Below, in pieces: positions 1 to 64,000 of a stretch of DNA of 64,000 nucleotides. This DNA comes from Cafeteria roenbergensis. Taxonomy: Eukaryota > Sar > Bigyra > Bicosoecida > Cafeteriaceae. Where the stretch lies: NCBI GenBank assembly GCA_008330645.1, contig VLTN01000029.1, positions 365,021 through 429,020 on the forward strand, written 5' to 3'. The position numbers were made by a program, and so were the translations under genes. Below the pieces are notes generated by a model, which did no database searches, was not told the origin of the DNA, and saw only the letters and a program-made list of their open reading frames with translations. Within the stretch, counting starts at the first letter, position 1. Every line of letters starts with the position of its first letter.

Positions 1-698
1 CGATGATCATTGTCCTCAACGTTCAGGTCAGCCTGGCTGTGGGAATGCACCACTGGTCCTTCCAGCTGATCGTGGCACTGTCGGCGCTCATCTGGATTCC
101 TGCCGCATTTGTGTTTGACAGCTTCAATGCTGACGGAACGCGCGGCGCCATCCCCCAGCTGTTTTCGTCGCTCTCCTTCTGGCTCGCCCAGCTTGCCATC
201 CTGGCGGCCGCCCTCGCTCCCATGCTGATTGCAAGGGCGTGTGCGCGCAACCTGGCTCCTTCGTTTGCGCGCCTTGTGCAGGAGGCGCAGATCCTTGTTC
301 GGCGCGGAGCTCACGACAGCTCGTTCATGGTGGACCGCTTCGACGTGGACGGCGACCAATGGGCGGCAAAGCCCGGGTTTGAAACCGAGCCACAGTGCTC
401 AGGCGTGCTCGGGACCCTCACGACGTGCGGCAACCAGGCAGGCTCCACGGGCAACTGGGAGGAGCTCGAGATGCGCTTCCGAAAGTTCCCCTTCGCGTCC
501 AAGATCGCCATGACGCGGGAGGCTGTTCTCAAGGCTGGGGGCTCCAGCTCGGATGCGCAAGAGGCAGAATTCGCCATGCGCGAGCGTGTGGACAAGGTCT
601 TCGTGGGAAGGGGCTGGAGCAAGGGCTGCGACGTCCCCGGGGCCACCAATGTTCGTGCCACCCGCTCTCCTTTGGGCAGCGTTCGCATCGAGCCATGA
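1..698 (+). CDS. P4-type ATPase (phospholipid flippase), C-terminal part
   Basis: The reading frame is open from the left edge and stops at 696-698, so only the last ~232 residues are visible. It starts with a membrane segment rich in W, F and A (HHWSFQLIVALSALIWIPAA). A second segment follows (FWLAQLAILAAALAPMLIARA) and runs into a cytosolic tail beginning ARNLAPSFARLVQEAQ. This order, two last helices and then a basic Phe/Leu stretch ending in a glutamate-rich 'QE' motif, is what the C-terminal domain of P4 ATPases shows. These enzymes move aminophospholipids to the cytosolic leaflet. The ~130-residue tail is not recognisable and may be regulatory. The catalytic DKTGT and actuator domains lie outside the window, so the family call rests on the C-terminal pattern alone. 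Confidence 0.6.
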   Translation, partial: MIIVLNVQVSLAVGMHHWSFQLIVALSALIWIPAAFVFDSFNADGTRGAIPQLFSSLSFWLAQLAILAAALAPMLIARACARNLAPSFARLVQEAQILVRRGAHDSSFMVDRFDVDGDQWAAKPGFETEPQCSGVLGTLTTCGNQAGSTGNWEELEMRFRKFPFASKIAMTREAVLKAGGSSSDAQEAEFAMRERVDKVFVGRGWSKGCDVPGATNVRATRSPLGSVRIEP

Positions 699-3644
699 TC
701 TGGATTGAATTTGCGTGTGGCTCCGCAGAACCCCAGAATCGGTTGCTGCAAGGCTCTCGATGCGCTCCGTCACTCATGCACTGGCCGCGTTGGGCTGCTC
801 GCATCCGCGCTCGCGGCCGGCAGTCGTGGCTGGGCTCTTTGCCCGCAAGGCAAACAGGGCTGGGCAACGCAAGCGGGCTCCACGACTGCAAAGCGTCATG
901 TCTGCAAAATGTTTCAATCGTTGACGGTTTCCTCGTGTCGCCGCGCGCTCCAAGGAGAGGCAAAACAAGGAAGTGTTGCAGGCCGCCTCGGCCAAGCGCA
1001 CGCGGCTAGGCTACGAGAGCGCCCCCCTGTCAGGCTGCTCCCGGCCGAGAAGCGGCCCAATGAATGCCCATGTCTCTCGGGGCGTGGTCAGCGGGGGCAA
1101 GCCAAGGGCGGTCGAGTCGTCGTGGGCAGGAGAGCTGTTGGCGTTGCAGCTGCGTGCCTCCGGGCTGGTCGAGGGGGGAAACCCCGACCGGCCGATCTTC
1201 GGATCACGTGGGGCGGGTTGCTCAGCAGCCATCAGCTGCCACAAAGCCCGGCGCTCGCTTGTGGAGCGCCCCCCGTGCGATTCAAAGCGGGGGCGCTCGG
1301 CCTCGATGCCAGCCGCCGCCGTAGGCTTGGGGGAGCGCGGCCGTGGCCCCAGGACGGTGTCTGCGGCCGAGGCCGCGCTAAGCTCGGTGTCTCCTACATT
1401 GTGCCTTTCATCACCGGTGAGGAGGACGGTGCAGTCGTCGGCTGTGGAGTCCACTTGGACCGAGAGTCCTCGGAAGCATTCAGTGGCCTGCCAGGCTGAG
1501 GAGCCCTCGCAACTGCTAGCCTCCACCCGACCTCCTTCGCCACTTGCCGGGGCTGGCCATCGACGTGGCTCGAGCGGCAAGCTGGGGATGCCGAGGTTCT
1601 GCACGGCACGCCAGTGGTCCCGTGCGGGGGTGACAAGCGTCCTTGTGGCAGAGCGGTGCACCGCCGACGCCAGAGCCGTGTCACCACCAAGCCGTCCAGT
1701 TTGAGGACCGCAGCTAATGGTCGACGTCAGCGCGCTTGTCGGTTGGCGCAAAATTGCCAGCAAGGGGCCAGACCGCCCAGCCTGGCCGGCCTGCCTGGCG
1801 CCGTCCGGACCCGCGCCCGCTTCTCGGGAGGCCGGACATGCTAGGTCCGTGGCTTGGTCGGCAAGCTGACGGCGATGGGCTGCGGGCCACGCATCGGCAG
1901 GGCCTTGGCCCCGCCCAACGGATGCGCTGCTCGACGGACAAGCAGCAAGAGCCTGCAGAAGCCAGTCGGTTGCCTGCTCACCAGCACAGGCACTGTCGCG
2001 TCGGTCGCTCACTCGTGCGGTCACGGTACCAGAGTGCGGACCACTCGATGCTTCTCCGATGGCAGTTACCGGAAGATCACCGTTCGCTGGGGTTTCCCGG
2101 ACGCGGGTTGCGCACGGCTGAGCCAGCCGCGGCCGCACAGCGACGCGAGTGCTGCTCCAGTCACTTGCATCTGAGTCAGTTCCGCAGCTCGCACTCCTGG
2201 GCCGCTTGAGGCGAGCGTGGGCCACGGCCGCCCCGCGGGACACGCAGCCGCGCCCAGCTGCCTCGCTGCTGGTCGCCATGACCCGCGCTTTGCAACGGGA
2301 AGCTGTCCCCACGCCCGCAGACCCTTCTCCGCCGCACTTGCGAACTCGATGCTCGAGCATGATGGCTGCACCCAAGGGGGGGGGGGGGGGGGAGGGGGCA
2401 GAATGTACACGTTCCTGTTGGGAACCAGGCCTCCGCGGCAGGCGGGAAAACAGTTCGCGGTCGAGGTTGCACCCACAAGTAGTCGGCCCTCAGCGGCCGC
2501 TGGAGGCTTTGGCTCGGTACGTGAGGACGGCGAGAGTCCTGACGACCTCTGCGACGACAGGCTTTCGCGCGCGAGCGAGCGTCAAGGCTGCCGCGTTGTC
2601 TCGAGAGTGAGGAAACGAAAAGAGGTGCCACCGTGTTGGGCAGTTTCTGCCTGGGGTTAGGGCAGACGCCGACGCCTCCAGCTGCGTCTGTGTTCGGAAG
2701 CGGCGCGAGCCGGTGCTCGGAAGCTGGAGCCGTGCAGCGCACGGGCCCGCGCGCTTGCAGCCGCCGCATGGCGGACACCGCCGGCACAGCTCGGGTCACT
2801 GCTGCACGGGCCGGTCAGGCTGCGCGGTGCCTAGCGCCCTGCCGGGCGGGCGGTTTCCGAACACTGGCCGAAACCTGCAGCCGGCTGCCTGGCCGCCCAA
2901 CCTCGAGCAGGGGCGGCGAGGCTTGGTTCGTGACGAGGCACGAGCTTGGGGGAGCGGAGCGGCAAGGGCGAGCGGGTCGCTGGCCCCAAGAGACATCGTG
3001 GGGAGCGCTCCCGCAGACCGCACTCCCTTGCAGCCCGCGCACGCCCCTTGCCTTCGGCGGCGGCAAGCACGGCAGAGCCAGTGAGTCGATCCTCGATCGC
3101 GGACGAGTCGACAAGTGGACTTTGCCCGGATTGTGCGCCGCCGCCGCAAACCCGATGCTCGCCCGCCGCCAACCGCCTTCCACACCACCCCGTTGTGACA
3201 ACGATCGCACGGCCCGCGTTCGCCGAACCTGATGCTGTGCGCGAGGCCGTGCGCAGCTTGGCACGAGAGCAGCTTGAGCTGGCCCCGGGAGTCGCACTCC
3301 GCAGCCCTGCCCACGCCAGACAGCGGCGAGCACACCGATGCGGGCACCAACAGCCGCAGCGCGGCCCTTCGCTCGAAGCCTACATGAGGACCGTCGGCCA
3401 ATCGGTGCACAACGCGCAGTCAAGGGAATCCAGCCCCAAGCCGGCCGCAGGCCGCAGGCGGCAGAGCACGTCGGCGAGCGGCTCTGCCCACGGTTGGCGA
3501 GGCAGGCGCTTGGCTCGGCGGGGGCAGCCGCTCCCGCGCGCCCCGGGAACGCCCCCGAGGCCGCACTCATCGTCCCGGGACCGCCAAGTCGTCGCCTCGC
3601 GTGGTTGCTGGTGCGGACCACCCCCGGCAGGCCCAGGGATCGAC
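699..3644. other. Unannotated 2.9-kb interval
   Basis: Long open frames exist on both strands, but they overlap one another, are Arg/Ala/Gly/Pro rich, show no domain and look like the by-product of high GC. A run of 17 G sits at 2376-2392. I see no convincing exon with flanking splice sites. The stretch just before 3645 should hold the RPB3 promoter. Confidence 0.4.
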
Positions 3645-5075
3645 ATGGCTTCCTCGTCCAGTGCTGCGCGCGGCTCGGACAGCGCCCACGTGCCGATGCG
3701 GGCGCCGCAGATCGAGATCGAGGAGGTGAAGGAGTCGACCATCAGATTCGTGCTGTCGGGCACCGACATGAGGTGCGTTCGCGTGCGCGGCTGCCTCGAA
3801 GCGTGTGGTTGTCTGCGCCTCGATCGTTCGCGCGGGAGATCGCCCCCCTCCCCTGCCCCCCCTCGCGGCTAGGCAGCGGACCGAACGCCCCACTCCTTCT
3901 GGTGGCACGTGATCTCGTCTCTGACTCGCAGCGTGGCAAATGCCCTGAGGCGCACCATGATCGCCGAGACGCCGTGCCTGGCCATCGACGACGTGGAAAT
4001 TGAGGACAACACCAGCCCGCTTCACGACGAGTTCCTGGCTCACCGGCTCGGCCTCATCCCCCTGAGGTTCACCGACCCTGAGGCGGACATCACGTCTGTG
4101 TTTGCTATGGTGAGTGTGCAACTGCTGCCCGCCGGGGACCCGCCGCAGCGCTTCCGCGGCACCGCACGCAAGCGCCTCTCGCCCGCCTGCCATAGGTGCG
4201 TGCCTCGCATTTCTCGCCTGCCCAGACCTCCCGAGCACGTCGGCCTGCGCGCCTTCCCTGCACCGCAGGACGACCCCGACGCTGAGGACGTTGACGAGGT
4301 GCTGCTGGTGCTGGACGTGCACAACGACGCCTCCCCGAAGCGCATCGTGACCTCTCGCGACCTGGAGGTCATCCCGCTCGCGGACCACCACACCATGGTG
4401 GAGGTGGCACACGCAGCCTCGATGGAGGAGGCGGCGGAGCTCGCGGCCATCGGCGCGCCCGAGGACGGCGCGGGCGGTCCGGAGGCCGACGCCGAGTCTG
4501 CCATCGCCATCGTCAAGCTTGGGCCGTGGCAGCGCGTCCGGCTGCGGGCGCACGCCAAGCTGGGTTGGGGCAAGATCCACGCCCGGTTCATTCCGGTGTG
4601 CACCGCCATCATGAACTACGACTACGAAGTGGACATCAACTCCGCCGCGATGGAGCGCCTGGGGGCGGAGGACCGCCGCGCCTTCGTCGAGGCCTGCGAG
4701 CCGGGGCTCTTCGAGTTCGTGCACGACGGCGAGACCGTGCGCGTGGCCGACGTCACTCGCATGGCCAACCACATGGAGGTGGAGCGCCTCGCCTCGACCA
4801 TGTCCGCGACCGACGCGCCGCTCGTGCGGGTGACGCGCCGGCCCGGCCGCTTCAGGTTCGAGGTGGAGACCACCGGGGCGCTGTCCGCGGTGCAGGTGGT
4901 GCGGGGCGCCCTGGGGGCGCTCATCGGGAAGCTCGACTCGATCAGGCAGGCCGTGGCTGCGGCGGCGGGCACTGGTGTGGGGGTGGTCGACGAGGACGAC
5001 GACGTTGCCGGCGGAGGTGCTGCCTTCGCCAGCGCGGAGGCTGGCGGGGCCGCGTACGGCGGCATGGGTCACTGA
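3645..5075 (+). CDS. RPB3: DNA-directed RNA polymerase II subunit RPB3
   Basis: Three exons: 3645-3772, 3932-4109, 4269-5075. Both introns are 159 bp (donors GTGCGT and GTGAGT, acceptors CGCAG). The product is 370 residues. Joining exons 1 and 2 gives [19 protein letters not shown] and then [14 protein letters not shown], the alpha-motif dimerisation core of RPB3/archaeal D. Exon 3 carries [11 protein letters not shown], then [29 protein letters not shown], the second conserved block, and a C-terminal helix for pairing with RPB11. Intron 2 has no in-frame stop, but its removal restores homology. The protein is longer than usual (about 275-320) because of an Ala/Glu-rich insert after VTSRDL and a Gly/Ala tail. 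The Cys cluster that binds zinc in most RPB3 proteins is missing at the exon 2/3 junction. The alternative AC40 (Pol I/III) is less likely because the HRLGLIPL and VTSRDL blocks fit RPB3 better. Confidence 0.9.
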
Positions 5076-5489
5076 GCTCCCCAGCCGCCGTCTGCCGCCA
5101 CCGCTCCCGCTCCGCCCCTCCGGGAGGAGGACGCGCCGCTGCCAGCGCTGGTTGGCGTGTGTGTGTGCGAGTGCGTCAGTCTTTGCGTGTGCATCGCGCT
5201 GTGCCCGGCCGCAATGCGTGCATTGCAACACGAGCGGCGGCCAGAAGCGCAGGGCTGGCAGCGCCCCAGGGGGGGGGGGCGAGCAGCGGAAGGCAGTCAC
5301 GAATTGGGTTGCAAACACCCGAGGGCGAGCAGCGAGCGCGAGTCACGCACTTGAACGATGGTTCACGCGGCCGCCTCGGCGGGGGGCGGGCCGCTCGTCG
5401 GCCGCGGCGGGGGTCGCGCCAACCGGCGCAGTCGCTGTGTCCGCGGCGCGGCGCCCTGGTCCACACGCACACGATTCTCAGCACTGCGC
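5076..5489. other. Intergenic gap between convergent genes
   Basis: This is the 3' flank of RPB3 and of the convergent secreted-protein gene. It contains a short TG-rich stretch near 5157-5190 and a G run near 5270-5279. I see no gene here. Confidence 0.4.
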
Positions 5490-7616
5490 TCACTGGCGGG
5501 CCGAGCCGCGGAGAGCCGAGCGCTGAAGGAATGCCTCCGGGGGGGAGCCGCCCACAGTCTCGAGAACGGCAGCGGCAGCGCCCTCGTCGCGACGCATGCC
5601 CGCCGCCACCTCCGGCTGCACGGAGCGGCGCATGGCCTCGATCTCCGCTGCCATGTTGTTCATGACGCCGCCGTCGAGGTGCTTGATGCGGGAGTCCAGG
5701 GCGTTGGACACGGCGCGGATGCCGCCCAGCTCCACGTTGAGCTTGGCCGTGGCGGAGTCGAACTGGTGCTTCTGCGCCGCGATCTCGGAGAGCTGGCGCT
5801 CCTGCTTGAGGCGGCCGATGCGGGCGCTGACCGCCTGCATGTGGGCTGCCAGCGCGGCCAGGGTCTGCTTGTGCAGGGTCATGTCCATCCGGAGCAGCTT
5901 CTCGCGCTTCTGCAGGCCGCCGAGGAAGTTGTCCTTCTCCACGATCATCATCCGCAGCTTGCGCGCCTTGGCCTCGGACTCGTCCAGCTCCGCGACCAGC
6001 ACGCCAAGGTCCTCCACGTACGAGTGGATGAGCCCGTAGTGAGAGGTGGCGGGCAGGTTGCCGCCCACGGCCGTGAGCGGAAGGACGTTCACGGGGGGCA
6101 CGCCGTGCCAGCCCGGCATGGGGTCCATCATCAGCCCGCTGGCGGGGGGAGCCGCGTCGGCGGAGCCAGAGTCGCCGCCGGACGGGGCCTCGGAGTCAGC
6201 GCCATCGCCGGACGGGGCCTCGGAACCAGCGCCATCGCCAGACGGGGCCTCGGAGCCAGCGCCATCGCCGGGGGGCGCGTCGTCCTGGGAGGCCGAGGCC
6301 TGCAGGAAGGCGGCGGGGGCGTCCGTGGCGGGGGCGGCGGCGCCCTCGGAAGGGGCGGCTTCCTTGCCGCCCTCGGTGGCGGGAGCAGCCGCGGCGGGCG
6401 CGGGCGCCTTGACCGGGGAGATCTGGGTGCTGCGCACGAAGGGCGCGATGTTGGGGGGGTTGCCGGTCGGCTGGTTCACCTGGTAGTTTTCGCCCGGAAC
6501 GACGCCGAGCTTGGCGGTGCCGCCGGGGCGGCGCTCGGCAACGGCAGTGAGGTCAATGCCGTCGGTGGTGATGCGGTTCTTGAGGAGCTCCTGGTTGGCC
6601 GTGCCGGCGGTCGTGGCCTCGGCGTTGAGCACGTCAACCATGCCGGAGTGCATCGCGCGCTCAGTCACAGCGAGCACGCACATGTCCACGCCAGGGCCGC
6701 CGTTGTCGTAGCCGCCCGAGATCACATCGGTCCAGTCCCGAAGGGACTTGGTGGGGTCGCGCTGGGGCTGGGCGCCGGTGACAACGGGGGCAGCGGGCTC
6801 GGCCGGCTCCGCGGTCTGCTGTCCCTCCGCCTTGGGCTCCTGCCGGCGACGGCAGCGCTGCACGAAGCGCGCCAGCTCAGCGGGCTTCATGGCATCCAGC
6901 TTGGAGCGCGCGGCAGCGGTCGCCGCAGCCTTCTGCGGACGGGAGGGGCATGCGGCGGGGAGGGGAAGGCGTGGAAAGCGGCACGCGGCCAAGCAACGAG
7001 GGGCTCAGCCCGGCAAACGCCTTCGGCGAGCTCGCAGCGCAACGGGCGGGTCCCTGCCAGAGTGACCGATGCGGAAGCCACTGGGCGAAGTGCGCCGCGA
7101 CCCAAGGCCGGGGAGGGGGGCCAACGCCCCGGCCGAGCGCGCCGGTGCGGCAAGAGCGGCTGCTTGGACCCAAAAGCAGCTCCGATCGCAGCCCACAAAG
7201 CTTGCCGCGCCCGTGCCGCCCCCGCGAGGGGGCCCACTGCCCCGAACCGGCCTCAGGATCGCAAGCAGCAAACGTGCCGTGCACCAGCACTCGGCGCCAT
7301 AACCGCCACCCCGCCCGGCCCAGCAGGGGCGAGGGCCCAGCTTGAGACGAGCCGTCGCTCGGCCTGCAGGACGAGCCCGCGCAGGGCGCCGTGCGCTGTC
7401 CGCCCCGCCACCCCGTCGACACGCTCGGAGGCGGCCAGGAAACGCGCGGACCATCCCGCATGGGCGGCTGGCCCGGCACAGGTCTTTCGACGCGGCGCGG
7501 GCGGGAGGCGCTCTCGGCCAGGTCGACGACTCAGGCCGCGGCCTCACCGAGTCGGCAGCAGCTTGCGCCGAGGCTGCCAGCACCGCCGCAGCGATGAAAA
7601 GGGTAACGAGACGCAT
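5490..7616 (-). CDS. Secreted or lumenal coiled-coil protein, uncharacterised
   Basis: Two exons on the minus strand: 7616-7548 (69 nt) and 6932-5490, with a 615-bp intron (donor GTGAGG, acceptor GTCCGCAG, phase 0). The product is 503 residues. Exon 1 encodes almost exactly a signal peptide (MRLVTLFIAAAVLAASAQA, likely cleaved before ADS). The mature part starts with an Ala/Lys helix and a conserved-looking block (TDVISGGYDNGGPGVDMCVL). A Pro/Ala/Ser/Glu low-complexity region follows, with three copies of a 10-residue repeat (SEAPSGDGAG) encoded by a 30-bp DNA repeat near 6180-6270. Next is ASGLMMDPMPGWHGVPPVNV, then roughly 150 residues of heptad-rich coiled coil (LVAELDESEAKARKLR onwards). 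I do not recognise the family. Without the upstream exon the frame could start at 6992, but that start lacks any targeting signal, whereas the splice model gives a clean one. Confidence 0.7.
6180..6270. repeat. 30-bp tandem repeat, three copies, coding
   Basis: Three near-identical 30-bp units each contain GGGGCCTCGGA followed by a GCGCCATCGCC core. On the minus strand they encode the SEAPSGDGAG repeats of the secreted coiled-coil protein. Frame-preserving length variation between strains is likely. Confidence 0.7.
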
Positions 7617-8561
7617 TTCGCGCCCAGGGACCAGGCTCAACTCCTCGGAGGCGCCTGTCTGGCTGGGTGCGGCACCAGGACTCCTATTGCGGCGACCGCG
7701 TTTCCGACGTCGCGGGCTGGCTCTGCCCTGCGAGCCGCAGACCAGCGCGGCTGTCGACTCTGCGCGACGGCGGGCAGCTCGTGCAGAAGCCACAGCACAA
7801 AGCATTCCGGGGGGCGGGTCCGGCGGCGATGCTCGCCCGAGGTTGCTGCTCCTGATAGCGGGCGATGTGGCCGCCGTGTGGGCGGGGGGGGGGGGGTGCC
7901 GGACAAGCACAGAGCATGGCTTTCGATGACCACCTGCACGGTCGCAACGCCCCCTCCGCGCCCCTGAATGCCCCTGCCGATACTCTATTCTGGAATGGTC
8001 CGTGAAATCGCGATTGTGCGCTCCCCTGTGGCGGCCAGTCGTCAACAACAGCCTGCCGCACGCGGAGCGACCCTGAGAAACGCCCTGTGCAACCCACTCG
8101 ACGCCAGCTCGCCGTGGCTGAGACAGCGACCCGGGCTCGCCCCTGGGGCGGCTCCCAGCCGCTCAGCTTCAGTGCCCTAGTCAAAGATGGCAGAGCGAAA
8201 AGGCGTTGCACGTTCCGCCAGCGCTCAGCCATCCACCAAAAGCCTCCATCCCACTTGCAAACCAATTCTTACATTGCCGACGAAACACTTCGAGCAGGCC
8301 CAACGGCGCACACAAGGACGGCATGAAAGCCAGACCGTGTGCGAGGGAGGACAGCCGCCCAGTCCTGTGGCCGTGGTGGAGTGCGGCTTGCGAGATCCGG
8401 AATTGAGCTCAACATGAAACGCAAACACGAAGGCCAAGCGCCCTTCGGCAACGAGGGAACAGCCCGAATCTATGAGGTTGCAGCGGCGCAAGGGCAGGAA
8501 GTCGCTGGGGGATCAAACTCTCGGGGATGCAGAACAGACTGAAAGTCGACAGAAGGAGCCT
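7617..8561. other. Upstream region of the secreted-protein gene; no gene seen
   Basis: The segment holds a G run at about 7887-7896. GC drops towards 8.5 kb. The region upstream of 7616 should include the minus-strand promoter. No ORF here has a recognisable domain or a credible splice partner. Confidence 0.35.
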
Positions 8562-9247
8562 GCCCATGCCTCTGGCGCGCACCAAAGCGAGATGCGCGTG
8601 GGGCACCCGCGCCACCGGTGGCAGGGTTGCCTCCAGGCACCCGGCCCACCCGCCCGCCGCGCGTGGGCGTGAGGGCATTCGCACACACAGCCACGCGTCG
8701 CTCATGCGCCGGCACCACCCGGGCGAACGCAGGGAACCCCAGCAGCCGACCGTCCTCGACGGCGAGAAGCGAGGAGGCAGCTGAGAGGGGATGTGGGAGA
8801 CTGAGCGTTGCCTCTGCATCCCGCCAGAAGCTGCTCGAGCGACTCATGCTCGCTTCGGAGAAGCGGCCACGGGGTCTCTTGACCGCCGATGTGCGACGGA
8901 GGCACAGAACGTTCACGGGAGAGGGTGTGGCCATCGCGCCCGCTGCTGGGCAGACCGGCCCGCACTCCGAAGTCCACCCGACGCAGGGGGCAGGGTCACG
9001 GGGCTAGCTAGGCGCGGCGGCTGACAGGAGACGCCGGGTGAGCGCGCCTCAAGGAGGAGCGCCTGCCAGATGGCGCACAGCTCACCCAAACCGGATTGTG
9101 GGTGGCGGTGAGAGTCTTCCGGGCAGACAGCAGGGATCTCGCTGTCGTGCAGTCGGCAAGTGCGCGATGCATCGCTTGGTTCTGCGCGGGTGGGAGGCCC
9201 GCGTTTGGCAGGAACTCAAGTCGGGAGCCTGCATCGGAGAGCTGTGG
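8562..9247 (+). repeat. Left arm of a 690-bp inverted repeat
   Basis: The sequence from 8562 to 9247 (686 bp) recurs as the reverse complement at 10984-11678 (695 bp). The inner ~600 bp look identical. The outer ~80 bp contain a few substitutions and one 9-bp length difference next to GCGCCACCGG. The arm ends sharply at both sides (outer end GCCCATGCCTCTGG, inner end GAGAGCTGTGG). No ORF in the arm shows a domain. Confidence 0.9.
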
Positions 9248-10983
9248 CCAATTCTAGCTCGGTGCAACATGAGTCGCGGTCGATTCGTAGGTTTCCTTGT
9301 CGTTCTCGACCCATCCTGGTGCCTGAAGCGCTTCCGCAAGCGCATTGCCACACAGCACAGACGTCAGGACCGCCACAGGCCAGCAAGCCCTCGAGCACAA
9401 GGCGTGCTGGTGCGGTCAGCTCCGGTTCTAGCGATGGGAATGGAGACGCAGACTACCTGAGGCTGTGCTCGGCGAACACGTCGAGCGATCGCTCGCGAGT
9501 CTTGATTCCGAGCTGTCTCACAGCGCCCGCGGGAACAGCCGATGAGGACGATTCATGGTCCAGAATCTTGCAACCAACAAGCTGCCCCTTGTTGGACAAT
9601 CCGGAACTCTTCGTTCTGGCCGCTTGTCACAAGTGTGGAGAGTGAAATCGTTCAGGGCACGCTCGCCTCAAACCTTGATTTCAGCCCCGCAGACGCTGTT
9701 TCGCTGATCCAAGCGTGGGTGGATATGGGGCCACCTTGCCCTCCGCGCAACGTGACGGCAAAGAGATTGCTAGAGATATGCTGCCAGCGATGGATGTGCG
9801 ATTGGCCTTCCGCTGCTCATGCAATGCTGTTCGGAACCTGAGCTAGAGTGCCTCGCTGTGACCTAGGAGAGCTTGACCGCCTTGCATGCGTATTCCGGAA
9901 TGTTGTATCATTGCAAGACTCCCGAATTCGTTGTCACGCATGAATCGTGCCTGGGCGCATGGTCATCCTGGCACGCACGGATCAATCCGCAAGCTGAACG
10001 TGTGCCTGAGGTGTTGATTCCCTGCGTTGTGTGTCGGGGAATAAACATTCCATCGACCCAGTCCGTGCTGCAAGCACTTGGCCTGCAGGAAACAAAGAAA
10101 GGCTATGGTGTTGAAACGACGCTAAGGCTGTGCCTGCTCCCCGCTCTTGTGCCAGCAATCTGGTGGCTTCACCTGCACGTAATACCAGCGCTGCCGAGAT
10201 CAGGGTGATCGCAAGAGCAAGGATTTGTCGGAGTCCGCTAGTGCTTGAAGTAGCGAGTCCTTCAGACGAGTCAGCAAGGCCGACTACAATCCTGTTGCAT
10301 TGCTCGATGGACTTGTTGCCGCGGTCAGCAAGGCGCAGGTCGTTGAGTCGGGCGAGGCTTCGAAGAGTTGCCAAGCGGCGACGCGCAAAGCTTTGTCTTG
10401 CACATTGTGTGGAGACTAGTCCACGTTGCTGCTTCATCTCCACGAGCGGTTTGGACTCGGGCCTCAAAAGCGAACGAAGACAGCAAAGTTCACATTCGCA
10501 GAGATTTTGTCATGATGAGAACGCTCGACGAGCCAGCAACACCAAGCAACTACTCCATCTGCATTGGGTTTCCCTTCAGCTTCTGGGACGCTTGCATGTC
10601 AGCCGAGTGGTCTGATAGACAGGAGTTTGCTGTGCTGGACTCGTCAAAGCAAGACTTTGACAACACTGCAATCGATGAAGCAAAGGGGGGCGACACGATA
10701 GTGTTGCATCACTTGTCTGGACGAGCGTCAGTCGTGAAGGCAGTCATGCGTAACTATAGACACCTGCTTGACTTTGCGTGCGAGAGCACTCCTTGATCAA
10801 CGACAACAGCTTGGCAGGTCTACGGCATCTTCCTTGTGCTGCACAATGATCTCTCTCCGCCAAAAACCCAGCCACTGTCAAGAGAGCAAAGGAACAGCTT
10901 TGATTGACAGAAAGCTGCCAACCACGTTGGCTGAAAAGGGGAAATGAGACATTCCGCGCTGGAAGGCCAACAGACCGCTAACA
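9248..10983. mobile_element. Core of a possible foldback or long-TIR element
   Basis: This 1,736-bp segment between the inverted arms is clearly less GC-rich than the rest of the window (about 50% by eye). It carries only short open frames. The plus-strand frame ending near 10796 contains a plausible protein stretch (NYSICIGFPFSFWDACMSAEW then a Ser/Asp-rich part). The minus-strand frame 10467-9982 has one hydrophobic helix (LALAITLISAALVL). Neither resembles a transposase that I know. Long terminal inverted repeats around a compositionally different core suggest a non-autonomous foldback-type transposon or an inserted foreign segment. I do not see a clear target-site duplication outside the arms, so mobility is inference. 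Confidence 0.35.
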
Positions 10984-11678
10984 CCACAGCTCTCCGATGC
11001 AGGCTCCCGACTTGAGTTCCTGCCAAACGCGGGCCTCCCACCCGCGCAGAACCAAGCGATGCATCGCGCACTTGCCGACTGCACGACAGCGAGATCCCTG
11101 CTGTCTGCCCGGAAGACTCTCACCGCCACCCACAATCCGGTTTGGGTGAGCTGTGCGCCATCTGGCAGGCGCTCCTCCTTGAGGCGCGCTCACCCGGCGT
11201 CTCCTGTCAGCCGCCGCGCCTAGCTAGCCCCGTGACCCTGCCCCCTGCGTCGGGTGGACTTCGGAGTGCGGGCCGGTCTGCCCAGCAGCGGGCGCGATGG
11301 CCACACCCTCTCCCGTGAACGTTCTGTGCCTCCGTCGCACATCGGCGGTCAAGAGACCCCGTGGCCGCTTCTCCGAAGCGAGCATGAGTCGCTCGAGCAG
11401 CTTCTGGCGGGATGCAGAGGCAACGCTCAGTCTCCCACATCCCCTCTCAGCTGCCTCCTCGCTTCTCGCCGTCGAGGACGGTCGGCTGCTGGGGTTCCCT
11501 GCGTTCGCCCGGGTGGTGCCGGCGCATGAGCGACGCGTGGCTGTGTGTGCGAATGCCCTCACGCCCACGCGCGGCGGGCGGGTGGGCCGGGTGCCTGGAG
11601 GCAACCCTGCCAGCCTCGCCGCCGGTGGCGCGGGTGCCCCACACGCATCTCGCTTCGGTGCGCGCCAGAGGCATGGGC
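10984..11678 (-). repeat. Right arm of the 690-bp inverted repeat
   Basis: This is the reverse complement of 8562-9247, with a 9-bp insertion (GGCGAGGCT-type, around 11610-11630) and a few substitutions confined to the outer end. The near-identity implies recent origin, gene conversion between arms, or a palindromic assembly join. Confidence 0.9.
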
Positions 11679-12681
11679 GGCTGCAGCGGCGGCTACGACG
11701 GCAGCCTTCGCGGGCCGGAAGCCGAACAGGAAGGGAGGCAGACAGGGGCGGGGGAAGGCAAAGAAGGCGGGGGGAAGTCAGGGTCGCTACACAGGTCTTC
11801 GCGAGCACATCTGAGCGGCAGTCTTGCTTTGGTCGTTAGCCTCTTGATGTGCTCAGTGACTTGTGTCCAGGAGGCCATGGAGGCAGGCTGACGGCACGAA
11901 CCACACTTCTTGGATCCCTAAGGGCCCATGGCCGGCGACGGCCTGCCGTCGGTCGGCCACAGAGTGCTTAGGCGCAAGCTGCTGGCGTCGAATTGCCGCA
12001 GCTGAAAATTGCGTCCCCACGCAAGTCTTTCCCTCGCCGGTAGGGTTGGCATCGGAGCAATGTGTGGTTCACTTGCCGACGTCACTTTCGATTGTGCATG
12101 GTGAGGGTTCTCCTCGGCGAGGTCGCTAAGACGTGGGTTGGCACCGGCCTCGAATCCGCGCTTGCTAGGGAGCAGGAGCTGAGACAATGGGCTTTGTGCA
12201 CTGGGAGGCGCTTTGACGTGCCCGCCCTTCGAAGACGCGGGGCAGGGTTGAAGGGGTGGGTCTGTTGCCAAGGAAGTTAGCTCACTTGAACTCGTAGTCA
12301 GTCGTGGGCCTCATGTGTGACGGACACGCCCGGCTGCACAACTTCTTCGGGTCGATTGCCCCGTGGCATCACAATGGAAGCCGCTCCAAAAATGTTCCGC
12401 GCCTCACCCATCGGTTGGCTTTCTTCTCAGCAGCATCATGGCCATCAAAGCAACGACGCCCGACCGCATTGCCCTTCTTTTCATGCCCACTTCGCGCACT
12501 CTGCCGCCTTCTGCATCTAGCTCTCGATTCACACAGCCTTGGGGCACCACTAAATCCCGCGGCCAGGGCTACATCCTGCTCTCTTGTCTTGCTTCAAAAG
12601 CACTGAGAGTTTAGAATCCCCGCCTCAGGTCGCGCCGCATTGTGTTGGCCGGCTTGACTTGAGAAATTCAAGCCAAAAAGT
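11679..12681. other. No gene seen
   Basis: This continues the lower-GC zone right of the inverted repeat. Short frames on both strands have no domains. The last ~100 bp are the 3' flank of the minus-strand tRNA gene. Confidence 0.35.
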
Positions 12682-12755
12682 CATCTGACGCAGGACTCGA
12701 ACCTGCAACCTCCCGATCCGTAGTCGGACGCGCTATCCAATTGCGCCAGCCAGAC
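12682..12755 (-). tRNA. tRNA-Arg (anticodon ACG)
   Basis: Read on the minus strand, 74 nt fold as a cloverleaf without intron. The acceptor stem GTCTGGC pairs with GTCAGAT (two G-U pairs). The D-stem is GCGC/GCGC around AATTGGATA. The anticodon arm is TCCGA-CTACGGA-TCGGG with anticodon ACG (inosine at position 34 expected). The T-arm is GCAGG-TTCGAGT-CCTGC, and the discriminator is G. The A-box (TGGCGCAATTGG) and B-box (GGTTCGAGTCC) match the internal Pol III promoter of eukaryotic tRNA genes. It would read CGU/CGC/CGA arginine codons. Confidence 0.93.
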
Positions 12756-13019
12756 AGATGGAGAAGAGAATCATATCTGGCATCTAGATGCAAAAGCCCA
12801 CAGTGATGCCCCCCAGGCGACGACATCTGTTCTCATCGCCCCGCCAGTTGGGTTTCTGCAGCTGGGTGCTCCCGTCGTCGCGTGGCTTTGTGCGGCTGTA
12901 TGGTTCGTGTGGTTGGTGAGGCAGTCGCACGCGTTGATGCCCTCGCTGTCTTCCGTTAGTGTGCGCTGGATTCACAGGCAAGCTCGCAACTTGCCGCGCA
13001 CAGGGGGGGTGGCTGATGC

Positions 13020-14035
13020 TCACTCGTCGGAGCCGCCGCCGGCCGCTGCCTTCTTGCGGGCGACACGGCCCTGGCGGCCGGTGGAGCTGTACGGGGAGTG
13101 GTTGGCGAAGACGATGTTGGCCTCGGCGGAGTTGCGCACCATGAAGGACGGCACGGTCACCAGCTGCTTGCCGACGCGGATGTGGCGCTGGCGGATACGG
13201 ACGCGGGCCTCGTGGACGGTCTTGGCAAGGCCGAGCTTCTGCACGACAGTCTGCAGCCGGCGCTCGAGCATGCGCTGGGTGGTGAGGGAGAGGAGGTCGT
13301 CCAGGCGGGCGCCACCCTCGCCGACAGACTCCTCGGAGAGCATGCCGAAGCGAAGCATGCGGCGCAGGAGGGCATCACCCTCGAAGGCGCGCTTCGGGTC
13401 GGACTCGTCAAGCGTGAGGAGCTTGCGGGCGGCCTTGCGGAGCTTGGCGAGCAGGAGCTGCACGCGCCAGATCTCGCGCTTGCAACGCAGGCCGTACTGG
13501 CCGAGAAGCTTGAGCTCCTGGTCGAGCCGTTCCTTCTCGAACGCACGCCGGGGCGTCACGAACGTGGACGAGTCTGCGAGGCACAGGAGGGGAACAGCCG
13601 TCGAGGACAAATATGGCTCGCAGTGATGCAAGGCGAGGAGCGGCTGGCTCGCTCTCCGGCACGATCGGCAAGGCCCCCCACCCCGACTTCGTCGTGTTGA
13701 CAAGCCCGCGTCTGCGCCCGGGAGAGCCGGCGATGGGCGCCGCGGCTGCCCAGCGCCAGGCTCGCCCTTTGCCGAAAGGGCATTAGCCTCCCGGGCTCCT
13801 GCTGCCCGCCTACGCGCCCCGCGCAGCTTCCGGGACTGGGGCTGCTTCACCAGGGCTCAGCCGTCCCCAGGAACCCGTCTCGAAGCACCCGGGGCCACGG
13901 CCGGGCGGGCAGCCGCTTCCACGCGGCGGGCGGCCAGGCGAGGCCGCAGCCACGAAGCTGGCGCTCGTTCGGCCGCGCCCACGTCCTCGCGGATGGGGCA
14001 AGCTCACAGTTGCGGTGGCGGGAGATCTTGGGCAT
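13020..14035 (-). CDS. RPS9: 40S ribosomal protein S9 (uS4)
   Basis: Two exons on the minus strand: 14035-14008 (28 nt) and 13573-13020, separated by a 434-bp intron (donor GTGAGC, acceptor CTCGCAG). The short first exon encodes MPKISRHRN, and the split codon gives Tyr. Exon 2 continues into [20 protein letters not shown]. The 193-residue product matches eukaryotic S9 along its length: [30 protein letters not shown], then the S4 RNA-binding fold with [20 protein letters not shown] and [20 protein letters not shown] basic, Gly/Ser tail ends it. It binds 18S rRNA early in small-subunit assembly and sits near the mRNA entry channel. Its start codon lies 377 bp from the divergent start of the next gene. 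Confidence 0.97.
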
Positions 14036-14412
14036 GACTGCGGCAGCACGGGAAAGGCGGGTTCGCGGAGTGGCGCTTCCTTGGGGGCGCGCATGGGCCG
14101 AGGGGCGCGCTTGCAAGGCAGCACCGTGCTGGCTGGCGCTCGCCGGCGTTGCGCCCGCGCGCGTCTGCCGGGCCAGGCTCGCCGGACCTCGGGCCTGCGG
14201 CCGATTCCACCCGCGCAGCGGCCGCCGCCCCGCTCAGATGCCCGGCGCGCGCTCACCAGCTGCCCAGCTACCAGAAGGGCGAGGGTGCTTTGGGTGCCGT
14301 GATTGCAGAGCATCGACGTCGGGCGTTCGGCCCGCCGCCAGCAGAGCTCGCCGCTCCCCGCGATCGACAGGCGGTCAGGTGAAAAGGGCTGCACGCCTCG
14401 GCGCTTTTCGCC
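14036..14412. promoter_or_regulatory. Shared upstream region of RPS9 and QCR7-like gene
   Basis: These 377 bp separate two divergent start codons and must hold both promoters. I see no TATA box in a useful position. The stretch is GC-rich, as elsewhere in the window. Confidence 0.4.
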
Positions 14413-15234
14413 ATGGCCGTCGCCGCCGCGCTGCGCATGGTCCATACCTTTGACCCGGTGCCCAAGTTCATCCGCCGGGCCGAGAAGGCCGAGCTGAGCC
14501 GCCGGCTCATGCAGTACGGTGAGCGCGCCGCCTTGCCGTTCGCCTGCGGATTGTGGGCCGTCTGCGCCCCGCCCTGCTGCTTCCAAAGTCCGGCGCCCTC
14601 GGCCCCGTCCGGGCCTGGCGGCCCCCCCGCGCGCATCGGCGAGTGGCGGGGCCTGCGGCCCGCGCGGCGGCTTCGTGTGGGGCTCGGCGGAGCCCGCTGG
14701 GCGGCGGCAGCCGCCCGCCTGCACTCGTTGCACGGCTGGGGCGCAGGCGCCGCTCGTCGGGTTTCCGCTTGCCGCCCGGGCGCCCCCGCGCGGCCTGCCT
14801 CCACCCCCCCGCGTGCCCAGGACCACAAGCGACCGCCCTCTGCTCCTCATGTGCGCCTCTCGCGGCCGGCGTCCGCAGGCCTGTGCTACCACGACGTGAT
14901 GGTGGACTCCCCCGCCTACAAGACGGCCATCGCCCGATTGCCCGAGGAGATGCAGGAGGCCCGCCTGCGCCGCATCCGCCGCGCCGTGGACCTCAACGTG
15001 AAGAAGATCGTTCTCCCCGAGTCCCAGTGGGTGGACCCGTGGCGCGAGTTCGACACTGTGCAGAACCTGCTCGAGTACACTCAGCGGGAGCTTGACGAGA
15101 AGGCCGAGCTCGACGGCGAGGCTTGGTTCGCCAACGGTGGCGACATCACCTGGTTCGAGTACGACGTGGACGAGACGTGGTTCTGGCGCGGCATCCCGGA
15201 CCGCAAGCCCGCGACGCCCAAGCTCGAGCGCTGA
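14413..15234 (+). CDS. QCR7: Mitochondrial complex III subunit 7 (QCR7/UQCRB-like)
   Basis: Two exons: 14413-14518 and 14879-15234. The 360-bp intron has donor GTGAGC and acceptor GTCCGCAG; it is a multiple of three and open, but removing it restores the family sequence. The 153-residue product has the 14-kDa cytochrome bc1 subunit pattern: a helical N-terminus ending RRLMQYG, then LCYHDVMVDSPAYKTAIARL, PEEMQEARLRRIRRAVDLNV and LPESQWVDPWREF (the usual LPKEQWT.P box). It lies on the matrix side and helps assemble cytochrome b. Relatives are about 110-130 residues. This protein adds an acidic and Trp-rich C-terminal extension (WFEYDVDETWFWRG), which is unusual. Confidence 0.85.
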   Translation: MAVAAALRMVHTFDPVPKFIRRAEKAELSRRLMQYGERAALPFACGLWAVCAPPCCFQSPAPSAPSGPGGPPARIGEWRGLRPARRLRVGLGGARWAAAAARLHSLHGWGAGAARRVSACRPGAPARPASTPPRAQDHKRPPSAPHVRLSRPASAGLCYHDVMVDSPAYKTAIARLPEEMQEARLRRIRRAVDLNVKKIVLPESQWVDPWREFDTVQNLLEYTQRELDEKAELDGEAWFANGGDITWFEYDVDETWFWRGIPDRKPATPKLER

Positions 15235-15594
15235 TCCTGTTGCGGCCGGGTTCGGCGCCGCTTTCCTCTTGCGCTGGGAGCAAGCCCTGTTGCGCGCGCT
15301 TCAGCTGCAGGCTGTGCCACTTTGGCGCCCGTGCCGCGGGTGCGCGCTCAGATTGTGTTTGGGCTTGCGTGGCGTGGGGATGCGGGAGCGCGTTGCCATC
15401 GTGCCAAAATCATGCCCTTGCGGCAGTGGCTCTCCTCTCTCGCCACCGCGACGGCGGACGCAAAAGCACGGCCGCAAAGCCTCACACCCCTCTCCAGCCC
15501 TCGCCCTCCTCATGAGACACAGTCCCAACCGCTCAGCGAAATCGAGGCAAGCTCAGCGGCCGTTGGCGCGAGGCGGGCGGGGGCGGCCGCGGCA
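15235..15594. other. 3' flanks of convergent genes
   Basis: These 360 bp lie between the QCR7-like stop and the stop of the D-I-x-G-A protein. I see nothing else supportable. Confidence 0.4.
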
Positions 15595-17859
15595 TCAGTA
15601 CTCGGGCAGCGCAGCAACTGCAGCCGCAGCCGCACGCGCCGCCGCGTCCTGCCGCGGAGTCGGCTTGCTCGGCCGGCCGCCCCTGCGCGGCACGCTCGAC
15701 GCGACGCCGCCCGACGCGACGGCCGCTTCGCCATGAGTCGCTGTCACGGCCGTGCGGCCAGCGGTGCCCAGCACCCCGGCGCTTGCTCGCGGCGACGAGC
15801 GGCGAGAGGACGCTCCGGAGAGGGACCCGGCCTTGAAGCCGCCCCACGCCCCCCGCCCCGAGTCCGGCCCGCTCGCCGCCGGGCGCCGCACCTCAGAGGA
15901 GGCGGGCGGAGACGCCACGCGCGGGGAGCGCGCGTCAGCGCGAGCGCCGAGGCTGCTGCTGCCCCCTCTGGGGCTGTCTCCGCGCAAAGGGAGGCCGTGC
16001 GCGGGCGGGCCGACGAGCCCCGACGACCTGCCGAGCGCCGTGGACGAGGCGCCCGCCAGGCCGGATCGGGCGCTGTCCCGCCTGGCGCTGGCAAGAGCCG
16101 AGTCGACCGCCCGCGACAGTCCGGCGTCGTCAGGCTGCGCCGCAGCCTCCTGCTTGGACTCTGCCATCCCGCCCCGTCTGGCGGAGTCTGCGAATGCAGC
16201 CGGGGTTCCCGCGGTGCCCTCGGACTCGGCCCGAGCTTGCAGGCCAATGCCACGGGCGCTGCCCCGGCTTCCGCCGCCCCGGCTTCCCGACACGCTTGCG
16301 GGACCAGATGGCCCGCCAGCAGGCCCTTCGCCAACACTGCCGTCCGTGCCCCGCTTGGTGAGCCGCCATGCCTCCGCCCTGGCGGCAGCCCGCCGCTCCA
16401 TCAGCGCCACGCGCTCGGATAGCCGGGCCGACGCCTCGTCCGCAGCGGCCGATTGCGACGCCATGGCCGCAGCCTGGGCTGTCCGCTCGAGGGGGGGCTC
16501 GTGCGGCTCGCCCGCCAGCCGCAGCGTCGTGGTGCCTGGGGCCACCCCCCCGGAGACCGAGGCCTTGCTCAGCCACGTGGCGGCGCCGCCCTCGCCGTCA
16601 GCCGCAGCCCGCGGCATCGCCGGACGGCCATCCAGGGACGCGTAGATGCGATCGTTCGGGTCGGTGACTCTGCGGGTGCGCATGCCGCGCTTCAGCGTCG
16701 AGGCTTGCGCGCCGGCGACGTCGGCGGTGTTGGTCGGGTCGCGGAACTGGCGCCGGCGCTCGTCCGGGATGGATCCAGCGCCGCTGTGAGGTGGCCTCCA
16801 CCCGGGGCGAGCCCCCTCAATGTCGTCCGTCCTCAGTGAGCCTGACTGACGCGGCGGATGCGCCTTATTGATCGCTGCTCGCGGACGGGACGCGGCGTCG
16901 TCCTCGACAACTGCGCCGTAGATCACGTGGCACGGCCGCAGCGGGTCGGTGTGGCGGTGCGACCGAAAGTGGCGCTGCACGGCCGGGGCGTCAACCGCCT
17001 TGGCGCCCAGGATGTCCCGGGGCGGCGGCTTGTCCTGCTCCCGGAGAGCGCGCGACACGGCGCCCGGGATGTCCGAGACGTCCGTCGGGGCACGTCTCGC
17101 CGCCACGGGTCGCTGGGACGCCGGGACCGGGGCCTGGGCGCCAGCGATGTCGGTGTTGTCCATCGCATCCCGCACGAAGCGGGGAGGCGTCACCGGCCGG
17201 GCAGGCGCGGCCGGAAGGTCGTACTGAGGGTCCAGGGGGTTAACGCGGCGCGAAGTGCGGAAGGTGCGCCTCGAAGGCCGAGCGCCTGCGACGAAACAGC
17301 GAGGGGGGGCAGCACCCAGAGGCCCGAGCATGGCTTCTGCGCGGCCAGCTGCCAGCTCGCGAGGGCGGCAGCCAGTGCTGCCGCCCTCGCCCCTCCTCCC
17401 CCGCGCCATGACCAGTCACACACGTGCTGCAGGCGCCTCGTCCGCTACGGCAGTCCGAGGCCCGCGCGGGAGAGGGCGTCACGCGCAGGGCTCACCGTCA
17501 ATGTCGTCTGTCCGGTTGATCGTCGATTCCTTGCGCACCTCGCGGCTGAGCCGGTTGCTCGGGGCCGCACCCTCGATGTCGCCAGTGCCGTAGAAATCTG
17601 AGCGGTTGTGGCCAAACCTTCCCATGAGGCGCTTGCTGGTGGCGCCGGCGATGTCTTGGGTCTGGTTCACGGCCCTGAGCTGGGGTGCCCTGCGCGTCGA
17701 GCCCCTCGCGCCAGTTCCTGCAAGTTCTGCTGCAGTCACGGTTGCTACTCCCCTCGACGCGATGCTCATGGTGGTGAAGCGCTCGGCCCCCGTGCTGTCC
17801 CAGCCTGCGTGCGCAACGGCCACGGCATCACGTTCGCCCCCGATTGTCAAGCCTGACAT
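15595..17859 (-). CDS. D-I-x-G-A repeat protein, uncharacterised
   Basis: Two exons on the minus strand: 17859-17496 and 17285-15595, with a 210-bp intron (donor GTGAGC, acceptor TCGTCGCAG, phase 1). The product is 684 residues from the first Met of the conserved part. The N-terminal ~400 residues repeat a short motif: TQDIAGATS, TGDIEGAAP, TDDIDGARP, NTDIAGAQAP, VSDIPGAVS, TDDIEGARPG and TADVAGAQAS. Arg-rich stretches with a partner motif of the type TDPL-x-P (RRVNPLDPQY, HRHTDPLRPC, RRVTDPNDRIY) lie between them. The splice junction falls inside a motif and recreates it exactly, which proves the exon join. The C-terminal third is Ala/Ser/Arg low complexity with one helical segment (LSERVALMERRAAARAEAWR). 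I know similar repeats only as uncharacterised proteins in other protists; a cytoskeletal role is a guess. The exact start is uncertain, since the frame is open further upstream. Confidence 0.7.
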
Positions 17860-18604
17860 TGAAGCGGGGTCACACCCCTCGACCGAGGCCACACGCTCCG
17901 GCGCAGCTCTCGCTCCTCGGTCACGCGCGCCGCTTCTCGGACGGGCGCGGCGTGGGCTGGCAGGTGGCAACGCACAGAGCGCCAAGCGGCAGAGCCGCTC
18001 GACACAGGGTGCTGTGGCAAGTTGCAGCTCGTGCGGACCGCCGCCTCGACCGCAAGCACCCGGCATCGGCGACAAATGCGATGACCTTCGCGGCCTTAGC
18101 ACCCGGACGAACGCCATGCCACGCGCTTGCTCGCTCCAAGCCTCTCGCCGAAGCCGGCCTCGCAGCGAGCGGCTGCGGGGCAATTGCGCCGCGCGCCTGC
18201 GCCGCGGTCCACGCAGCCACAGCAGCGCAACGTGAACCCGGGGCTTTGAGGGCTTGCCTGTCGCGATTAAGGCGGGTTTGACGAGCAGGGGGCGCTGTCT
18301 TGGAACAGCGGGAGGAGGCAGCGTCCGGGCGCACCGTCGCGCCGCGAGCATGCTGGGCGCGCACCACAGCCTTTGGTGCACGGGAGGCATACATGGCGCA
18401 GCCGCATCGGCGATGCGCGGTGAGAGGGCAGGGGCCTCCCGTGGCCGCGAGGGCGTGCAAGCGGACGAAGCTGATTGGTTGTCGCAGCCGGACTGACTCA
18501 AGTCGGCGGCTGCGATCGCTCTGCTTGGCAGCCTAGTCGATCGCTCGCCGAGTCGGGTCCGCGGGGTGCGCACTCCTTGCCTCCGGCTATCGTCGCATCC
18601 AAGC
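17860..18604. other. Intergenic region between divergent genes
   Basis: The minus-strand frame of the D-I-x-G-A gene stays open into this region, but the added residues lack the motif and look random. The right part should hold the promoter of the small mitochondrial protein gene at 18605. Confidence 0.35.
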
Positions 18605-18835
18605 ATGTCTGGCTCCATCCTCCGCACTGCCGCCCGCCGCGTCGTCGCCGCTGTTCCGGCGGCTCCTGTCATGCGCGCGCCCGTTCGCCACATGAGCCAC
18701 CACCATGCTCCCAGCTTCAACCCGTCGGCCTACACCATGACCGGCCCGACCGCCGTTCTTGGCGTCGTCGTGGGCGTCCCGACCGTGGTGTGCCTCATCC
18801 TGTGGAACATCCAGATGGGCCGCTTCCAGGGCTGA
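18605..18835 (+). CDS. Small mitochondrial single-span membrane protein, copy 1
   Basis: This intronless 76-residue protein has an Arg/Ala-rich, acid-free N-terminus typical of a mitochondrial presequence (MSGSILRTAARRVVAAVPAA). A signature HHHAPSFNPSAYTMTGPTA comes next, then one membrane helix (VLGVVVGVPTVVCLILWNIQ) and a short tail MGRFQG. The next gene (19505-19750) encodes a clear paralogue with the same order: presequence, H-x-APSF-x-P, GPTA, helix, QMG. Size, targeting and single span are like small accessory subunits of respiratory complexes (for example of complex IV), but I cannot assign a subunit from sequence alone. Confidence 0.75.
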   Translation: MSGSILRTAARRVVAAVPAAPVMRAPVRHMSHHHAPSFNPSAYTMTGPTAVLGVVVGVPTVVCLILWNIQMGRFQG

Positions 18836-19504
18836 AGAATTCCAAGGCGTGGCCAACGAGTTGGTCTGCATGATTTCGTTTTGGAGTGATTCCGGCGCCA
18901 TGGGCTGGGCCGCTTGAGTGTTCCGCCGCACTGCTGATGCTAAACGAGCAAACGATTGCCAACAGCCGCTGCTGCGCACGCATACGATCCCCACTCATGG
19001 CGTAAGGGCACTTGGCGCCCGCCGAGGCGTTGCGAGTCGCGCGACAATCACTTGGGAATCGACGCAATCAGCGCCCAAGGCGGCCCCACACGGGCAACAG
19101 GTCGCCCCAAACCCCGAGGAAAGCGCCTAACAACAGAACCGATGCTACGGGGCGGGGGGGGGGTGCTTCGGAGGAAGCTGAGGGGAGCCACATGCGGCTT
19201 GTTGGACCGATATCGCGACGCCACGAGAGCTCCGGCGCGGCTCGTCGGGCCCAGGCGAGGGCTAGGCTCCTCCGGCTTCGCTCCGCCGAGCAAGCACCCC
19301 TAGCGTCAGGATTCGGCCGGCCCGGGGAAGCCGTCGGCGCACATGCCTGGCGGCCAGCGGGCCGAGGGCTCATTTTCTGGCACTTGGAGTTGCGGCCAAC
19401 CGCTGGCAGAGCCTGTCGCCTCTGCCAGGGCTGTGCGGCGGCCGCCCGCTGCGGCACACCTCCCCCGGTACAGCCCGCTTGCCAACCCAAGCCCCGAAAG
19501 AGCA
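18836..19504. other. Spacer between the two small paralogues
   Basis: The 669 bp between the paralogues contain a G run near 19153-19163. No credible frame was seen. It should hold the 3' end of copy 1 and the promoter of copy 2. Confidence 0.35.
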
Positions 19505-19750
19505 ATGGCCATCACCTCCGCCGTCCGCACCGCTGCCCAGCGCGTCATCTCCAAGGCCCCGGCCCGCGCAATGCCGCTCGCCCGCGCCCCCGCCCGCTCG
19601 ATGGGACACCACAACGCGCCCAGCTTCGACCCCAACGCCTTCGGCACCGTCGGCCCGACGGCAACCTTCGTCTTCGTCGTCGTTGTGCCGCCTGTGACCG
19701 TGGGCCTGCTGTACGTCACCCAGATGGGCAAGTACGCCGGTGCCGAGTAA
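19505..19750 (+). CDS. Small mitochondrial single-span membrane protein, copy 2
   Basis: An 81-residue intronless protein. The presequence is MAITSAVRTAAQRVISKAPA, then GHHNAPSFDPNAFGTVGPTA, a helix FVFVVVVPPVTVGLLYV, and TQMGKYAGAE. It shares the HH-APSF-P, GPTA and QMG positions with copy 1 at 18605-18835 in the same orientation, so the two arose by tandem duplication. Presequence and C-terminus have diverged while the motif and helix position are kept, which suggests both are functional. Likely an inner-membrane accessory protein; exact role unknown. Confidence 0.75.
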   Translation: MAITSAVRTAAQRVISKAPARAMPLARAPARSMGHHNAPSFDPNAFGTVGPTATFVFVVVVPPVTVGLLYVTQMGKYAGAE

Positions 19751-21398
19751 TCGCGCAGCTGACAGAGCCCGCTTTGCGTTTTTGCGCCGGCGCCTCCCGC
19801 TGCCGCTGTGTGAGAGGCTTGGCGCCACCGCCCGTCGAACTCAGATTCATGATGAAGCGCTCGCGCTTGCTGCTGCCGCTGTGCGCGCGTCTGGGTGCCC
19901 CCAAACGCGACTGCGCTCATGCAGCTGACGTGTCGCATACGTAAAACGCACGACCCAGCTGCCATGCATTGCCCGGCCGGTCAGGCGTCCCCAAGTCACG
20001 CCAACGGTCGACCCTTGACACCCGAATCTCTCATGTGCGGGAAAACAACACGACCGCGCGCTTCTTGACAGGTCCAGCCGGCAAGGTCTGCTTCGATCGC
20101 GATGGCGGGTCGCTGGCGAGCAGCCCACGGCGCCCGCATTGCTTGCGGTGAAAGCGCCTGCCGGACTGACAGCTCTTGAGGAGCAGGCCACCCCCGAGGC
20201 ACCCTTCAGGCCGTGTGAAAACCACCGCAGCGGTGTGGGAGCAGACACCATCCCCTGGCTCCTCACGCGTTCACGGTCAGGGGGGGGCCCAGCATACTGA
20301 AGAGTGCCGCTGCGCAGAGCAGTCTCCCCGTCGCCTGCTGGGAACTCGAAGCGTTGCCAGCCCGTTCGGCGCTACCAAGCCAACGCTTGCCGCTGCGCCA
20401 GGCCTCTGGCACGGCGGACAGCAGTGTCGGCGAGCAACGCTCCGAAGAGCATTGACGGGCCCCCTTGGCCGCATGCAAGCTCCCAAGACCAAAGGGCAAG
20501 CCGGGGCGCCATCTGAGCGGGGGCTACCTCAATGCTTGTGAGGCTGGCGTGGGCGAACGCATTCCAGGCGCCAATGGCCTCGGCCCTGGCGGACTGACGT
20601 GGCACTTGGCCCGACAACCCTCGGCAAGGAGTGTGACTTCATGCTTGGGTGTGTCAGGGGCCTGCGCGGAAGAACTCAGCAAACCCCATCGGGCCACTCC
20701 CCATAGCGTGTGCGGCATGTCGCGTGGCCGGCTCCGCCACGTCTCGCGGTGCGTGCGTCGTGGGCAAGCGCAGCGGCTGTGCCGGGTCGTGGCGCAAGGC
20801 GTCTGCTCGCTCGGAGTGCCCGGCCGGGGAATGCGGAGCGCGTAGGACCGCTTGGGAACAAGTCCGCGATGCACACCAGGCGTGCGGCGCCCGAGCGGGA
20901 AGTCGACTTCTGTGCGGCCACGAGGAGGCTGGGCACGCGGCCGTTGCCACAGAGCGCCCTGCGCACTTGCCTGACCGCGAGTGCTTGCGCCTCTGCACCC
21001 TCGCGCCCTGAGCAACCCCCCGCCACGGCGCATGCGATGCCGGAGGCCTGCAGACGTTCCAGCTCGAGGCGGCAGCTGGAGTGCCCAAACAGTCGCCCAG
21101 TGCAGCTGCCCCTGGCAGAGCCAAGCGGCCCGCTGCGACACGCCCCGTCGTTGGGGTCAGGCCGTTGGCCACAGACGCGCGGGCGTGGCGGGGCAGTTCC
21201 TTTCGCGGAGGCATCTCCGCAGCGTTTGCCGTCGGCCCGAGAGGTGCGCTTGGCGTGCGCCACAGCAAACGCGCGATTGCCGGTGAAGCTCGCGGCACGC
21301 ATGCAAAACAAGTCAGTCGGGCCAATTCGCAAGTATCTCCCGTGCATCACGGCTCCGGGCGGGATAGTTCCAGCCGGGCCTTGCAGACTGCAACGGCG
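19751..21398. other. 1.6-kb gap without a supportable gene
   Basis: Open frames on both strands overlap and have no domain or credible splice pairing. A short G run lies near 20280. Part of this is the 3' flank of the minus-strand zinc-finger gene. Confidence 0.35.
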
Positions 21399-22850
21399 CT
21401 ATGCAGAGCTGAGCAAGTGTTCCTTGGCGTGCGGTGCGAGGTTTCCGCGGACGCCGCCGCGAAACACCCGACCGCAGCGCGGCATCGCACACACGTGCAC
21501 GATGCCCATGTGCTCCCTCAGGTGCCTTGAGAGGTTGCTCTTTGCGGAGCCACAGACCGTGCACATCTTGGCCCGCGAGCGCTTGCCTCCCTTGCCCGTG
21601 ACGAAAGCCTGGCTCTCGACCTCCTTTGCGACAACGACGTCGACGTCCGCTGCTCCAAAGGGGTTGAGCTGGATGAACGGCACGGCCGGCACGACGGAGC
21701 TGCGGTCTGGCCCGCCGCCCGATGGTGTCACGCCTTGGCCGCCGGCCGCCGTCGAGGGCCCTTCCAGCCACACGAGCCTGACCTGTGCGGCCCTGCGGGT
21801 CTGAAAGAGCCGAAACGCAGCCGAGGCCACTTCGGCTGCTGTTTCGCACGCAAGCGCCGGCACTGGCTCGCGAACGAACTGGCTTTGCGTCCATGGCCAG
21901 GCCACGGACGCATGCACGGTCGCAGGCGGAAGCCCCTCCGGCGCCCTTCCCTCCAACTCCAGCGCGGCCAGCCGCACCTCCTCCTCCACAGCTGCGCGAG
22001 ACGCGGCGCCCGCAGCGACAGGCCCGGCCGGGCGCGGCGCCACCGGCTCCAGCGGCACTGCCCTGAGCTCCTGCTCCGGCTCCGGCTCCGTGGCGGTGTC
22101 CTCGCCGCGCTGTCCGCAGCTGGCTGGCGCGCCTCGCTTCCCGTCTGGCGACGAAAGGCCCGCCTTGGCACGAGTGCGTTCAGGCTTGCCACCAGGGATG
22201 CCACCAAAGGCCAGCCACAAGGCCGCTTCTTGCAGCGACTTGGCCAGCTTGAGTTCGTCCCAGCCAAGGCGGGCGCCGCTCGCGGGCAGGGCGTCCTCCA
22301 GGGACAGGGACGGCTCCAAGAGCGCAGTGATGTCTTGTCGTTCGGAGGAAGGGGGCGACGGAATGCTCTGCCATGTGCTGCTGCGCGCGCGGCGCGCTGG
22401 CGGCGCGCCAAAAGGCTCGCCACTCTCGTCCTCCACGGGGGGACTCTCAAGCACCCCAAAGTCCTCCCGCGCCCGCTTGGGGCTGCGAGAGGGGGATCGC
22501 GTCGAATACGAGCCTGCTCTCGGCTGGAGGCGCCACTCTCCGGAGCCGGCCGTGAGCTCGCCGACGCAGTCGGAGTCGCGGCTCGGCAGCTCGGGCACCG
22601 CGGGCGGCACCAGCGCACGCTCCATCGCGCCCTCCCCAAAGTCGCTCAAGGGGGATGCCTGGCCGCCCCAACCCGGTGGGGGGTCCATGCGGGGATACAT
22701 TGGCAGGCCCGGCGACGGCGCGAGCGCCTGAGAGGCTTGCCAGTGGGCGGGCATCTGCAACTGCAGCAGCTCGCCTGCGCCGAGGTCTCCGCCGACCGCG
22801 GCGTCTCCCACTTCGCCCCAACAGCCTTGGGCCTCGCGGGCCTGGATCAT
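21399..22850 (-). CDS. C2H2-type zinc-finger protein
   Basis: A single minus-strand exon gives 483 residues from the Met at 22850 (MIQAREAQGCWGE). The frame is open further upstream, but that would run into the promoter of the divergent gene and adds Arg-rich sequence only. The first ~430 residues are Pro/Ala/Glu low complexity with a basic, Ser/Pro patch (SRSPKRARED). Two adjacent zinc fingers end the protein. The first is CTVCGSAKSNLSRHLREH, with a short C-x2-C-x9-H-x3-H spacing. The second is CAMPRCGRVFRGG...HAKEH, with C-x4-C-x14-H-x3-H. Both spacings are atypical, and the fingers are linked by MGIVHV. A nuclear DNA-binding role is the natural inference. Confidence 0.75.
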   Translation of the reverse strand: MIQAREAQGCWGEVGDAAVGGDLGAGELLQLQMPAHWQASQALAPSPGLPMYPRMDPPPGWGGQASPLSDFGEGAMERALVPPAVPELPSRDSDCVGELTAGSGEWRLQPRAGSYSTRSPSRSPKRAREDFGVLESPPVEDESGEPFGAPPARRARSSTWQSIPSPPSSERQDITALLEPSLSLEDALPASGARLGWDELKLAKSLQEAALWLAFGGIPGGKPERTRAKAGLSSPDGKRGAPASCGQRGEDTATEPEPEQELRAVPLEPVAPRPAGPVAAGAASRAAVEEEVRLAALELEGRAPEGLPPATVHASVAWPWTQSQFVREPVPALACETAAEVASAAFRLFQTRRAAQVRLVWLEGPSTAAGGQGVTPSGGGPDRSSVVPAVPFIQLNPFGAADVDVVVAKEVESQAFVTGKGGKRSRAKMCTVCGSAKSNLSRHLREHMGIVHVCAMPRCGRVFRGGVRGNLAPHAKEHLLSSA

Positions 22851-23206
22851 GCCGCGGCCTTGCAACGGTTTCTGCGGTGGAGTGCAGCGGGGCGGCGGAA
22901 ATTGCGGCTGGCGTTGTGTCCATTTTGGCTCTGCCTGTGCAAATCGGCCGCGGAGAGCCCGGCTCTGCCAGGCACGCCGGCTGCTGGCAATCCGCCAATC
23001 GCGGTGGCCAGCAAATATTTGCGGAGAGGCCTGCGAGTGACCAGCCGGCCGCTCTCGACGGGGTCGCGGGCAGCGGCGCCCCTGCGCCTCGGCGCACACC
23101 GGCGTGCCGCCTCGGGGGGCGCACGGGGCGCCTTGTTCCCGCGCCTCGACGACCAGGCGGCCCAGGCTCGCCGCGGGCCCGAGCCCTGTCGACACGCGCT
23201 GAGCCC
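22851..23206. promoter_or_regulatory. Bidirectional promoter region
   Basis: The 356 bp between divergent start codons of the zinc-finger gene (minus) and the large membrane protein (plus) must contain both promoters. No defined element was recognised. Confidence 0.4.
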
Positions 23207-26200
23207 ATGGGCAGCGTCGTAGACGCCTGGATCGGCCTGGCGGCAGTTGTGGCCCACGCCGAGGCGTGCCGCCGCGCTGCCCTGGTGATCGGCAAGTCCC
23301 TTCGGCAGTCGGGGGCGGGTTCCGACGGCTGGGCGCGGCAATCCGGCAACCTCATCAAGCTCACGCGCGGGGTGCCTCTCGCCGTTGCGGCCCTCGCGTG
23401 GCACATGTCCACGTCCCCCGAGCGGGAATCGCAAATTCGCGCGTCTGTGTCTCTGTTCTCGGTCGTGGTGGCATTCGCCTGCGGGCTCGCCGCTGTTCCG
23501 GCCCGGCAGTCGACAGGCAGGCGCGCCACGCAATACTTCGCGTCTCTGGTCGCCATGGCCGCACTACACTTCCTGTGGGCGGTGACGCTTCGGACCGTCG
23601 TTGCTCTGTACGCCCCCAGGGGAGCGACGGGCATGTCCGGCCGCCACGCGGGACTGCTGCTCGCGTGCGCTGCCAATGCCGCGGCGTCGGCCGCAATCTC
23701 GCCCGTCGTCAAGGCCTGCTCGTCCGCTGCATTGGCCCCGCCAGCCGAGCAGCGCCTCCCCAGGGCGCCGCACCCCACGCCCAAGCGGGGCGTCCCGCCC
23801 GGCTGGTCCGCGCGCGCTCGGCCCAACGCCGGGATTGCGGCCGCCGACGGCTTCGCCTTGCGCCAGGCGACGCTTGGCCCGGGGCTACCGACGGCTCTGA
23901 TGCAGGCGCGCGCCGTGCTGCCCCGCGACGCCTCCAGCTCGCCTGCTGGCCTGCTCGACGTCTCCCTCGCGTCCGCCCTCGCGCCGCCGCTGGCAGAGGC
24001 CGACCGCGACGCCGCCATGGAGCGCGTGGCCCTCAAGCTCGGGCGCCGTGCCGAGGTCAACCTGCAGAGCCTGCGCGTGATCGCGCCGGAAGGCGCCCGC
24101 AGGGGCGGCGCGGACCCCATGCGCACGGCGGTGGGCCTGCCCGACTGCTGGTCCGACCTCGTCACCATCGCGCACTGGGCCATCCAGGACAGCGCCGGGC
24201 TGCACCGGCTGTCCCTCGCCGCCCTCAGCTACCTGGCGCCGGTGGAGCAGTCCGTGGTGCCGGAGGGGCTCCTGCTCGACTCCGAGGGCCAGGCGCTGCC
24301 TGACGGCATGCCCGCCTCGCAGCAGCAGGCCGACGCCGTGTCGCGGCTCATGGCCCTTCCAGTTGTGCCCCGCGCCGCCAAGGTGTGCGGGGAGCCAAGC
24401 GGCCTGCGGTACGCGCGGGAAGGCCGCGCCGGGCGGGCGGCGAGCCCCGCCGACGCCGGCGCGGTGGCGGTTGCGGCGGCGTCGAGGGCGGGCTGGGAGG
24501 CCGGCCTGGCGCCGTACGTCCTGGCATCGCCCGACACGCGAACGAACCCCCTGGGCACTCTGGTGGTGGTGGGGGGCAACAGGGCGGAGCTGGAGGGGGC
24601 TCCTGGCGTGTGGGACAGGGACGTCTGCAGCACCGCGGGGATGCGAGACGGCTCCGTGCTCGAGCTCTGCCGGGTGAGGTGGCTCAGCCGCCTGACGCGG
24701 CTGTGCAAAGAGGACGCGGCGGCAGCTGCGGAGCGGGCCGCAGGGCGAGCGGAGGCCCCGTTCCTGGCAGCCGCGCTGCAAGAGTCGGCTGCGCACATCA
24801 GGAGCGGGTCAGCGGAGGGGGCCCTGGGGATGGCAGTCGTGGTCACTGATGTGACGAGCGGCGGCGGCAGTCGGGACGGGGAGCACGGGCCGCTGACGGC
24901 AGGAGCTGGCGCCCACGGGAGCGGCGGGGCGGCGGGATGCGCGCACGGGCCAAGGGCGGGGGCCCGCGGCGGCGCCGGCGGCGGCAGCCGCGCCTTCCCC
25001 GCGTTGGCAGGCCTGTCGGCCAGCGGAGGGGCCGACAGGAGGCAGGCCGGGGCCGGTCGCCGGGCTGGCCGCAGCCGCACCCCGCCCCGCAGGGCCGGCG
25101 GCGCGACCAGCCCGAGGCGCTCGCCCGGGGGAGACGCTCACTGGGGCTTGTGCAGCACGCCCGGGCCCCTGGGCTCGCGGAACCTGAGCACAGTGGAGGA
25201 AGAGGCCATCGGCAGCGGGTCAAGCGAGCAGGGCCTCTCGGCGGCAGCGGAGTTGCAGTCCGCGTCGGCCGGGCTGGGGTTCACCTCCGCGCTTTTGGAC
25301 GCCGCGAGCTCCCCCGGCAGCCTCGCCACGAGCGCCCACCCCTGCTTGCAGCACCTGCTGCGGGTGTGGGACGACCTGCTCTCAAGGGGCCTGCCCGGGC
25401 GCCCTCTCGTCTGGCTCGCCCGCGGCGACGCCGCCGCTTTCGTGATCGAGGCACTGCGCCGCCGCGAGCAAGCTCTCGCGGCGACGACGCTGGTCATCGT
25501 CACGGAGCCCGACGCCCGCGGCATGGCCGCTGTCCAGACCGTGCTGGCCGGCGACTCGCCCTTCTCCCGCCGGCTCCTGGACGGGCGCATGCTCGTGTTC
25601 GAGCGCGTGCACCCGTCGCGGATGCCGGCACTGCCAGCAGCGGCAGTCCCCGCGTCGGGCGCTGGGCAGGCGGCCGCAGCCTCGCCCTCGTCGGCCGCTG
25701 CGACGCCCCCGTCTGCACGGCCGGCGGACGGGTTCGGCAGCCCGTCGCGCCAGGGTCGCAGGCTGGTCAGGCTCCGCTCCCTGCCCGCCGCGCTCAGCCC
25801 GTTCCAGTTCTTCACGCACTGCCTGGAGGCCTCGACTGACGAGGAGGCGGCCGCGCGGCTCCCTCGGCTGGTGGCCCTTGCCGTCGGCCTGCGCCTCCAA
25901 AGCGAGCTGGACCCGAAGCAGGCCGCGGCCGGCCGGCGGCAGCCCGCCAGGGACGCGCCTCGCCGCCCCACCCCCGGCAGCCAGCCCCCGCTGCCGACTG
26001 GTCCGGACTCCGCGGACGTGGCGGGAGCCACGAGCGGAGTGCGCCGCCGCCGGCAGTCGGCCTCCCAGCGGGGCGCCACTGCGGCGCGCGCGGCGCAGGC
26101 GGGGCACGGCGCACCCCTGGCCGGCGGCTCGAGCGGCAGCTGGCGCCCCGCCTCCGGAGCCGGCATCCACGCCCCGGTGGGGTCGTGGGAGCGCGAGGGG

Positions 26201-26548
26201 ACCTTCGCGTCGGCCGTGGACCCGGCGGCCTTTTCGTTCGCCAGCGTCGACGTTGACAGGGACTCCGCAGAGCGCGGGGAGAGCGCCTCCAGCGCAGACG
26301 AGGCGGGGTGGGGCGGAGAGTCGCGGCCCTCCACCGCCCGCAGCGCCGGTCCCCTGAACGCCTCGGACGCCGAGGGCAGCCGATCGGTGCGCGCGGCCCG
26401 CGCGTCGCTGGCGGCCAGCCGCGGCCCGCCGCCAGTCGCGCCGCCTGCGCGGGAGACCGCGGGCGAAGCGGGCGAGGAGGGCGCTTCGGACCAGAGCGAC
26501 GGGTCGCCGCCGGCCGGGAGCCTGGCATGGGGTGGCGAGTCCCTGTAG
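23207..26548 (+). CDS. Large multi-span membrane protein with long disordered tail, unknown
   Basis: Single exon, 1,113 residues from the ATG at 23207; the open frame extends upstream, but only into the divergent promoter. The first ~170 residues contain about four hydrophobic segments (VPLAVAALAWHM, LFSVVVAFACGLAAVP, FASLVAMAALHFLWAVTL, LLLACAANAAASAAI). A soluble region with conserved-looking helices follows (CWSDLVTIAHWAIQDSAGL, ALSYLAPVEQSVVPEG). Then comes a Gly/Arg/Ser disordered stretch. A globular part around residues 700-810 has a Rossmann-like strand pattern (PGRPLVWLARGDAAAFVIEA then TTLVIVTEPDARG). The last ~200 residues are disordered and include SADVAGATSG, which resembles the D-I-x-G-A motif of the gene at 15.6-17.9 kb. 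I considered a nuclear-pore NDC1-like protein, but the match is too weak to name. Confidence 0.65.
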   Translation: MGSVVDAWIGLAAVVAHAEACRRAALVIGKSLRQSGAGSDGWARQSGNLIKLTRGVPLAVAALAWHMSTSPERESQIRASVSLFSVVVAFACGLAAVPARQSTGRRATQYFASLVAMAALHFLWAVTLRTVVALYAPRGATGMSGRHAGLLLACAANAAASAAISPVVKACSSAALAPPAEQRLPRAPHPTPKRGVPPGWSARARPNAGIAAADGFALRQATLGPGLPTALMQARAVLPRDASSSPAGLLDVSLASALAPPLAEADRDAAMERVALKLGRRAEVNLQSLRVIAPEGARRGGADPMRTAVGLPDCWSDLVTIAHWAIQDSAGLHRLSLAALSYLAPVEQSVVPEGLLLDSEGQALPDGMPASQQQADAVSRLMALPVVPRAAKVCGEPSGLRYAREGRAGRAASPADAGAVAVAAASRAGWEAGLAPYVLASPDTRTNPLGTLVVVGGNRAELEGAPGVWDRDVCSTAGMRDGSVLELCRVRWLSRLTRLCKEDAAAAAERAAGRAEAPFLAAALQESAAHIRSGSAEGALGMAVVVTDVTSGGGSRDGEHGPLTAGAGAHGSGGAAGCAHGPRAGARGGAGGGSRAFPALAGLSASGGADRRQAGAGRRAGRSRTPPRRAGGATSPRRSPGGDAHWGLCSTPGPLGSRNLSTVEEEAIGSGSSEQGLSAAAELQSASAGLGFTSALLDAASSPGSLATSAHPCLQHLLRVWDDLLSRGLPGRPLVWLARGDAAAFVIEALRRREQALAATTLVIVTEPDARGMAAVQTVLAGDSPFSRRLLDGRMLVFERVHPSRMPALPAAAVPASGAGQAAAASPSSAAATPPSARPADGFGSPSRQGRRLVRLRSLPAALSPFQFFTHCLEASTDEEAAARLPRLVALAVGLRLQSELDPKQAAAGRRQPARDAPRRPTPGSQPPLPTGPDSADVAGATSGVRRRRQSASQRGATAARAAQAGHGAPLAGGSSGSWRPASGAGIHAPVGSWEREGTFASAVDPAAFSFASVDVDRDSAERGESASSADEAGWGGESRPSTARSAGPLNASDAEGSRSVRAARASLAASRGPPPVAPPARETAGEAGEEGASDQSDGSPPAGSLAWGGESL

Positions 26549-26884
26549 CGGCGCACTCGAGCTTGCGCCTGCGGCCCCGCGCTCGAGGCTGGCTGGTAAG
26601 CGCGTGCAGCTCAGAGCGCAGCGCAGAGCGTCGTCCCGTGATCCGTGCGCGATGAGCCTGCAAAGGGCGCGTCTCCAGATCCATCCGCCCGCTCAGCCAC
26701 GCGACGGCAAGCGGACGAGTGCAGAGCCCGGCCGTCCTTTGCTTGCGACGACGACGCTCGCCACTCGCGCCCCAAGCAGGCCAGCCACGTTCTCGAACTT
26801 TGCCCACGCGGGAGGCAACAGCGAAGCCGCTTGCTTTGCCCTGCGCTGCGCCGCAGCCGGGGGGCTGGCTGGCGGCACGCGCGC
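26549..26884. other. Upstream region of MFS gene
   Basis: The frame of the MFS gene is open back to 26645, but those residues are not transporter-like. The preferred start is 26885. The 336 bp otherwise show no gene. Confidence 0.35.
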
Positions 26885-28675
26885 ATGGCGCGCAGCGTCC
26901 GGGGCGGCGGCCCGGCCTTTGCCAAGCTGCCAACCGAGGAGCATGGGGGCAGCGAGTCCGACGGGGACTTCCCCGACGCCCGCGACCTTGGAATATCGGG
27001 CTCACGGGCCGAGGGCGCGAGAGACCGGGCCGGTGCCGGGGAAGACAGGCTGGCCCCCTTGGAGATTGAAACTCGCGATGACGCAAGCTGCAAGGAACAC
27101 TTGCCAGAGGGCGACGGCGCGGCCGGCGGCAAGACGCCGTTTCCGCTTGCCAAGGTTGTTGTGATTAGTGGCGTCGTGGCTTCCAACACAGTCTCGCTGA
27201 TGCTGCTGGTGCCGGCAGTGCCCTTCATGGTTCAGCGCTTTCTGCCGCACCTCAAGCCCGAGGAGATCGGCTACGCGAGCGGTGCGCTGGAGGGAGTGTT
27301 TCACGTGGGGCAGCTGTTCGGGGCGATCTTGTGGGGCGCGCTCGCGGACGTGTGGGGCCGCCGGCCAGTGATGCTGGCTGGGCTGCTGGGCACTGTGGTG
27401 TCGTGCCTCCTGTTCGGGTTGGCTGAGTCCTACCCGGTAGCGCTCGTCGCGAGGCTGCTGTGGGGCCTCCTCAACGCAAACGTTGGGGTGTCCAAGACCA
27501 TGCTCGCGGAGGTCAGCGGGCCGCAGCACAACACGCGGGCGTTTGCTGCCCTGGGGGTTGTGGGCGCTCTGGGACGGCTGGTGGGGCCGAGCGCCGGGGG
27601 CATCCTCGCCATGCCCGCAGAGAACATCGGCGGCGCGTTTGACTCGTACGCCTGGCGCCGCTGGCCGCTGTTGCTCCCTTGCCTCGTCGCCGCCGCGATC
27701 ACCCTTCTGACCGGCGTTGCGGTGTGGGGGATGCTGGAGGAGACGCTGCCGCGCACCGCTGGCGGCGCCCAGCCAGTTCCAGCCACTCCCTCGAGCTCCT
27801 GCCCGGACTCGACGGACTTGGGGGTTCTCGCGGGGGAGGACGGCGCCGCGAGCATCGCGACGGCGGCGGGGGGCGAGGGCGGGAGCGGCAGCGACGAGGA
27901 AGCAGCGCTTGAGCTCACGACGAGCCCTGCTGCAGGGGCCGCCGCGCCGGCCGTGAGCGCGGCGCCGGAAGCTCCGGCCGACGGCGCCGGCGAGCCGAAG
28001 GAGGCCACAGCGAGCCGGTGCCTGCCCGGGGCGTGGAGGGGCCTGCTGACGAGGCAGGTGCTGCTCAGCACAGGGCTGTACGGTGCGATTTCCTTCGTGG
28101 GTCTCGCCGCGCAGGAGTGCCTCCCACTGCTACTGCTGGGCGACGCAGCGCACGGCGGGTTGGACATGGGCTCGACGGACATTGGCGCGACCATCGCGGC
28201 CGTGGGGCCCGCGCTCCTGCTGTTCCAGGTGTTTGCGTACCCCCGCATCGTTGCGGCCGCGGGGCTCATGCCCACCATTCGGGCGTGCACTGTCCTCTAC
28301 GCCATTTGCCTTGCGCTCACGCCCGTCGTCACCGCGGTGTCAGGAGGCCAGCCCGTGGCCAGGTGGACCGCCGCCATCGGGCTGAACATCGCCACGACGC
28401 TTGCCCGCGTCCCCATCTTCATATCCACGTTCGTCCTCATCGCCGAGGCCAGCCCCACGCCCAACCTGCGCGCCTCGGTCAACGGGCTGGGCCAAAGCGT
28501 GTGCGCTGTGGGCCGCATCGCCGGCCCTCCCCTGCTCACGTCGCTGCTGGCCTGGAGCACCTCGCTGGCCGCCGCGTGGCCCCTCAACTTCCACCTGGCC
28601 TGGGACGCCATGGCCCTCTGCGTGCTCTTCGGTGTGGCTCCCATCGTCTGGGCCATCCGGGCCCGGGGAACCTAG
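26885..28675 (+). CDS. Major facilitator superfamily transporter, DHA1/TetA-ZIFL-like
   Basis: Single exon, 596 residues from MARSVRGGGP. An acidic cytosolic N-terminus of ~90 residues precedes a 12-helix MFS fold. Helix 1 is VVVISGVVASNTVSLMLLVP. The signature loop between helices 2 and 3 is WGALADVWGRRPVMLAG, the G-x-L-A-D-x-x-GRRP box of the DHA1 proton antiporters. Helix 4 has LVARLLWGLLNANVGVSKT, and helix 5 the G-x-x-G-P-x-x-GG antiporter motif (LGRLVGPSAGG). A long acidic, Ala/Ser/Glu loop of about 100 residues separates the two halves. Relatives include tetracycline/H+ antiporters and plant zinc-induced facilitators, so export of a small organic solute or metal-chelate is likely; the substrate is unknown. 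Confidence 0.85.
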   Translation: MARSVRGGGPAFAKLPTEEHGGSESDGDFPDARDLGISGSRAEGARDRAGAGEDRLAPLEIETRDDASCKEHLPEGDGAAGGKTPFPLAKVVVISGVVASNTVSLMLLVPAVPFMVQRFLPHLKPEEIGYASGALEGVFHVGQLFGAILWGALADVWGRRPVMLAGLLGTVVSCLLFGLAESYPVALVARLLWGLLNANVGVSKTMLAEVSGPQHNTRAFAALGVVGALGRLVGPSAGGILAMPAENIGGAFDSYAWRRWPLLLPCLVAAAITLLTGVAVWGMLEETLPRTAGGAQPVPATPSSSCPDSTDLGVLAGEDGAASIATAAGGEGGSGSDEEAALELTTSPAAGAAAPAVSAAPEAPADGAGEPKEATASRCLPGAWRGLLTRQVLLSTGLYGAISFVGLAAQECLPLLLLGDAAHGGLDMGSTDIGATIAAVGPALLLFQVFAYPRIVAAAGLMPTIRACTVLYAICLALTPVVTAVSGGQPVARWTAAIGLNIATTLARVPIFISTFVLIAEASPTPNLRASVNGLGQSVCAVGRIAGPPLLTSLLAWSTSLAAAWPLNFHLAWDAMALCVLFGVAPIVWAIRARGT

Positions 28676-29055
28676 CGGCGTGCTCCTGGGAGCCTCCGTG
28701 CGGGCGCTTCCCGGGCAACGTACTTCCCTAGCACGAGTATCAGACGTGACGGAGCGGCGGGCTCGGCGCCGGTGTGTGTGTGTGTATGGGTGTGTGTATG
28801 GGTGGGGGGGGGGGGGGGGTGGGGTCACGGGCGGGGCGCTCGCTGTTCGCGTGATTCTGGGCAATTGCGCGCGCCATGCGAGCCCGTTGGGCCAGCCGAC
28901 GCGCCGGCGCGCTCACGCACTCGCGCGAGACCGTGGCCCCTTCAGCGAGCAAGGGCGGGGGCAAACGCGAGGGCGAGACCGGTGCCGAGGCGACGAGGGC
29001 GCAGCCCATGTCGACAGCCGACACGCAGAGATGCAGGTCCGAACGAAGATCGCAG
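28676..29055. repeat. 3' flanks with TG microsatellite and G16 run
   Basis: Between the convergent MFS and RPB9 stops lie an interrupted (TG)n stretch at about 28771-28800 and 16 consecutive G at 28804-28819. No gene seen. Confidence 0.6.
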
Positions 29056-29718
29056 TCAACCCTCCCACTTTGCCTTGCAGCCCGTGCAGATGTGAATGAG
29101 ACGCAGCCGGTCGTCGGCGGCGCTTGTGGGGATCTGGAAGAACACGCTCTCGTTGTTTCCGCACGTCGAGCAGTGCGCCTTGCCGCGCTGCAGGGCCGCG
29201 TCGTGCAGCATGTCCGTCTTGACCTTGGCAAGCATGTCTCTGCGGGGGCATTCGCAGAGTCCGGGGCGCGGGCGGAGGGCTGGCGTAAAGGGCGGGCCTT
29301 GGCAGCGTGGGTGCTGGGCGAGGCGGCAGTGCCAGCCGCCCCCCCCCCGGGCATCATCAGCACGCGCGGCACGCCGAGCCCGCCGCAGCTCACTGCGCAG
29401 CCGCCACTAGCGAGTGCCTGTAGGCGCAAGTGCGGTCGCCGGCCTCCTCCTTGTGACCGCACAGCGTGCAAAAGTACATGAGCTGCTGCTTTTCGCGGTC
29501 CTCCATCGGGGACATCAAGGAGTCGCTGCGCGCGCAGCGGAGGGGGACGGAATGGCCGCACGATTTGCAACCTTGCCTCGAGCGGGCAGCTCACCGTTGC
29601 CCGGGCGGCTGGGCGTTCGCGGGGCCTCGAAAAAACGTTCCTTGGCGCAGCAAATCACGGACGGTGCACCCCCGCGGCCTCACCAGGTGCAGCAGAAGGT
29701 CATGGTCGAAGATGCCAT
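29056..29718 (-). CDS. RPB9: DNA-directed RNA polymerase II subunit RPB9
   Basis: Three small exons on the minus strand: 29718-29684, 29525-29394 and 29239-29056. The introns are 158 and 154 bp (donors GTGAGG and GTGAGC, acceptors GCGCAG and CCCGCAG). The product is 116 residues and must be spliced to be seen. Exon 1 encodes MASSTMTFCCTC, giving the first zinc pair. Exon 2 continues DSLMSPMEDREKQQLMYF and CTLCGHKEEAG, the second pair of the N-terminal ribbon, then YRHSL. Exon 3 carries the C-terminal ribbon, CSTCGNNESVFFQ and CTGCKAKWEG. The S-VFFQ box is typical of RPB9 rather than RPA12 or RPC11. RPB9 acts in start-site choice and transcript fidelity. The start could also be the second Met (29703). 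Confidence 0.9.
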
Positions 29719-30023
29719 CGCGAAAGAGTGCAACCCCGGTGCAGCACCGCGGACCGGCTTGGCTCGCCCCTCTCGCTCGCGAGCAGGAGTGCGCGGCGGG
29801 GCGCGCCTCCTCTGACTCTCGTCCACTCAGTTTTGTTTGTTTGCGTGGGGCCTTGCTTCTGATATTTGCCGGCGCCAAAGAGTTTCAGCCAACCCGGGCG
29901 GGTCGTGTTTGGGCTCGCGCGCCGCGCTGCAGTCAGCTTCCATGCAAGTTCGGTCAGGCGTGCACGCATTCTGGCTCGCGGCTCAGCAGACTTGCGGCCA
30001 CGTCAAGTGCCCGCCGCCGGCTT
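29719..30023. other. Upstream of RPB9; no other gene seen
   Basis: These 305 bp lie upstream of RPB9 and downstream of the next minus-strand gene. They should contain the RPB9 promoter. Confidence 0.35.
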
Positions 30024-33000
30024 TCAGTACCAGTCGGGCTCCGAGGCCTGCGTGCGAGCAGTTGAGTTCCCGCCTCGGGCGCTGAGGCCGCCCATTCCGA
30101 CCTGGGGGCCGGACGGGGCCCTGCTCAGCGGGGGCAGCGACCCCAGTTGCGCAGGCGCGGGTTTTGGGGCCGCGGCCGCGTCAGCGTCTTCAAAGTCGTC
30201 GTCGTCGTAGCCAGCGGCAGAGCCCTCGCTTTTGACGTCGCTGTCGCTCACCACACCTCCACTGGAGGGGCCGCTGGGCTCGTCTGCGCGCGCTCCCTCT
30301 GCTGCTGGCCGCTGCTCGAGGCCCGCTGCGGGGAGGGGCGCGGCAGCGGCCTGCGCCTGCCCGTCTCCGGCACCGCCTTGCGGCTGGCTAGGCCGTGGGT
30401 CGGACCGGGGAGGCTGCTGGGGCTCTGGCTGCGCCGCGGCTGGGCTTGCCTGCCGCGTGGGCGGACTGCGGTCGCCGTCGCCAGCGGGCTCGGCAGCCGG
30501 GGCCCGGTGCGGGCGCGGAGCCGACGGGCCGCCCTCCGGTATCACCTCGGGCCGCGGCGAGGGGCCGGCTCGGGCCTTCTCGGCCCGGGCAGCTGCGTGC
30601 AGGTCTGCGCCGGAACCGAAATGGCCGGCGGAGCGCTGCGCCACGGATGGCTTTCCCGCCGGCAGGATCGACGCCCCGCGGATGAGGCCCTGCCCCACGG
30701 ACACGGCCATGGTGAGGTGGCTCCGGCCCCGGGCCAGCTGCTTGCCGCCCGACCCCACCGGCGGGGAGCCGGCGGAGGACGACGCGTAGCTGGCACTCTC
30801 GCCGCCGTGCGTCGCCACGCCGCCGCCCTGCTCGTCCCAGCCGACGCTGCCCCAGTCGCCCTCGCCCGCACTGCCGTCCCCGGGGGCTCTGCCACCTGCG
30901 CCTCCGTGGCCACCCCCGCGGGCGCGGTCGTGCCTGTGCCAGGAGCCACCGTGCCCGCGCCCATGGCGGCCCTCCGCCGCTGCTGGGCCCGCCCCCCCCT
31001 CCATGTAGCTTCGGGGGCTTCCGCTCGCGGAGTCGGGGCGGCCCACGCTGCCGGCCGCGCCATCCAGGTCCTCGTCGCTGAAGCTCGTGGCCTCTGACGC
31101 GTCCGCCATGGCACCAGGCCGGCTCTGCACGCCGAAGCCAGGCGACTCGTGGAACCCTGGCTGCTCCGGGCCCAGGTCCGACCCGCTGCCGCCGCCGCCG
31201 CCGCCCCACGCGCTGCCCTGGGCAGGGCTGCGCGCGGTCTGCGACCCCGCGTCCCGCACCAGCAGCAGCCGTCGCGCGCTCGCCGACGTCGCCTGCGCGC
31301 TGCCCACAGACAGCTGGCCGTCCGGGCGCCGCGGCCGCATTGGCCGCCCGTCGCCGTCGCCGCTCCAGTCGCCCGACCCGGGCCTAGCCCCGTTCGGGCC
31401 GTCGCCTCCGCGGTCCGCCGCGGGCCCCACGCCCACGGACGAGCGGTCCACGCCCATGTTGCCGCGCCGCCGGCTCCCCGGCAGCATGTCTCCCGCGGGC
31501 GGCCGCTCGCGCCCCGGCCTGGGGCTGCGTGATCCAGCAGCGCCCCCCGCTCGCGGCGAGGCAGCCGCCCGCCCTCCACGGCCCCCGCCAGCACCGGCGC
31601 CACCACCAGCGCCCGAGCCGGCAGCCCCCACCCGGCGCAGGGTCCCGCGGCCCATGCGCGGACTGCCCGCCTGCTCCGCTGCGCGCCCGCTCTCGCCCGG
31701 CCGCCGGGGCTGCTGGGGGGCGGCCGCCCCGTCCCTGGCGCCCGTTCGGTCGTGCGCTGCGGGCGCCCTTGCTCGGCGCGACGTCGACCGCCCGGCGGGC
31801 CGCTGGGAGGATTGCTTGGGCGCGCGCGACACTCGCGGCTTGCCGGCGCGGCCGGGCCCGTGGCGCTGCGGGGTCGGGCTGATGGAGCCCACCCGGCGCA
31901 TGACGTCATCCACGGAGAGCAGGGAGCGGCCGCGCAGCGAGCCGACGGGCGCCTGCGGGGAGGGGTCGGTGGACCTGCCGCGGCGCTGGCCGGGGCTGAT
32001 GGAGGCCGAGCTGCGCGCGGAGAGGAGAGCGCGCACCTCGGCCGGCGAGCGAACGGACGCGGAGGGCGGGGTGGACGGCCGCGACGGCGAGTCGAACGTC
32101 TCCGGGGTGCGCCTCCGCGGCCGCATGCCCATGGTGAAGCCAGGGACGGACGGCGCCGCGTGCAGCCAGGCGCCGCGTGGGGGGTCGCGGGAGGAGGGCC
32201 CGCCGCCGGCCTTGCCCCGGCCGCGCGCGCCGCGGGTCTTGCCCGCCCTCGCCGGGCCCAGGCTGCGCCCGCGCCGCGGCGCCGCCCGGACCGTGCCGGT
32301 GCGGGGCGCCGTGGCAGAGTCCGCCCTGGGAAGCCGCCGCGGCGCCGCCGCCCTTGCCCCGGCCGCCTCCGGAGCGGCGTGGGATGGCGCCGTGGGCCCG
32401 CCGCGGGGGGGGGCCGCCCTGCCGCCGTGCCGCACCGCGGGAGCGCCCTTGGGCCGGGCGAGGCGCTCCAGGCGCTTGCGGTTGATGCGGGACACGCCGT
32501 CCCCGACGCGGCGCGGCGGGCGGTACGCTGCCGCCTTGACCCCGTACGCGCGCGCCAGGCGCTTGCGCTGCGGGCTGACCTTGCGACTCCCACCCGCGCG
32601 CCGCTTGCCGCCCTGCTTGCCCCGAGCAGAGCCCACGGACGAGCCACGCGGGCCCGCGGTCGCTCTGGGCAGCGTCTTGCAAGGCACTTCCTCGCCCGCC
32701 TCCGCCACCAGGGCGGCGAGCTCCGCCTCAAGCGGGTCGAGCAGGGCGCTCGTCCCTCGAGCCTGGGGCGCCGCAGCCCCGAAGCCCGGGCCGTGCTCGC
32801 TTGACAGCGCCGAGGCAGCCACCTCCGTGACTGTGGCGTCGCTGGCCCTGCCGCGGTCGGTTCGGGAGCTGGTCGGCGCGTGGTCCCACGACGGCAAATC
32901 AAGACCGCCCCGGGCTCCAGTCCCCGCCGCATCCCTGGGGCCCGGGCCACCGCCCCGAGCCGGCCGGGGGCTGTCACTGGGACCACGGGCCGCGGTCGGT

Positions 33001-33314
33001 CCTTGGCCAGCGCCGCGCCCTCCCGCCGTGCCCTTGGAGGCGGGCCCGGAGCCGCTTGCCGCGCCAGCCGCAACCACCTCGGCGCCGGCGGCGCGCAAGG
33101 ACGAATCGCCCCGCGAGCTCCACTCCATGCGAGCCATAGCCTTGTCATCGGCCCCGGTCTCCAGCGTGCTGATGGAGCGCAGCGCCGTGGCCGAGGAGCG
33201 CTCCGCGTACCGCAGCTGCTGCTCGAGGTCCGCCAGCGACATGTTGTCAAGCGCCTCTGGGTCGGTGAGGCTCAGCACCCTCTTGGCCGCGCTCTGGGCC
33301 GCGTGCGTCTCCAT
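30024..33314 (-). CDS. Large disordered basic protein, uncharacterised
   Basis: Single minus-strand exon, 1,096 residues from the Met at 33314 (METHAAQSAAKRVLSLTDPE). The frame stays open upstream, but that part lies outside the likely transcript. Only the N-terminus looks structured: TDPEALDNMSLADLEQQLRY then AERSSATALRSISTLETG, an amphipathic helix pair. The rest is Arg/Gly/Pro/Ser rich with many RG/RGG and S-P sites, for example LLSVDDVMRRVGSISPTPQR near the middle. The last 80 residues turn acidic (AAGYDDDDFEDADAAAAP), and the chain ends SEPDWY. No domain is recognised. The antisense strand is also open over 759 codons, but the plus frame shows no ordered segment, and the N-terminal helix pair favours minus. 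Confidence 0.55.
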   Translation of the reverse strand: METHAAQSAAKRVLSLTDPEALDNMSLADLEQQLRYAERSSATALRSISTLETGADDKAMARMEWSSRGDSSLRAAGAEVVAAGAASGSGPASKGTAGGRGAGQGPTAARGPSDSPRPARGGGPGPRDAAGTGARGGLDLPSWDHAPTSSRTDRGRASDATVTEVAASALSSEHGPGFGAAAPQARGTSALLDPLEAELAALVAEAGEEVPCKTLPRATAGPRGSSVGSARGKQGGKRRAGGSRKVSPQRKRLARAYGVKAAAYRPPRRVGDGVSRINRKRLERLARPKGAPAVRHGGRAAPPRGGPTAPSHAAPEAAGARAAAPRRLPRADSATAPRTGTVRAAPRRGRSLGPARAGKTRGARGRGKAGGGPSSRDPPRGAWLHAAPSVPGFTMGMRPRRRTPETFDSPSRPSTPPSASVRSPAEVRALLSARSSASISPGQRRGRSTDPSPQAPVGSLRGRSLLSVDDVMRRVGSISPTPQRHGPGRAGKPRVSRAPKQSSQRPAGRSTSRRARAPAAHDRTGARDGAAAPQQPRRPGESGRAAEQAGSPRMGRGTLRRVGAAGSGAGGGAGAGGGRGGRAAASPRAGGAAGSRSPRPGRERPPAGDMLPGSRRRGNMGVDRSSVGVGPAADRGGDGPNGARPGSGDWSGDGDGRPMRPRRPDGQLSVGSAQATSASARRLLLVRDAGSQTARSPAQGSAWGGGGGGSGSDLGPEQPGFHESPGFGVQSRPGAMADASEATSFSDEDLDGAAGSVGRPDSASGSPRSYMEGGAGPAAAEGRHGRGHGGSWHRHDRARGGGHGGAGGRAPGDGSAGEGDWGSVGWDEQGGGVATHGGESASYASSSAGSPPVGSGGKQLARGRSHLTMAVSVGQGLIRGASILPAGKPSVAQRSAGHFGSGADLHAAARAEKARAGPSPRPEVIPEGGPSAPRPHRAPAAEPAGDGDRSPPTRQASPAAAQPEPQQPPRSDPRPSQPQGGAGDGQAQAAAAPLPAAGLEQRPAAEGARADEPSGPSSGGVVSDSDVKSEGSAAGYDDDDFEDADAAAAPKPAPAQLGSLPPLSRAPSGPQVGMGGLSARGGNSTARTQASEPDWY

Positions 33315-34177
33315 TGCGGTCCGTCGCTGGCTCGGGCGGGCGCGCCCCGCGGCCACCGCTCGCTGAGGTGGCGCTTGGCCGGCGTCTGACCTTCTCGATC
33401 GCGATTGCTCGTTGCGGCAGAGCCTGCCGTTTCCCGTGTGTTGCTGGCGCTGCTGGCCCGCGCGTCGGCTCGATTGCAGCAGCAGAGACGCGTGCCGAAA
33501 CGACCGACCGAGCCCCCAGAGTCCGCGCGGGCTCGCAGAGCGGCAGGGCGAGGCAGTTCGGAGGGCCGTCTGTCCTCGGTGGCGCGAACACAACGCCAGT
33601 TCGGGCGGCTGCGAGTCCTCGTGGGCAACGTTGTCGTGGGCGCTAGCGCAAACACAGGCACGCAATCGGGCAGTTGCATTCGGGGCGCGCCGGGCAGGCG
33701 CCGGACTGCAGCGCCCAGCGCGGCGGCCGCGTATCCGAACGGCCGAACGGCCGGCCGGCCGGAGCAGCGACGGGATGGCCCGGGCACACACGCGCGCGGG
33801 GGTGAAGGGTCCCGAAGTCTCAGCACCATTGGGGGGACGAAGGGCGAAGAGCAAAGACGCGCCCCGAACGGGGGAAGTCGGCCAGCACCGGGGGGTGGGG
33901 CAGTCCAAGCCACGCGGCAGCGGGCGCCGAAGAGCGGGTGCGTGGGAGACCGGGGAGGCAGCGCCACTCGCAGGAGTGGCGCTGAGTGCAGGCACAAGCC
34001 CGGGTGCGGGGCAGCCCTCTCCCCGCGGGAATACGGTCCAAATGATCAATCCGAGGCAAGACAAGACGGCGCAGAGTTGTGCGCGTGGACGAGGGGAGGC
34101 TTGGGGGCGGCGGACGCACAAGCGCGACGGGGGGCGCAGCTGCTGCCGCCCTCGAGCGGGCAAAGGAGGGGGCCGAG
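33315..34177. other. Intergenic, 863 bp
   Basis: Upstream of the disordered protein gene and downstream of the AP2 gene, both on the minus strand. Frames on both strands here are Arg/Gly-rich shadows. Nothing else supportable. Confidence 0.35.
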
Positions 34178-37100
34178 CTAAGCGCTGGTTGAGGAAGGGA
34201 CCTGCCAGGGGGCATCGCTGGCGGCGTCCCTGCCCCTGGCGCCAGAGGCCGCGGCGCCGAGGCCGGTGCCCGGGCTGCTTGCGGCCCCGCCCTCGGCCGC
34301 GCTGGCGGACGAGCTGGTGGCGGGAGCGCCGCTCGAGGCAGCAGTCGCCCAGGTGTGGGCCGCGGGAGGGCCGCTGGCGGGGGCGAGCTCGTGGGAGAAG
34401 GGCGGCAGGAAGTTGGCCGAGGCGTGGGCGTGGAACTGGCCGGCGAAGGCGCCTGCCGCTGAGACAGGGAGGGACGGCACCTGCACGGCCGGCGACGGCA
34501 GCATCCCTGGCTGGAACGCCAGGTGACCGAACGGGGTGGACGCCGCCGGCACCATGGGGAGGAGCGACGAGGCGTCCGTAACGACCTCCAGGCCGCCGCG
34601 GCCACGCGCGCTGCGGGGCGCGGACGCCCGCTGCTGGGCGCGGGCTGCCCCCGGCGCGGCTTGCTGGGCTGCGCCGCGCGCGGACTTGGCCTGGCGGCCG
34701 CCAGAGGTCCACTCCTCGTCGGAGCTGTGCCGCCCCGAGTCGTGCCTGCCGTCGGCTGACGCGTCTGACGACGTCTCGGAGCTGTCGCGGGAGCGCTTGC
34801 GCTGCCGGCGGCGAGCGGGGACGGCGGCGGCTGCTCTGGCTGAGACGCCCGGACCAGCTTCCCAACCGCCAGCGGCGAAACCGGGCCGAGCCGCCTGCGC
34901 AGCCGCCTCCGACGGGGCCACATATCGCATCGGCGGCGACGACGGGAACCGGCCGCGGGTGGCGGGCACGCAGCTTGCGCGGCCAGTGGCAAGCAGGGCG
35001 TCGATGTCCTCGTCCGGCACAACGTTGAGCCGCTTGAAGAGCGCGCCGCTGAGCCGCACCGCGGCGTTGTACACCAGCGCGGCCTCAACCTCTGTGTTGA
35101 ACCGGCCCAGAAAGCAGTACTGCGGCGACCGAGCGGCGGACGCCAGCGCGCGGGGCAGGCGCAGGTGCACGCGGAAGCCGGCGCGGCCGTTGCCGTCGGG
35201 GAAGACGCCGCGGAAGCGCGACCTCGCCGCTCGCTTCTTCGCGTCCGTGGACCCACGGAACGCAGTAGGGTCCGTGAATCCGCCTTCGCGGGTGCAGTGG
35301 TGGCGAATACGCTCGCACGTGGTGGCGTCGAACCCCGCGTGCAGCAGCCTCATCCGGGCCGCCTCCCTGGCCTGTGTCAGCAGCTCCGACGGGGTCTGCG
35401 GCGTCCCGTTCAAAGCGTCCGGGTCCACGGGAGCCCCGCGATCCTCGTCCGACACGCTGTGGCGGCCGGAACCAGGCGTGGCGCCGTGCGACTCGGCGCG
35501 CGCGTCGCTCGCTGGCTTGCCCGAGGCCGCCGGCGTGGCGGCGGGCACGCTGCGAGAAGCAGCGCCCGGCCCTCCATGCCGCGCCTCCGCGTCGTCGGCG
35601 TGGGCGCTGTGGTGCGCCTTGGGCGCCAGGTGACCGCCCGCTTCGCCGCCGCTCCTCGCCGCAGTCGCCCAGGGCTGGGCCGCCTCTGCAGCGCGCACCG
35701 CCGCGGCGGGGTGGTACGAGCCGCCAAGAGCAAAGTCGGGCCCGGGGGCCTCCGCAGTGTGAGGCCAGGAGCCGCCCAGCACGAAGCTGCGGCCCGGGTG
35801 GTCCAGGCGTGAAGTCGGCGCCAGGTCCGGGTGCGCCGTCAAGCTGCCGGAGTGGCGGGGAAACATCTCGACCCAGCCTTCCGGCGTTGACACCATCACG
35901 CCGCGGCCTGGTGCGAGCATGTGGTACATCTGCGCCTGCTGCTGCTGCTGGTGCTGCTGCTGGTAGTGTGCTTGCGCCTGCTGCTGCTGGTAGTGCGCGT
36001 GCTGCTGATCGTGCGCGAACTGATGCTGGTGATGCTGGTGCTGGTGGAAGAAGTGCGCATCCGGCATGGACAGCCCGCGCGTGTCGCTCCCTCCGTGCGA
36101 GAGGTGCGGCTGAGGGCGGTGGGCGTGGAGGTCGGCTGGAGGGGGCGCGAACATCATGTGCGGGGCCACCGACTGCCACGTGTCCTCGTCCGTGCCGGGC
36201 GCGCGGGGCGCGCGGAAGTGCTGCGGTTGCTGGAGCGGCTGCGGGTGCTGGCCGAACTGGGACGGGTGCAGCATGTGCTGCGAGGGCGAAAAGCCCCCGC
36301 CGAACGACGAGAACGCGGCGCCAGGAGCGCCCGCAAAGTGATGCGGCTGTTGATGATGATGATGTTGTTGTTGCTGCTGTTGCTGCTGCTGCTGCTGCAT
36401 CGCACGAAAGTGGGAGCTGGCCGCCATTTGGCTGTGTTGCGAGGCCACGGCAGCCCGCGCTTCGTACGAAGGCTCACGGAAGAACCCATTCGCCGCTGCA
36501 GTTGCAGCCTGCGCAGCGGGCGTCGGGGCCGTTCCGGCGCGCTGAACAGTTGCCGGGGTCTCAGCGTCGTCCTGGCCGCGTCCCGCAAGGAAAGCAGGGG
36601 AGGCTCCGGCGGCGCTTGCAGCAACCGCCAGCCCATGAAGCAGACTGCTTCGTCCCGCGGGCTGAAGCCGCCGGGGATCTCCGCCAGCAACGAGCGTGGC
36701 CTGCGGGTCCGGGTGCTGCCGAGGGTCGACCGTCGGGGGGGCGGGGACGGCCAGGGCTGCGCCCCAGGGTGCTCCGGGTGCCACGCCGAGGGCACTAGTC
36801 ACGGCGGTTTCCTGCTTCAAATGCTCCCGGGCGGGGTCCGTCTGGAGGCCCGAGCTCCGCTGCGCTGTGGCGCGTGCCGAGCCGCCCGCGCGCGGATCCT
36901 TCCCCGGAGCAGCTTGCGGTTTGTGCTCAGGGCCACTGCTGGGGGCAGCGCGGGACACAGCGGCGGCCTCAATGCCCCCCTGGCCGGCTGGCGAGACACT
37001 CACTTGCAGAGCCGGCGAGCGGCCACGCCGGGCGTTGGCGGCGACAGGCCCTGCTCCTGCGACCTGTGCGGCGCTGTTGCTCTCTCCCGCCTTGCTGATC

Positions 37101-37774
37101 AAGCCTGTATGCGGCGAAGTCGCAAGGGCAGGCGGGCCCCGGGCTGCCTCACCCTGATGGTCGTGGGGGGCTGCGGACTCGGAAGGAACGCTGCCCCGCG
37201 TGTCGCTTGCCGAGTCGCCTGGCGAAGCTGCGGCAACGTCAGGCGCGCAAGGCTGAGACATGGGGCCAGGCGCGAAATCGCCCCCCGCCGTGCGGGCGCC
37301 GCCGCCGCAAGCCTTCTCGGCTGCTGGGGCGCCGGAGCGGGCGTTTTCGGCCGAGGCCGCCGTTGCGGAGTCCGAGCCGGTCTCGGGCCGGCTCAAGGTC
37401 GAGAATCCGCCCTCTGCCTTGGCCGCGCTGGGCCGTACAGCCGAAGGGGGACCGGCTTGCCCCGCAGTACTGCGCGCAGGCCCGGGCCCGGGCGCGCGCA
37501 TTGCGTCGCCAGGCCAGTCCGCGCCGGGGTGAGCGCGGGAGTTGGGCAGGCCACTGATCCCGCTGACACGGGCGGCCTTGATTGCGGCCGAGTCAGCGCG
37601 CTCGTCCAGCTGCGCCCCGCTTTGGGCTGCGCGACGAGCGGCGACAGGCTGCGCGTGCGGGGGGTGCAGGGGTCCGTGCGGGTCGCGGCAAACCGCGGCT
37701 GAGGGACTCCGTGAATTTCCTGGAGGGGGCGCTTGCGCGGTCAGGACCGCATCGCGCCGGGACACGGAGCTCAT
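34178..37774 (-). CDS. AP2/ERF-domain transcription factor
   Basis: Single minus-strand exon, 1,198 residues (MSSVSRRDAVLTAQ to SSTSA). Around residues 850-915 lies one AP2 domain: RSRFRGVFPDGNGRAGFRVH, then YCFLGRFNTEVEAALVYNAA and FKRLNVV. This is the YRGV-x-LG-x-F-x-T-x-x-EAA-x-x-YN pattern, with a longer insert between strands 2 and 3 than in plants. A helical block upstream (TPSELLTQAREAARMRLLHA) may be part of the DNA-binding unit. The rest is low complexity, with an uninterrupted Gln tract of about 12 followed by His (around residue 460; CTG/TTG repeats at 36370-36405) and other Gln/His-rich stretches up to residue 620. Such Gln/His regions often activate transcription. It should be nuclear; target genes are unknown. 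Confidence 0.85.
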   Translation of the reverse strand: MSSVSRRDAVLTAQAPPPGNSRSPSAAVCRDPHGPLHPPHAQPVAARRAAQSGAQLDERADSAAIKAARVSGISGLPNSRAHPGADWPGDAMRAPGPGPARSTAGQAGPPSAVRPSAAKAEGGFSTLSRPETGSDSATAASAENARSGAPAAEKACGGGARTAGGDFAPGPMSQPCAPDVAAASPGDSASDTRGSVPSESAAPHDHQGEAARGPPALATSPHTGLISKAGESNSAAQVAGAGPVAANARRGRSPALQVSVSPAGQGGIEAAAVSRAAPSSGPEHKPQAAPGKDPRAGGSARATAQRSSGLQTDPAREHLKQETAVTSALGVAPGAPWGAALAVPAPPTVDPRQHPDPQATLVAGGDPRRLQPAGRSSLLHGLAVAASAAGASPAFLAGRGQDDAETPATVQRAGTAPTPAAQAATAAANGFFREPSYEARAAVASQHSQMAASSHFRAMQQQQQQQQQQQHHHHQQPHHFAGAPGAAFSSFGGGFSPSQHMLHPSQFGQHPQPLQQPQHFRAPRAPGTDEDTWQSVAPHMMFAPPPADLHAHRPQPHLSHGGSDTRGLSMPDAHFFHQHQHHQHQFAHDQQHAHYQQQQAQAHYQQQHQQQQQAQMYHMLAPGRGVMVSTPEGWVEMFPRHSGSLTAHPDLAPTSRLDHPGRSFVLGGSWPHTAEAPGPDFALGGSYHPAAAVRAAEAAQPWATAARSGGEAGGHLAPKAHHSAHADDAEARHGGPGAASRSVPAATPAASGKPASDARAESHGATPGSGRHSVSDEDRGAPVDPDALNGTPQTPSELLTQAREAARMRLLHAGFDATTCERIRHHCTREGGFTDPTAFRGSTDAKKRAARSRFRGVFPDGNGRAGFRVHLRLPRALASAARSPQYCFLGRFNTEVEAALVYNAAVRLSGALFKRLNVVPDEDIDALLATGRASCVPATRGRFPSSPPMRYVAPSEAAAQAARPGFAAGGWEAGPGVSARAAAAVPARRRQRKRSRDSSETSSDASADGRHDSGRHSSDEEWTSGGRQAKSARGAAQQAAPGAARAQQRASAPRSARGRGGLEVVTDASSLLPMVPAASTPFGHLAFQPGMLPSPAVQVPSLPVSAAGAFAGQFHAHASANFLPPFSHELAPASGPPAAHTWATAASSGAPATSSSASAAEGGAASSPGTGLGAAASGARGRDAASDAPWQVPSSTSA

Positions 37775-39752
37775 CCGGCAGCCGCCGGCAGCTCTCGGCG
37801 GCGGGGCGCTGGGGCCGAGTGTAAACGGCCGGGATGGGGCACCGGCTGGGCGCCAGTCGGGGAAAGTGCCCCGAAGCCTCGTTGCCTGAGGCGGTTTGTG
37901 CAGCTGCGGCGGGAGTCAGACGCAAGCGCCCCACGTTGCAAAGCGCAGTTGGGAGGACAACTATGGCAGAGCCCTTGGCAGCGGCGCCAAGAAGTCAGCG
38001 GCCGACTATGCAGAGCACGTCGCCAGAGCGACAGCGAGAGGCAGCGGGTTTGGCATGGCATGCGGCTGACCGAGGCGAGCGCCGCAGCGAGGACGGCCCG
38101 AGCCCGCCCTCGCCCGCGCCCCCGGCGCTCGCCGCAGGTCGCGGCCGACTCGAAACGCCTTTGCGCGCGCGCGCCGGAGGCCGTCCGGACGCTGCTGGCG
38201 CGGCGGGCCAACTCACGCAAAGACCGTTGCTCGCGCTTTGGCCGGCTTTCTGCAGGAGACTTGGCGCCAGCGAACGCACGGATTCCCCACGGGCGGTGAG
38301 GCGCAGCGCACGGGGTCGCTCCGCTCCACCCGGCCCGGAAGGGCGACGGGCACCCGGCGCGGGGCAGACTCTGCTCTGGGGCTGTGGGCGCGACATCTTG
38401 CAGCCCCGGGAAGAGCAAGGGCCGGGCGCACTGGAACGTTCGAGAGACCCTCGGCGCGACGCTCACCTTCAAGGCACCAGGACCCGGAGCGAGGCGACGC
38501 GGGAACGTCTCTGCGGTGCGAAAGGGTGAGGGGCCGGGGACGTGGGGCGGGGGGTGGCAGGACCCCCGGGCGCGGCCGTGCGGCTGGGCGGGTGCGCGGC
38601 GCAGACTTGCGGGCAAGAGAGACCCCGAGCCTGTGGAAGGTACGCCAGGGGCACAGAGCCGGCCTGCTCTTGCGCACGGCCGCTCCCCTTGCCCCTGCCC
38701 AGCGGACCTGGGGAACGGCTGGACGCCCGCCGCGCTGTCGGCCACCAGCGCGCGCCACACCCTCGCAACTCGGGGCGCGGGGGCGCGCACTGGCGTTGGC
38801 CCAGAGGGGCGGCGCTGGACGATTGGACGACCTTGCCCCGCCGCAGCTGCGCAGGCTGGTGGCAGCAGCCCCGGTGCTGCTGCCTGGCGCACCCCTGGGC
38901 CTCCGCTCCTGCAGAAAGCCCCGGCGCAGCCGAACGGCCGGGCGATCGCACCAGGCGAGTGGCACGAGCCGAACCCCGGAGCTGGGAGGTCTGGTGCGGC
39001 GCCCAGCCGCCGGTGCCCAGGGACGAGGAGTCGCTCTCGCGGGACGGCTCGCAGCTCGGGCAGCGAAGGATTCAGCGGGCGCCCAGCTCGTCACACGGGC
39101 GGCGCGGGGTTCTGCAGGGCGCTGCGGCATCGCCCCATTCCTCACCTTGCAGTCGGGCGAGTGGCTTGAACGGCGCTTTGCGTCGCTGAGGCTGTCCATC
39201 ACGGCCGTGTCAATCGGCGACTCTGCCGGCGGAACGCCGTCGAAGCCGGTTGGAACGACGCCCGTCGCTCGGCCCCGGGGCCCCGCTTCTGGCTCAACGA
39301 GCCAGCGCGCGGGGCGCGGCGTGCGAAGGGCCGAAGGGCTGCCCGAGGCGAGCCGGGCGGGGGGGGGCGCCGGGGGCACGTTGCACCGCTGGCGCGACGC
39401 CCCGACGCCGAGCTGCCGCAGCTGATCACCAGTCACCGCAGCATCACGCAATCGCAACTCTCGCAGCGCTGCGCCGCGGCGTCCCTCGGTGGCGGCGCCG
39501 CCGCCTCACTCGCGGGCGGCCTGGCCCCGAGCCAGTTCGCCTGCGCGCTCGCCAGGGGAGGCGGGGCCCGGCCCGGGAGGCACGCCGAAGGATTCGCGGC
39601 AAGGCCGAAGTTGCTACGTCCAAGCTGACTCGTTGCGTCTCGCAGATCGCCGTGACCGGCGCTGGCAGAGCCGGCATCGCAGCTGGCGCGGCTGGCGACA
39701 GGCAGCCCGGGCGTTCGCGCGCCACTCCACCAGTCCGGCTGCCCGCGCAAGC
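37775..39752. other. 2-kb gap; possible undetected spliced gene
   Basis: Long overlapping frames occur on both strands without domains. On the minus strand, 39199-39146 reads MDSLSDAKRRSSHSPDCK directly followed by a good donor (GTGAGG), so it might be a first exon, but I could not find a convincing second exon. The right end holds the promoter of the threonine dehydrogenase gene. Confidence 0.3.
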
Positions 39753-41667
39753 ATGCTGACCCGTGCCGCCCGCGTCGCTGGGCCCGTCGGCACTGCCGTG
39801 CGCGCCCTTGCTGCCCGCACGGGAGCCCGCGGGGTCGCTTCGACGAGTGCAACCGGCGCCCCAGGCCCGATTGCCGTCAGCTACCCCGGCGAGTACCCCG
39901 TGGCCAAGAACCCCGGAGATTCCCCTCGCATCCTTGTGAGTTGCGGGCATCGCGCTGGCTTCGCGAGTGCCAACCGGGCCGGCGGGCCGAGCTGCTCTCG
40001 AGCCCGGGACCAACTTCAGCACCTTCGTCCAGATTCGTCCTGCCGCCGCGCTCTGCGCTCTCCCCCCGGGCCGAATGCATTCGGCCCGGGGGGCCCTTAG
40101 CGGGCCTCAGCGGCGGGGTACGCGCTGGCGGTCCATCAAGCAGCTGGAAAGCGGCGCGCGGGAGGCCAAACGGACGCGCCCCCGCCGTGCGGGCTCGACG
40201 GCGTTTGTGGGCCATCCACGCCGCATGCCGCCAGCGCCAGCGCCAGCCGCCCCGAGATGCCGCCAGGCAGCACCTTGAGGTGCGGGGCAGCTAGGACAGA
40301 TTCGATCACCACCTCCCAGCAGGGGTGGGGGGTCCCGCGGTTGCGAATGGGCGCCGGGTTGTCGGTCTGCTCCCTGCGCGAAGCTTGCGCCCAGCTTCCC
40401 CGCCGCTCCAGACCCCCTCCGCCTCGCACCCTATCCCCCGCCCCCCCCCAACACCACCACCGCCACCGACACAACGACCCCGGCTGGTCCGCGGAAAGCG
40501 CGCGGTGCGGGGGCGTGCGCGAGGCTGTGGCCAAGCACAAGCCCTGCCTTGGCGGTTCGGTTCCTCGTGCCGCCGCCCTCCCCCACTCCCGCTGCGCACG
40601 CTAGCACCGCGCCCAGCTAGCGGCGCGCCTGGATCGCTTTCCTACGAAAGTACCGCCCTCCACCAACAGCGCTCTTCTCTGCGCCCCCGCTGGGCTTGCT
40701 GTTTGGCCGTGTCATCGCGCAGGTGACCGGCGCCGCCGGCCAGGTCGGCATGGAGTTGGTGCCCTACCTGCGAGCAATGTACGGCGTGGACAACGTCTTC
40801 GCCACGGACATCAAGGGCCTGCCCCGCGATGCGCCCAAGGCCATGCGCGAGGGACCCTTCCTCTACTGCGACGTGACGTCCCCTGACGCCCTCTCCCGGC
40901 TGGTGCTTGAGTCTCGCGTGGACGTCGTGGTGCACCTTGCGTCTCTGCTCAGCGCCATCGGCGAGCAGAACCCGCAGATGGCTCTGCGCATCAACACCCG
41001 CGGCGCGGAGAACGTGCTCGAGGCGGCCATGCGCAACAAGCTGCGCGTCTACATCCCCTCCACCATCGGCGTCTTCGGCCCCACCACGCCCCGCCACGAG
41101 ACCCAGGACCTGACTGTGATGCGCCCCACCACGGTGTATGGCATCAGCAAGATCTACATGGAGCTGCTGGGCGAGTACTACCACAACAAGTACGGCGTGG
41201 ACTTCCGCTCCCTGCGCTACCCCGGCGTCATCTCGAACCAAACCGCTCCCGGCGGCGGCACCACTGACTACGCCGTGGAGATCTACTACCAGGCGCTCAC
41301 CGGCAAGCCCTACACCTGCTTCCTGCGTCCGGACTCCGCCCTGCCCATGATGTACATGCCGGACTGCCTGCGCGGCACGGCAGAGCTCATCGCAGCTCCC
41401 AACGACAAGCTCACCCAGCGAGTCTACAACATGGCCGCCCTCACTTTCACGCCGGAGGAGATCGCCGCATCCATCCGGCGCCACATTCCCAACTTCGAGA
41501 TCAACTACGCCCCCGACTACCGCCAGGCGATCGCAGACACGTGGCCGGCCTCCCTTGACGACTCCAATGCCCGCCGGGACTGGGGCTGGGCGCACGAGTA
41601 CGACCTAGACCGCATGACTGACGACATGCTCGAGGTGCTCTCGGCGCGCAACGCCGGCAAGGCCTGA
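39753..41667 (+). CDS. TDH: L-threonine 3-dehydrogenase, mitochondrial
   Basis: Two exons: 39753-39935 and 40723-41667, with a 787-bp intron (donor GTGAGT, acceptor CGCGCAG, phase 0). The product is 375 residues. Exon 1 encodes an Arg/Ala mitochondrial presequence ([20 protein letters not shown]) and the lead-in [13 protein letters not shown]. Exon 2 starts with VTGAAGQVG, the NAD-binding GxxGxxG loop of the short-chain dehydrogenase/epimerase fold, so the join rebuilds the beta1-loop. Next come [25 protein letters not shown] and the catalytic YGISK (Tyr-x3-Lys). Then come RYPGVIS and [20 protein letters not shown], typical of the epimerase-like threonine dehydrogenase that oxidises L-threonine to 2-amino-3-ketobutyrate in mitochondria. 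The alternative, a UDP-sugar epimerase, fits the C-terminal half less well. Confidence 0.93.
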
Positions 41668-42695
41668 ACCCCGGGGCAACAGACCTGCGCGGGTGCAGCC
41701 GTTCCTTCCGGCCGTTGAATCTGCCAGACGACGAGGCACAGCTTTGCCCAGCCTCGTCCCCATCGAGGGCTGGTGCAGCTCAAGCCTCGAAATATAGAGA
41801 CTCCCCAGTGTACGTGTTCCCCGGACGACTGTGGCGCAAGCCGCACAGAGCTTGGAGCGGGCGCAGCGCTGGGGGCTGGCTTGCCACCACGTGCCCTCCC
41901 CCTGCTGGGAGCCGCACGTGCGCGCTGCGCTTCCCCGCCAGGTCTGGCTGGCCAGGTGGGCGATTGACCCACTTCATCCATGCCCCCTGCGTGTGCGTGC
42001 GCACAATCGGGGCTGGGGCAGGCTGTGAGTGGCCAATCGAGGCGCCGGACCTTGCCTCGCGCAGTCGAGACTTGAGAGCCTGTGTTTCCGTTGCGGCAGC
42101 AAATGATCGTTATTTCCGACATGCGGCTGAGCAAAATCACGCCCCTCCACGCCGCCCGCGGCAGCAAGCCCCTGCCGCCCCGTGCGCGCTGCGTTGCGCG
42201 CGCGCGGTTTCGCCGCGCCGGTCGATCGCCGCCGTCCCCACAGCGAAGGCGATCCAGGGAGCCCAATCACCCCTTCCCTCCGTGCTCAATCCTGGGGGGC
42301 GCGTGTGGCCCGCCATCGATGCATGACTCACCGCACCGTGGTCGGCGGGGGGGGGGGGGGGTGGGGGAAGTCCGACGGCAAAGTGGAGCCACGCCATGGG
42401 CTGTGCACCCCTGGCGCTCCGTGGCACGCCGCATAGTGCTTTTTGCCCGTTCCCCAACGCGGCTGAGTACTGGCGGAGATCCAATGCTCGGGCTGCAGAT
42501 TCCAGCTTCGAGGAAGTGTGAGGTGGCAGACCGTGTGCAAGCACTAGCACGCATTGTCGTTGTCCACGCAGCAGGCGCGCCACGACCCCACCAGCTACAT
42601 CGCTGGTCGAGCACTGATCTGGCGGTGCCATTGGCGTGGTTCAGGGCACAACTCAATCTTTTGCGTCGAGCGACACAAACGCCTCGCCGCTGATT
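41668..42695. other. 1-kb gap with G15 run
   Basis: Between the convergent stops of the threonine dehydrogenase and PTEN genes. A run of 15 G sits at 42347-42361. Short frames only; no gene seen. Confidence 0.4.
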
Positions 42696-45695
42696 TCACG
42701 ACCGCTTGGAGAGCGGCACCCGGAGGGAGGCCCATGCCTGGCCCAGAACGGCGAGCCATGCAGCAGCCTCCTCCTCGGACTCGGCCTGCAGCAGCCACCG
42801 GCGCTGCTTTGTGTCGACTGCAAAGACGAAGTCGCGACCGTCCGCCTCCTCACGCGCAACGGCGTCAACTCGAAGGCACTCTGAGAGCGGCACGGCGCCA
42901 GCCGGCGCCCCTGCAGCCTCCTTGTGGTAAACCAGCGATCGGTGCCGCAGCACCAGCCAGCGGCGCCGCCACGTGCGGTTCAGGTCGCCACGCTTCCACA
43001 CCCAGCCTTCCATGGAGAGCGCGTGCGCGCGCTCATCCTCGGTCAGCTGGCGGCTGGAGGAGGCAGAGACTGTGCCACCAACTGCGTCTGGCGCAGCCGT
43101 TGCGGAAGGCGACCTCGCAGTTCCAGCAGCTGCGGCTGCAGCTCGCGGAGGCGCAGCCGGAAAGCTCGTAGGCCCGTCGGCCACCCGCTCCCGTCCCATT
43201 CCAGCCCTGTAGTCCGCCCGAGCAAGTTCGGCAGCGGCGGCTGCCTTGGACCCCGGCGCCAGGTGAACCACCAGCCGAAATCGGCGGGGCAGCCATGTGG
43301 CCGTGCCAGGCCGGGCCGACGGCGCCAGGCCGCGCAGGCGCTCCTTGCGAGCGTCCATGTCCAGCCCCCGCGGCGTGCGCACCACCAGTGTGCTGGACCG
43401 CTCCATCTGCCGCAGCATTCCAGTGTGAAGCGTCGTGCGGTACACCTCGACCTGTCGCCCAATCGCTGCAGTGGGCCCGCTGTCGGCCGCGGCGAAGAGC
43501 CGCAGCGTCACGTCGCCGGACACCACCACGCCGGGCAGGCCTGCGCCGGCCCGCGCAGCCCAGGCTCGCAGGTCGAACACAACCGCGCGGCCAGGGCCGC
43601 TCGCTCCCGGGCTGCCGGCGCTCGGGCCTGTCCCGAGACGGTCCACTTGCCGCAGCAAGTCCGACCCCGACACGCTTGCCGCGCCTCGGCGGCCAGCCTC
43701 TGGCGCCAGAGGCTCCGAGGCGGCTGGTCTCCCACTCTCGGCGCGCACTCGCGCCCCCGCTTGGCCGGGAACACCGACACCGGGGCTGCTACCATCGAGG
43801 CGCTCGGCGGCGCCAGCAGCCGCTTCTGCAGGCTTGGCGGCAGCGGCGCCTCCAGCCGCGGCGCCACCAGGTGCAGCTTCGACAGGCGCAGCGGGAGGCC
43901 CGGGCGCAGCAGCTAGAACCGGGTCGCTGGGCTCCCGGGAGGACGGGCCAGCGGCCGGCGCGCGGCGACCGGCAGCACGGGCGGCAGCCTTGGCAGCCAT
44001 TGCTTCAGCCACCGCAGTTGCGGCATTGATCACGCCCGCCGCCCCGGTTCGGACAACAGGGCCTGCGTGGGGGCCGTCCCAGAGTGTTGAGAAGAGTGCG
44101 CGTCCGCGGGCGGACTCGTGAGGCGTCTGCTCGATGACCAGGCACAGGCGCGCTTCGGACGATGCTCCGCCGCCGAGGGACGCCGGGAGGGTCGGCGGCA
44201 CCGGCATCACCACCTGGGTGATGGTAAACGGCGGCGACTCCGGCGGAACGTATCTCCGAAGCCAGTCCAGCGCCTCCCCGGTGACAGCTTCGGCCTCGGC
44301 ACCTGGCCTGACAAGCAGCATGGGCCACCGCTGCATCTCCGGCGCGAACCGCAGCCCGCTGGGCCCCACGCTGGCCAGCCACGCGGCCGGTTCCATCCGA
44401 TCGTCCGCCACGGCATCCGCCTCCGCGCCCTCGTGCGGCCTGGCATCGGGCACGGGCAGCACCGCGCCGCCGAAGGAGTCGCCGGCCAGGGACGCGGCCG
44501 ACGCCGCCGCCAGCCACTCGTCCAGCGCAGCATCCTCGTCGGCGTCGGCGGCCGCACGGTCGGTGTCGGCAGCCGTGCTGCCGGCTCCAGGGCGCGCCGC
44601 GCCTTCCGCCGCTGCTGCCGCTGCGTCGGGCTCTGCTGTGCCCGCGGCGGGAGGCACCGCCGCCGGCGACGGCGCAGCCGCCGCCGTCGTCGGGCTGCTG
44701 CCGCTGTCGCTGCCACCGCCAGCAGGGGGTGCTTCGCTGGAAGCCTCGCCTCCCGCCCCTGCTGCAGCGGCGGACTCAGCGGCGCGACCCGCGACCCGCC
44801 GCCGCCACACGGCCCGGGCGACCGCACGCCAGCACAGGGCAGCCACCCCGGCCACAGACCGGGCCTGTCCCGGGTAGGTCACACCCTCGCCGCGGCGCGC
44901 CCAGAAGAGGCGCAGCGCAGCACGGGCCGCCACGGTGGGCGGCCGCAGCACCAGCATCCCTGGCGCAACGCCTGGTCCAGCCTGCGGGCCCGCGAGCTTG
45001 GAGAGCGCCTCGGAGCTCGCTGCCCCTGGCGGCAGCGTGAGAGCGGGAAGGGCCCACGGGGGCCCCCTGGGAAACGCCTCGGAGGTGGTGCCGTCGCCGG
45101 GCACGCGGCCGTTGGCCCACAGCTCCGGGAGCGCGGCGCCCTTCTCCACGTCGGCGCGGCCGGGTGTGCCCTTGTCCTCGTGCAGCGCGCCAGCCATCGC
45201 GTCAAGCCCCGTGGCGAGCTCCGGGCCGACGAGGCGGTCGATGGGGGCGAGGGAAAACCACTGCCGCATCAGCAGCGCGGCGGCGATAACCGTGCCAGTG
45301 CGGCCCTTGCCCGCTTGGCAGTGAACCACGACGACATTGGCCGGGTCGGCTCGGAGCCAGCGGTCCAGCGAGATGGTGATGGTCCACAGCAGCTCCCAGG
45401 GGGGCGGGTGGTGGTCGGGGAAGCCGACGTTCATGACGCGATGGTCGAACTCGGACTCGTCGTACGGTCGCTCGGACAGGTTCAGGAGGAGGTAGTTTCC
45501 GGCATGCCGCCCGCGCAGGAAGCGCGCGACGTCCGCCGCGCTGTTGCGGTACGCGGCCTCGATGCCTGTGGACGGATAGCCCATCGCCACGATGCGGGAG
45601 GTGATGTACGTGAGATCCAGGTCGAAGCCGCTGTCCGCGTCCACCAAGCGACGGCGACGGCCGGAGGTCAGGCCCCGGATGAATGCGAGCGCCAT
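42696..45695 (-). CDS. PTEN: PTEN-family phosphatase with C-terminal PH domain
   Basis: Single minus-strand exon, 999 residues from MALAFIRGLTSGRRRRL (a start 51 nt upstream is possible, but this one aligns with PTEN). The N-terminus has the basic lipid-binding patch and GFDLDLTYITSRIVAMGYPS. The phosphatase domain follows, with FPDHHPPPWELL (the WPD-like loop) and the active-site loop HCQAGKGRTG (Cys near residue 124). The two basic residues around the catalytic Cys typical of PTEN are partly kept (Gln replaces the first Lys). A ~400-residue Ala-rich insert follows. Then comes a C2 tensin-like part (VVSGDVTLRLFAAAD ... PRRFRLVVHLAPGSK). Residues ~890-995 form a PH domain: MEGWVWKRGDLNRTWRRRWL with the closing AAWLAVLGQAW helix. 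It would dephosphorylate PtdIns(3,4,5)P3 at membranes. Confidence 0.88.
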   Translation of the reverse strand: MALAFIRGLTSGRRRRLVDADSGFDLDLTYITSRIVAMGYPSTGIEAAYRNSAADVARFLRGRHAGNYLLLNLSERPYDESEFDHRVMNVGFPDHHPPPWELLWTITISLDRWLRADPANVVVVHCQAGKGRTGTVIAAALLMRQWFSLAPIDRLVGPELATGLDAMAGALHEDKGTPGRADVEKGAALPELWANGRVPGDGTTSEAFPRGPPWALPALTLPPGAASSEALSKLAGPQAGPGVAPGMLVLRPPTVAARAALRLFWARRGEGVTYPGQARSVAGVAALCWRAVARAVWRRRVAGRAAESAAAAGAGGEASSEAPPAGGGSDSGSSPTTAAAAPSPAAVPPAAGTAEPDAAAAAAEGAARPGAGSTAADTDRAAADADEDAALDEWLAAASAASLAGDSFGGAVLPVPDARPHEGAEADAVADDRMEPAAWLASVGPSGLRFAPEMQRWPMLLVRPGAEAEAVTGEALDWLRRYVPPESPPFTITQVVMPVPPTLPASLGGGASSEARLCLVIEQTPHESARGRALFSTLWDGPHAGPVVRTGAAGVINAATAVAEAMAAKAAARAAGRRAPAAGPSSREPSDPVLAAAPGPPAAPVEAAPGGAAAGGAAAAKPAEAAAGAAERLDGSSPGVGVPGQAGARVRAESGRPAASEPLAPEAGRRGAASVSGSDLLRQVDRLGTGPSAGSPGASGPGRAVVFDLRAWAARAGAGLPGVVVSGDVTLRLFAAADSGPTAAIGRQVEVYRTTLHTGMLRQMERSSTLVVRTPRGLDMDARKERLRGLAPSARPGTATWLPRRFRLVVHLAPGSKAAAAAELARADYRAGMGRERVADGPTSFPAAPPRAAAAAAGTARSPSATAAPDAVGGTVSASSSRQLTEDERAHALSMEGWVWKRGDLNRTWRRRWLVLRHRSLVYHKEAAGAPAGAVPLSECLRVDAVAREEADGRDFVFAVDTKQRRWLLQAESEEEAAAWLAVLGQAWASLRVPLSKRS

Positions 45696-46099
45696 GGCGT
45701 GCAGCGGGAGGAGCTTGCGGCTTCCTTGAAGACTGGTCGCGGGCAACAGATTGCGCCAGCAACAGCTTCAGCGCGCTCGCAGCGGCGACGCCCCGTCAGG
45801 CCGGGCGCTGCTGGGCCGAGGGCAGGGTCTGCGACGCAGAGAACGCAGCTCCAAGCGCCTCGAGGGCGCTTGCGGGAGGGCGCCGGGCCGGGGGCACGGG
45901 AGCTGAAGGTGCCGAGCCTGCTCGTCCTCAACTTGGCGGCGCGCGAGTTGGGACAACCCGCGCTCGCGGCCAACTATGCCGCCTGAGTTCCGGCCAGAAC
46001 TGAGCAGCGTCGGGCAGAGCCGCAGCCCCAGGAAGCGGAATTGCGGTCTTCGGCGAGGACAGGCCACCCCCTCGTCCGAGGTCCGGAGCTGGCATCGCG
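45696..46099. promoter_or_regulatory. Shared upstream region of PTEN and TRM112 genes
   Basis: About 404 bp between the divergent start codons of the PTEN-like gene (minus) and TRM112 (plus). No defined promoter element recognised. Confidence 0.4.
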
Positions 46100-46933
46100 A
46101 TGCGGCTTGTGACCCAGAACTTGCTGACCTGCCAGGTCAAGGTGGGCTCTCGCTGGCGCCAGTCTGTACCGTTTGGGGCGGCGTGAACGCGGCGGCCAAG
46201 CAAATGTTCGCCCCGCGGCTTGCGCATTGCACTCCCAGCATGATGGCTTGGTGGTGCGTGCTGTCACTCCGACCCGCAGGCGTGCATGGACACCGCTGCG
46301 ACGCCTGACGGTGGGTTTCTGAGCTACCCGCTCAAGGTGAGGGAGTTTTGGCACCGAGTGCTTCATCGCGCATGCGCCGCCCCGCGCGGCTCTTGCTCGC
46401 CGTGCCACGCATGCTACGGCGCCAGCTTGTGCCGAGGTCGCTTTGTGGCCGCATTTGCAGGTGGTGCCCGACGCCGGCGGCCTCAAGCAGGTGGCCTCCC
46501 CGTTCGACGAGGGCGTGGCCAAGAGCATCCTCCCGCGACTCGACTGGGCTGCCCTGCGCAAGACTGCTGCTGAGGTGAGCCCGCCACTGCCGCCTGCCGC
46601 AGCGGCGCAAGGCCCGCCCCCCAGCCGGTGGCGCTTCCCTCGGCATCGCCTGGGCCTGCGCTCGAGCGTCTCCTTGCCACCCGCTGGCCACTCCCGGCTC
46701 CCGTCTCCCGTCTCCCGGATCCCTCGCCCCCGCTTGCGCAGCTTGGCGTGGCTGCCCTCCCCGAGGAGGTCCCTGCAGGCGCTGAGAGCGATGCCGGGTT
46801 CCTGCGGTCTGTCTACGCGCTGGTGTTCGACATCCACTTGGAGGAAGGCAACCTCCTCTGCCCTCACTGCGGCAGGGCCTACCCCGTGCGCAAGGGGGTG
46901 CCCAACATGCTGCTGCGTGACGACGAGATGTGA
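46100..46933 (+). CDS. TRM112: Multifunctional methyltransferase subunit TRM112
   Basis: Four exons, all phase 0: 46100-46141, 46280-46336, 46461-46574 and 46742-46933. The donors are GTGGGC, GTGAGG and GTGAGC. The product is 134 residues. Exon 1 gives MRLVTQNLLTCQVK, the invariant TRM112 start. Exon 2 gives ACMDTAATPDGGFLSYPLK. Exon 3 gives DEGVAKSILPRLDWAALRKT, the helical insert. Exon 4 gives LHEEG-like IHLEEGNLLCPHCGRAYPVR and KGVPNMLLRDDEM, the zinc-knuckle and the closing IPN-x-LL box. Here only the second pair of cysteines (CPHC) is intact, plus single Cys residues in exons 1 and 2. TRM112 activates methyltransferases for tRNA, 18S rRNA and release factor eRF1. The gene is invisible without splicing. 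Confidence 0.93.
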
Positions 46934-47187
46934 CCAGTCGCAGCGCCGCCGGCGTGCGGTTTCCCCACTTTGCTCGTGGCGCCCCTGGCCGGGCTCGGGG
47001 GGGGCGTCCCACCCTAGCCAAGGGGGCTGGCTTGGCCCAACTGCGTGAACCTCTGCTCGTTTCAAAATGTGCAAGACTGCCGCTCACCCCGCACGCACCC
47101 CAGGATCCATGTCGCGCACGGGCCACCCAGGGGGACCAGACAGTTGCTCGCACGGGCACGCGCAGCCACCGCAGTCGCGTGGCGCCG

Positions 47188-48042
47188 TCACAGCTGGCCA
47201 CACTCGACCACCGTCACGTCCACGGAGGGCCGCTCTCCAACGGTGGGGACTGCTTCGAGCTTGCGCGCCACGAGCAGGGACGCGTCGTCCAGCAGTCGCC
47301 CAACCACAACGTGCTTGCCGTCCAGCCAGGGGCAGGCGTCCATGCACACAAAGAACTGGCACCCGTTGGTGTTGCTGCCGCTGTTGGCCATCGACACCAT
47401 GCCGGCGGAGCCGTGGCGCAGGGCCAGGCCCTCGGGCTCGTCCGCGAACCGCGAGCCATAGATGGACAGAGAGCCAGTGCCATCCCCCTGCGACGCCGTG
47501 GGGCGAAGGCAGGGCCGCGGAGCGGGAGGGCGGTCACGGGGCCACGGAGCGCGCCACGGCCGGCGGTCCTGTCCCGAATTGCCACGTGGGCGGCCCATTG
47601 ACCCAGGCGCAGCCCACGGCGCACAGCGGGCGTGCACGGCTCGCGACCCCAACCCCTTGCCAATTGCATGGCGCCCTTGGCTCGCCCAGGACGGGCCGTT
47701 GCTGCGCAAGCTCACCTTGGGAATGTCGCCGCCCTGCACCATGAAGCCAGGAATCACTCGGTGGAACGGCGAGCCCTTGTACCCGATTGGCTGGCCGGAC
47801 CGGCGAGTTTCCCCTGTGCACAGCTGGCGGAAGTTTTCCGCGGCTCGAGGCGCCACGGTGTCGAACAGCTCGATGGAAATGCGTCCAACTGTCGACCCCG
47901 CAATGGCCACGTCGAAGAACACAACTGAGTGGCCCCGCGCCAGGGCAGCCTTGAGACTGTTGTCCGTCGCGAACACGCTCAGTGCCGCTGTCTTGTCGGC
48001 GCCCGGGCGCTCGACACCGGCTGCGGAAGCGGGCGCAGCCAT
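47188..48042 (-). CDS. PPIH: Peptidyl-prolyl cis-trans isomerase H (cyclophilin)
   Basis: Two exons on the minus strand: 48042-47716 and 47487-47188. The intron is 228 bp (donor GTGAGC, acceptor GTCGCAG, phase 0). The product is 208 residues. After a ~38-residue Ala-rich leader the cyclophilin fold begins, HSVVFFDVAIAGSTVGRISI. Active-site residues are present: FHRVIPGFMVQGGD, then across the splice IPK|GDGTGSLSIYGSRFADE, MANSGSNTNGCQFFV and WLDGKHVVVG. The GEtRRSGQPIGYKG loop is characteristic of cyclophilin H/USA-CyP, a component of the U4/U6 snRNP that binds the PRP3-PRP4 complex. A cytosolic cyclophilin A is a less likely alternative because it lacks that loop. The gene converges with TRM112, 254 bp apart. 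Confidence 0.92.
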   Translation of the reverse strand: MAAPASAAGVERPGADKTAALSVFATDNSLKAALARGHSVVFFDVAIAGSTVGRISIELFDTVAPRAAENFRQLCTGETRRSGQPIGYKGSPFHRVIPGFMVQGGDIPKVSLRSNGPSWASQGRHAIGKGLGSRAVHARCAPWAAPGSMGRPRGNSGQDRRPWRAPWPRDRPPAPRPCLRPTASQGDGTGSLSIYGSRFADEPEGLALRHGSAGMVSMANSGSNTNGCQFFVCMDACPWLDGKHVVVGRLLDDASLLVARKLEAVPTVGERPSVDVTVVECGQL

Positions 48043-48578
48043 GCCAGGCTGGCCTGCAGACCTGCTTCACAGGAACGCGGGGCTATGACCCCAACGCAAC
48101 GCAGGCGCGCACCGCCCAGGACCGCCTTTGCAGAGGAGAAAACTTTTAGGAAGGGGCCGTGGCGCAGCGCAGCAAGGTGACGAGCTGAGGCTGCCGCGCA
48201 AGAACTTGCCGTCGAGCCGGAACCGCGCTCTGCAGCTCTACCTTGGCCCTGGGGTGTCAGCGCTTCGGGCCCGGGCCGTTGGGGCACAGTCACGAGAGTG
48301 GTCGCGAGTTGTGCTTGTGTGTGTGAGTGTGTGTGTGTGTGCGCGCGAGCGTGCTTGCGTTTGGAAAAGAGTGCCGCAGCAGTCGGCGGGCGGACAGGAA
48401 CCAAACGCAACATTTTCACCCTTGGCAGGGGCGGTGGCACAGCGGGCGCACGCCATGAAGACGCGTGACAGCCGCAGGGTGCAGAGACAGGACGGAGGGC
48501 GGCGGCGGCGGCGGCGGCGGCGCCAGGGGGACAGCAAACTTGCGCCCGCCGCTGCCAACGACTTGGGGAGCCGCGGGC
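48043..48578. repeat. Gap with TG microsatellite
   Basis: Contains an interrupted (TG)n/(GT)n tract at about 48313-48342 and a GGC-triplet run at 48500-48522. No gene; it holds the promoter of cyclophilin H and the 3' end of the CRT-like gene. Confidence 0.5.
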
Positions 48579-50303
48579 TCACTTCCGCTTGCGGCGGGGC
48601 ACGTGCATGGCACCGACGCCGCGAACGGGGGTGCTGGAGGTGACTGGCGACGGGGCGCTGCCGGCCCCGTTGACGCTGCCGTCGTCGATGGAGATGTCCA
48701 TCGCCACATAGTCACCGATGGCTTTGGTGGGCGCCTCCTCCGGGGCGGGCGCGCTGCCCGTGATGCGCCGCACGAATGCGGCAGCTGTGTCGTAGAAGCG
48801 GTAGATGACGAGGCCGCCGAGGATAACGACGAGGCCGATGCCCGTGTAGGGGGTGATGGTGGACCTGTTGGCGATGGGCACGAAGGGCAGCGCGAAGAAG
48901 AAGGACGCCATCGGGACCATGGTGGTGAGGCACAGCCACAGCAGGTTGGAGCCGCCCATCTTGAGGATCACGATGATGAGCACGTTGTACCCCAGGTTGG
49001 CCACGCAGTAGGCGGTCACCAGGTAGGGCGCCGAGGAGCAGTCGTCGTTGGCGGCGGTGTTGAGCGTCGCCAGGCAGCGGAAGCCGCCCCAGATGTTCTG
49101 CCACAAATCGTCGGCCGGGATGCCCTCGATGAGGCCGGAGGGGTACAGGAGGATGAACGACGCGATGAACTGGTAGAGCGCCACCTGCCCGTTCATGTGC
49201 CACGCGTCGCAGTCCGCGTCGCCGAGGTTGAGCTCCTTGTACACGCCTGCGCAAACGGAGAGGAAGGGGCGCGCGGGGGCGGGATGGGGCGATTGGGAAC
49301 CGATGCGGCGGGCGGAGAGAGCCGGCGAACCGCACTTCAACCAGGCACGCAGTGCTGCGACGCGCTGTCGGCATGCCGCAGGCCGGACCAGGCGCCGTCC
49401 GCAGGCGCTGGCTGAGCAGTGCGGCCAGCATCACCCAGCCCCGCAGCAAACGCGCCGGGGGGAGGCCGGGCTGCTGAGTGCGTGGCTGTGGGCGTGAGCG
49501 GGGGCGGCCAGGTGCGGGCCCGAAGCAACGCTCACTGGAAAGGGTCATCGGGACGCACGAGGCCACGAGGACCAGCGCCCAGACAATGAGGCCCCCAGGT
49601 CCCGAAGAGGTGCTGTCCGAGTCCGGCTGCGCGAGCTTGGGCGCAAGCACGATTGCGATGCCGATGAGGACGGCCACGGCGCCGACGTAGTTGAACCACT
49701 TGTAGCGCTTCTTGGTGAAGAGGCGCGTGAAAATCATCGACACGGGGATGGCCGACTGCAGCAGCAGCGTCACCAGCGTGCCGTTGGACACGAACGCGAC
49801 CGCAATCGACTGGAGGATGCCGGCCATGCTGTCGAGGCCGCCCATGATGGCCCACTTGTACCAGGGGATGGCCTTCTCGTCGTCCGTCAGCTTGGACCAG
49901 TTGAAGTATACGTAGCCCCAAGACGTGGGGAGGTACACAAACGTGGTAAGGAGGTTGGTGAAGAGCGCGTACTGCGAGGGCGCGGAAGCGGGTGGGCTCG
50001 GCGGCGGCAGGACTGGGCTTGGCTGGCTGGCGGGAAAAGCCGTGGCGGCGCTGCGAGTTGCCACCATCCAGCGCGCGCGCGAGCGCTCACGTTGTGCATA
50101 GGCCCGAACTGGAGCACGCGGAGGATGTTGTTGCAGAGGCCCACGGCGACCATAATCCCGAACACGATGAGCAGCGCGCGGTCGGAGCCGGCCTTGTCGC
50201 TGGGCTCTTCCTCCACGTCAACCTCGGGGGCCTGGAGCTCCTCGCCGAGCAGCAGCGCCTCGCCTGATGCATCGCCGACCTGTTTGCCTGAGCTGCGTGC
50301 CAT
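48579..50303 (-). CDS. CRT-like transporter (drug/metabolite transporter superfamily)
   Basis: Three exons on the minus strand: 50303-50091, 49971-49536 and 49246-48579. The introns are 119 and 289 bp (donors GTGAGC, acceptors CTCGCAG and GCGCAG). The product is 438 residues, close to the ~400-450 of the family. An acidic cytosolic N-terminus precedes about ten helices. Helix 1 is ALLIVFGIMVAVGLCNNILR. Exon 2 has YALFTNLLTTFVYLPTSWGY, then GILQSIAVAFVSNGTLVTLL with LLQSAIPVSM, the CRT-like/nucleotide-sugar transporter box. The split Ser at the second junction leads into SVYKELNLGDADCDAWHMNG, the conserved extracellular loop, whose Cys residues (with CSSAP further on) likely form disulfides. 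Relatives export amino acids, peptides or glutathione from acidic vacuoles or plastids. Confidence 0.9.
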
Positions 50304-50635
50304 GGTCGGTCGCGCGACACGGTCCGCAGTGCCGCGGCGCGACTGCCTCGGCCCGGCTGGCAGGGCCGACGCAGCCGGCACGGGCAGTCGTCGCGGCGGT
50401 TGTTGCAGCAGCGTCGACGAAAATAAGGCTGGCCGGTGCTCTGCACGCGCAGGGCGGGCCCGGATATTTAGCAACCGACAAGCATCGACGTTCGAGCGCG
50501 CGGCGGGCGTGCGGCGCAACACAGGGAGCGCAACGACCGTGGGTTCAAGCTGTGGGCCTGTTCGCGCGAAGGGCAACGAGGCCAAGGCGCACGGCGCGGA
50601 AGCCCCACAAGTTGGGGTGCCCGGGTGGGGGTCGG
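50304..50635. promoter_or_regulatory. Upstream region of CRT-like gene
   Basis: 332 bp upstream of the CRT-like start and downstream of the next minus-strand gene. No coding feature; an AT-richer patch near 50462-50470 (ATATTTAG) is the only possible core-promoter hint. Confidence 0.3.
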
Positions 50636-53562
50636 TCAGAGCTGCAACGCCGCCGACTTGGACCGCAGGAGCGAGGCCTGGAGTGCAGCGGCGGGCGGGC
50701 CAGCAACCCCGACGAGGGCCCCGCCGGAGCAGGCTTCGCGAGCAGGCGCGCTCGGCGCCTGGGGTCCGCGCTTGGCGGCCGCGCGGGTCGCCAGCACGAG
50801 GGGCGAGAGCACCTCGTTGGGCATGGGCGGCGGGGTGTTTCTCCCCGCAGGCGCACCCGTCGCGCCTGCACCGGCTGCTTGCTTCGCCACGGCCCTGCCG
50901 CTCCCCTGGGAGGGGCTGGCGGCGCCGCCTCGCTCCGCCTCCCGCACTCGGTCAAACTCCGCCGCGGCATGCGCCCCCCTGCGCTCGTTGACGCATAGCA
51001 GGAACATCGGCCAGCCGATGGCCACCTCCACCGCCACCGTGATGACCACGATGGCGCGGTAGTGCTGCTCGCCCATGGCCTGGACGGCCGCCCCGATCGC
51101 GAGCGGCCCGATCCACGAGGTCCCCTTTTGCGTCAGCTCGTACAGCGCCCCGATTCGTGCCTGCTCGTCCCTCGGGGTCATGGACACCAGCAGTGACCGC
51201 GTGAACGAGGCGATGGCTCCGAGCTGCACTCCAGCGATGACCGTGAGCGCGTAGAGCTCCCAGCGCGAGGCCATGAACGCCACCCAGCCAAGGACGGCCG
51301 AGAGGACCAGGATCGCCACGTGCAAGGCCGCCGTGCCGCTCAGAATCCCGGCTCGGACGAGAAGGCGCCAGCCGGTGGCGCCCCCCGCCGCAGTCACCAT
51401 GCCCAGAACAGCAATCGCCGCCAGCTCCAGGGACGACACCCCGAGCTCGTCCGCAACGAGCAGCGCGGCGGAGGACGTGGCAGTCGACGCTGCGTCGCTC
51501 AGAAACATCCACGATACCAGGTACCACAGCAGGTCCTGTCCCGGCAGCCGCCACGTCAGCGCCAGCGCTTCCGCCTGGTCTGCCAGCCCTGTGGTCGCCC
51601 CAAACCGCGCCACCCGCACTGCCAGGCACGGCAAGCGCGCCGCCCTGCGACAGGAGCAGCCGCCCCTGGCGCCCGCCAGCTGTTCCGGTGGCCGGGGCCG
51701 GTCCGGGCCAGAGCAGCAGCACCCGCACGCGCCGGACAGGCAGCCAGCGGGTCGGGGACCGCAGCCGAAGCCGTGCACTACCCACGCCGGGAGGGGCGGC
51801 CCGGGGCGCTGGATGGTGAGGTGCGGGAAAGTGACGAGGAGCGCGCCGCAAGCCCAGAAGGCGCCGATGCCGACGATGGGCAGCATCTGTTCCAGCCAGT
51901 AGGACGCTCCCAGGGTGTCGGCCGCGCCAACGGTCGGGCCGGTGGGATCGGACGCGTTGACTGGCACGACCGCAGCGTCGGCTGCCGAGCCGACAAGCAT
52001 GCCGGGCAGCAGGAAGCACGCGGCCGCCAGCAATGCGTAGACCAGCATGCCCATGTAGCCGACCGCCGTGCCTCGGGCGGCCAGCTCGTGGGCCGCGGCG
52101 ATGGCGGCGGCTTCGCTGTCCGGCCCGCCTCCAGCCGGCTGCTGCGCGGCTTGGGGCCGAGGCGCTGTCCCGGCAGCCTCTGCTGGGGCGTCGCTGGCAA
52201 GGCTTGGCCACGTCGGGACCTGCTCGTCCGGCCGGCGAGCGGGCGAGCCGCCTGCACGACGGGGGGCGGAACCGGTTGTCTCATCGCCCGGATGTGGCTC
52301 GCCCGGCGTGGATGTGTCCCGCAGCAGCGCGCCGTACATGAGACCCGCCGCGCGGTTCGCCACGCGCATTACGACGACGGAGAGCGCGGCGAGCCACAGC
52401 ATGGACGGGTGCTGCACTGCAAGGAAGAGCAGCATGGCGGCCGCACCGGCCAGGGAGCAAGGCCGCATCAGGCGCACGCGAAGGTCAGAGTACTCGGCTG
52501 CGGACGCGGGACGGTTGCGGGTTCGAGGCGGGGTTGGGACGGTTGCGGGTTCGAGGCGGGGTTGGGACGGTTGCGGGTTCGAGGCGGGGTTGGGACGGTT
52601 GCGGCGGCGGTCGCCGTCGCAGTCGCGGTTGCAGGTGCGTCCGCGGGGCGCTCTGTGGGCGGCTGCGGGGACAGCGGGCGCGGCGCTGGCAAGCCAAGTC
52701 CTTGCCGAGTGCGCCCCCGCGAAGAGCAGCAGGCCAGGGTGCGCGGCCAGTGGCATGCGTCTCTCGCAATCAGCCGACGCGGTGCTCTGGGCTCGCAGCG
52801 CGGGGGTGTGGTCGGGACATCTCGAGGGGAACACCGACCGGATGCACCGGCCGCGCGCAGAGGCAGGCAGCTGCACGGGCTGCCTCGCTCACCGATGGGG
52901 CCGATGGCGAGAAACGCGGCGATGCTGACCCCGGTGGACACGGATCCCAGGAACGACCAGAGCGCTCGCGGCGCCTGGGAGCCGGCAGCGGAGGAGAGGG
53001 CCGTGATTGCCTGGGGGAGGAACAGCGAAGTGCCCACCACTGACACCGAGTCCCAGGCGTCGTACATTACCCACGCCTCAGCCTGCAGCGCCCGAGACAG
53101 CGGCACCTGGCCGAGGGCGGGGTGGGCCACGACGGGGTCGAGGGTCGCGGCGGTGGGGAACAGGGCGGCCGCCCCGGCAGCGGACCTCAGCCGCTCCCCG
53201 CATCGGGACTGGCCCGCGGGCACAAACGGGGGCGGGCGGCGGACAGGGGATCCGCCATCTGCCTCTCCCGGCGCAGCCGGCGCTCGCGCTGCGCCTGCCT
53301 CGGCTGGGGGCGCTGCGTCCACCGCTGCCGCTGACTGCGCCCCAGCTGGCCGCCGCTCGCTGCCAACGGGCGGCCCCGCCTTCGAAGCAGGCGGGTACGC
53401 CACCGCGTGCGGCCCGCAGGGCCTCCCGCAGTCGCAAAGCAGCAGGAACCCGCACCGGCCGCAGCAAGGGGCGCCCGCGTCCCAAGCAGGGCGTGCAGGC
53501 CGCCCACCTGCTCGGACCCCGGGAGCGCCCATGGCCGGCGTCCGCGCAGCGCTTCCAACCAC
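50636..53562 (-). CDS. MFS transporter, UMF1/ATG22-like
   Basis: Three exons on the minus strand: 53562-52893, 52497-51786 and 51644-50636. Introns are 395 bp (donor GTGAGC) and about 141 bp (best-fit donor GTGGGT, acceptor GTCGCAG; this second junction is less certain). The product is ~796 residues. Exon 1 ends with EAWVMYDAWDSVSVVGTSLF, the W-x-x-YD-x-x-x-S start of the ATG22/UMF1 family, and FLAIGPI. Exon 2 continues AEYSDLRVRLM, a helical block and a Gly/Ala-rich cytosolic loop. Exon 3 has DLLWYLVSWMFLSDAASTAT and RIGALYELTQKGTSWIGPL, the closing family motif. ATG22-type carriers release amino acids from the vacuole; UMF1 proteins are less defined. The N-terminal 130 residues are Pro/Ala/Gly rich, and the start is uncertain. 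Confidence 0.8.
52508..52604. repeat. 28-bp minisatellite in an intron
   Basis: Three full 28-bp copies and one partial copy (unit begins GGGACGGTTGCGGGTTCGAG) lie at 52508, 52536, 52564 and 52592, inside the first intron of the UMF1-like gene. The copies are identical, so length variation between strains is likely. Confidence 0.9.
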
Positions 53563-54639
53563 CGACTGACTGTTTCCCGGCCTGTCGCCCCGAGCTCAAC
53601 CGACAGACCCTCGGCGGCCGGGCTGCCGCTTTGCGAAGCTGCGAGCGGCGGCCGCCGACAGCCCTGCGAACGCTGTATAAAGCGACCGGTGCGTGGTGTC
53701 AGTACCTGCGCGCATCCAACGCAAAGCAACGCAGACGACAATCACGGGCAGCTGAGCCGCGAATGCACGCACGGTGCGATTACCACGAGCAAATTGCAGC
53801 GCAAGCGACCCCGTCGTGGCTGTTGCCTCCTCCGCATTCACTCCGCGAGCCGTTTCCAGCAGTGAGTGGCACCCCGTTGCCGAGAGCGAGCCCAACAGCA
53901 GTTGTTGCGAAAGCCGTCAGGCACCGGGCGCGGCGAAATGAGGTGCAGGCCCGTTCAAGAAGAGCGGCAACTCGATTGAACTCTCCTCGAAGCCACAACG
54001 GCCAGAAAGCGCGAGACCAATACCCGCCGCCCAGGAGTGACACCCTCTCAAGAACGGGGGGGGGGGGGGGGGGGAGGGGTCTTCTGCCGCGCGAAGCCGG
54101 GCGTGGGCGGGCCCGCAGCGCGCTCAGACCAAGCGACTACCCACCCCGCTGACCCCCTCGGCTCCAAAGTGGGACCGACCGCCCATGTGGCGATGGCGCA
54201 CACTGCAAGTCTGCTTGTCTCACGTGCTGTATGCGCCGTGCCTGTTTTGTGCTGCTTGCGCGGCAGGTGCGGCAGAGAGGGGCGGCGGCCTCGACGCGGG
54301 CAAGTGTCCTGCTCTGCAGCGGCGGGCTGTCCCGAACGGGACGCTCGACTGAATGTGAAGCGCGCCACGCATGGCGCTCCTTGGGTTCGGGGCTGAGCCG
54401 GTGTTTGCCCTTGGTTTGCTGGGCGCGTGAATCTCTGGCTCAGGTTTTCGCAGGAGGCAAATCGCAAAGCTGACCCGGACGCTGGTCACAGCTGCGCTCT
54501 GCGACACTCACAGCGCACCAACCGGAAGAAGAAAAGGAGCGCATGCCCAATGCGCCGAACGCCCTCTCGCCTGCCCTCCTGGTCGCACGTGGGAGTGGGG
54601 CGGAGCGGGGGAGCGGGACATTGCCAAGGCCGGCCGAAG
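53563..54639. other. 1.1-kb gap with G19 run
   Basis: Between the UMF1-like start (minus) and the elongase stop (minus). Nineteen consecutive G sit at 54056-54074. A TATAAAG lies at 53676 on the plus strand, but no gene follows it in a useful position. No supported frame. Confidence 0.35.
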
Positions 54640-55926
54640 TCACTCGTCCTTCACCTTGCGGCTGGGCTTGCTGCAGTACGCGCCAGCGGCAAACCGAGCA
54701 AAGAGCACGAAGAGGAGCATGATGTAGAAGAAGTAAGCCGCGGCGATGGGCTTGGGGAAGCCGCAGTCGGGGTTGCTGTACAGGTAGGCCCCCTGCACCA
54801 TCATGGCGATGAACTGCGCCATCTGGGCGTAGGTGAGGAGCGACTTCCACCAGGGGCGAGCGCCGAGCGTGGTGAGGGTGTAGTAGTAGTACATGATGGC
54901 GTGGATCGTGCCGTTGGCCACGATCGTGAACCAGATGTCGCCGTCATAGCCAGTGTAGATGTTGACCCAGTACACGCTGAAGATGGAGAAGTGGTGGAAC
55001 ACGTGGAGGAACGTGAACTGCTGCCACTTGCCCTCGATCACGATGAAGAGCGTGTCCATGAAGTCAAGCACCTGCACAAAACATCCAGGGATCGAGGCCG
55101 AGGCTCACTGAGGCAGAATGCGCTGCGCACGACAAATGGGTCCCACGGCACCTCGGCGAAACAAACCAGCCCGGGCAAGACGGGCCAGCCCACCCCAGGA
55201 CCCGTCGTGCACGCCTTTCCCGGCTCTCACCTTGGACAGGTAAAACACCCACAGGACGAAGGCCAGGTTGTTTTCAGCATCCGTGCGCTGCGAGTTGTCC
55301 AGGCTCGGCATCTTGGAGGTGGGGATGCAGATGGTGCCCTGCGGCTCAATAGCAGCAGGCGTCAGGCACAGGGGGGGGGGGGGGGGGGGGGGGGGGGTGG
55401 ATAAGAGGGAAGGGTCGGCGCTTGCGACGAGCTGATGCGCAGAGAGGCAGCAGGCTCAAATGGCAACGGCGCCTTCTCCCGACCCACACGGCCCGGGCAG
55501 CAGCGCGCAGCTCACCTTCTCGAGGTAGTAGTCAATGTAGCCGGCAGCCTGCGCGTTCATGATGGAGTAGACTACCATCCACAGGCACAGGACGACCTGC
55601 GTGATGTTGTAGGCGAGCTTGACTGCGCTCATCACGGGCTTGGCGGCAAGGCGCTGGCCAACTTCGGACCACGTGGGCACGCCCTCGGGCTTGGCCGAGG
55701 CAGCGCGAGCCTTGGGGGCCTGGTACAGGATCTTCCCGACGATGACGATGACAAGGTACACGGCCACAACGGCGAGGGCCTCGTGCAGCTCAGTGAGCCA
55801 CCAGCCCTTCGTCGCGCGCTGCTCCACGTCCAGCAGCGGGTTGACGCCCGCCGCGAAGTCGCGGGCGGCAACCTTGGACGACGCCACAAAGTCCGAAAGC
55901 ATGCTCATGACGTCACCGGCAGCCAT
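54640..55926 (-). CDS. ELO-family fatty acid elongase (PUFA type)
   Basis: Three exons on the minus strand: 55926-55516, 55338-55231 and 55071-54640. The introns are 177 and 159 bp (donors GTGAGC and GTGAGA, phase 0). The product is 316 residues. The ELO motifs appear in order after splicing. K-x-x-(E/D)-x-x-D-T is KVLDFMDT, made across the exon 2/3 join. The His box is QFTFLHVFHH, with the Gln of polyunsaturated-fatty-acid elongases. Then come NGTIHAIMYYYY and TYAQMAQF. About seven hydrophobic segments fit an ER membrane protein catalysing condensation of malonyl-CoA with acyl-CoA. The C-terminus ends KPSRKVKDE, with lysines as in ER-retention tails. The first intron contains 27 consecutive G (on the plus strand). 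It shares a 203-bp upstream region with the divergent TBL2-like gene. Confidence 0.93.
55371..55397. repeat. Run of 27 G
   Basis: The longest homopolymer in the window, within intron 1 of the elongase gene; on the transcript it is a C-tract upstream of the acceptor. Its length should be treated as uncertain because such runs are error-prone. Confidence 0.9.
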
Positions 55927-56129
55927 CGCGCTCGGCCAAGAGTGTGCCGCGCAGCCGCGCCACTGGCAACTGCGCTTGCCAGCTCGCTGGCGCAAGGGCA
56001 GAGCGCCGACCGCGAGCGCCTGCCGCCTCTGCCAAGGGCAGCGACTGGGCGCCGACCGCGCAGGCTCCCGGCCACACAGCCGCCACAGCCTCCAGTCGCC
56101 CGCGGCTGCGGTGCTTTTGGGCGCTCGTG
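55927..56129. promoter_or_regulatory. Bidirectional promoter, elongase and TBL2-like genes
   Basis: 203 bp between divergent start codons, the shortest such region in the window. It must drive both genes, which are both ER-membrane proteins. No TATA box was seen. Confidence 0.5.
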
Positions 56130-58196
56130 ATGGCTCTTCCTTGGCTGCGCGCGGCGGCCTCCGACGCCGCCAAGGCCGTGTGGGAGTTCGACTGGTCGGC
56201 CGTCGATCCACACGTGGCGCGCGCCTTTGCCGCAGTGTTTGACGAGCACACCGGCGAGCTGCGCCCAGAGGTGCTTGTCGCTGTTGTTGTGATCGCGGCT
56301 GTCGGGCTGGTGACCGCGGCAGGCGGCTTGGGCGCGCTTTTCGGTTCCGGCGAACCCAAGGGAACGGAGCCTTCCGCCGCGGCGGACGCTTCCGAGGATG
56401 CCGCCAACGGCCGCCGCGGACCAGCCAATAGCGCGGGCAATAGCCACTCCAAGCCATCCAACTCTGGGAGTCGCGCAGGCGACAAGAAGGGCAAGGGCAA
56501 GGGCAAGGGGCTCAGCATGGCCCAGCTGCAAGCCGCGGAGCGCCGCATCCGGTCGGCTCGCGAGGCAGACCCGAGCTCACACCTGTACTGGAGCTCGTTT
56601 AAGGCCAAGCGTCGCCCCATCACGGCGGCCGCAATTTCGGCGTGCTCTGGCGCTGGAGGGCCCGCCTGGGTCGCCGTGGCGGAGGCCGACCTCAAGGTGC
56701 GAGCCCAGCTGCTGCGCCGGGACGGGTCCGGCGCGGCCGCCCTCACACGAAGCGGCGACATCCCGCCGCAGGCAGGGCTCGCTACAGCCATGGCGATCGG
56801 TGCCGTGGGGGAGCGGGCAGCGGGGAGCGCCTCCGCGGCAGCCGCCGCGAGCGCGGGCGCTGGAAGCAGCGACAATCCCGGCGGCCTGCTTCTCGTGGCC
56901 ACCGGCGACGCCGGCAGCAGGCGGTGCATCGTGGTCTGGCGACTTCAGGGGTCGTCTCCGTCGCTTGGCCCTCCCCTGGCCGTGCTGGACATGTCGTCGT
57001 CCCAGCCCCAGGTCATCGGCAGGCTGCTCGCGCCCTGTGTGCCGCCGGGCAGTCCCCAGTCGTGCATGGCCTTTTCTTTGGCGGTGGGACAGTCCGCCGA
57101 CACCTCCATCTGTGTTGTTTCACCCTCCGCCCCACCAGGCCAATCCCCCGGCGGGCTCGCAAAGGCGGTGCCGCTCACGCGAGTGGACGCAGCGCAGGGC
57201 CGCAACTACGATATGACCCTCTCCCCAGGGCGTCGCTGGGCCGGGGTCGCGACTTTTATGAGCGACTTTCGCGTGTGGCAGACGGTCAACTCGGCGCCCG
57301 ACCGGTCCTCCGTGGCCGGCGCATCCATGACCGGCATGGCCCACGCCGTCACCCTCTCCGGCCGGGAGGGGGGGCATTCTGGCCGTGCTGGCGGCATCGC
57401 GTTTGCGGCGCCAGGGGTGTCGCCTTTCTTGAGCCTGGTGCCGGGCGCCAAGAGCCCCGCCGCCGGGGAGGATGCCGGGGGCATGACGATGCAGGGCCAG
57501 GCGTTGGCGGGGCCGTGCGCAGGCCGAGGCGACTCCAGCAGAGCCATCGCGATGAGCGCAAACGGGGCCTGGTCTGCGTGGAACATTGACGCGCGGCTGG
57601 ACGCGAAGCAGCCAGCCACCCTTCTGGCGAAGGGCTGCGTTGACGTTTCCGCAACAGCGCAAGCGGCATGCGGCGTGCCAGTTCCGGACGCTCAAGTGGT
57701 TGCTGTGCGTGCCCTGCCTGGCTCGCCCCTTCGGCTTGTGCTCGTGCTGCAGCGGAAGGAGGCCAAGGGCAGTGCGCGGTCTGGAGCTGCCCCAGATGCC
57801 CCTGCAGCGGGGCCCTTCGTGGCTGTGGTCAGCATGCTAGCCTCCGCCAGTGCTACTGCAGACGCAACAGAGAGCCTGGGCGAGATTGTCAAGGCTGGCG
57901 CCGGAGCGACGCTTGCTGGCGACGCAGTGGTGCTGCACACGGCTGATCTCTCTGGCCTCGGCACCATCGCGGACGTCCAGCTCGCAGACCCCGTGAGTGA
58001 CGCCGGAGCGGCAGGGATGGGGCTTGCTGGAGTGGGAAGCCATGCCTCGCGCGGCCTGGCTAGCTTCCGAGCTGGCTCCGTCGCTGCAGCTTCTGGGCAG
58101 GATTCCTTCCTGCTGACAGTCCACGAGGCTTCCATGACGGCCCGAACGTGGCGCTTCCCTCCTGTATCCGAGTCGCTAGCTCTGGCGACAACATGA
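56130..58196 (+). CDS. TBL2-like WD40 protein, ER membrane
   Basis: Single exon, 688 residues from MALPWLRAAASDAAKAVW. An N-terminal ~45-residue lumenal part (with DPHVARAFAAVFDEHTGEL) is followed by one membrane anchor (VLVAVVVIAAVGLVTAAGGL). A Lys/Gly-rich linker (DKKGKGKGKG) comes next, then a beta-propeller. The blades are degenerate. The clearest is RNYDMTLSPGRRWAGVATF followed by SDFRVWQ, the '(D)-LSP-GR-A-A-x-D-V-x-VW' blade that is most conserved in transducin beta-like 2. The end, FLLTVHEASMTARTWRFPP, is a final blade. TBL2 is an ER membrane protein that binds PERK in animals; that partner is not implied here. I infer the family from order (anchor, linker, weak WD40) and this blade, so confidence is moderate. 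Confidence 0.6.
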   Translation: MALPWLRAAASDAAKAVWEFDWSAVDPHVARAFAAVFDEHTGELRPEVLVAVVVIAAVGLVTAAGGLGALFGSGEPKGTEPSAAADASEDAANGRRGPANSAGNSHSKPSNSGSRAGDKKGKGKGKGLSMAQLQAAERRIRSAREADPSSHLYWSSFKAKRRPITAAAISACSGAGGPAWVAVAEADLKVRAQLLRRDGSGAAALTRSGDIPPQAGLATAMAIGAVGERAAGSASAAAAASAGAGSSDNPGGLLLVATGDAGSRRCIVVWRLQGSSPSLGPPLAVLDMSSSQPQVIGRLLAPCVPPGSPQSCMAFSLAVGQSADTSICVVSPSAPPGQSPGGLAKAVPLTRVDAAQGRNYDMTLSPGRRWAGVATFMSDFRVWQTVNSAPDRSSVAGASMTGMAHAVTLSGREGGHSGRAGGIAFAAPGVSPFLSLVPGAKSPAAGEDAGGMTMQGQALAGPCAGRGDSSRAIAMSANGAWSAWNIDARLDAKQPATLLAKGCVDVSATAQAACGVPVPDAQVVAVRALPGSPLRLVLVLQRKEAKGSARSGAAPDAPAAGPFVAVVSMLASASATADATESLGEIVKAGAGATLAGDAVVLHTADLSGLGTIADVQLADPVSDAGAAGMGLAGVGSHASRGLASFRAGSVAAASGQDSFLLTVHEASMTARTWRFPPVSESLALATT

Positions 58197-58694
58197 GACG
58201 CCAGCCGCAACGGGCAGCTGAAAACGCGTGCACGTTGCGAGCACGCGAATTCGTAACCGCGTGGAGTGATGTTCGAACGCTCGCGAAACGAAGCTGCCCA
58301 GAACCAGCGGAGCAGCCTCTTGGAGCAATGCAAGAGAGCGCGAGAAACCATGCAAAACCAATGCAAAGCGCATGGACGTGCGACGGCGATTGATCCCCCA
58401 CCCCCAGTGTTCGTGCAGCCAATCAGGCTCTGCTCTCCCATGTGCTGCGCGGCCGCCGTCCCGCGTGTTGCGGAAGCCAAGTCAGCTAGCGCTGCTACAT
58501 TGCGAACGCCGGCCTTTCAACGAGCACTCGAGGTGCTCGGCATCTTTGGGGGAGGGACGAAAAACCAAACAAACCGTGCCACATGCGCTCGATTCTCGGC
58601 CTCAGCAAAACCAAGTCCGTCCTGATGAACATCGTTGGGGGGGGTCGAAAACTCGCGTCACCATACCACACACTCGATTCACAGACTCATCAAG

Positions 58695-58985
58695 CACCTG
58701 CTGACCTGTGTGGACGTTGAGAGGCCGCATTCTGGTGAAGGACTGATGTTGACCTAAATGGCTAAAGCTCGGCTCGGCGAGCAGCACACGGGGTCGCCCG
58801 AGGGACGGGAGGGAGGGTCAAACGATCGAATCAAGCACACACACACACAACTCGGGGCGCGTGCGTGCAGCGGGTACGGGTGCGGCCGGTGAGCCCCACG
58901 CGGGCTCGAACCGGTGTGCCCGCCCCAGAGGGCGAGTTTGCGAGCGGGTCGGATGGCCCGCGTCTGCCGTGGGGCAGAGCGGGCC
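58695..58985 (-). repeat. ~290-bp dispersed repeat, copy A (inverted)
   Basis: Read on the minus strand, this segment matches 59418-59709. Identity is near complete from CACACCGGTTCGAGCCCGC to the outer end ACAGGTCAGCA and weaker over the first ~70 bp. It contains a perfect RNA polymerase III B-box (GGTTCGAGCCC on the minus strand, 58902-58912), a (TG)n tract and a conserved TTTAGCCATTTAGGTCAACA stretch. The B-box and size suggest a tRNA-derived SINE-like element, but I could not fold a tRNA nor define an A-box. Confidence 0.6.
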
Positions 58986-59417
58986 CGGGGTGGTCTCGGT
59001 GTCAGGGGGCGGCGGCCGCACAACTCGAGGGGACAGCAGCACAAGATTTACATCACAAACAGGTGCTGTGCGGCTCGCTCGCAGCAGTAGCCTTTGATGT
59101 CACTGTCAGTGGCGGCGGGGATGAGGGCTTGATACATCAAAGCGCCCAGTTAAATTGCAGCCAAGCGAAGGGCCGGGCGACTTGCGACACGCGTTTGTCG
59201 GAATGTCTGATATGCCGAATGCATGCACGTGAGGAGCGCGGGCTACACGAGGCAACGAGCAAAACCAGACTGGCAAAACCTACTTTCCCAGCGTCGTTTG
59301 GGGCAGTCGAACTCGCGTGTACGCGCATTGCACACTCGAATCACAGCCTCAAAAAGTGGTGATGCAAATTTTGCGGTGCATCCTTAATGCCGCCGTCCGC
59401 TGGTTGCGGCAACTGCT

Positions 59418-59709
59418 TTGAGCCCGCACTGCCCCACGATAAAAGGCGGGCCATTAGACCCCCTCGGAAGCTCGCTCAGCAGGCCCAGCACACCGGTTCG
59501 AGCCCGCGTGGGGCTCACCGGCCGCACCCGTACCCGCTGCACGCACGCGCCCCGAGTTGTGTGTGTGTGTGCTTGATTCGATCGTTTGACCCTCCCTCCC
59601 GTCCCTCGGGCGACCCCGCGTGCTGCTCGCCGCGCCGAACTTTAGCCATTTAGGTCAACATCAGTCCTTCACCAGAATGCGGCCTCTCAACGTCCAAACA
59701 GGTCAGCAT
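59418..59709 (+). repeat. ~290-bp dispersed repeat, copy B
   Basis: Plus-strand copy of the element at 58695-58985. It ends immediately before unique sequence near 59710, about 90 bp upstream of the ankyrin gene start. The B-box is at 59495-59505. The two copies are inverted and about 430 bp apart. Confidence 0.6.
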
Positions 59710-59799
59710 GAACATTGTGGCGATCGGGCTCTGCAGCAATGCCGGTTTTGTCCACAGCTCCCAGCCAGCGCTCGCTCGCCACCCGGCGCACCAGACAGC

Positions 59800-62700
59800 A
59801 TGGCCACCCCTGACATGGATGAACGTGCAATGGCCAGCGCGCTCTGGGAGGCGGCGAAGGCCGGGAACACAGCCGAGGCATGCAGGCTCCTCGATGCGGG
59901 CGCGCCGGTCGACTGGAAAAACGATGCCGACGTGAGCTCTGGGACTGTAGGCACGCTCCCCACTCGTTACCGAGGGAATGGGGACCGATGCAACCAGCCC
60001 GGTGTCTTTATTTCACCACTTGAGCTGCGGCGCCACGGACAGCGCGGGAAACGTGGGGTCCGTCGACCGTGGTGGCGATCGAGGCGGTGCAAAGACGTGC
60101 TGGGAGCCGCTGGCTGGCTGACGTGAGGTAGCGCCGTTCGCAAGACGTGTAGACTGTGATTGTTGAGGGCACGAGACCTCGCAGAATGGCGCTGCAGCGC
60201 TCATGGTGGCAGCGATGCGCGGCCACGAGGACACGGTGGAGCTGCTGCTGGACCGGGGCGCCGACATGGAGGCCAAGGACAGCGTGGGTGCGGCGGCCAC
60301 GCGTTGCGGCGCGACGGGCCGCGCCGTGCGACACGGGCGGGCTGGGCGGCGATGGCGATGACGATGACGCGTCAGAACGCCGTTCTCCTGTGGCGGGCCG
60401 GCTTGCGAGGCGGCGCTGGCCGGGGGAAGACGTGGGGAGGGGAGCGATGGTGCGACGAGGTTCGGTGACACGCGGGCATGCGGCGTCGCAGTATGGTGCT
60501 ACGGCGCTTGTTGTGATGGCACACGCTGGTCACACAGACATGGTGGAGCTGCTGCTGGACCGGGGCGCCGACCTGGAGGCCAAGGACCGCGTGAGTGCGG
60601 CGGCCGTGTGTGGCTGCGCGACGGGCCGCGCCAGGCGTCACGGGCGCGCCGGGCGGCGATGGCGATGGCGATGACACGTCGGAGCGCCGTGCCCATGCGG
60701 CGGGCCGGCTTGCGAGGCGGCTCTGGCTGGGGGGAGGACGTCAGTAGGGGAGCGATGGTGCGACGCGGTGCAGTGACTCGCGGGCTTGCAACATCGCAGA
60801 GTGGCACCACGGCGCTTATTGAGGCCATATCTCGTGGCCACAGGGACACGGTGGAGCTGCTGCTGGACCGGGGCGCCGACCTGGAGGCCAAGAACCGCGT
60901 GAGTGCGGCGGCCGTTTGCGGCTGCGCGACGGGCCGCGCCAGGCGTCACGGGCGCGCCGGGCGGCGATGGCGATGGCGATGACACGTCGGAGCGCTGTGC
61001 CCATGCGGCGGGCCGGCTTGCGAGGCGGCGCTGGCCGGGGCACGTCGGCAGGGGAGCGATGGTGCGACGAGGTTCGGTGATACGCGGGGACGCGGCGTCG
61101 CAGTATGGTGCTACGGCGCTTGTTGAGGCTGCATCCTGTGGCCACAGGGACACGGTGGAGCTGCTGCTGGACCGGGGCGCTGACCTGGAGGCCAAGAACC
61201 GCGTGAGTGCGGCGGCCGTGTGCGATGCTGCGCGACGGGCCGCGTCGGGCGTCACGGGCGGGCGTGTGGGACGGTGATGGGGATGTCGTGTCGGGGCGTC
61301 GTGCTCCTGTGGCGGGCCGGCTTGCGAGGCGGCGCTGGCCGGGGGACGTCGGCAGGGGAGTGATGGTGCGACGAGGTTCGGTGATACGCGGGGACGCGGC
61401 GTCGCAGGATGGTGCTACGGCGCTTGCTGAGGCTGCATTTCGTGGCCACAGGGACATGGTGGAGCTTCTGCTGGACCGGGGCGCCGACCTCGAGGCCAAG
61501 GACAGCGTGAGTGCGGCGGCCGTGTGTTGCGCCGCGACGGGGCGCGCCAGGCGTCACGGGCGGGCGGGCCAGGCGGCGATGGCGATGGCGATGACTCGTC
61601 GGAGCGCCGTGCCCATGCGGCGGGCCGGCTTGCGAGACGGCGCTGGCCGGGGGAAGTACGTCGGTAGGTCATCGATGGCGCGACGCGGTGCAGTGACCCG
61701 CGGGCTTGCAACATCGCAGAGTGGCACCACGGCGCTTGTTGAGGCTGCATTTCGTGGCCACAGGGACACGGTGGAGCTGCTGCTGGACCGGGGCGCCGAC
61801 CTGGAGGCCAAGAACCGCGTGAGCGCGGCGGCCGTGTGTCGCGCCGCGACGGGGCGCGCCAGGCGTCACGTGCGGGCGGGCCGGGCGGCGATGGCGATGG
61901 CGATGACGCGTCAGAACGCCGTGCCCATGCGGCGGGCCGGCTTGCGAGACGGCGCTGGCCGGGGGAAGTACGTCGGTAGGTCATCGATGGCGCGACGCGG
62001 TGCAGTGACCCGCGGGCTTGCAACATCGCAGAGTGGCACCACGGCGCTTGTTGAGGCTGCATTTCGTGGCCACAGGGACACGGTGGAGCTGCTGCTGGAC
62101 CGGGGCGCCGACCTGGAGGCCAAGAACCGCGTGAGCGCGGCGGCCGTGTGTTGCGCCGCGACGGGGCGCGCCAGGCGTCACGGGCGGGCGGGCCAGGCGG
62201 CGGTTGCGATGGTGCGGCGGAGCGCCTTGCTCCTGTGGCGGGCCGGCGTGTGCGGCGGCGCTGGCCGGGGGACGTTGGCAGGGGAGTGATGGTGCGACAA
62301 CGTGCGGCGACACGCGGGCACGCGTCGTCGCAGCATGGTGCTACGGCGCTTGCTCTAGCCGTACTCAAAGGCAAAACGGACACGGTGGAGCTGCTGCTGG
62401 ACCGGGGCGCCGACCTGGAGGCCAAGGACCGCGTGAGTGCGGCGGCTGTGTGTGGCTGCGCGACGGGGCGCGCCAGGCGTCATGTGCGGGCGCACCGGGC
62501 GGCGATGGCGATGGCGATGGTGCGTCGGAGCGCCTTGCTCCTGCGGCGGGCCGGCGTGTGAGGCGGCGGTTGCCGGGGAGCGACGTCAGTAGGTCAGCGA
62601 TGCTGCGACGAGATGCGGTGACCCGCGGGCACGTGGCGTCGCAGTATGGTGCTACGGCGCTTGTTTGGGCTGCATCCGGTGGCTACAAGGACACGGTGGA

Positions 62701-63983
62701 GCTTCTGCTGGACCGGGGCGCCGACCTCGAGGCCAAGAACAGCGTAAGTGCGGCGGCCATGTGTGGCTGCGCGACGGGCCGCGCCAGGCGTCACGGGCGG
62801 GTGGCCGAGGAGCGGCGATGGCGGTGACGCGTCGGGGCGTCGTGCTCCTGTGGCGGGCCGGCATGGTAGGCGGGGCTGGCGGGGGCTGGGGCGTCCGGAG
62901 GGGAGCGATGCTGCGACAAACTTCGGTGACACGCGGGGACGCGGCGTCGCAGGATGGTGCTACGGCGCTTGTTGAGGCTGTATCTCGTGGCTACAAGGAA
63001 ATGATGGAGCTTCTGCTGGACCGGGCCGCGGACCTGGAGGCCAAGGACCGCGTGAGTGCGGCGGCCATGTGTGGCTGCGCGACGGGGCGCGCCAGGCGTC
63101 ACGGGCGGGCGGGCCAGGCGGCGATGGCGATGGCGATGTCGCGTCGGAGCGCTGTGCCCGTGCGGCGGGCCGGCTTGCGAGGCGGCTCTGGCTGGGGGGA
63201 GGACGTCAGTAGGGGAGCGATGCTGCGACGCGGTGCAGTGACCCGCGGGCACGTGGCGTCGCAGGATGGTGCTACGGCGCTTGTTTGGGCTGCATCCGGT
63301 GGCTACAAGGACACGGTGGAGCTTCTGCTGGACCGGGGCGCCGACCTCGAGGCCAAGAACCGCGTGAGTGCGGCGGCCGTGTGTGGCTGCGCGACGGGGC
63401 GCGCCAGGCGTCACGGGCGGGCGGGCCAGGCGGCGATGGCGATGGCGATGTCGCGTCGGAGCGCTGTGCCCGTGCGGCGGGCCGGCTTGCGAGGCGGCTC
63501 TGGCTGGGGGGAGGACGTCAGTAGGGGAGCGATGCTGCGACGCGGTGCAGTGACCCGCGGGCACGTGGCGTCGCAGTATGGTGCTACGGCGCTTGTTTGG
63601 GCTGCATCCGGTGGCTACAAGGACACGGTGGAGCTTCTGCTGGACCGGGGCGCCGACCTCGAGGCCAAGGACAGCGTAAGTGCGGCGGCCATGTGTGGCG
63701 GCGCGACGGGCCGCGCCAGGCGTCACGGGCGGGTGGCCGAGGAGCGGCGATGGCGATGACGCGTCGGGGCATCGTGCTCCTGTGGCGGGCCGGCATGGTA
63801 GGCGGGGCTGGCGGGGGCTGGGGCGTCCGGAGGGGAGCGATGCTGCGACAAACTTCGGTGACACGCAGGGACGCGGCGTCGCAGTATGGTGAAACGGCGC
63901 TTGTTGAGGCTGTATCCTGTGGCTACAAGGATACGGTGGAGCTTCTGCTGGACCGGGGCGCGGACCTGGAGGCCAAGAACAAT
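59800..63983 (+). CDS. Ankyrin-repeat protein, one repeat per exon (3' end beyond window)
   Basis: Exon 1, 59800-59931, encodes MATPDMDERAMASALWEAAK and a half-ankyrin, NTAEACRLLDAGAPVDWKND. Thirteen ankyrin exons of exactly 99 bp follow, all phase 0. They start at 60185, 60492, 60800, 61104, 61408, 61720, 62032, 62334, 62645, 62953, 63265, 63577 and 63885. Each encodes one 33-residue repeat of the type [Y/D/S]GATALVEAA-x-RGHRDTV then ELLLDRGADLEAK[D/N][R/S]. Acceptors are (G/A)TCGCAG. Donors are GTGAGT or GTGAGC, with GTGGGT once and GTAAGT twice. The last visible exon ends with donor GTGATA. Introns measure 203-213 bp and are strongly alike. At least 473 residues are encoded before the edge. 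The product is likely a cytosolic protein-binding solenoid; partners are unknown. Reading through introns is possible only where intron length is 213, so splicing fits better. Confidence 0.8.
60185..63983 (+). repeat. Tandem array of 13 exon-plus-intron units
   Basis: Unit spacing runs 307, 308, 304, 304, 312, 312, 302, 311, 308, 312, 312 and 308 bp. Both the 99-bp exon and the intron belong to the unit. All introns share a GTGCGGCGGCC start, a GCGATGGCGATG middle, a GGCGGGCCGGC core and a GACGC...GCGTCGCAG end. Neighbouring units near 61.5-62.1 kb and 63.05-63.57 kb are almost identical, indicating very recent duplications of one unit. Two exon types are present: those starting YGAT/DGAT/HGAT and those starting SGTT (60800, 61720, 62032). 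Confidence 0.9.
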
Positions 63984-64000
63984 GTGATAATGCAGCGGCC

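What the first reader, a model, noticed from the sequence alone, without database searches (positions are those of the whole stretch)
59800..64000. Ankyrin gene that grows by copying one exon with its intron
Thirteen successive exons are each exactly 99 bp and phase 0, and each encodes one 33-residue ankyrin repeat; introns of 203-213 bp are nearly as conserved as exons. Any gain or loss of a unit keeps the reading frame whatever the intron length. This is seen directly; that it works as a modular repeat-expansion system, perhaps varying between individuals or used for alternative exon inclusion, is inference.
Basis: partly seen in the sequence, partly recalled or inferred. Interest (0 to 1): 0.85.

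Follow-up and report, generated by a model that had tools for sequence, protein, structure and literature searches.

The report
Self-copying ankyrin exons, variable at binding sites
A marine single-celled predator carries, mostly near the ends of its assembled chromosome pieces, dozens of genes built from copies of one ankyrin exon plus its intron, and the copies differ most at residues that engineers randomise to make ankyrin proteins bind new targets.

Summary
Confirmed and extended. The window is the right end of contig C29 of an assembly that matches Cafeteria burkhardae strain BVI. It holds an N-cap exon and 13 exons of exactly 99 bp, phase 0, one ankyrin repeat each, split by 203-213 bp introns. 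The last donor resembles that of relatives' terminal introns, which lead to a C-cap exon. Exon 1 has 46 copies (E below 1e-10); on contigs of 60 kb or more, 30 of 40 lie within 20 kb of a contig end, all 30 pointing at it. In 25 arrays read, 272 of 283 units are intact 99-bp exons; intron lengths show no frame bias. The six most variable residues are those randomised in one published ankyrin library, and replacement change there exceeds intron and framework four-fold divergence in 21 of 21 arrays. So this looks like a recognition repertoire, grown by unit duplication plus recombination that separates exons from introns, beside 5'-truncated non-LTR retroelements. Transcription, splicing, strain variation and function are untested. 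Closest known kinds: Tetrahymena 90-bp LRR exon arrays, brown-algal 72-bp LRR exons, fungal NLR ankyrin repeats.

The parts
59800..59931 (+). exon 1: start codon and 44-aa N-terminal cap (MATPDMDERAMASALWEAAKAGNTAEACRLLDAGAPVDWKNDAD)
   Evidence: a similar exon found by pattern upstream of 18 of 25 arrays and 46 genome places with E below 1e-10
59932..60184 (+). intron 1 (GTGAGC...GCAG), 253 bp
   Evidence: sequence
60185..60283 (+). ankyrin exon 1 of 13, 99 bp, phase 0
60492..60590 (+). ankyrin exon 2
60800..60898 (+). ankyrin exon 3
61104..61202 (+). ankyrin exon 4
61408..61506 (+). ankyrin exon 5
61720..61818 (+). ankyrin exon 6 (identical to exon 7)
62032..62130 (+). ankyrin exon 7 (identical to exon 6; the introns before the two are 96.7% identical)
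62334..62432 (+). ankyrin exon 8
62645..62743 (+). ankyrin exon 9 (99% identical to exon 12; the introns after the two 98.1%)
62953..63051 (+). ankyrin exon 10
63265..63363 (+). ankyrin exon 11 (the intron after it is 99.5% identical to the one after exon 10)
63577..63675 (+). ankyrin exon 12
63885..63983 (+). ankyrin exon 13, probably the last repeat
   Evidence: terminal-type donor follows
63984..64000 (+). start of the terminal intron (GTGATAATGCAGCGGCC); the C-cap exon would lie beyond the contig end
   Evidence: inferred by comparison
58621..58698 (-). 78-bp 3'-end relict of retroelement E (94% identical)
58698..59061 (.). copy of a ~360-bp short repeat (88%), also found beside other arrays
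59422..59708 (.). second copy of that repeat (83%), inverted; holds a tRNA B-box-like GGTTCGAGCCC at 59495; the two copies make the 263-nt inverted repeat
   Evidence: B-box consensus recalled

Best explanation
The gene is one of about 46 gene copies (some may be alleles) of a family of ankyrin-solenoid genes of Cafeteria burkhardae that sit mainly near contig ends, probably chromosome ends, and point toward them. Where complete, a gene has an N-cap exon, 4 to 32 ankyrin repeats in the arrays read, one per 99-bp phase-0 exon, and a C-cap exon; nothing else was found, so the product is predicted to be an intracellular, all-ankyrin binder. Because every exon is 99 bp and phase 0, unequal crossing-over can add or drop exon+intron units without breaking the frame, and recombination, probably including gene conversion, reassorts exons against introns. 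Selection then favours new residues at the binding surface: six codons per repeat show more replacement change than introns or framework synonymous sites. The proposed role is a fast-evolving repertoire that recognises changing partners inside the cell (for instance viral or prey molecules). Shown: anatomy, family, intact frames, array-specific unit lengths, hypervariable surface, excess replacement. Inferred: true chromosome ends, splicing, intracellular location, recognition role, identity of targets.
For: 13 intact 99-bp exons in the window; 272 of 283 distinct units intact in 25 arrays; exon 1 at 46 places with E below 1e-10; 30 of 40 genes on contigs of 60 kb or more within 20 kb of an end, 30 of 30 toward it (over all contigs 36 of 46 near, 34 of 36 toward); C-cap exon at 9 array ends (10 pattern hits, one judged spurious); no family but ankyrin above Pfam cut-offs and no hydrophobic 19-mer above 1.14 in the joined C55 model. 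The six most variable residues of 33 equal the six randomised in one published library. Replacement divergence at those codons is 0.42, against 0.19 at four-fold framework sites and 0.15 in introns, higher in 21 of 21 arrays for each. 207 distinct six-residue surfaces among 270 repeats. One intron searched alone hits only these arrays, 53 of 53 listed.
Against: No transcript or spliced protein was found. The library was found after I had seen which positions vary, so its chance figure (9e-7) is too small; the six positions that I recall for the standard DARPin design share five of six with ours and give p = 0.0004, and the sixth, position 31, is not variable. Such positions are variable in ankyrins in general, so only the excess over neutral yardsticks speaks for selection. 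Synonymous change at those six codons is also raised (0.35), which points to whole-codon or short-tract replacement and blurs the test. Introns may be homogenised separately and so be a low yardstick; framework four-fold sites exceed introns in 17 of 21 arrays. In the window's own array the exon as a whole is not more divergent than the introns (0.153 against 0.164), and positions 14 and 15 are also among the most variable there. Some units carry frameshifts and some arrays are cut by retroelement E. Contig ends may partly be assembly breaks; 10 of the 40 genes are interior.
Confidence: 0.68

Rival explanations
1. Neutral tandem-repeat turnover: a large satellite-like array whose exons vary only where ankyrin structure tolerates it, kept alike by unequal crossing-over, with no special recognition role.
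For: Array-specific unit lengths and local similarity are what neutral turnover gives; variable positions are structurally tolerant ones; some arrays are frameshifted or truncated; outside the six codons exons diverge slightly less than introns (0.129 against 0.152).
Against: Replacement change at six codons exceeds introns and four-fold sites in 21 of 21 arrays, which tolerance alone should not do; 272 of 283 units keep the exact length with no stop.
Confidence: 0.2
2. Alternative exon use: one locus makes many isoforms by including different subsets of ankyrin exons, since any subset stays in frame (as reported for brown-algal LRR exons).
For: All exons symmetric, phase 0; exon shuffling with splice variants reported for brown-algal ROCO genes (PMC11378527, sections 11 and 15).
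Against: No RNA evidence here; splice sites are rather uniform (donor GTGAGT in 143 of 272, acceptor GCAG in 260 of 272), though donors such as GTTTGA, GTTTGC, GTAGGG and GTAGGA also occur.
Confidence: 0.25
3. The retroelement is the driver: arrays spread and grow because retroelement E inserts into or heals broken ankyrin arrays at chromosome ends, as proposed for the REP element and LRR units in Tetrahymena.
For: E abuts the 3' side of arrays, cuts into units, and stacks in truncated copies; 28 of 28 scored copies on contigs of known length lie within 20 kb of an end, 26 of 28 with the 3' end inward (40 of 266 candidate places were scored); Tetrahymena parallel (PMC6564038, abstract and passages).
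Against: Interior arrays on C78 and C63 have the same 99-bp architecture (their flanks were not searched for E); E may simply insert preferentially at ends; nothing shows that it moves ankyrin units.
Confidence: 0.25
4. Somatic or clonal variation: arrays recombine during culture growth, so each cell line carries its own repertoire.
For: Very similar neighbouring units and two near-identical copies (C10, C129) that differ toward the array's end.
Against: C10 and C129 may be alleles, a recent duplication or an assembly error; no read-level data were available.
Confidence: 0.1

Closest known systems
[quoted passage not shown] 2019, PMC6564038)
   Same: One fixed-length exon repeated in tandem, single intron phase, introns of about 257 bp in the exon+intron units of T. 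[quoted passage not shown]
   Different: LRR, not ankyrin; 90 bp and phase 2, so the exon is out of register with codons; ciliate; the terms ankyrin, hypervariable and positive selection have 0 occurrences in its main text
Brown-algal ROCO LRR genes (Teng et al. 2024, PMC11378527, citing Zambounis et al. 2012)
   Same: One repeat per exon, all exons same length and phase, diversifying selection at residues on the concave face; also stramenopiles (sections 11 and 15)
   Different: LRR, 72 bp, phase 2, attached to ROC-COR GTPase domains; alternative splicing shown there; no telomere-ward arrays mentioned in the two sections read
Fungal NLR ankyrin repeats with high internal conservation (Dyrka et al. 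2014, PMC4986451)
   Same: Ankyrin repeats with high internal conservation, concerted evolution suggested, five positions under positive selection, with one exception on the concave surface; repeat number varies between isolates (passages)
   Different: Repeats belong to NACHT/NB-ARC receptors; the words exon and intron have 0 occurrences in its main text; our joined C55 model has no such domain
Engineered ankyrin binder libraries (PMC3308923; DARPins, PMC8683736)
   Same: Constant framework, caps at both ends, randomised surface residues; PMC3308923 randomises the six positions that vary most here (passages)
   Different: Man-made; the standard DARPin set, as I recall it, has position 31 in place of position 8 of our numbering
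Human ankyrin genes with 99-bp repeat exons
   Same: Exon borders that follow ankyrin repeats (recalled, not tested)
   Different: Old, diverged exons and introns; no recent arrays (recalled)

Membership tests
Ankyrin repeat proteins | 33-residue Ank repeats in tandem | tested here: met
   Pfam PF00023, 13 stretches in the window model, 14 in C55; best PDB relatives are ankyrins and DARPins
Tetrahymena-type fixed-exon repeat arrays | tandem exons of one exact length with one intron phase | tested here: met
   99 bp, phase 0, 272 of 283 units
Tetrahymena-type fixed-exon repeat arrays | LRR repeats in 90-bp exons, phase 2 | tested here: not met
   ankyrin, 99 bp, phase 0
Tetrahymena-type fixed-exon repeat arrays | concentration in subtelomeres | tested here: inconclusive
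   30 of 40 genes on contigs of 60 kb or more within 20 kb of contig ends, all pointing to the end, but no telomere repeat was seen (TTAGGG x4 absent; other repeats not searched)
Tetrahymena-type fixed-exon repeat arrays | non-LTR retrotransposon beside the arrays | tested here: met
   element E with RVT_1 and 5'-truncated copies beside arrays; non-LTR class inferred from structure
Brown-algal ROCO/LRR exon shuffling | ROC-COR GTPase domains with LRR exons | tested here: not met
   no such family in the window model or the joined C55 model
Brown-algal ROCO/LRR exon shuffling | alternative splicing of repeat exons | not testable with these tools
   no RNA data reached
Fungal NLR-type ankyrin receptors | NACHT or NB-ARC domain | tested here: not met
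   joined C55 model
Fungal NLR-type ankyrin receptors | diversifying selection on the concave ankyrin surface | tested here: met
   positions and rates, (counting methods, not codon-model site tests; surface taken from papers, not from a model of this protein)
Introner elements | intron sequence dispersed in unrelated genes | tested here: not met
   53 of 53 listed hits of one intron lie within ankyrin arrays (40 of 192 candidate places scored)
Telomeric retrotransposons (HeT-A/TART-like; recalled) | head-to-tail 5'-truncated copies, 3' end toward the centromere | tested here: inconclusive
   stacked truncated copies; 26 of 28 with the 3' end inward, but contig ends are not proven chromosome ends

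The most novel reading that the evidence does not exclude
Cafeteria burkhardae, host of a giant virus and its virophages, has its own ankyrin-based recognition system: gene arrays near chromosome ends that make new binding surfaces by exon-sized recombination on a constant framework, a natural counterpart of a DARPin library, with array ends remodelled by a chromosome-end retroelement, and varying between strains or even cells.
Probability: 0.25. Interest if true: 0.9.

Novelty: new variant of a known kind. Interest (0 to 1): 0.73.

Why it matters
Ciliates and brown algae were already known to build repeat receptors by copying one fixed-size exon. This adds a free-living bacterivorous stramenopile with a different repeat (ankyrin), length and phase. 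If right, the same solution arose several times, and here each exon carries one complete repeat, so that a unit gain or loss swaps one whole binding module. Because the introns copied with the exons give a yardstick inside the same array, selection on the binding surface can be measured directly. The organism can be cultured, has four published strain genomes and public RNA reads, and has a known giant virus and virophages, so whether a unicellular eukaryote keeps a diversifying recognition repertoire becomes testable.

Tried and rejected
Introner idea: rejected, since one intron searched alone hits only ankyrin arrays in the 53 listed matches.

Coding 'introns': rejected, since length mod 3 is even (82/79/75) and only 51 of 236 could be read through in frame.

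'Introns seven times more conserved than exons': withdrawn as a headline. It came from pairs chosen for alike introns; pairs chosen for alike exons have introns 7.1% apart. The comparison without such choice is 0.179 (exon) against 0.152 (intron), exon higher in 15 of 21 arrays, p = 0.03.

Whole-unit copying as the only process: rejected, as exon and intron distances are partly decoupled. The overall exon-intron correlation of 0.67-0.68 mixes differences between arrays with those within; within arrays it reached p below 0.05 in 6 of 13.

Exchange of exons between arrays: no identical exon sequence shared by two arrays, apart from the near-identical pair C10/C129.

Spliced protein in public data: the exon-1 search gave 2 hits, one an unspliced open frame on an ENA contig (P0241), one a distant ankyrin protein (P0242). 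Organism by HSP90: the 98-100% hits are unnamed; identity instead rests on assembly statistics.

Telomere repeat TTAGGG x4: absent; other repeats not searched.

Rows dropped and choices made after seeing data: 7 duplicate units where L031 overlaps L019; 2 units of a neighbouring gene on C10 and C129, removed from then on but still; arrays with fewer than 4 aligned introns (4 of 25: C2, C31, C51 and the first C68 array), so 21 are used for the rates; 23 arrays with at least 4 exons in the residue ranking. Only 25 arrays were read, of 46 exon-1 places. The E below 1e-10 cut was set after seeing the 90 matches. The six-codon set was seen in the data before the paper with the same set was found. 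By pooled replacement rate position 7 ranks above position 3, so the six are then six of the top seven.
Full report
WHAT IS THERE. Thirteen exons of 99 bp start between 60185 and 63885; all are open, phase 0, preceded by GCAG and followed by GT; the 12 introns are 203-213 bp. Exons are 84.4% and introns 84.1% identical on average. A first exon at 59800-59931 supplies the start codon and a 44-residue N-cap; a similar exon was found by pattern upstream of 18 of 25 arrays, and the genome search adds hits near several of the rest. The window ends where contig C29 ends. The last donor, GTGATAATGCAGCGGCC, resembles that of the terminal introns of other arrays, which lead to a C-cap exon such as AGMNALDICRNNACADVLRSAERLQRWHRRRHLTLWA of C55. 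So 13 repeats are probably all of them, with the C-cap exon beyond the contig.

WHOSE GENOME. The assembly has 36.3 Mb in 167 contigs; the window is 61-79% GC in 2-kb steps. Contig C26 is 460,467 bp long, exactly the contig N50 printed for Cafeteria strain BVI in Table 3 of PMC6972860 (170 contigs, 36.33 Mb, 70.1% GC; passages). I take it as C. [quoted passage not shown]

A FAMILY, NOT ONE GENE. A search with one unit gave 350 matches, of which the listed ones fall on 22 contigs. Exon 1 finds 46 places with E below 1e-10 (of 90 matches), some perhaps alleles; the C-cap peptide finds 94 places with E up to 0.001. I read 22 loci (L011-L032) with 25 arrays. Of 283 distinct units, 272 are open 99-bp exons with AG before and GT after. 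The other 11: nine lack GT at that place (five by +1 base, two by -1, two with no site near), one lacks an acceptor and one is cut by the contig end. Of the 272, two belong to a neighbouring gene. Intron lengths show no frame bias (82/79/75) and only 51 of 236 could be read through in frame, which is what real introns predict. Two further contigs, C78 and C63, carry more distant relatives in their interiors: 22 of 25 units again 99 bp, spaced mostly 329-354 bp.

WHERE THE GENES LIE. On contigs of at least 60 kb, 30 of 40 genes lie within 20 kb of a contig end and all 30 point to it; over all contigs it is 36 of 46, 34 of them pointing to the end; stretches within 20 kb of ends are at most about 18% of the assembly. 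Downstream of many of the arrays read is an element E whose long matches are mostly 94-99% identical. Its 1308-residue open frame on L026 has a reverse transcriptase (PF00078, E = 3e-20); a restriction-like endonuclease is suggested only by a motif that I recall. Copies are truncated on the side away from the array and stacked head to tail, with the same 3' end on the array side. The search scored 40 of 266 candidate places. Of those 40 copies, 28 are on contigs of known length; 28 of 28 lie within 20 kb of an end and 26 of 28 have the 3' end inward (two of the 28, one of them a reversed one, are on the 40-kb contig C107, where nearness means little). Consistent orientation at left and right ends argues for real chromosome ends rather than random assembly breaks, but no telomere repeat was seen (TTAGGG x4 absent). 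Some arrays end because E begins inside a unit. In the window only a 78-bp relict of E is present, at 58621-58698.

HOW THE ARRAYS GROW. Arrays have favoured unit lengths: 306 bp for 19 of 23 spacings in C74, 318 (8 each) in C20 and C55, 299 in C10 and C129, 280 in C68, 289 in C136, and a 278-bp block in C15. Introns are 84.6% identical within and 74.2% between arrays, exons 81.5% and 75.5%. The nearest intron is in the same array for 84%, the nearest exon for 64%. This fits repeated duplication of exon+intron units. But copying is not only by whole units. In the window, exon distances follow the preceding intron (r = 0.51, p = 0.0004) and not the following one (r = 0.05, p = 0.37). In 13 arrays, exon and following intron agree at p below 0.05 in 6. 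Over all arrays, 120 pairs with introns at most 3% apart have exons 10.2% apart, and 41 pairs with exons at most 3 bases apart (3.03%) have introns 7.1% apart. Variable sites inside exons show many four-gamete conflicts (for example 116 of 218 site pairs in C55), as recombination or recurrent change would give. C10 and C129 are 97.2% identical over 10 kb; the first eight intact C129 exons match C10 exons in order at 98-100%, after which the order of units differs. They may be alleles, and an assembly error in the small contig is possible.

WHAT VARIES. Ranked by mean within-array residue difference over 23 arrays, the top six of 33 positions are 1, 8, 12, 11, 33 and 3; by pooled replacement rate the same six are among the top seven, with position 7. 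An engineered ankyrin library randomised positions 2, 3, 5, 10, 13 and 14, described as outward-facing on one surface (PMC3308923, section 5 passage). Aligned by the framework D-x-x-G-x-T-P-L (recalled), these are our 33, 1, 3, 8, 11 and 12: the same six, 1 in 1.1 million if the set had been fixed beforehand. It was not: I met the paper after seeing the data. The standard DARPin set as I recall it shares five of six (p = 0.0004). Such positions vary in ankyrins in general, so the match by itself shows only that the surface is where variation is allowed. The rate comparison goes further. Nucleotide divergence in the six codons is 0.406, in introns 0.152, in the rest of the exon 0.129 (21 arrays). 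Replacement divergence there is 0.423, against 0.185 at four-fold sites of framework codons and 0.152 in introns; it is higher in 21 of 21 arrays for each comparison (p = 1e-6). Framework replacement is low (0.103). Unconstrained sites should not outrun neutral ones, so I read this as diversifying selection. Because the six codons were picked as variable in these same data, some excess is built in; with the recalled DARPin set the codons still exceed introns in 21 of 21 arrays (0.362 against 0.152). Results against: synonymous change in the six codons is also high (0.354), so whole-codon or short-tract replacement contributes; framework four-fold sites are above introns in 17 of 21 arrays; in the window's own array the exon as a whole is no more divergent than the introns (0.153 against 0.164), and positions 14 and 15 rank among the most variable there. 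These are counting methods, not site models. Among 270 repeats there are 207 distinct six-residue surfaces.

WHAT THE PROTEIN IS. The joined C55 model has only ankyrin families above Pfam cut-offs; in the window model PF03496 also scores above its cut-off, but with no stretch of its own, which I take as a chance hit of the repeats. The closest solved structures by sequence are ankyrins and DARPins. The C55 model has no hydrophobic 19-mer above 1.14 on the Kyte-Doolittle scale, so an intracellular solenoid with caps at both ends is the simplest prediction.

HOW IT MOST LIKELY WORKS. Symmetric 99-bp phase-0 exons let recombination add, drop or swap whole repeats without frame damage. Introns copied along give long homology for unequal crossing-over. 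Selection keeps the framework and favours new surface residues. I judge the anatomy and unit duplication as near certain, selection on the binding surface as about 0.8, and a recognition role against changing partners as about 0.5. Which partners is unknown; giant virus, virophage and prey molecules are guesses.

WHAT IS KNOWN. The nearest published system that I found is the Tetrahymena LRR family: tandem arrays of exactly 90-bp exons with phase-2 introns, units with introns of about 257 bp in T. thermophila, youngest genes in pericentromeric and subtelomeric regions, and a LINE-like element beside the units (PMC6564038, abstract and passages). Brown-algal ROCO genes have one LRR per 72-bp phase-2 exon, selection on the concave face and splice variants (PMC11378527, sections 11 and 15). 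Fungal NLRs have ankyrin repeats with signs of concerted evolution and of positive selection on the concave surface (PMC4986451, passages). Our family shares traits with each but is a member of none: repeat type, exon length, phase or partner domains differ. In the searches Cafeteria+ankyrin+flagellate, ankyrin+exon+99 bp+tandem+intron+positive selection (20 of 104 papers listed) and ankyrin repeats+subtelomeric+gene family+protist+diversif+exon (20 of 38 listed) I saw no title or abstract that describes it; the two Cafeteria genome papers have 0 occurrences of ankyrin in the main text, and a transcriptome paper has one, which was not among the passages shown (PMC7852580). Hence 'new variant of a known kind'.

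WHAT IS MISSING. No RNA, no strain comparison and no chromosome-level assembly could be used here. Splicing, expression, individual variation and function remain to be tested, with the steps listed.

Noticed in passing
L026:4614-9054, L022:4692-7729, L030:4975-8325, L024:5854-10000 and other contig ends of G000: An RT-bearing element is stacked in 5'-truncated, head-to-tail copies with its 3' end inward, a pattern like telomeric retrotransposons; whether it caps chromosome ends is open.
   Followed up: partly
window 58698-59061 and 59422-59708: Two inverted copies of a ~360-bp repeat with a tRNA B-box-like motif (SINE-like; motif recalled) lie just upstream of the gene; copies also sit beside other ankyrin arrays.
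   Followed up: partly
L056 (C78:96000-105000) and L057 (C63:179000-188500): A more distant, interior ankyrin group uses the same 99-bp exons with introns of mostly 230-255 bp and mostly GTCAGC donors, with about 4-6 repeats per cluster.
   Followed up: partly
L020 (C129) and L021 (C10): Two near-identical copies of one array locus share their first units and differ in the last ones, perhaps alleles caught in the act of changing.
   Followed up: partly
L019 (C15:594000-603999): A block of neighbouring units in this array uses donors GTTTGA or GTTTGC instead of GTGAGT.
   Followed up: no
window 52508-52604: A perfect 28-bp tandem repeat, 3.5 copies.
   Followed up: no
window 48712-50067 and 50636-52876, minus strand: A CRT-like transporter next to an Atg22-like transporter (Pfam).
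   Followed up: no
window 42696-45746, minus strand: A long open frame with tyrosine/dual-specificity phosphatase matches and a C-terminal PH domain.
   Followed up: no
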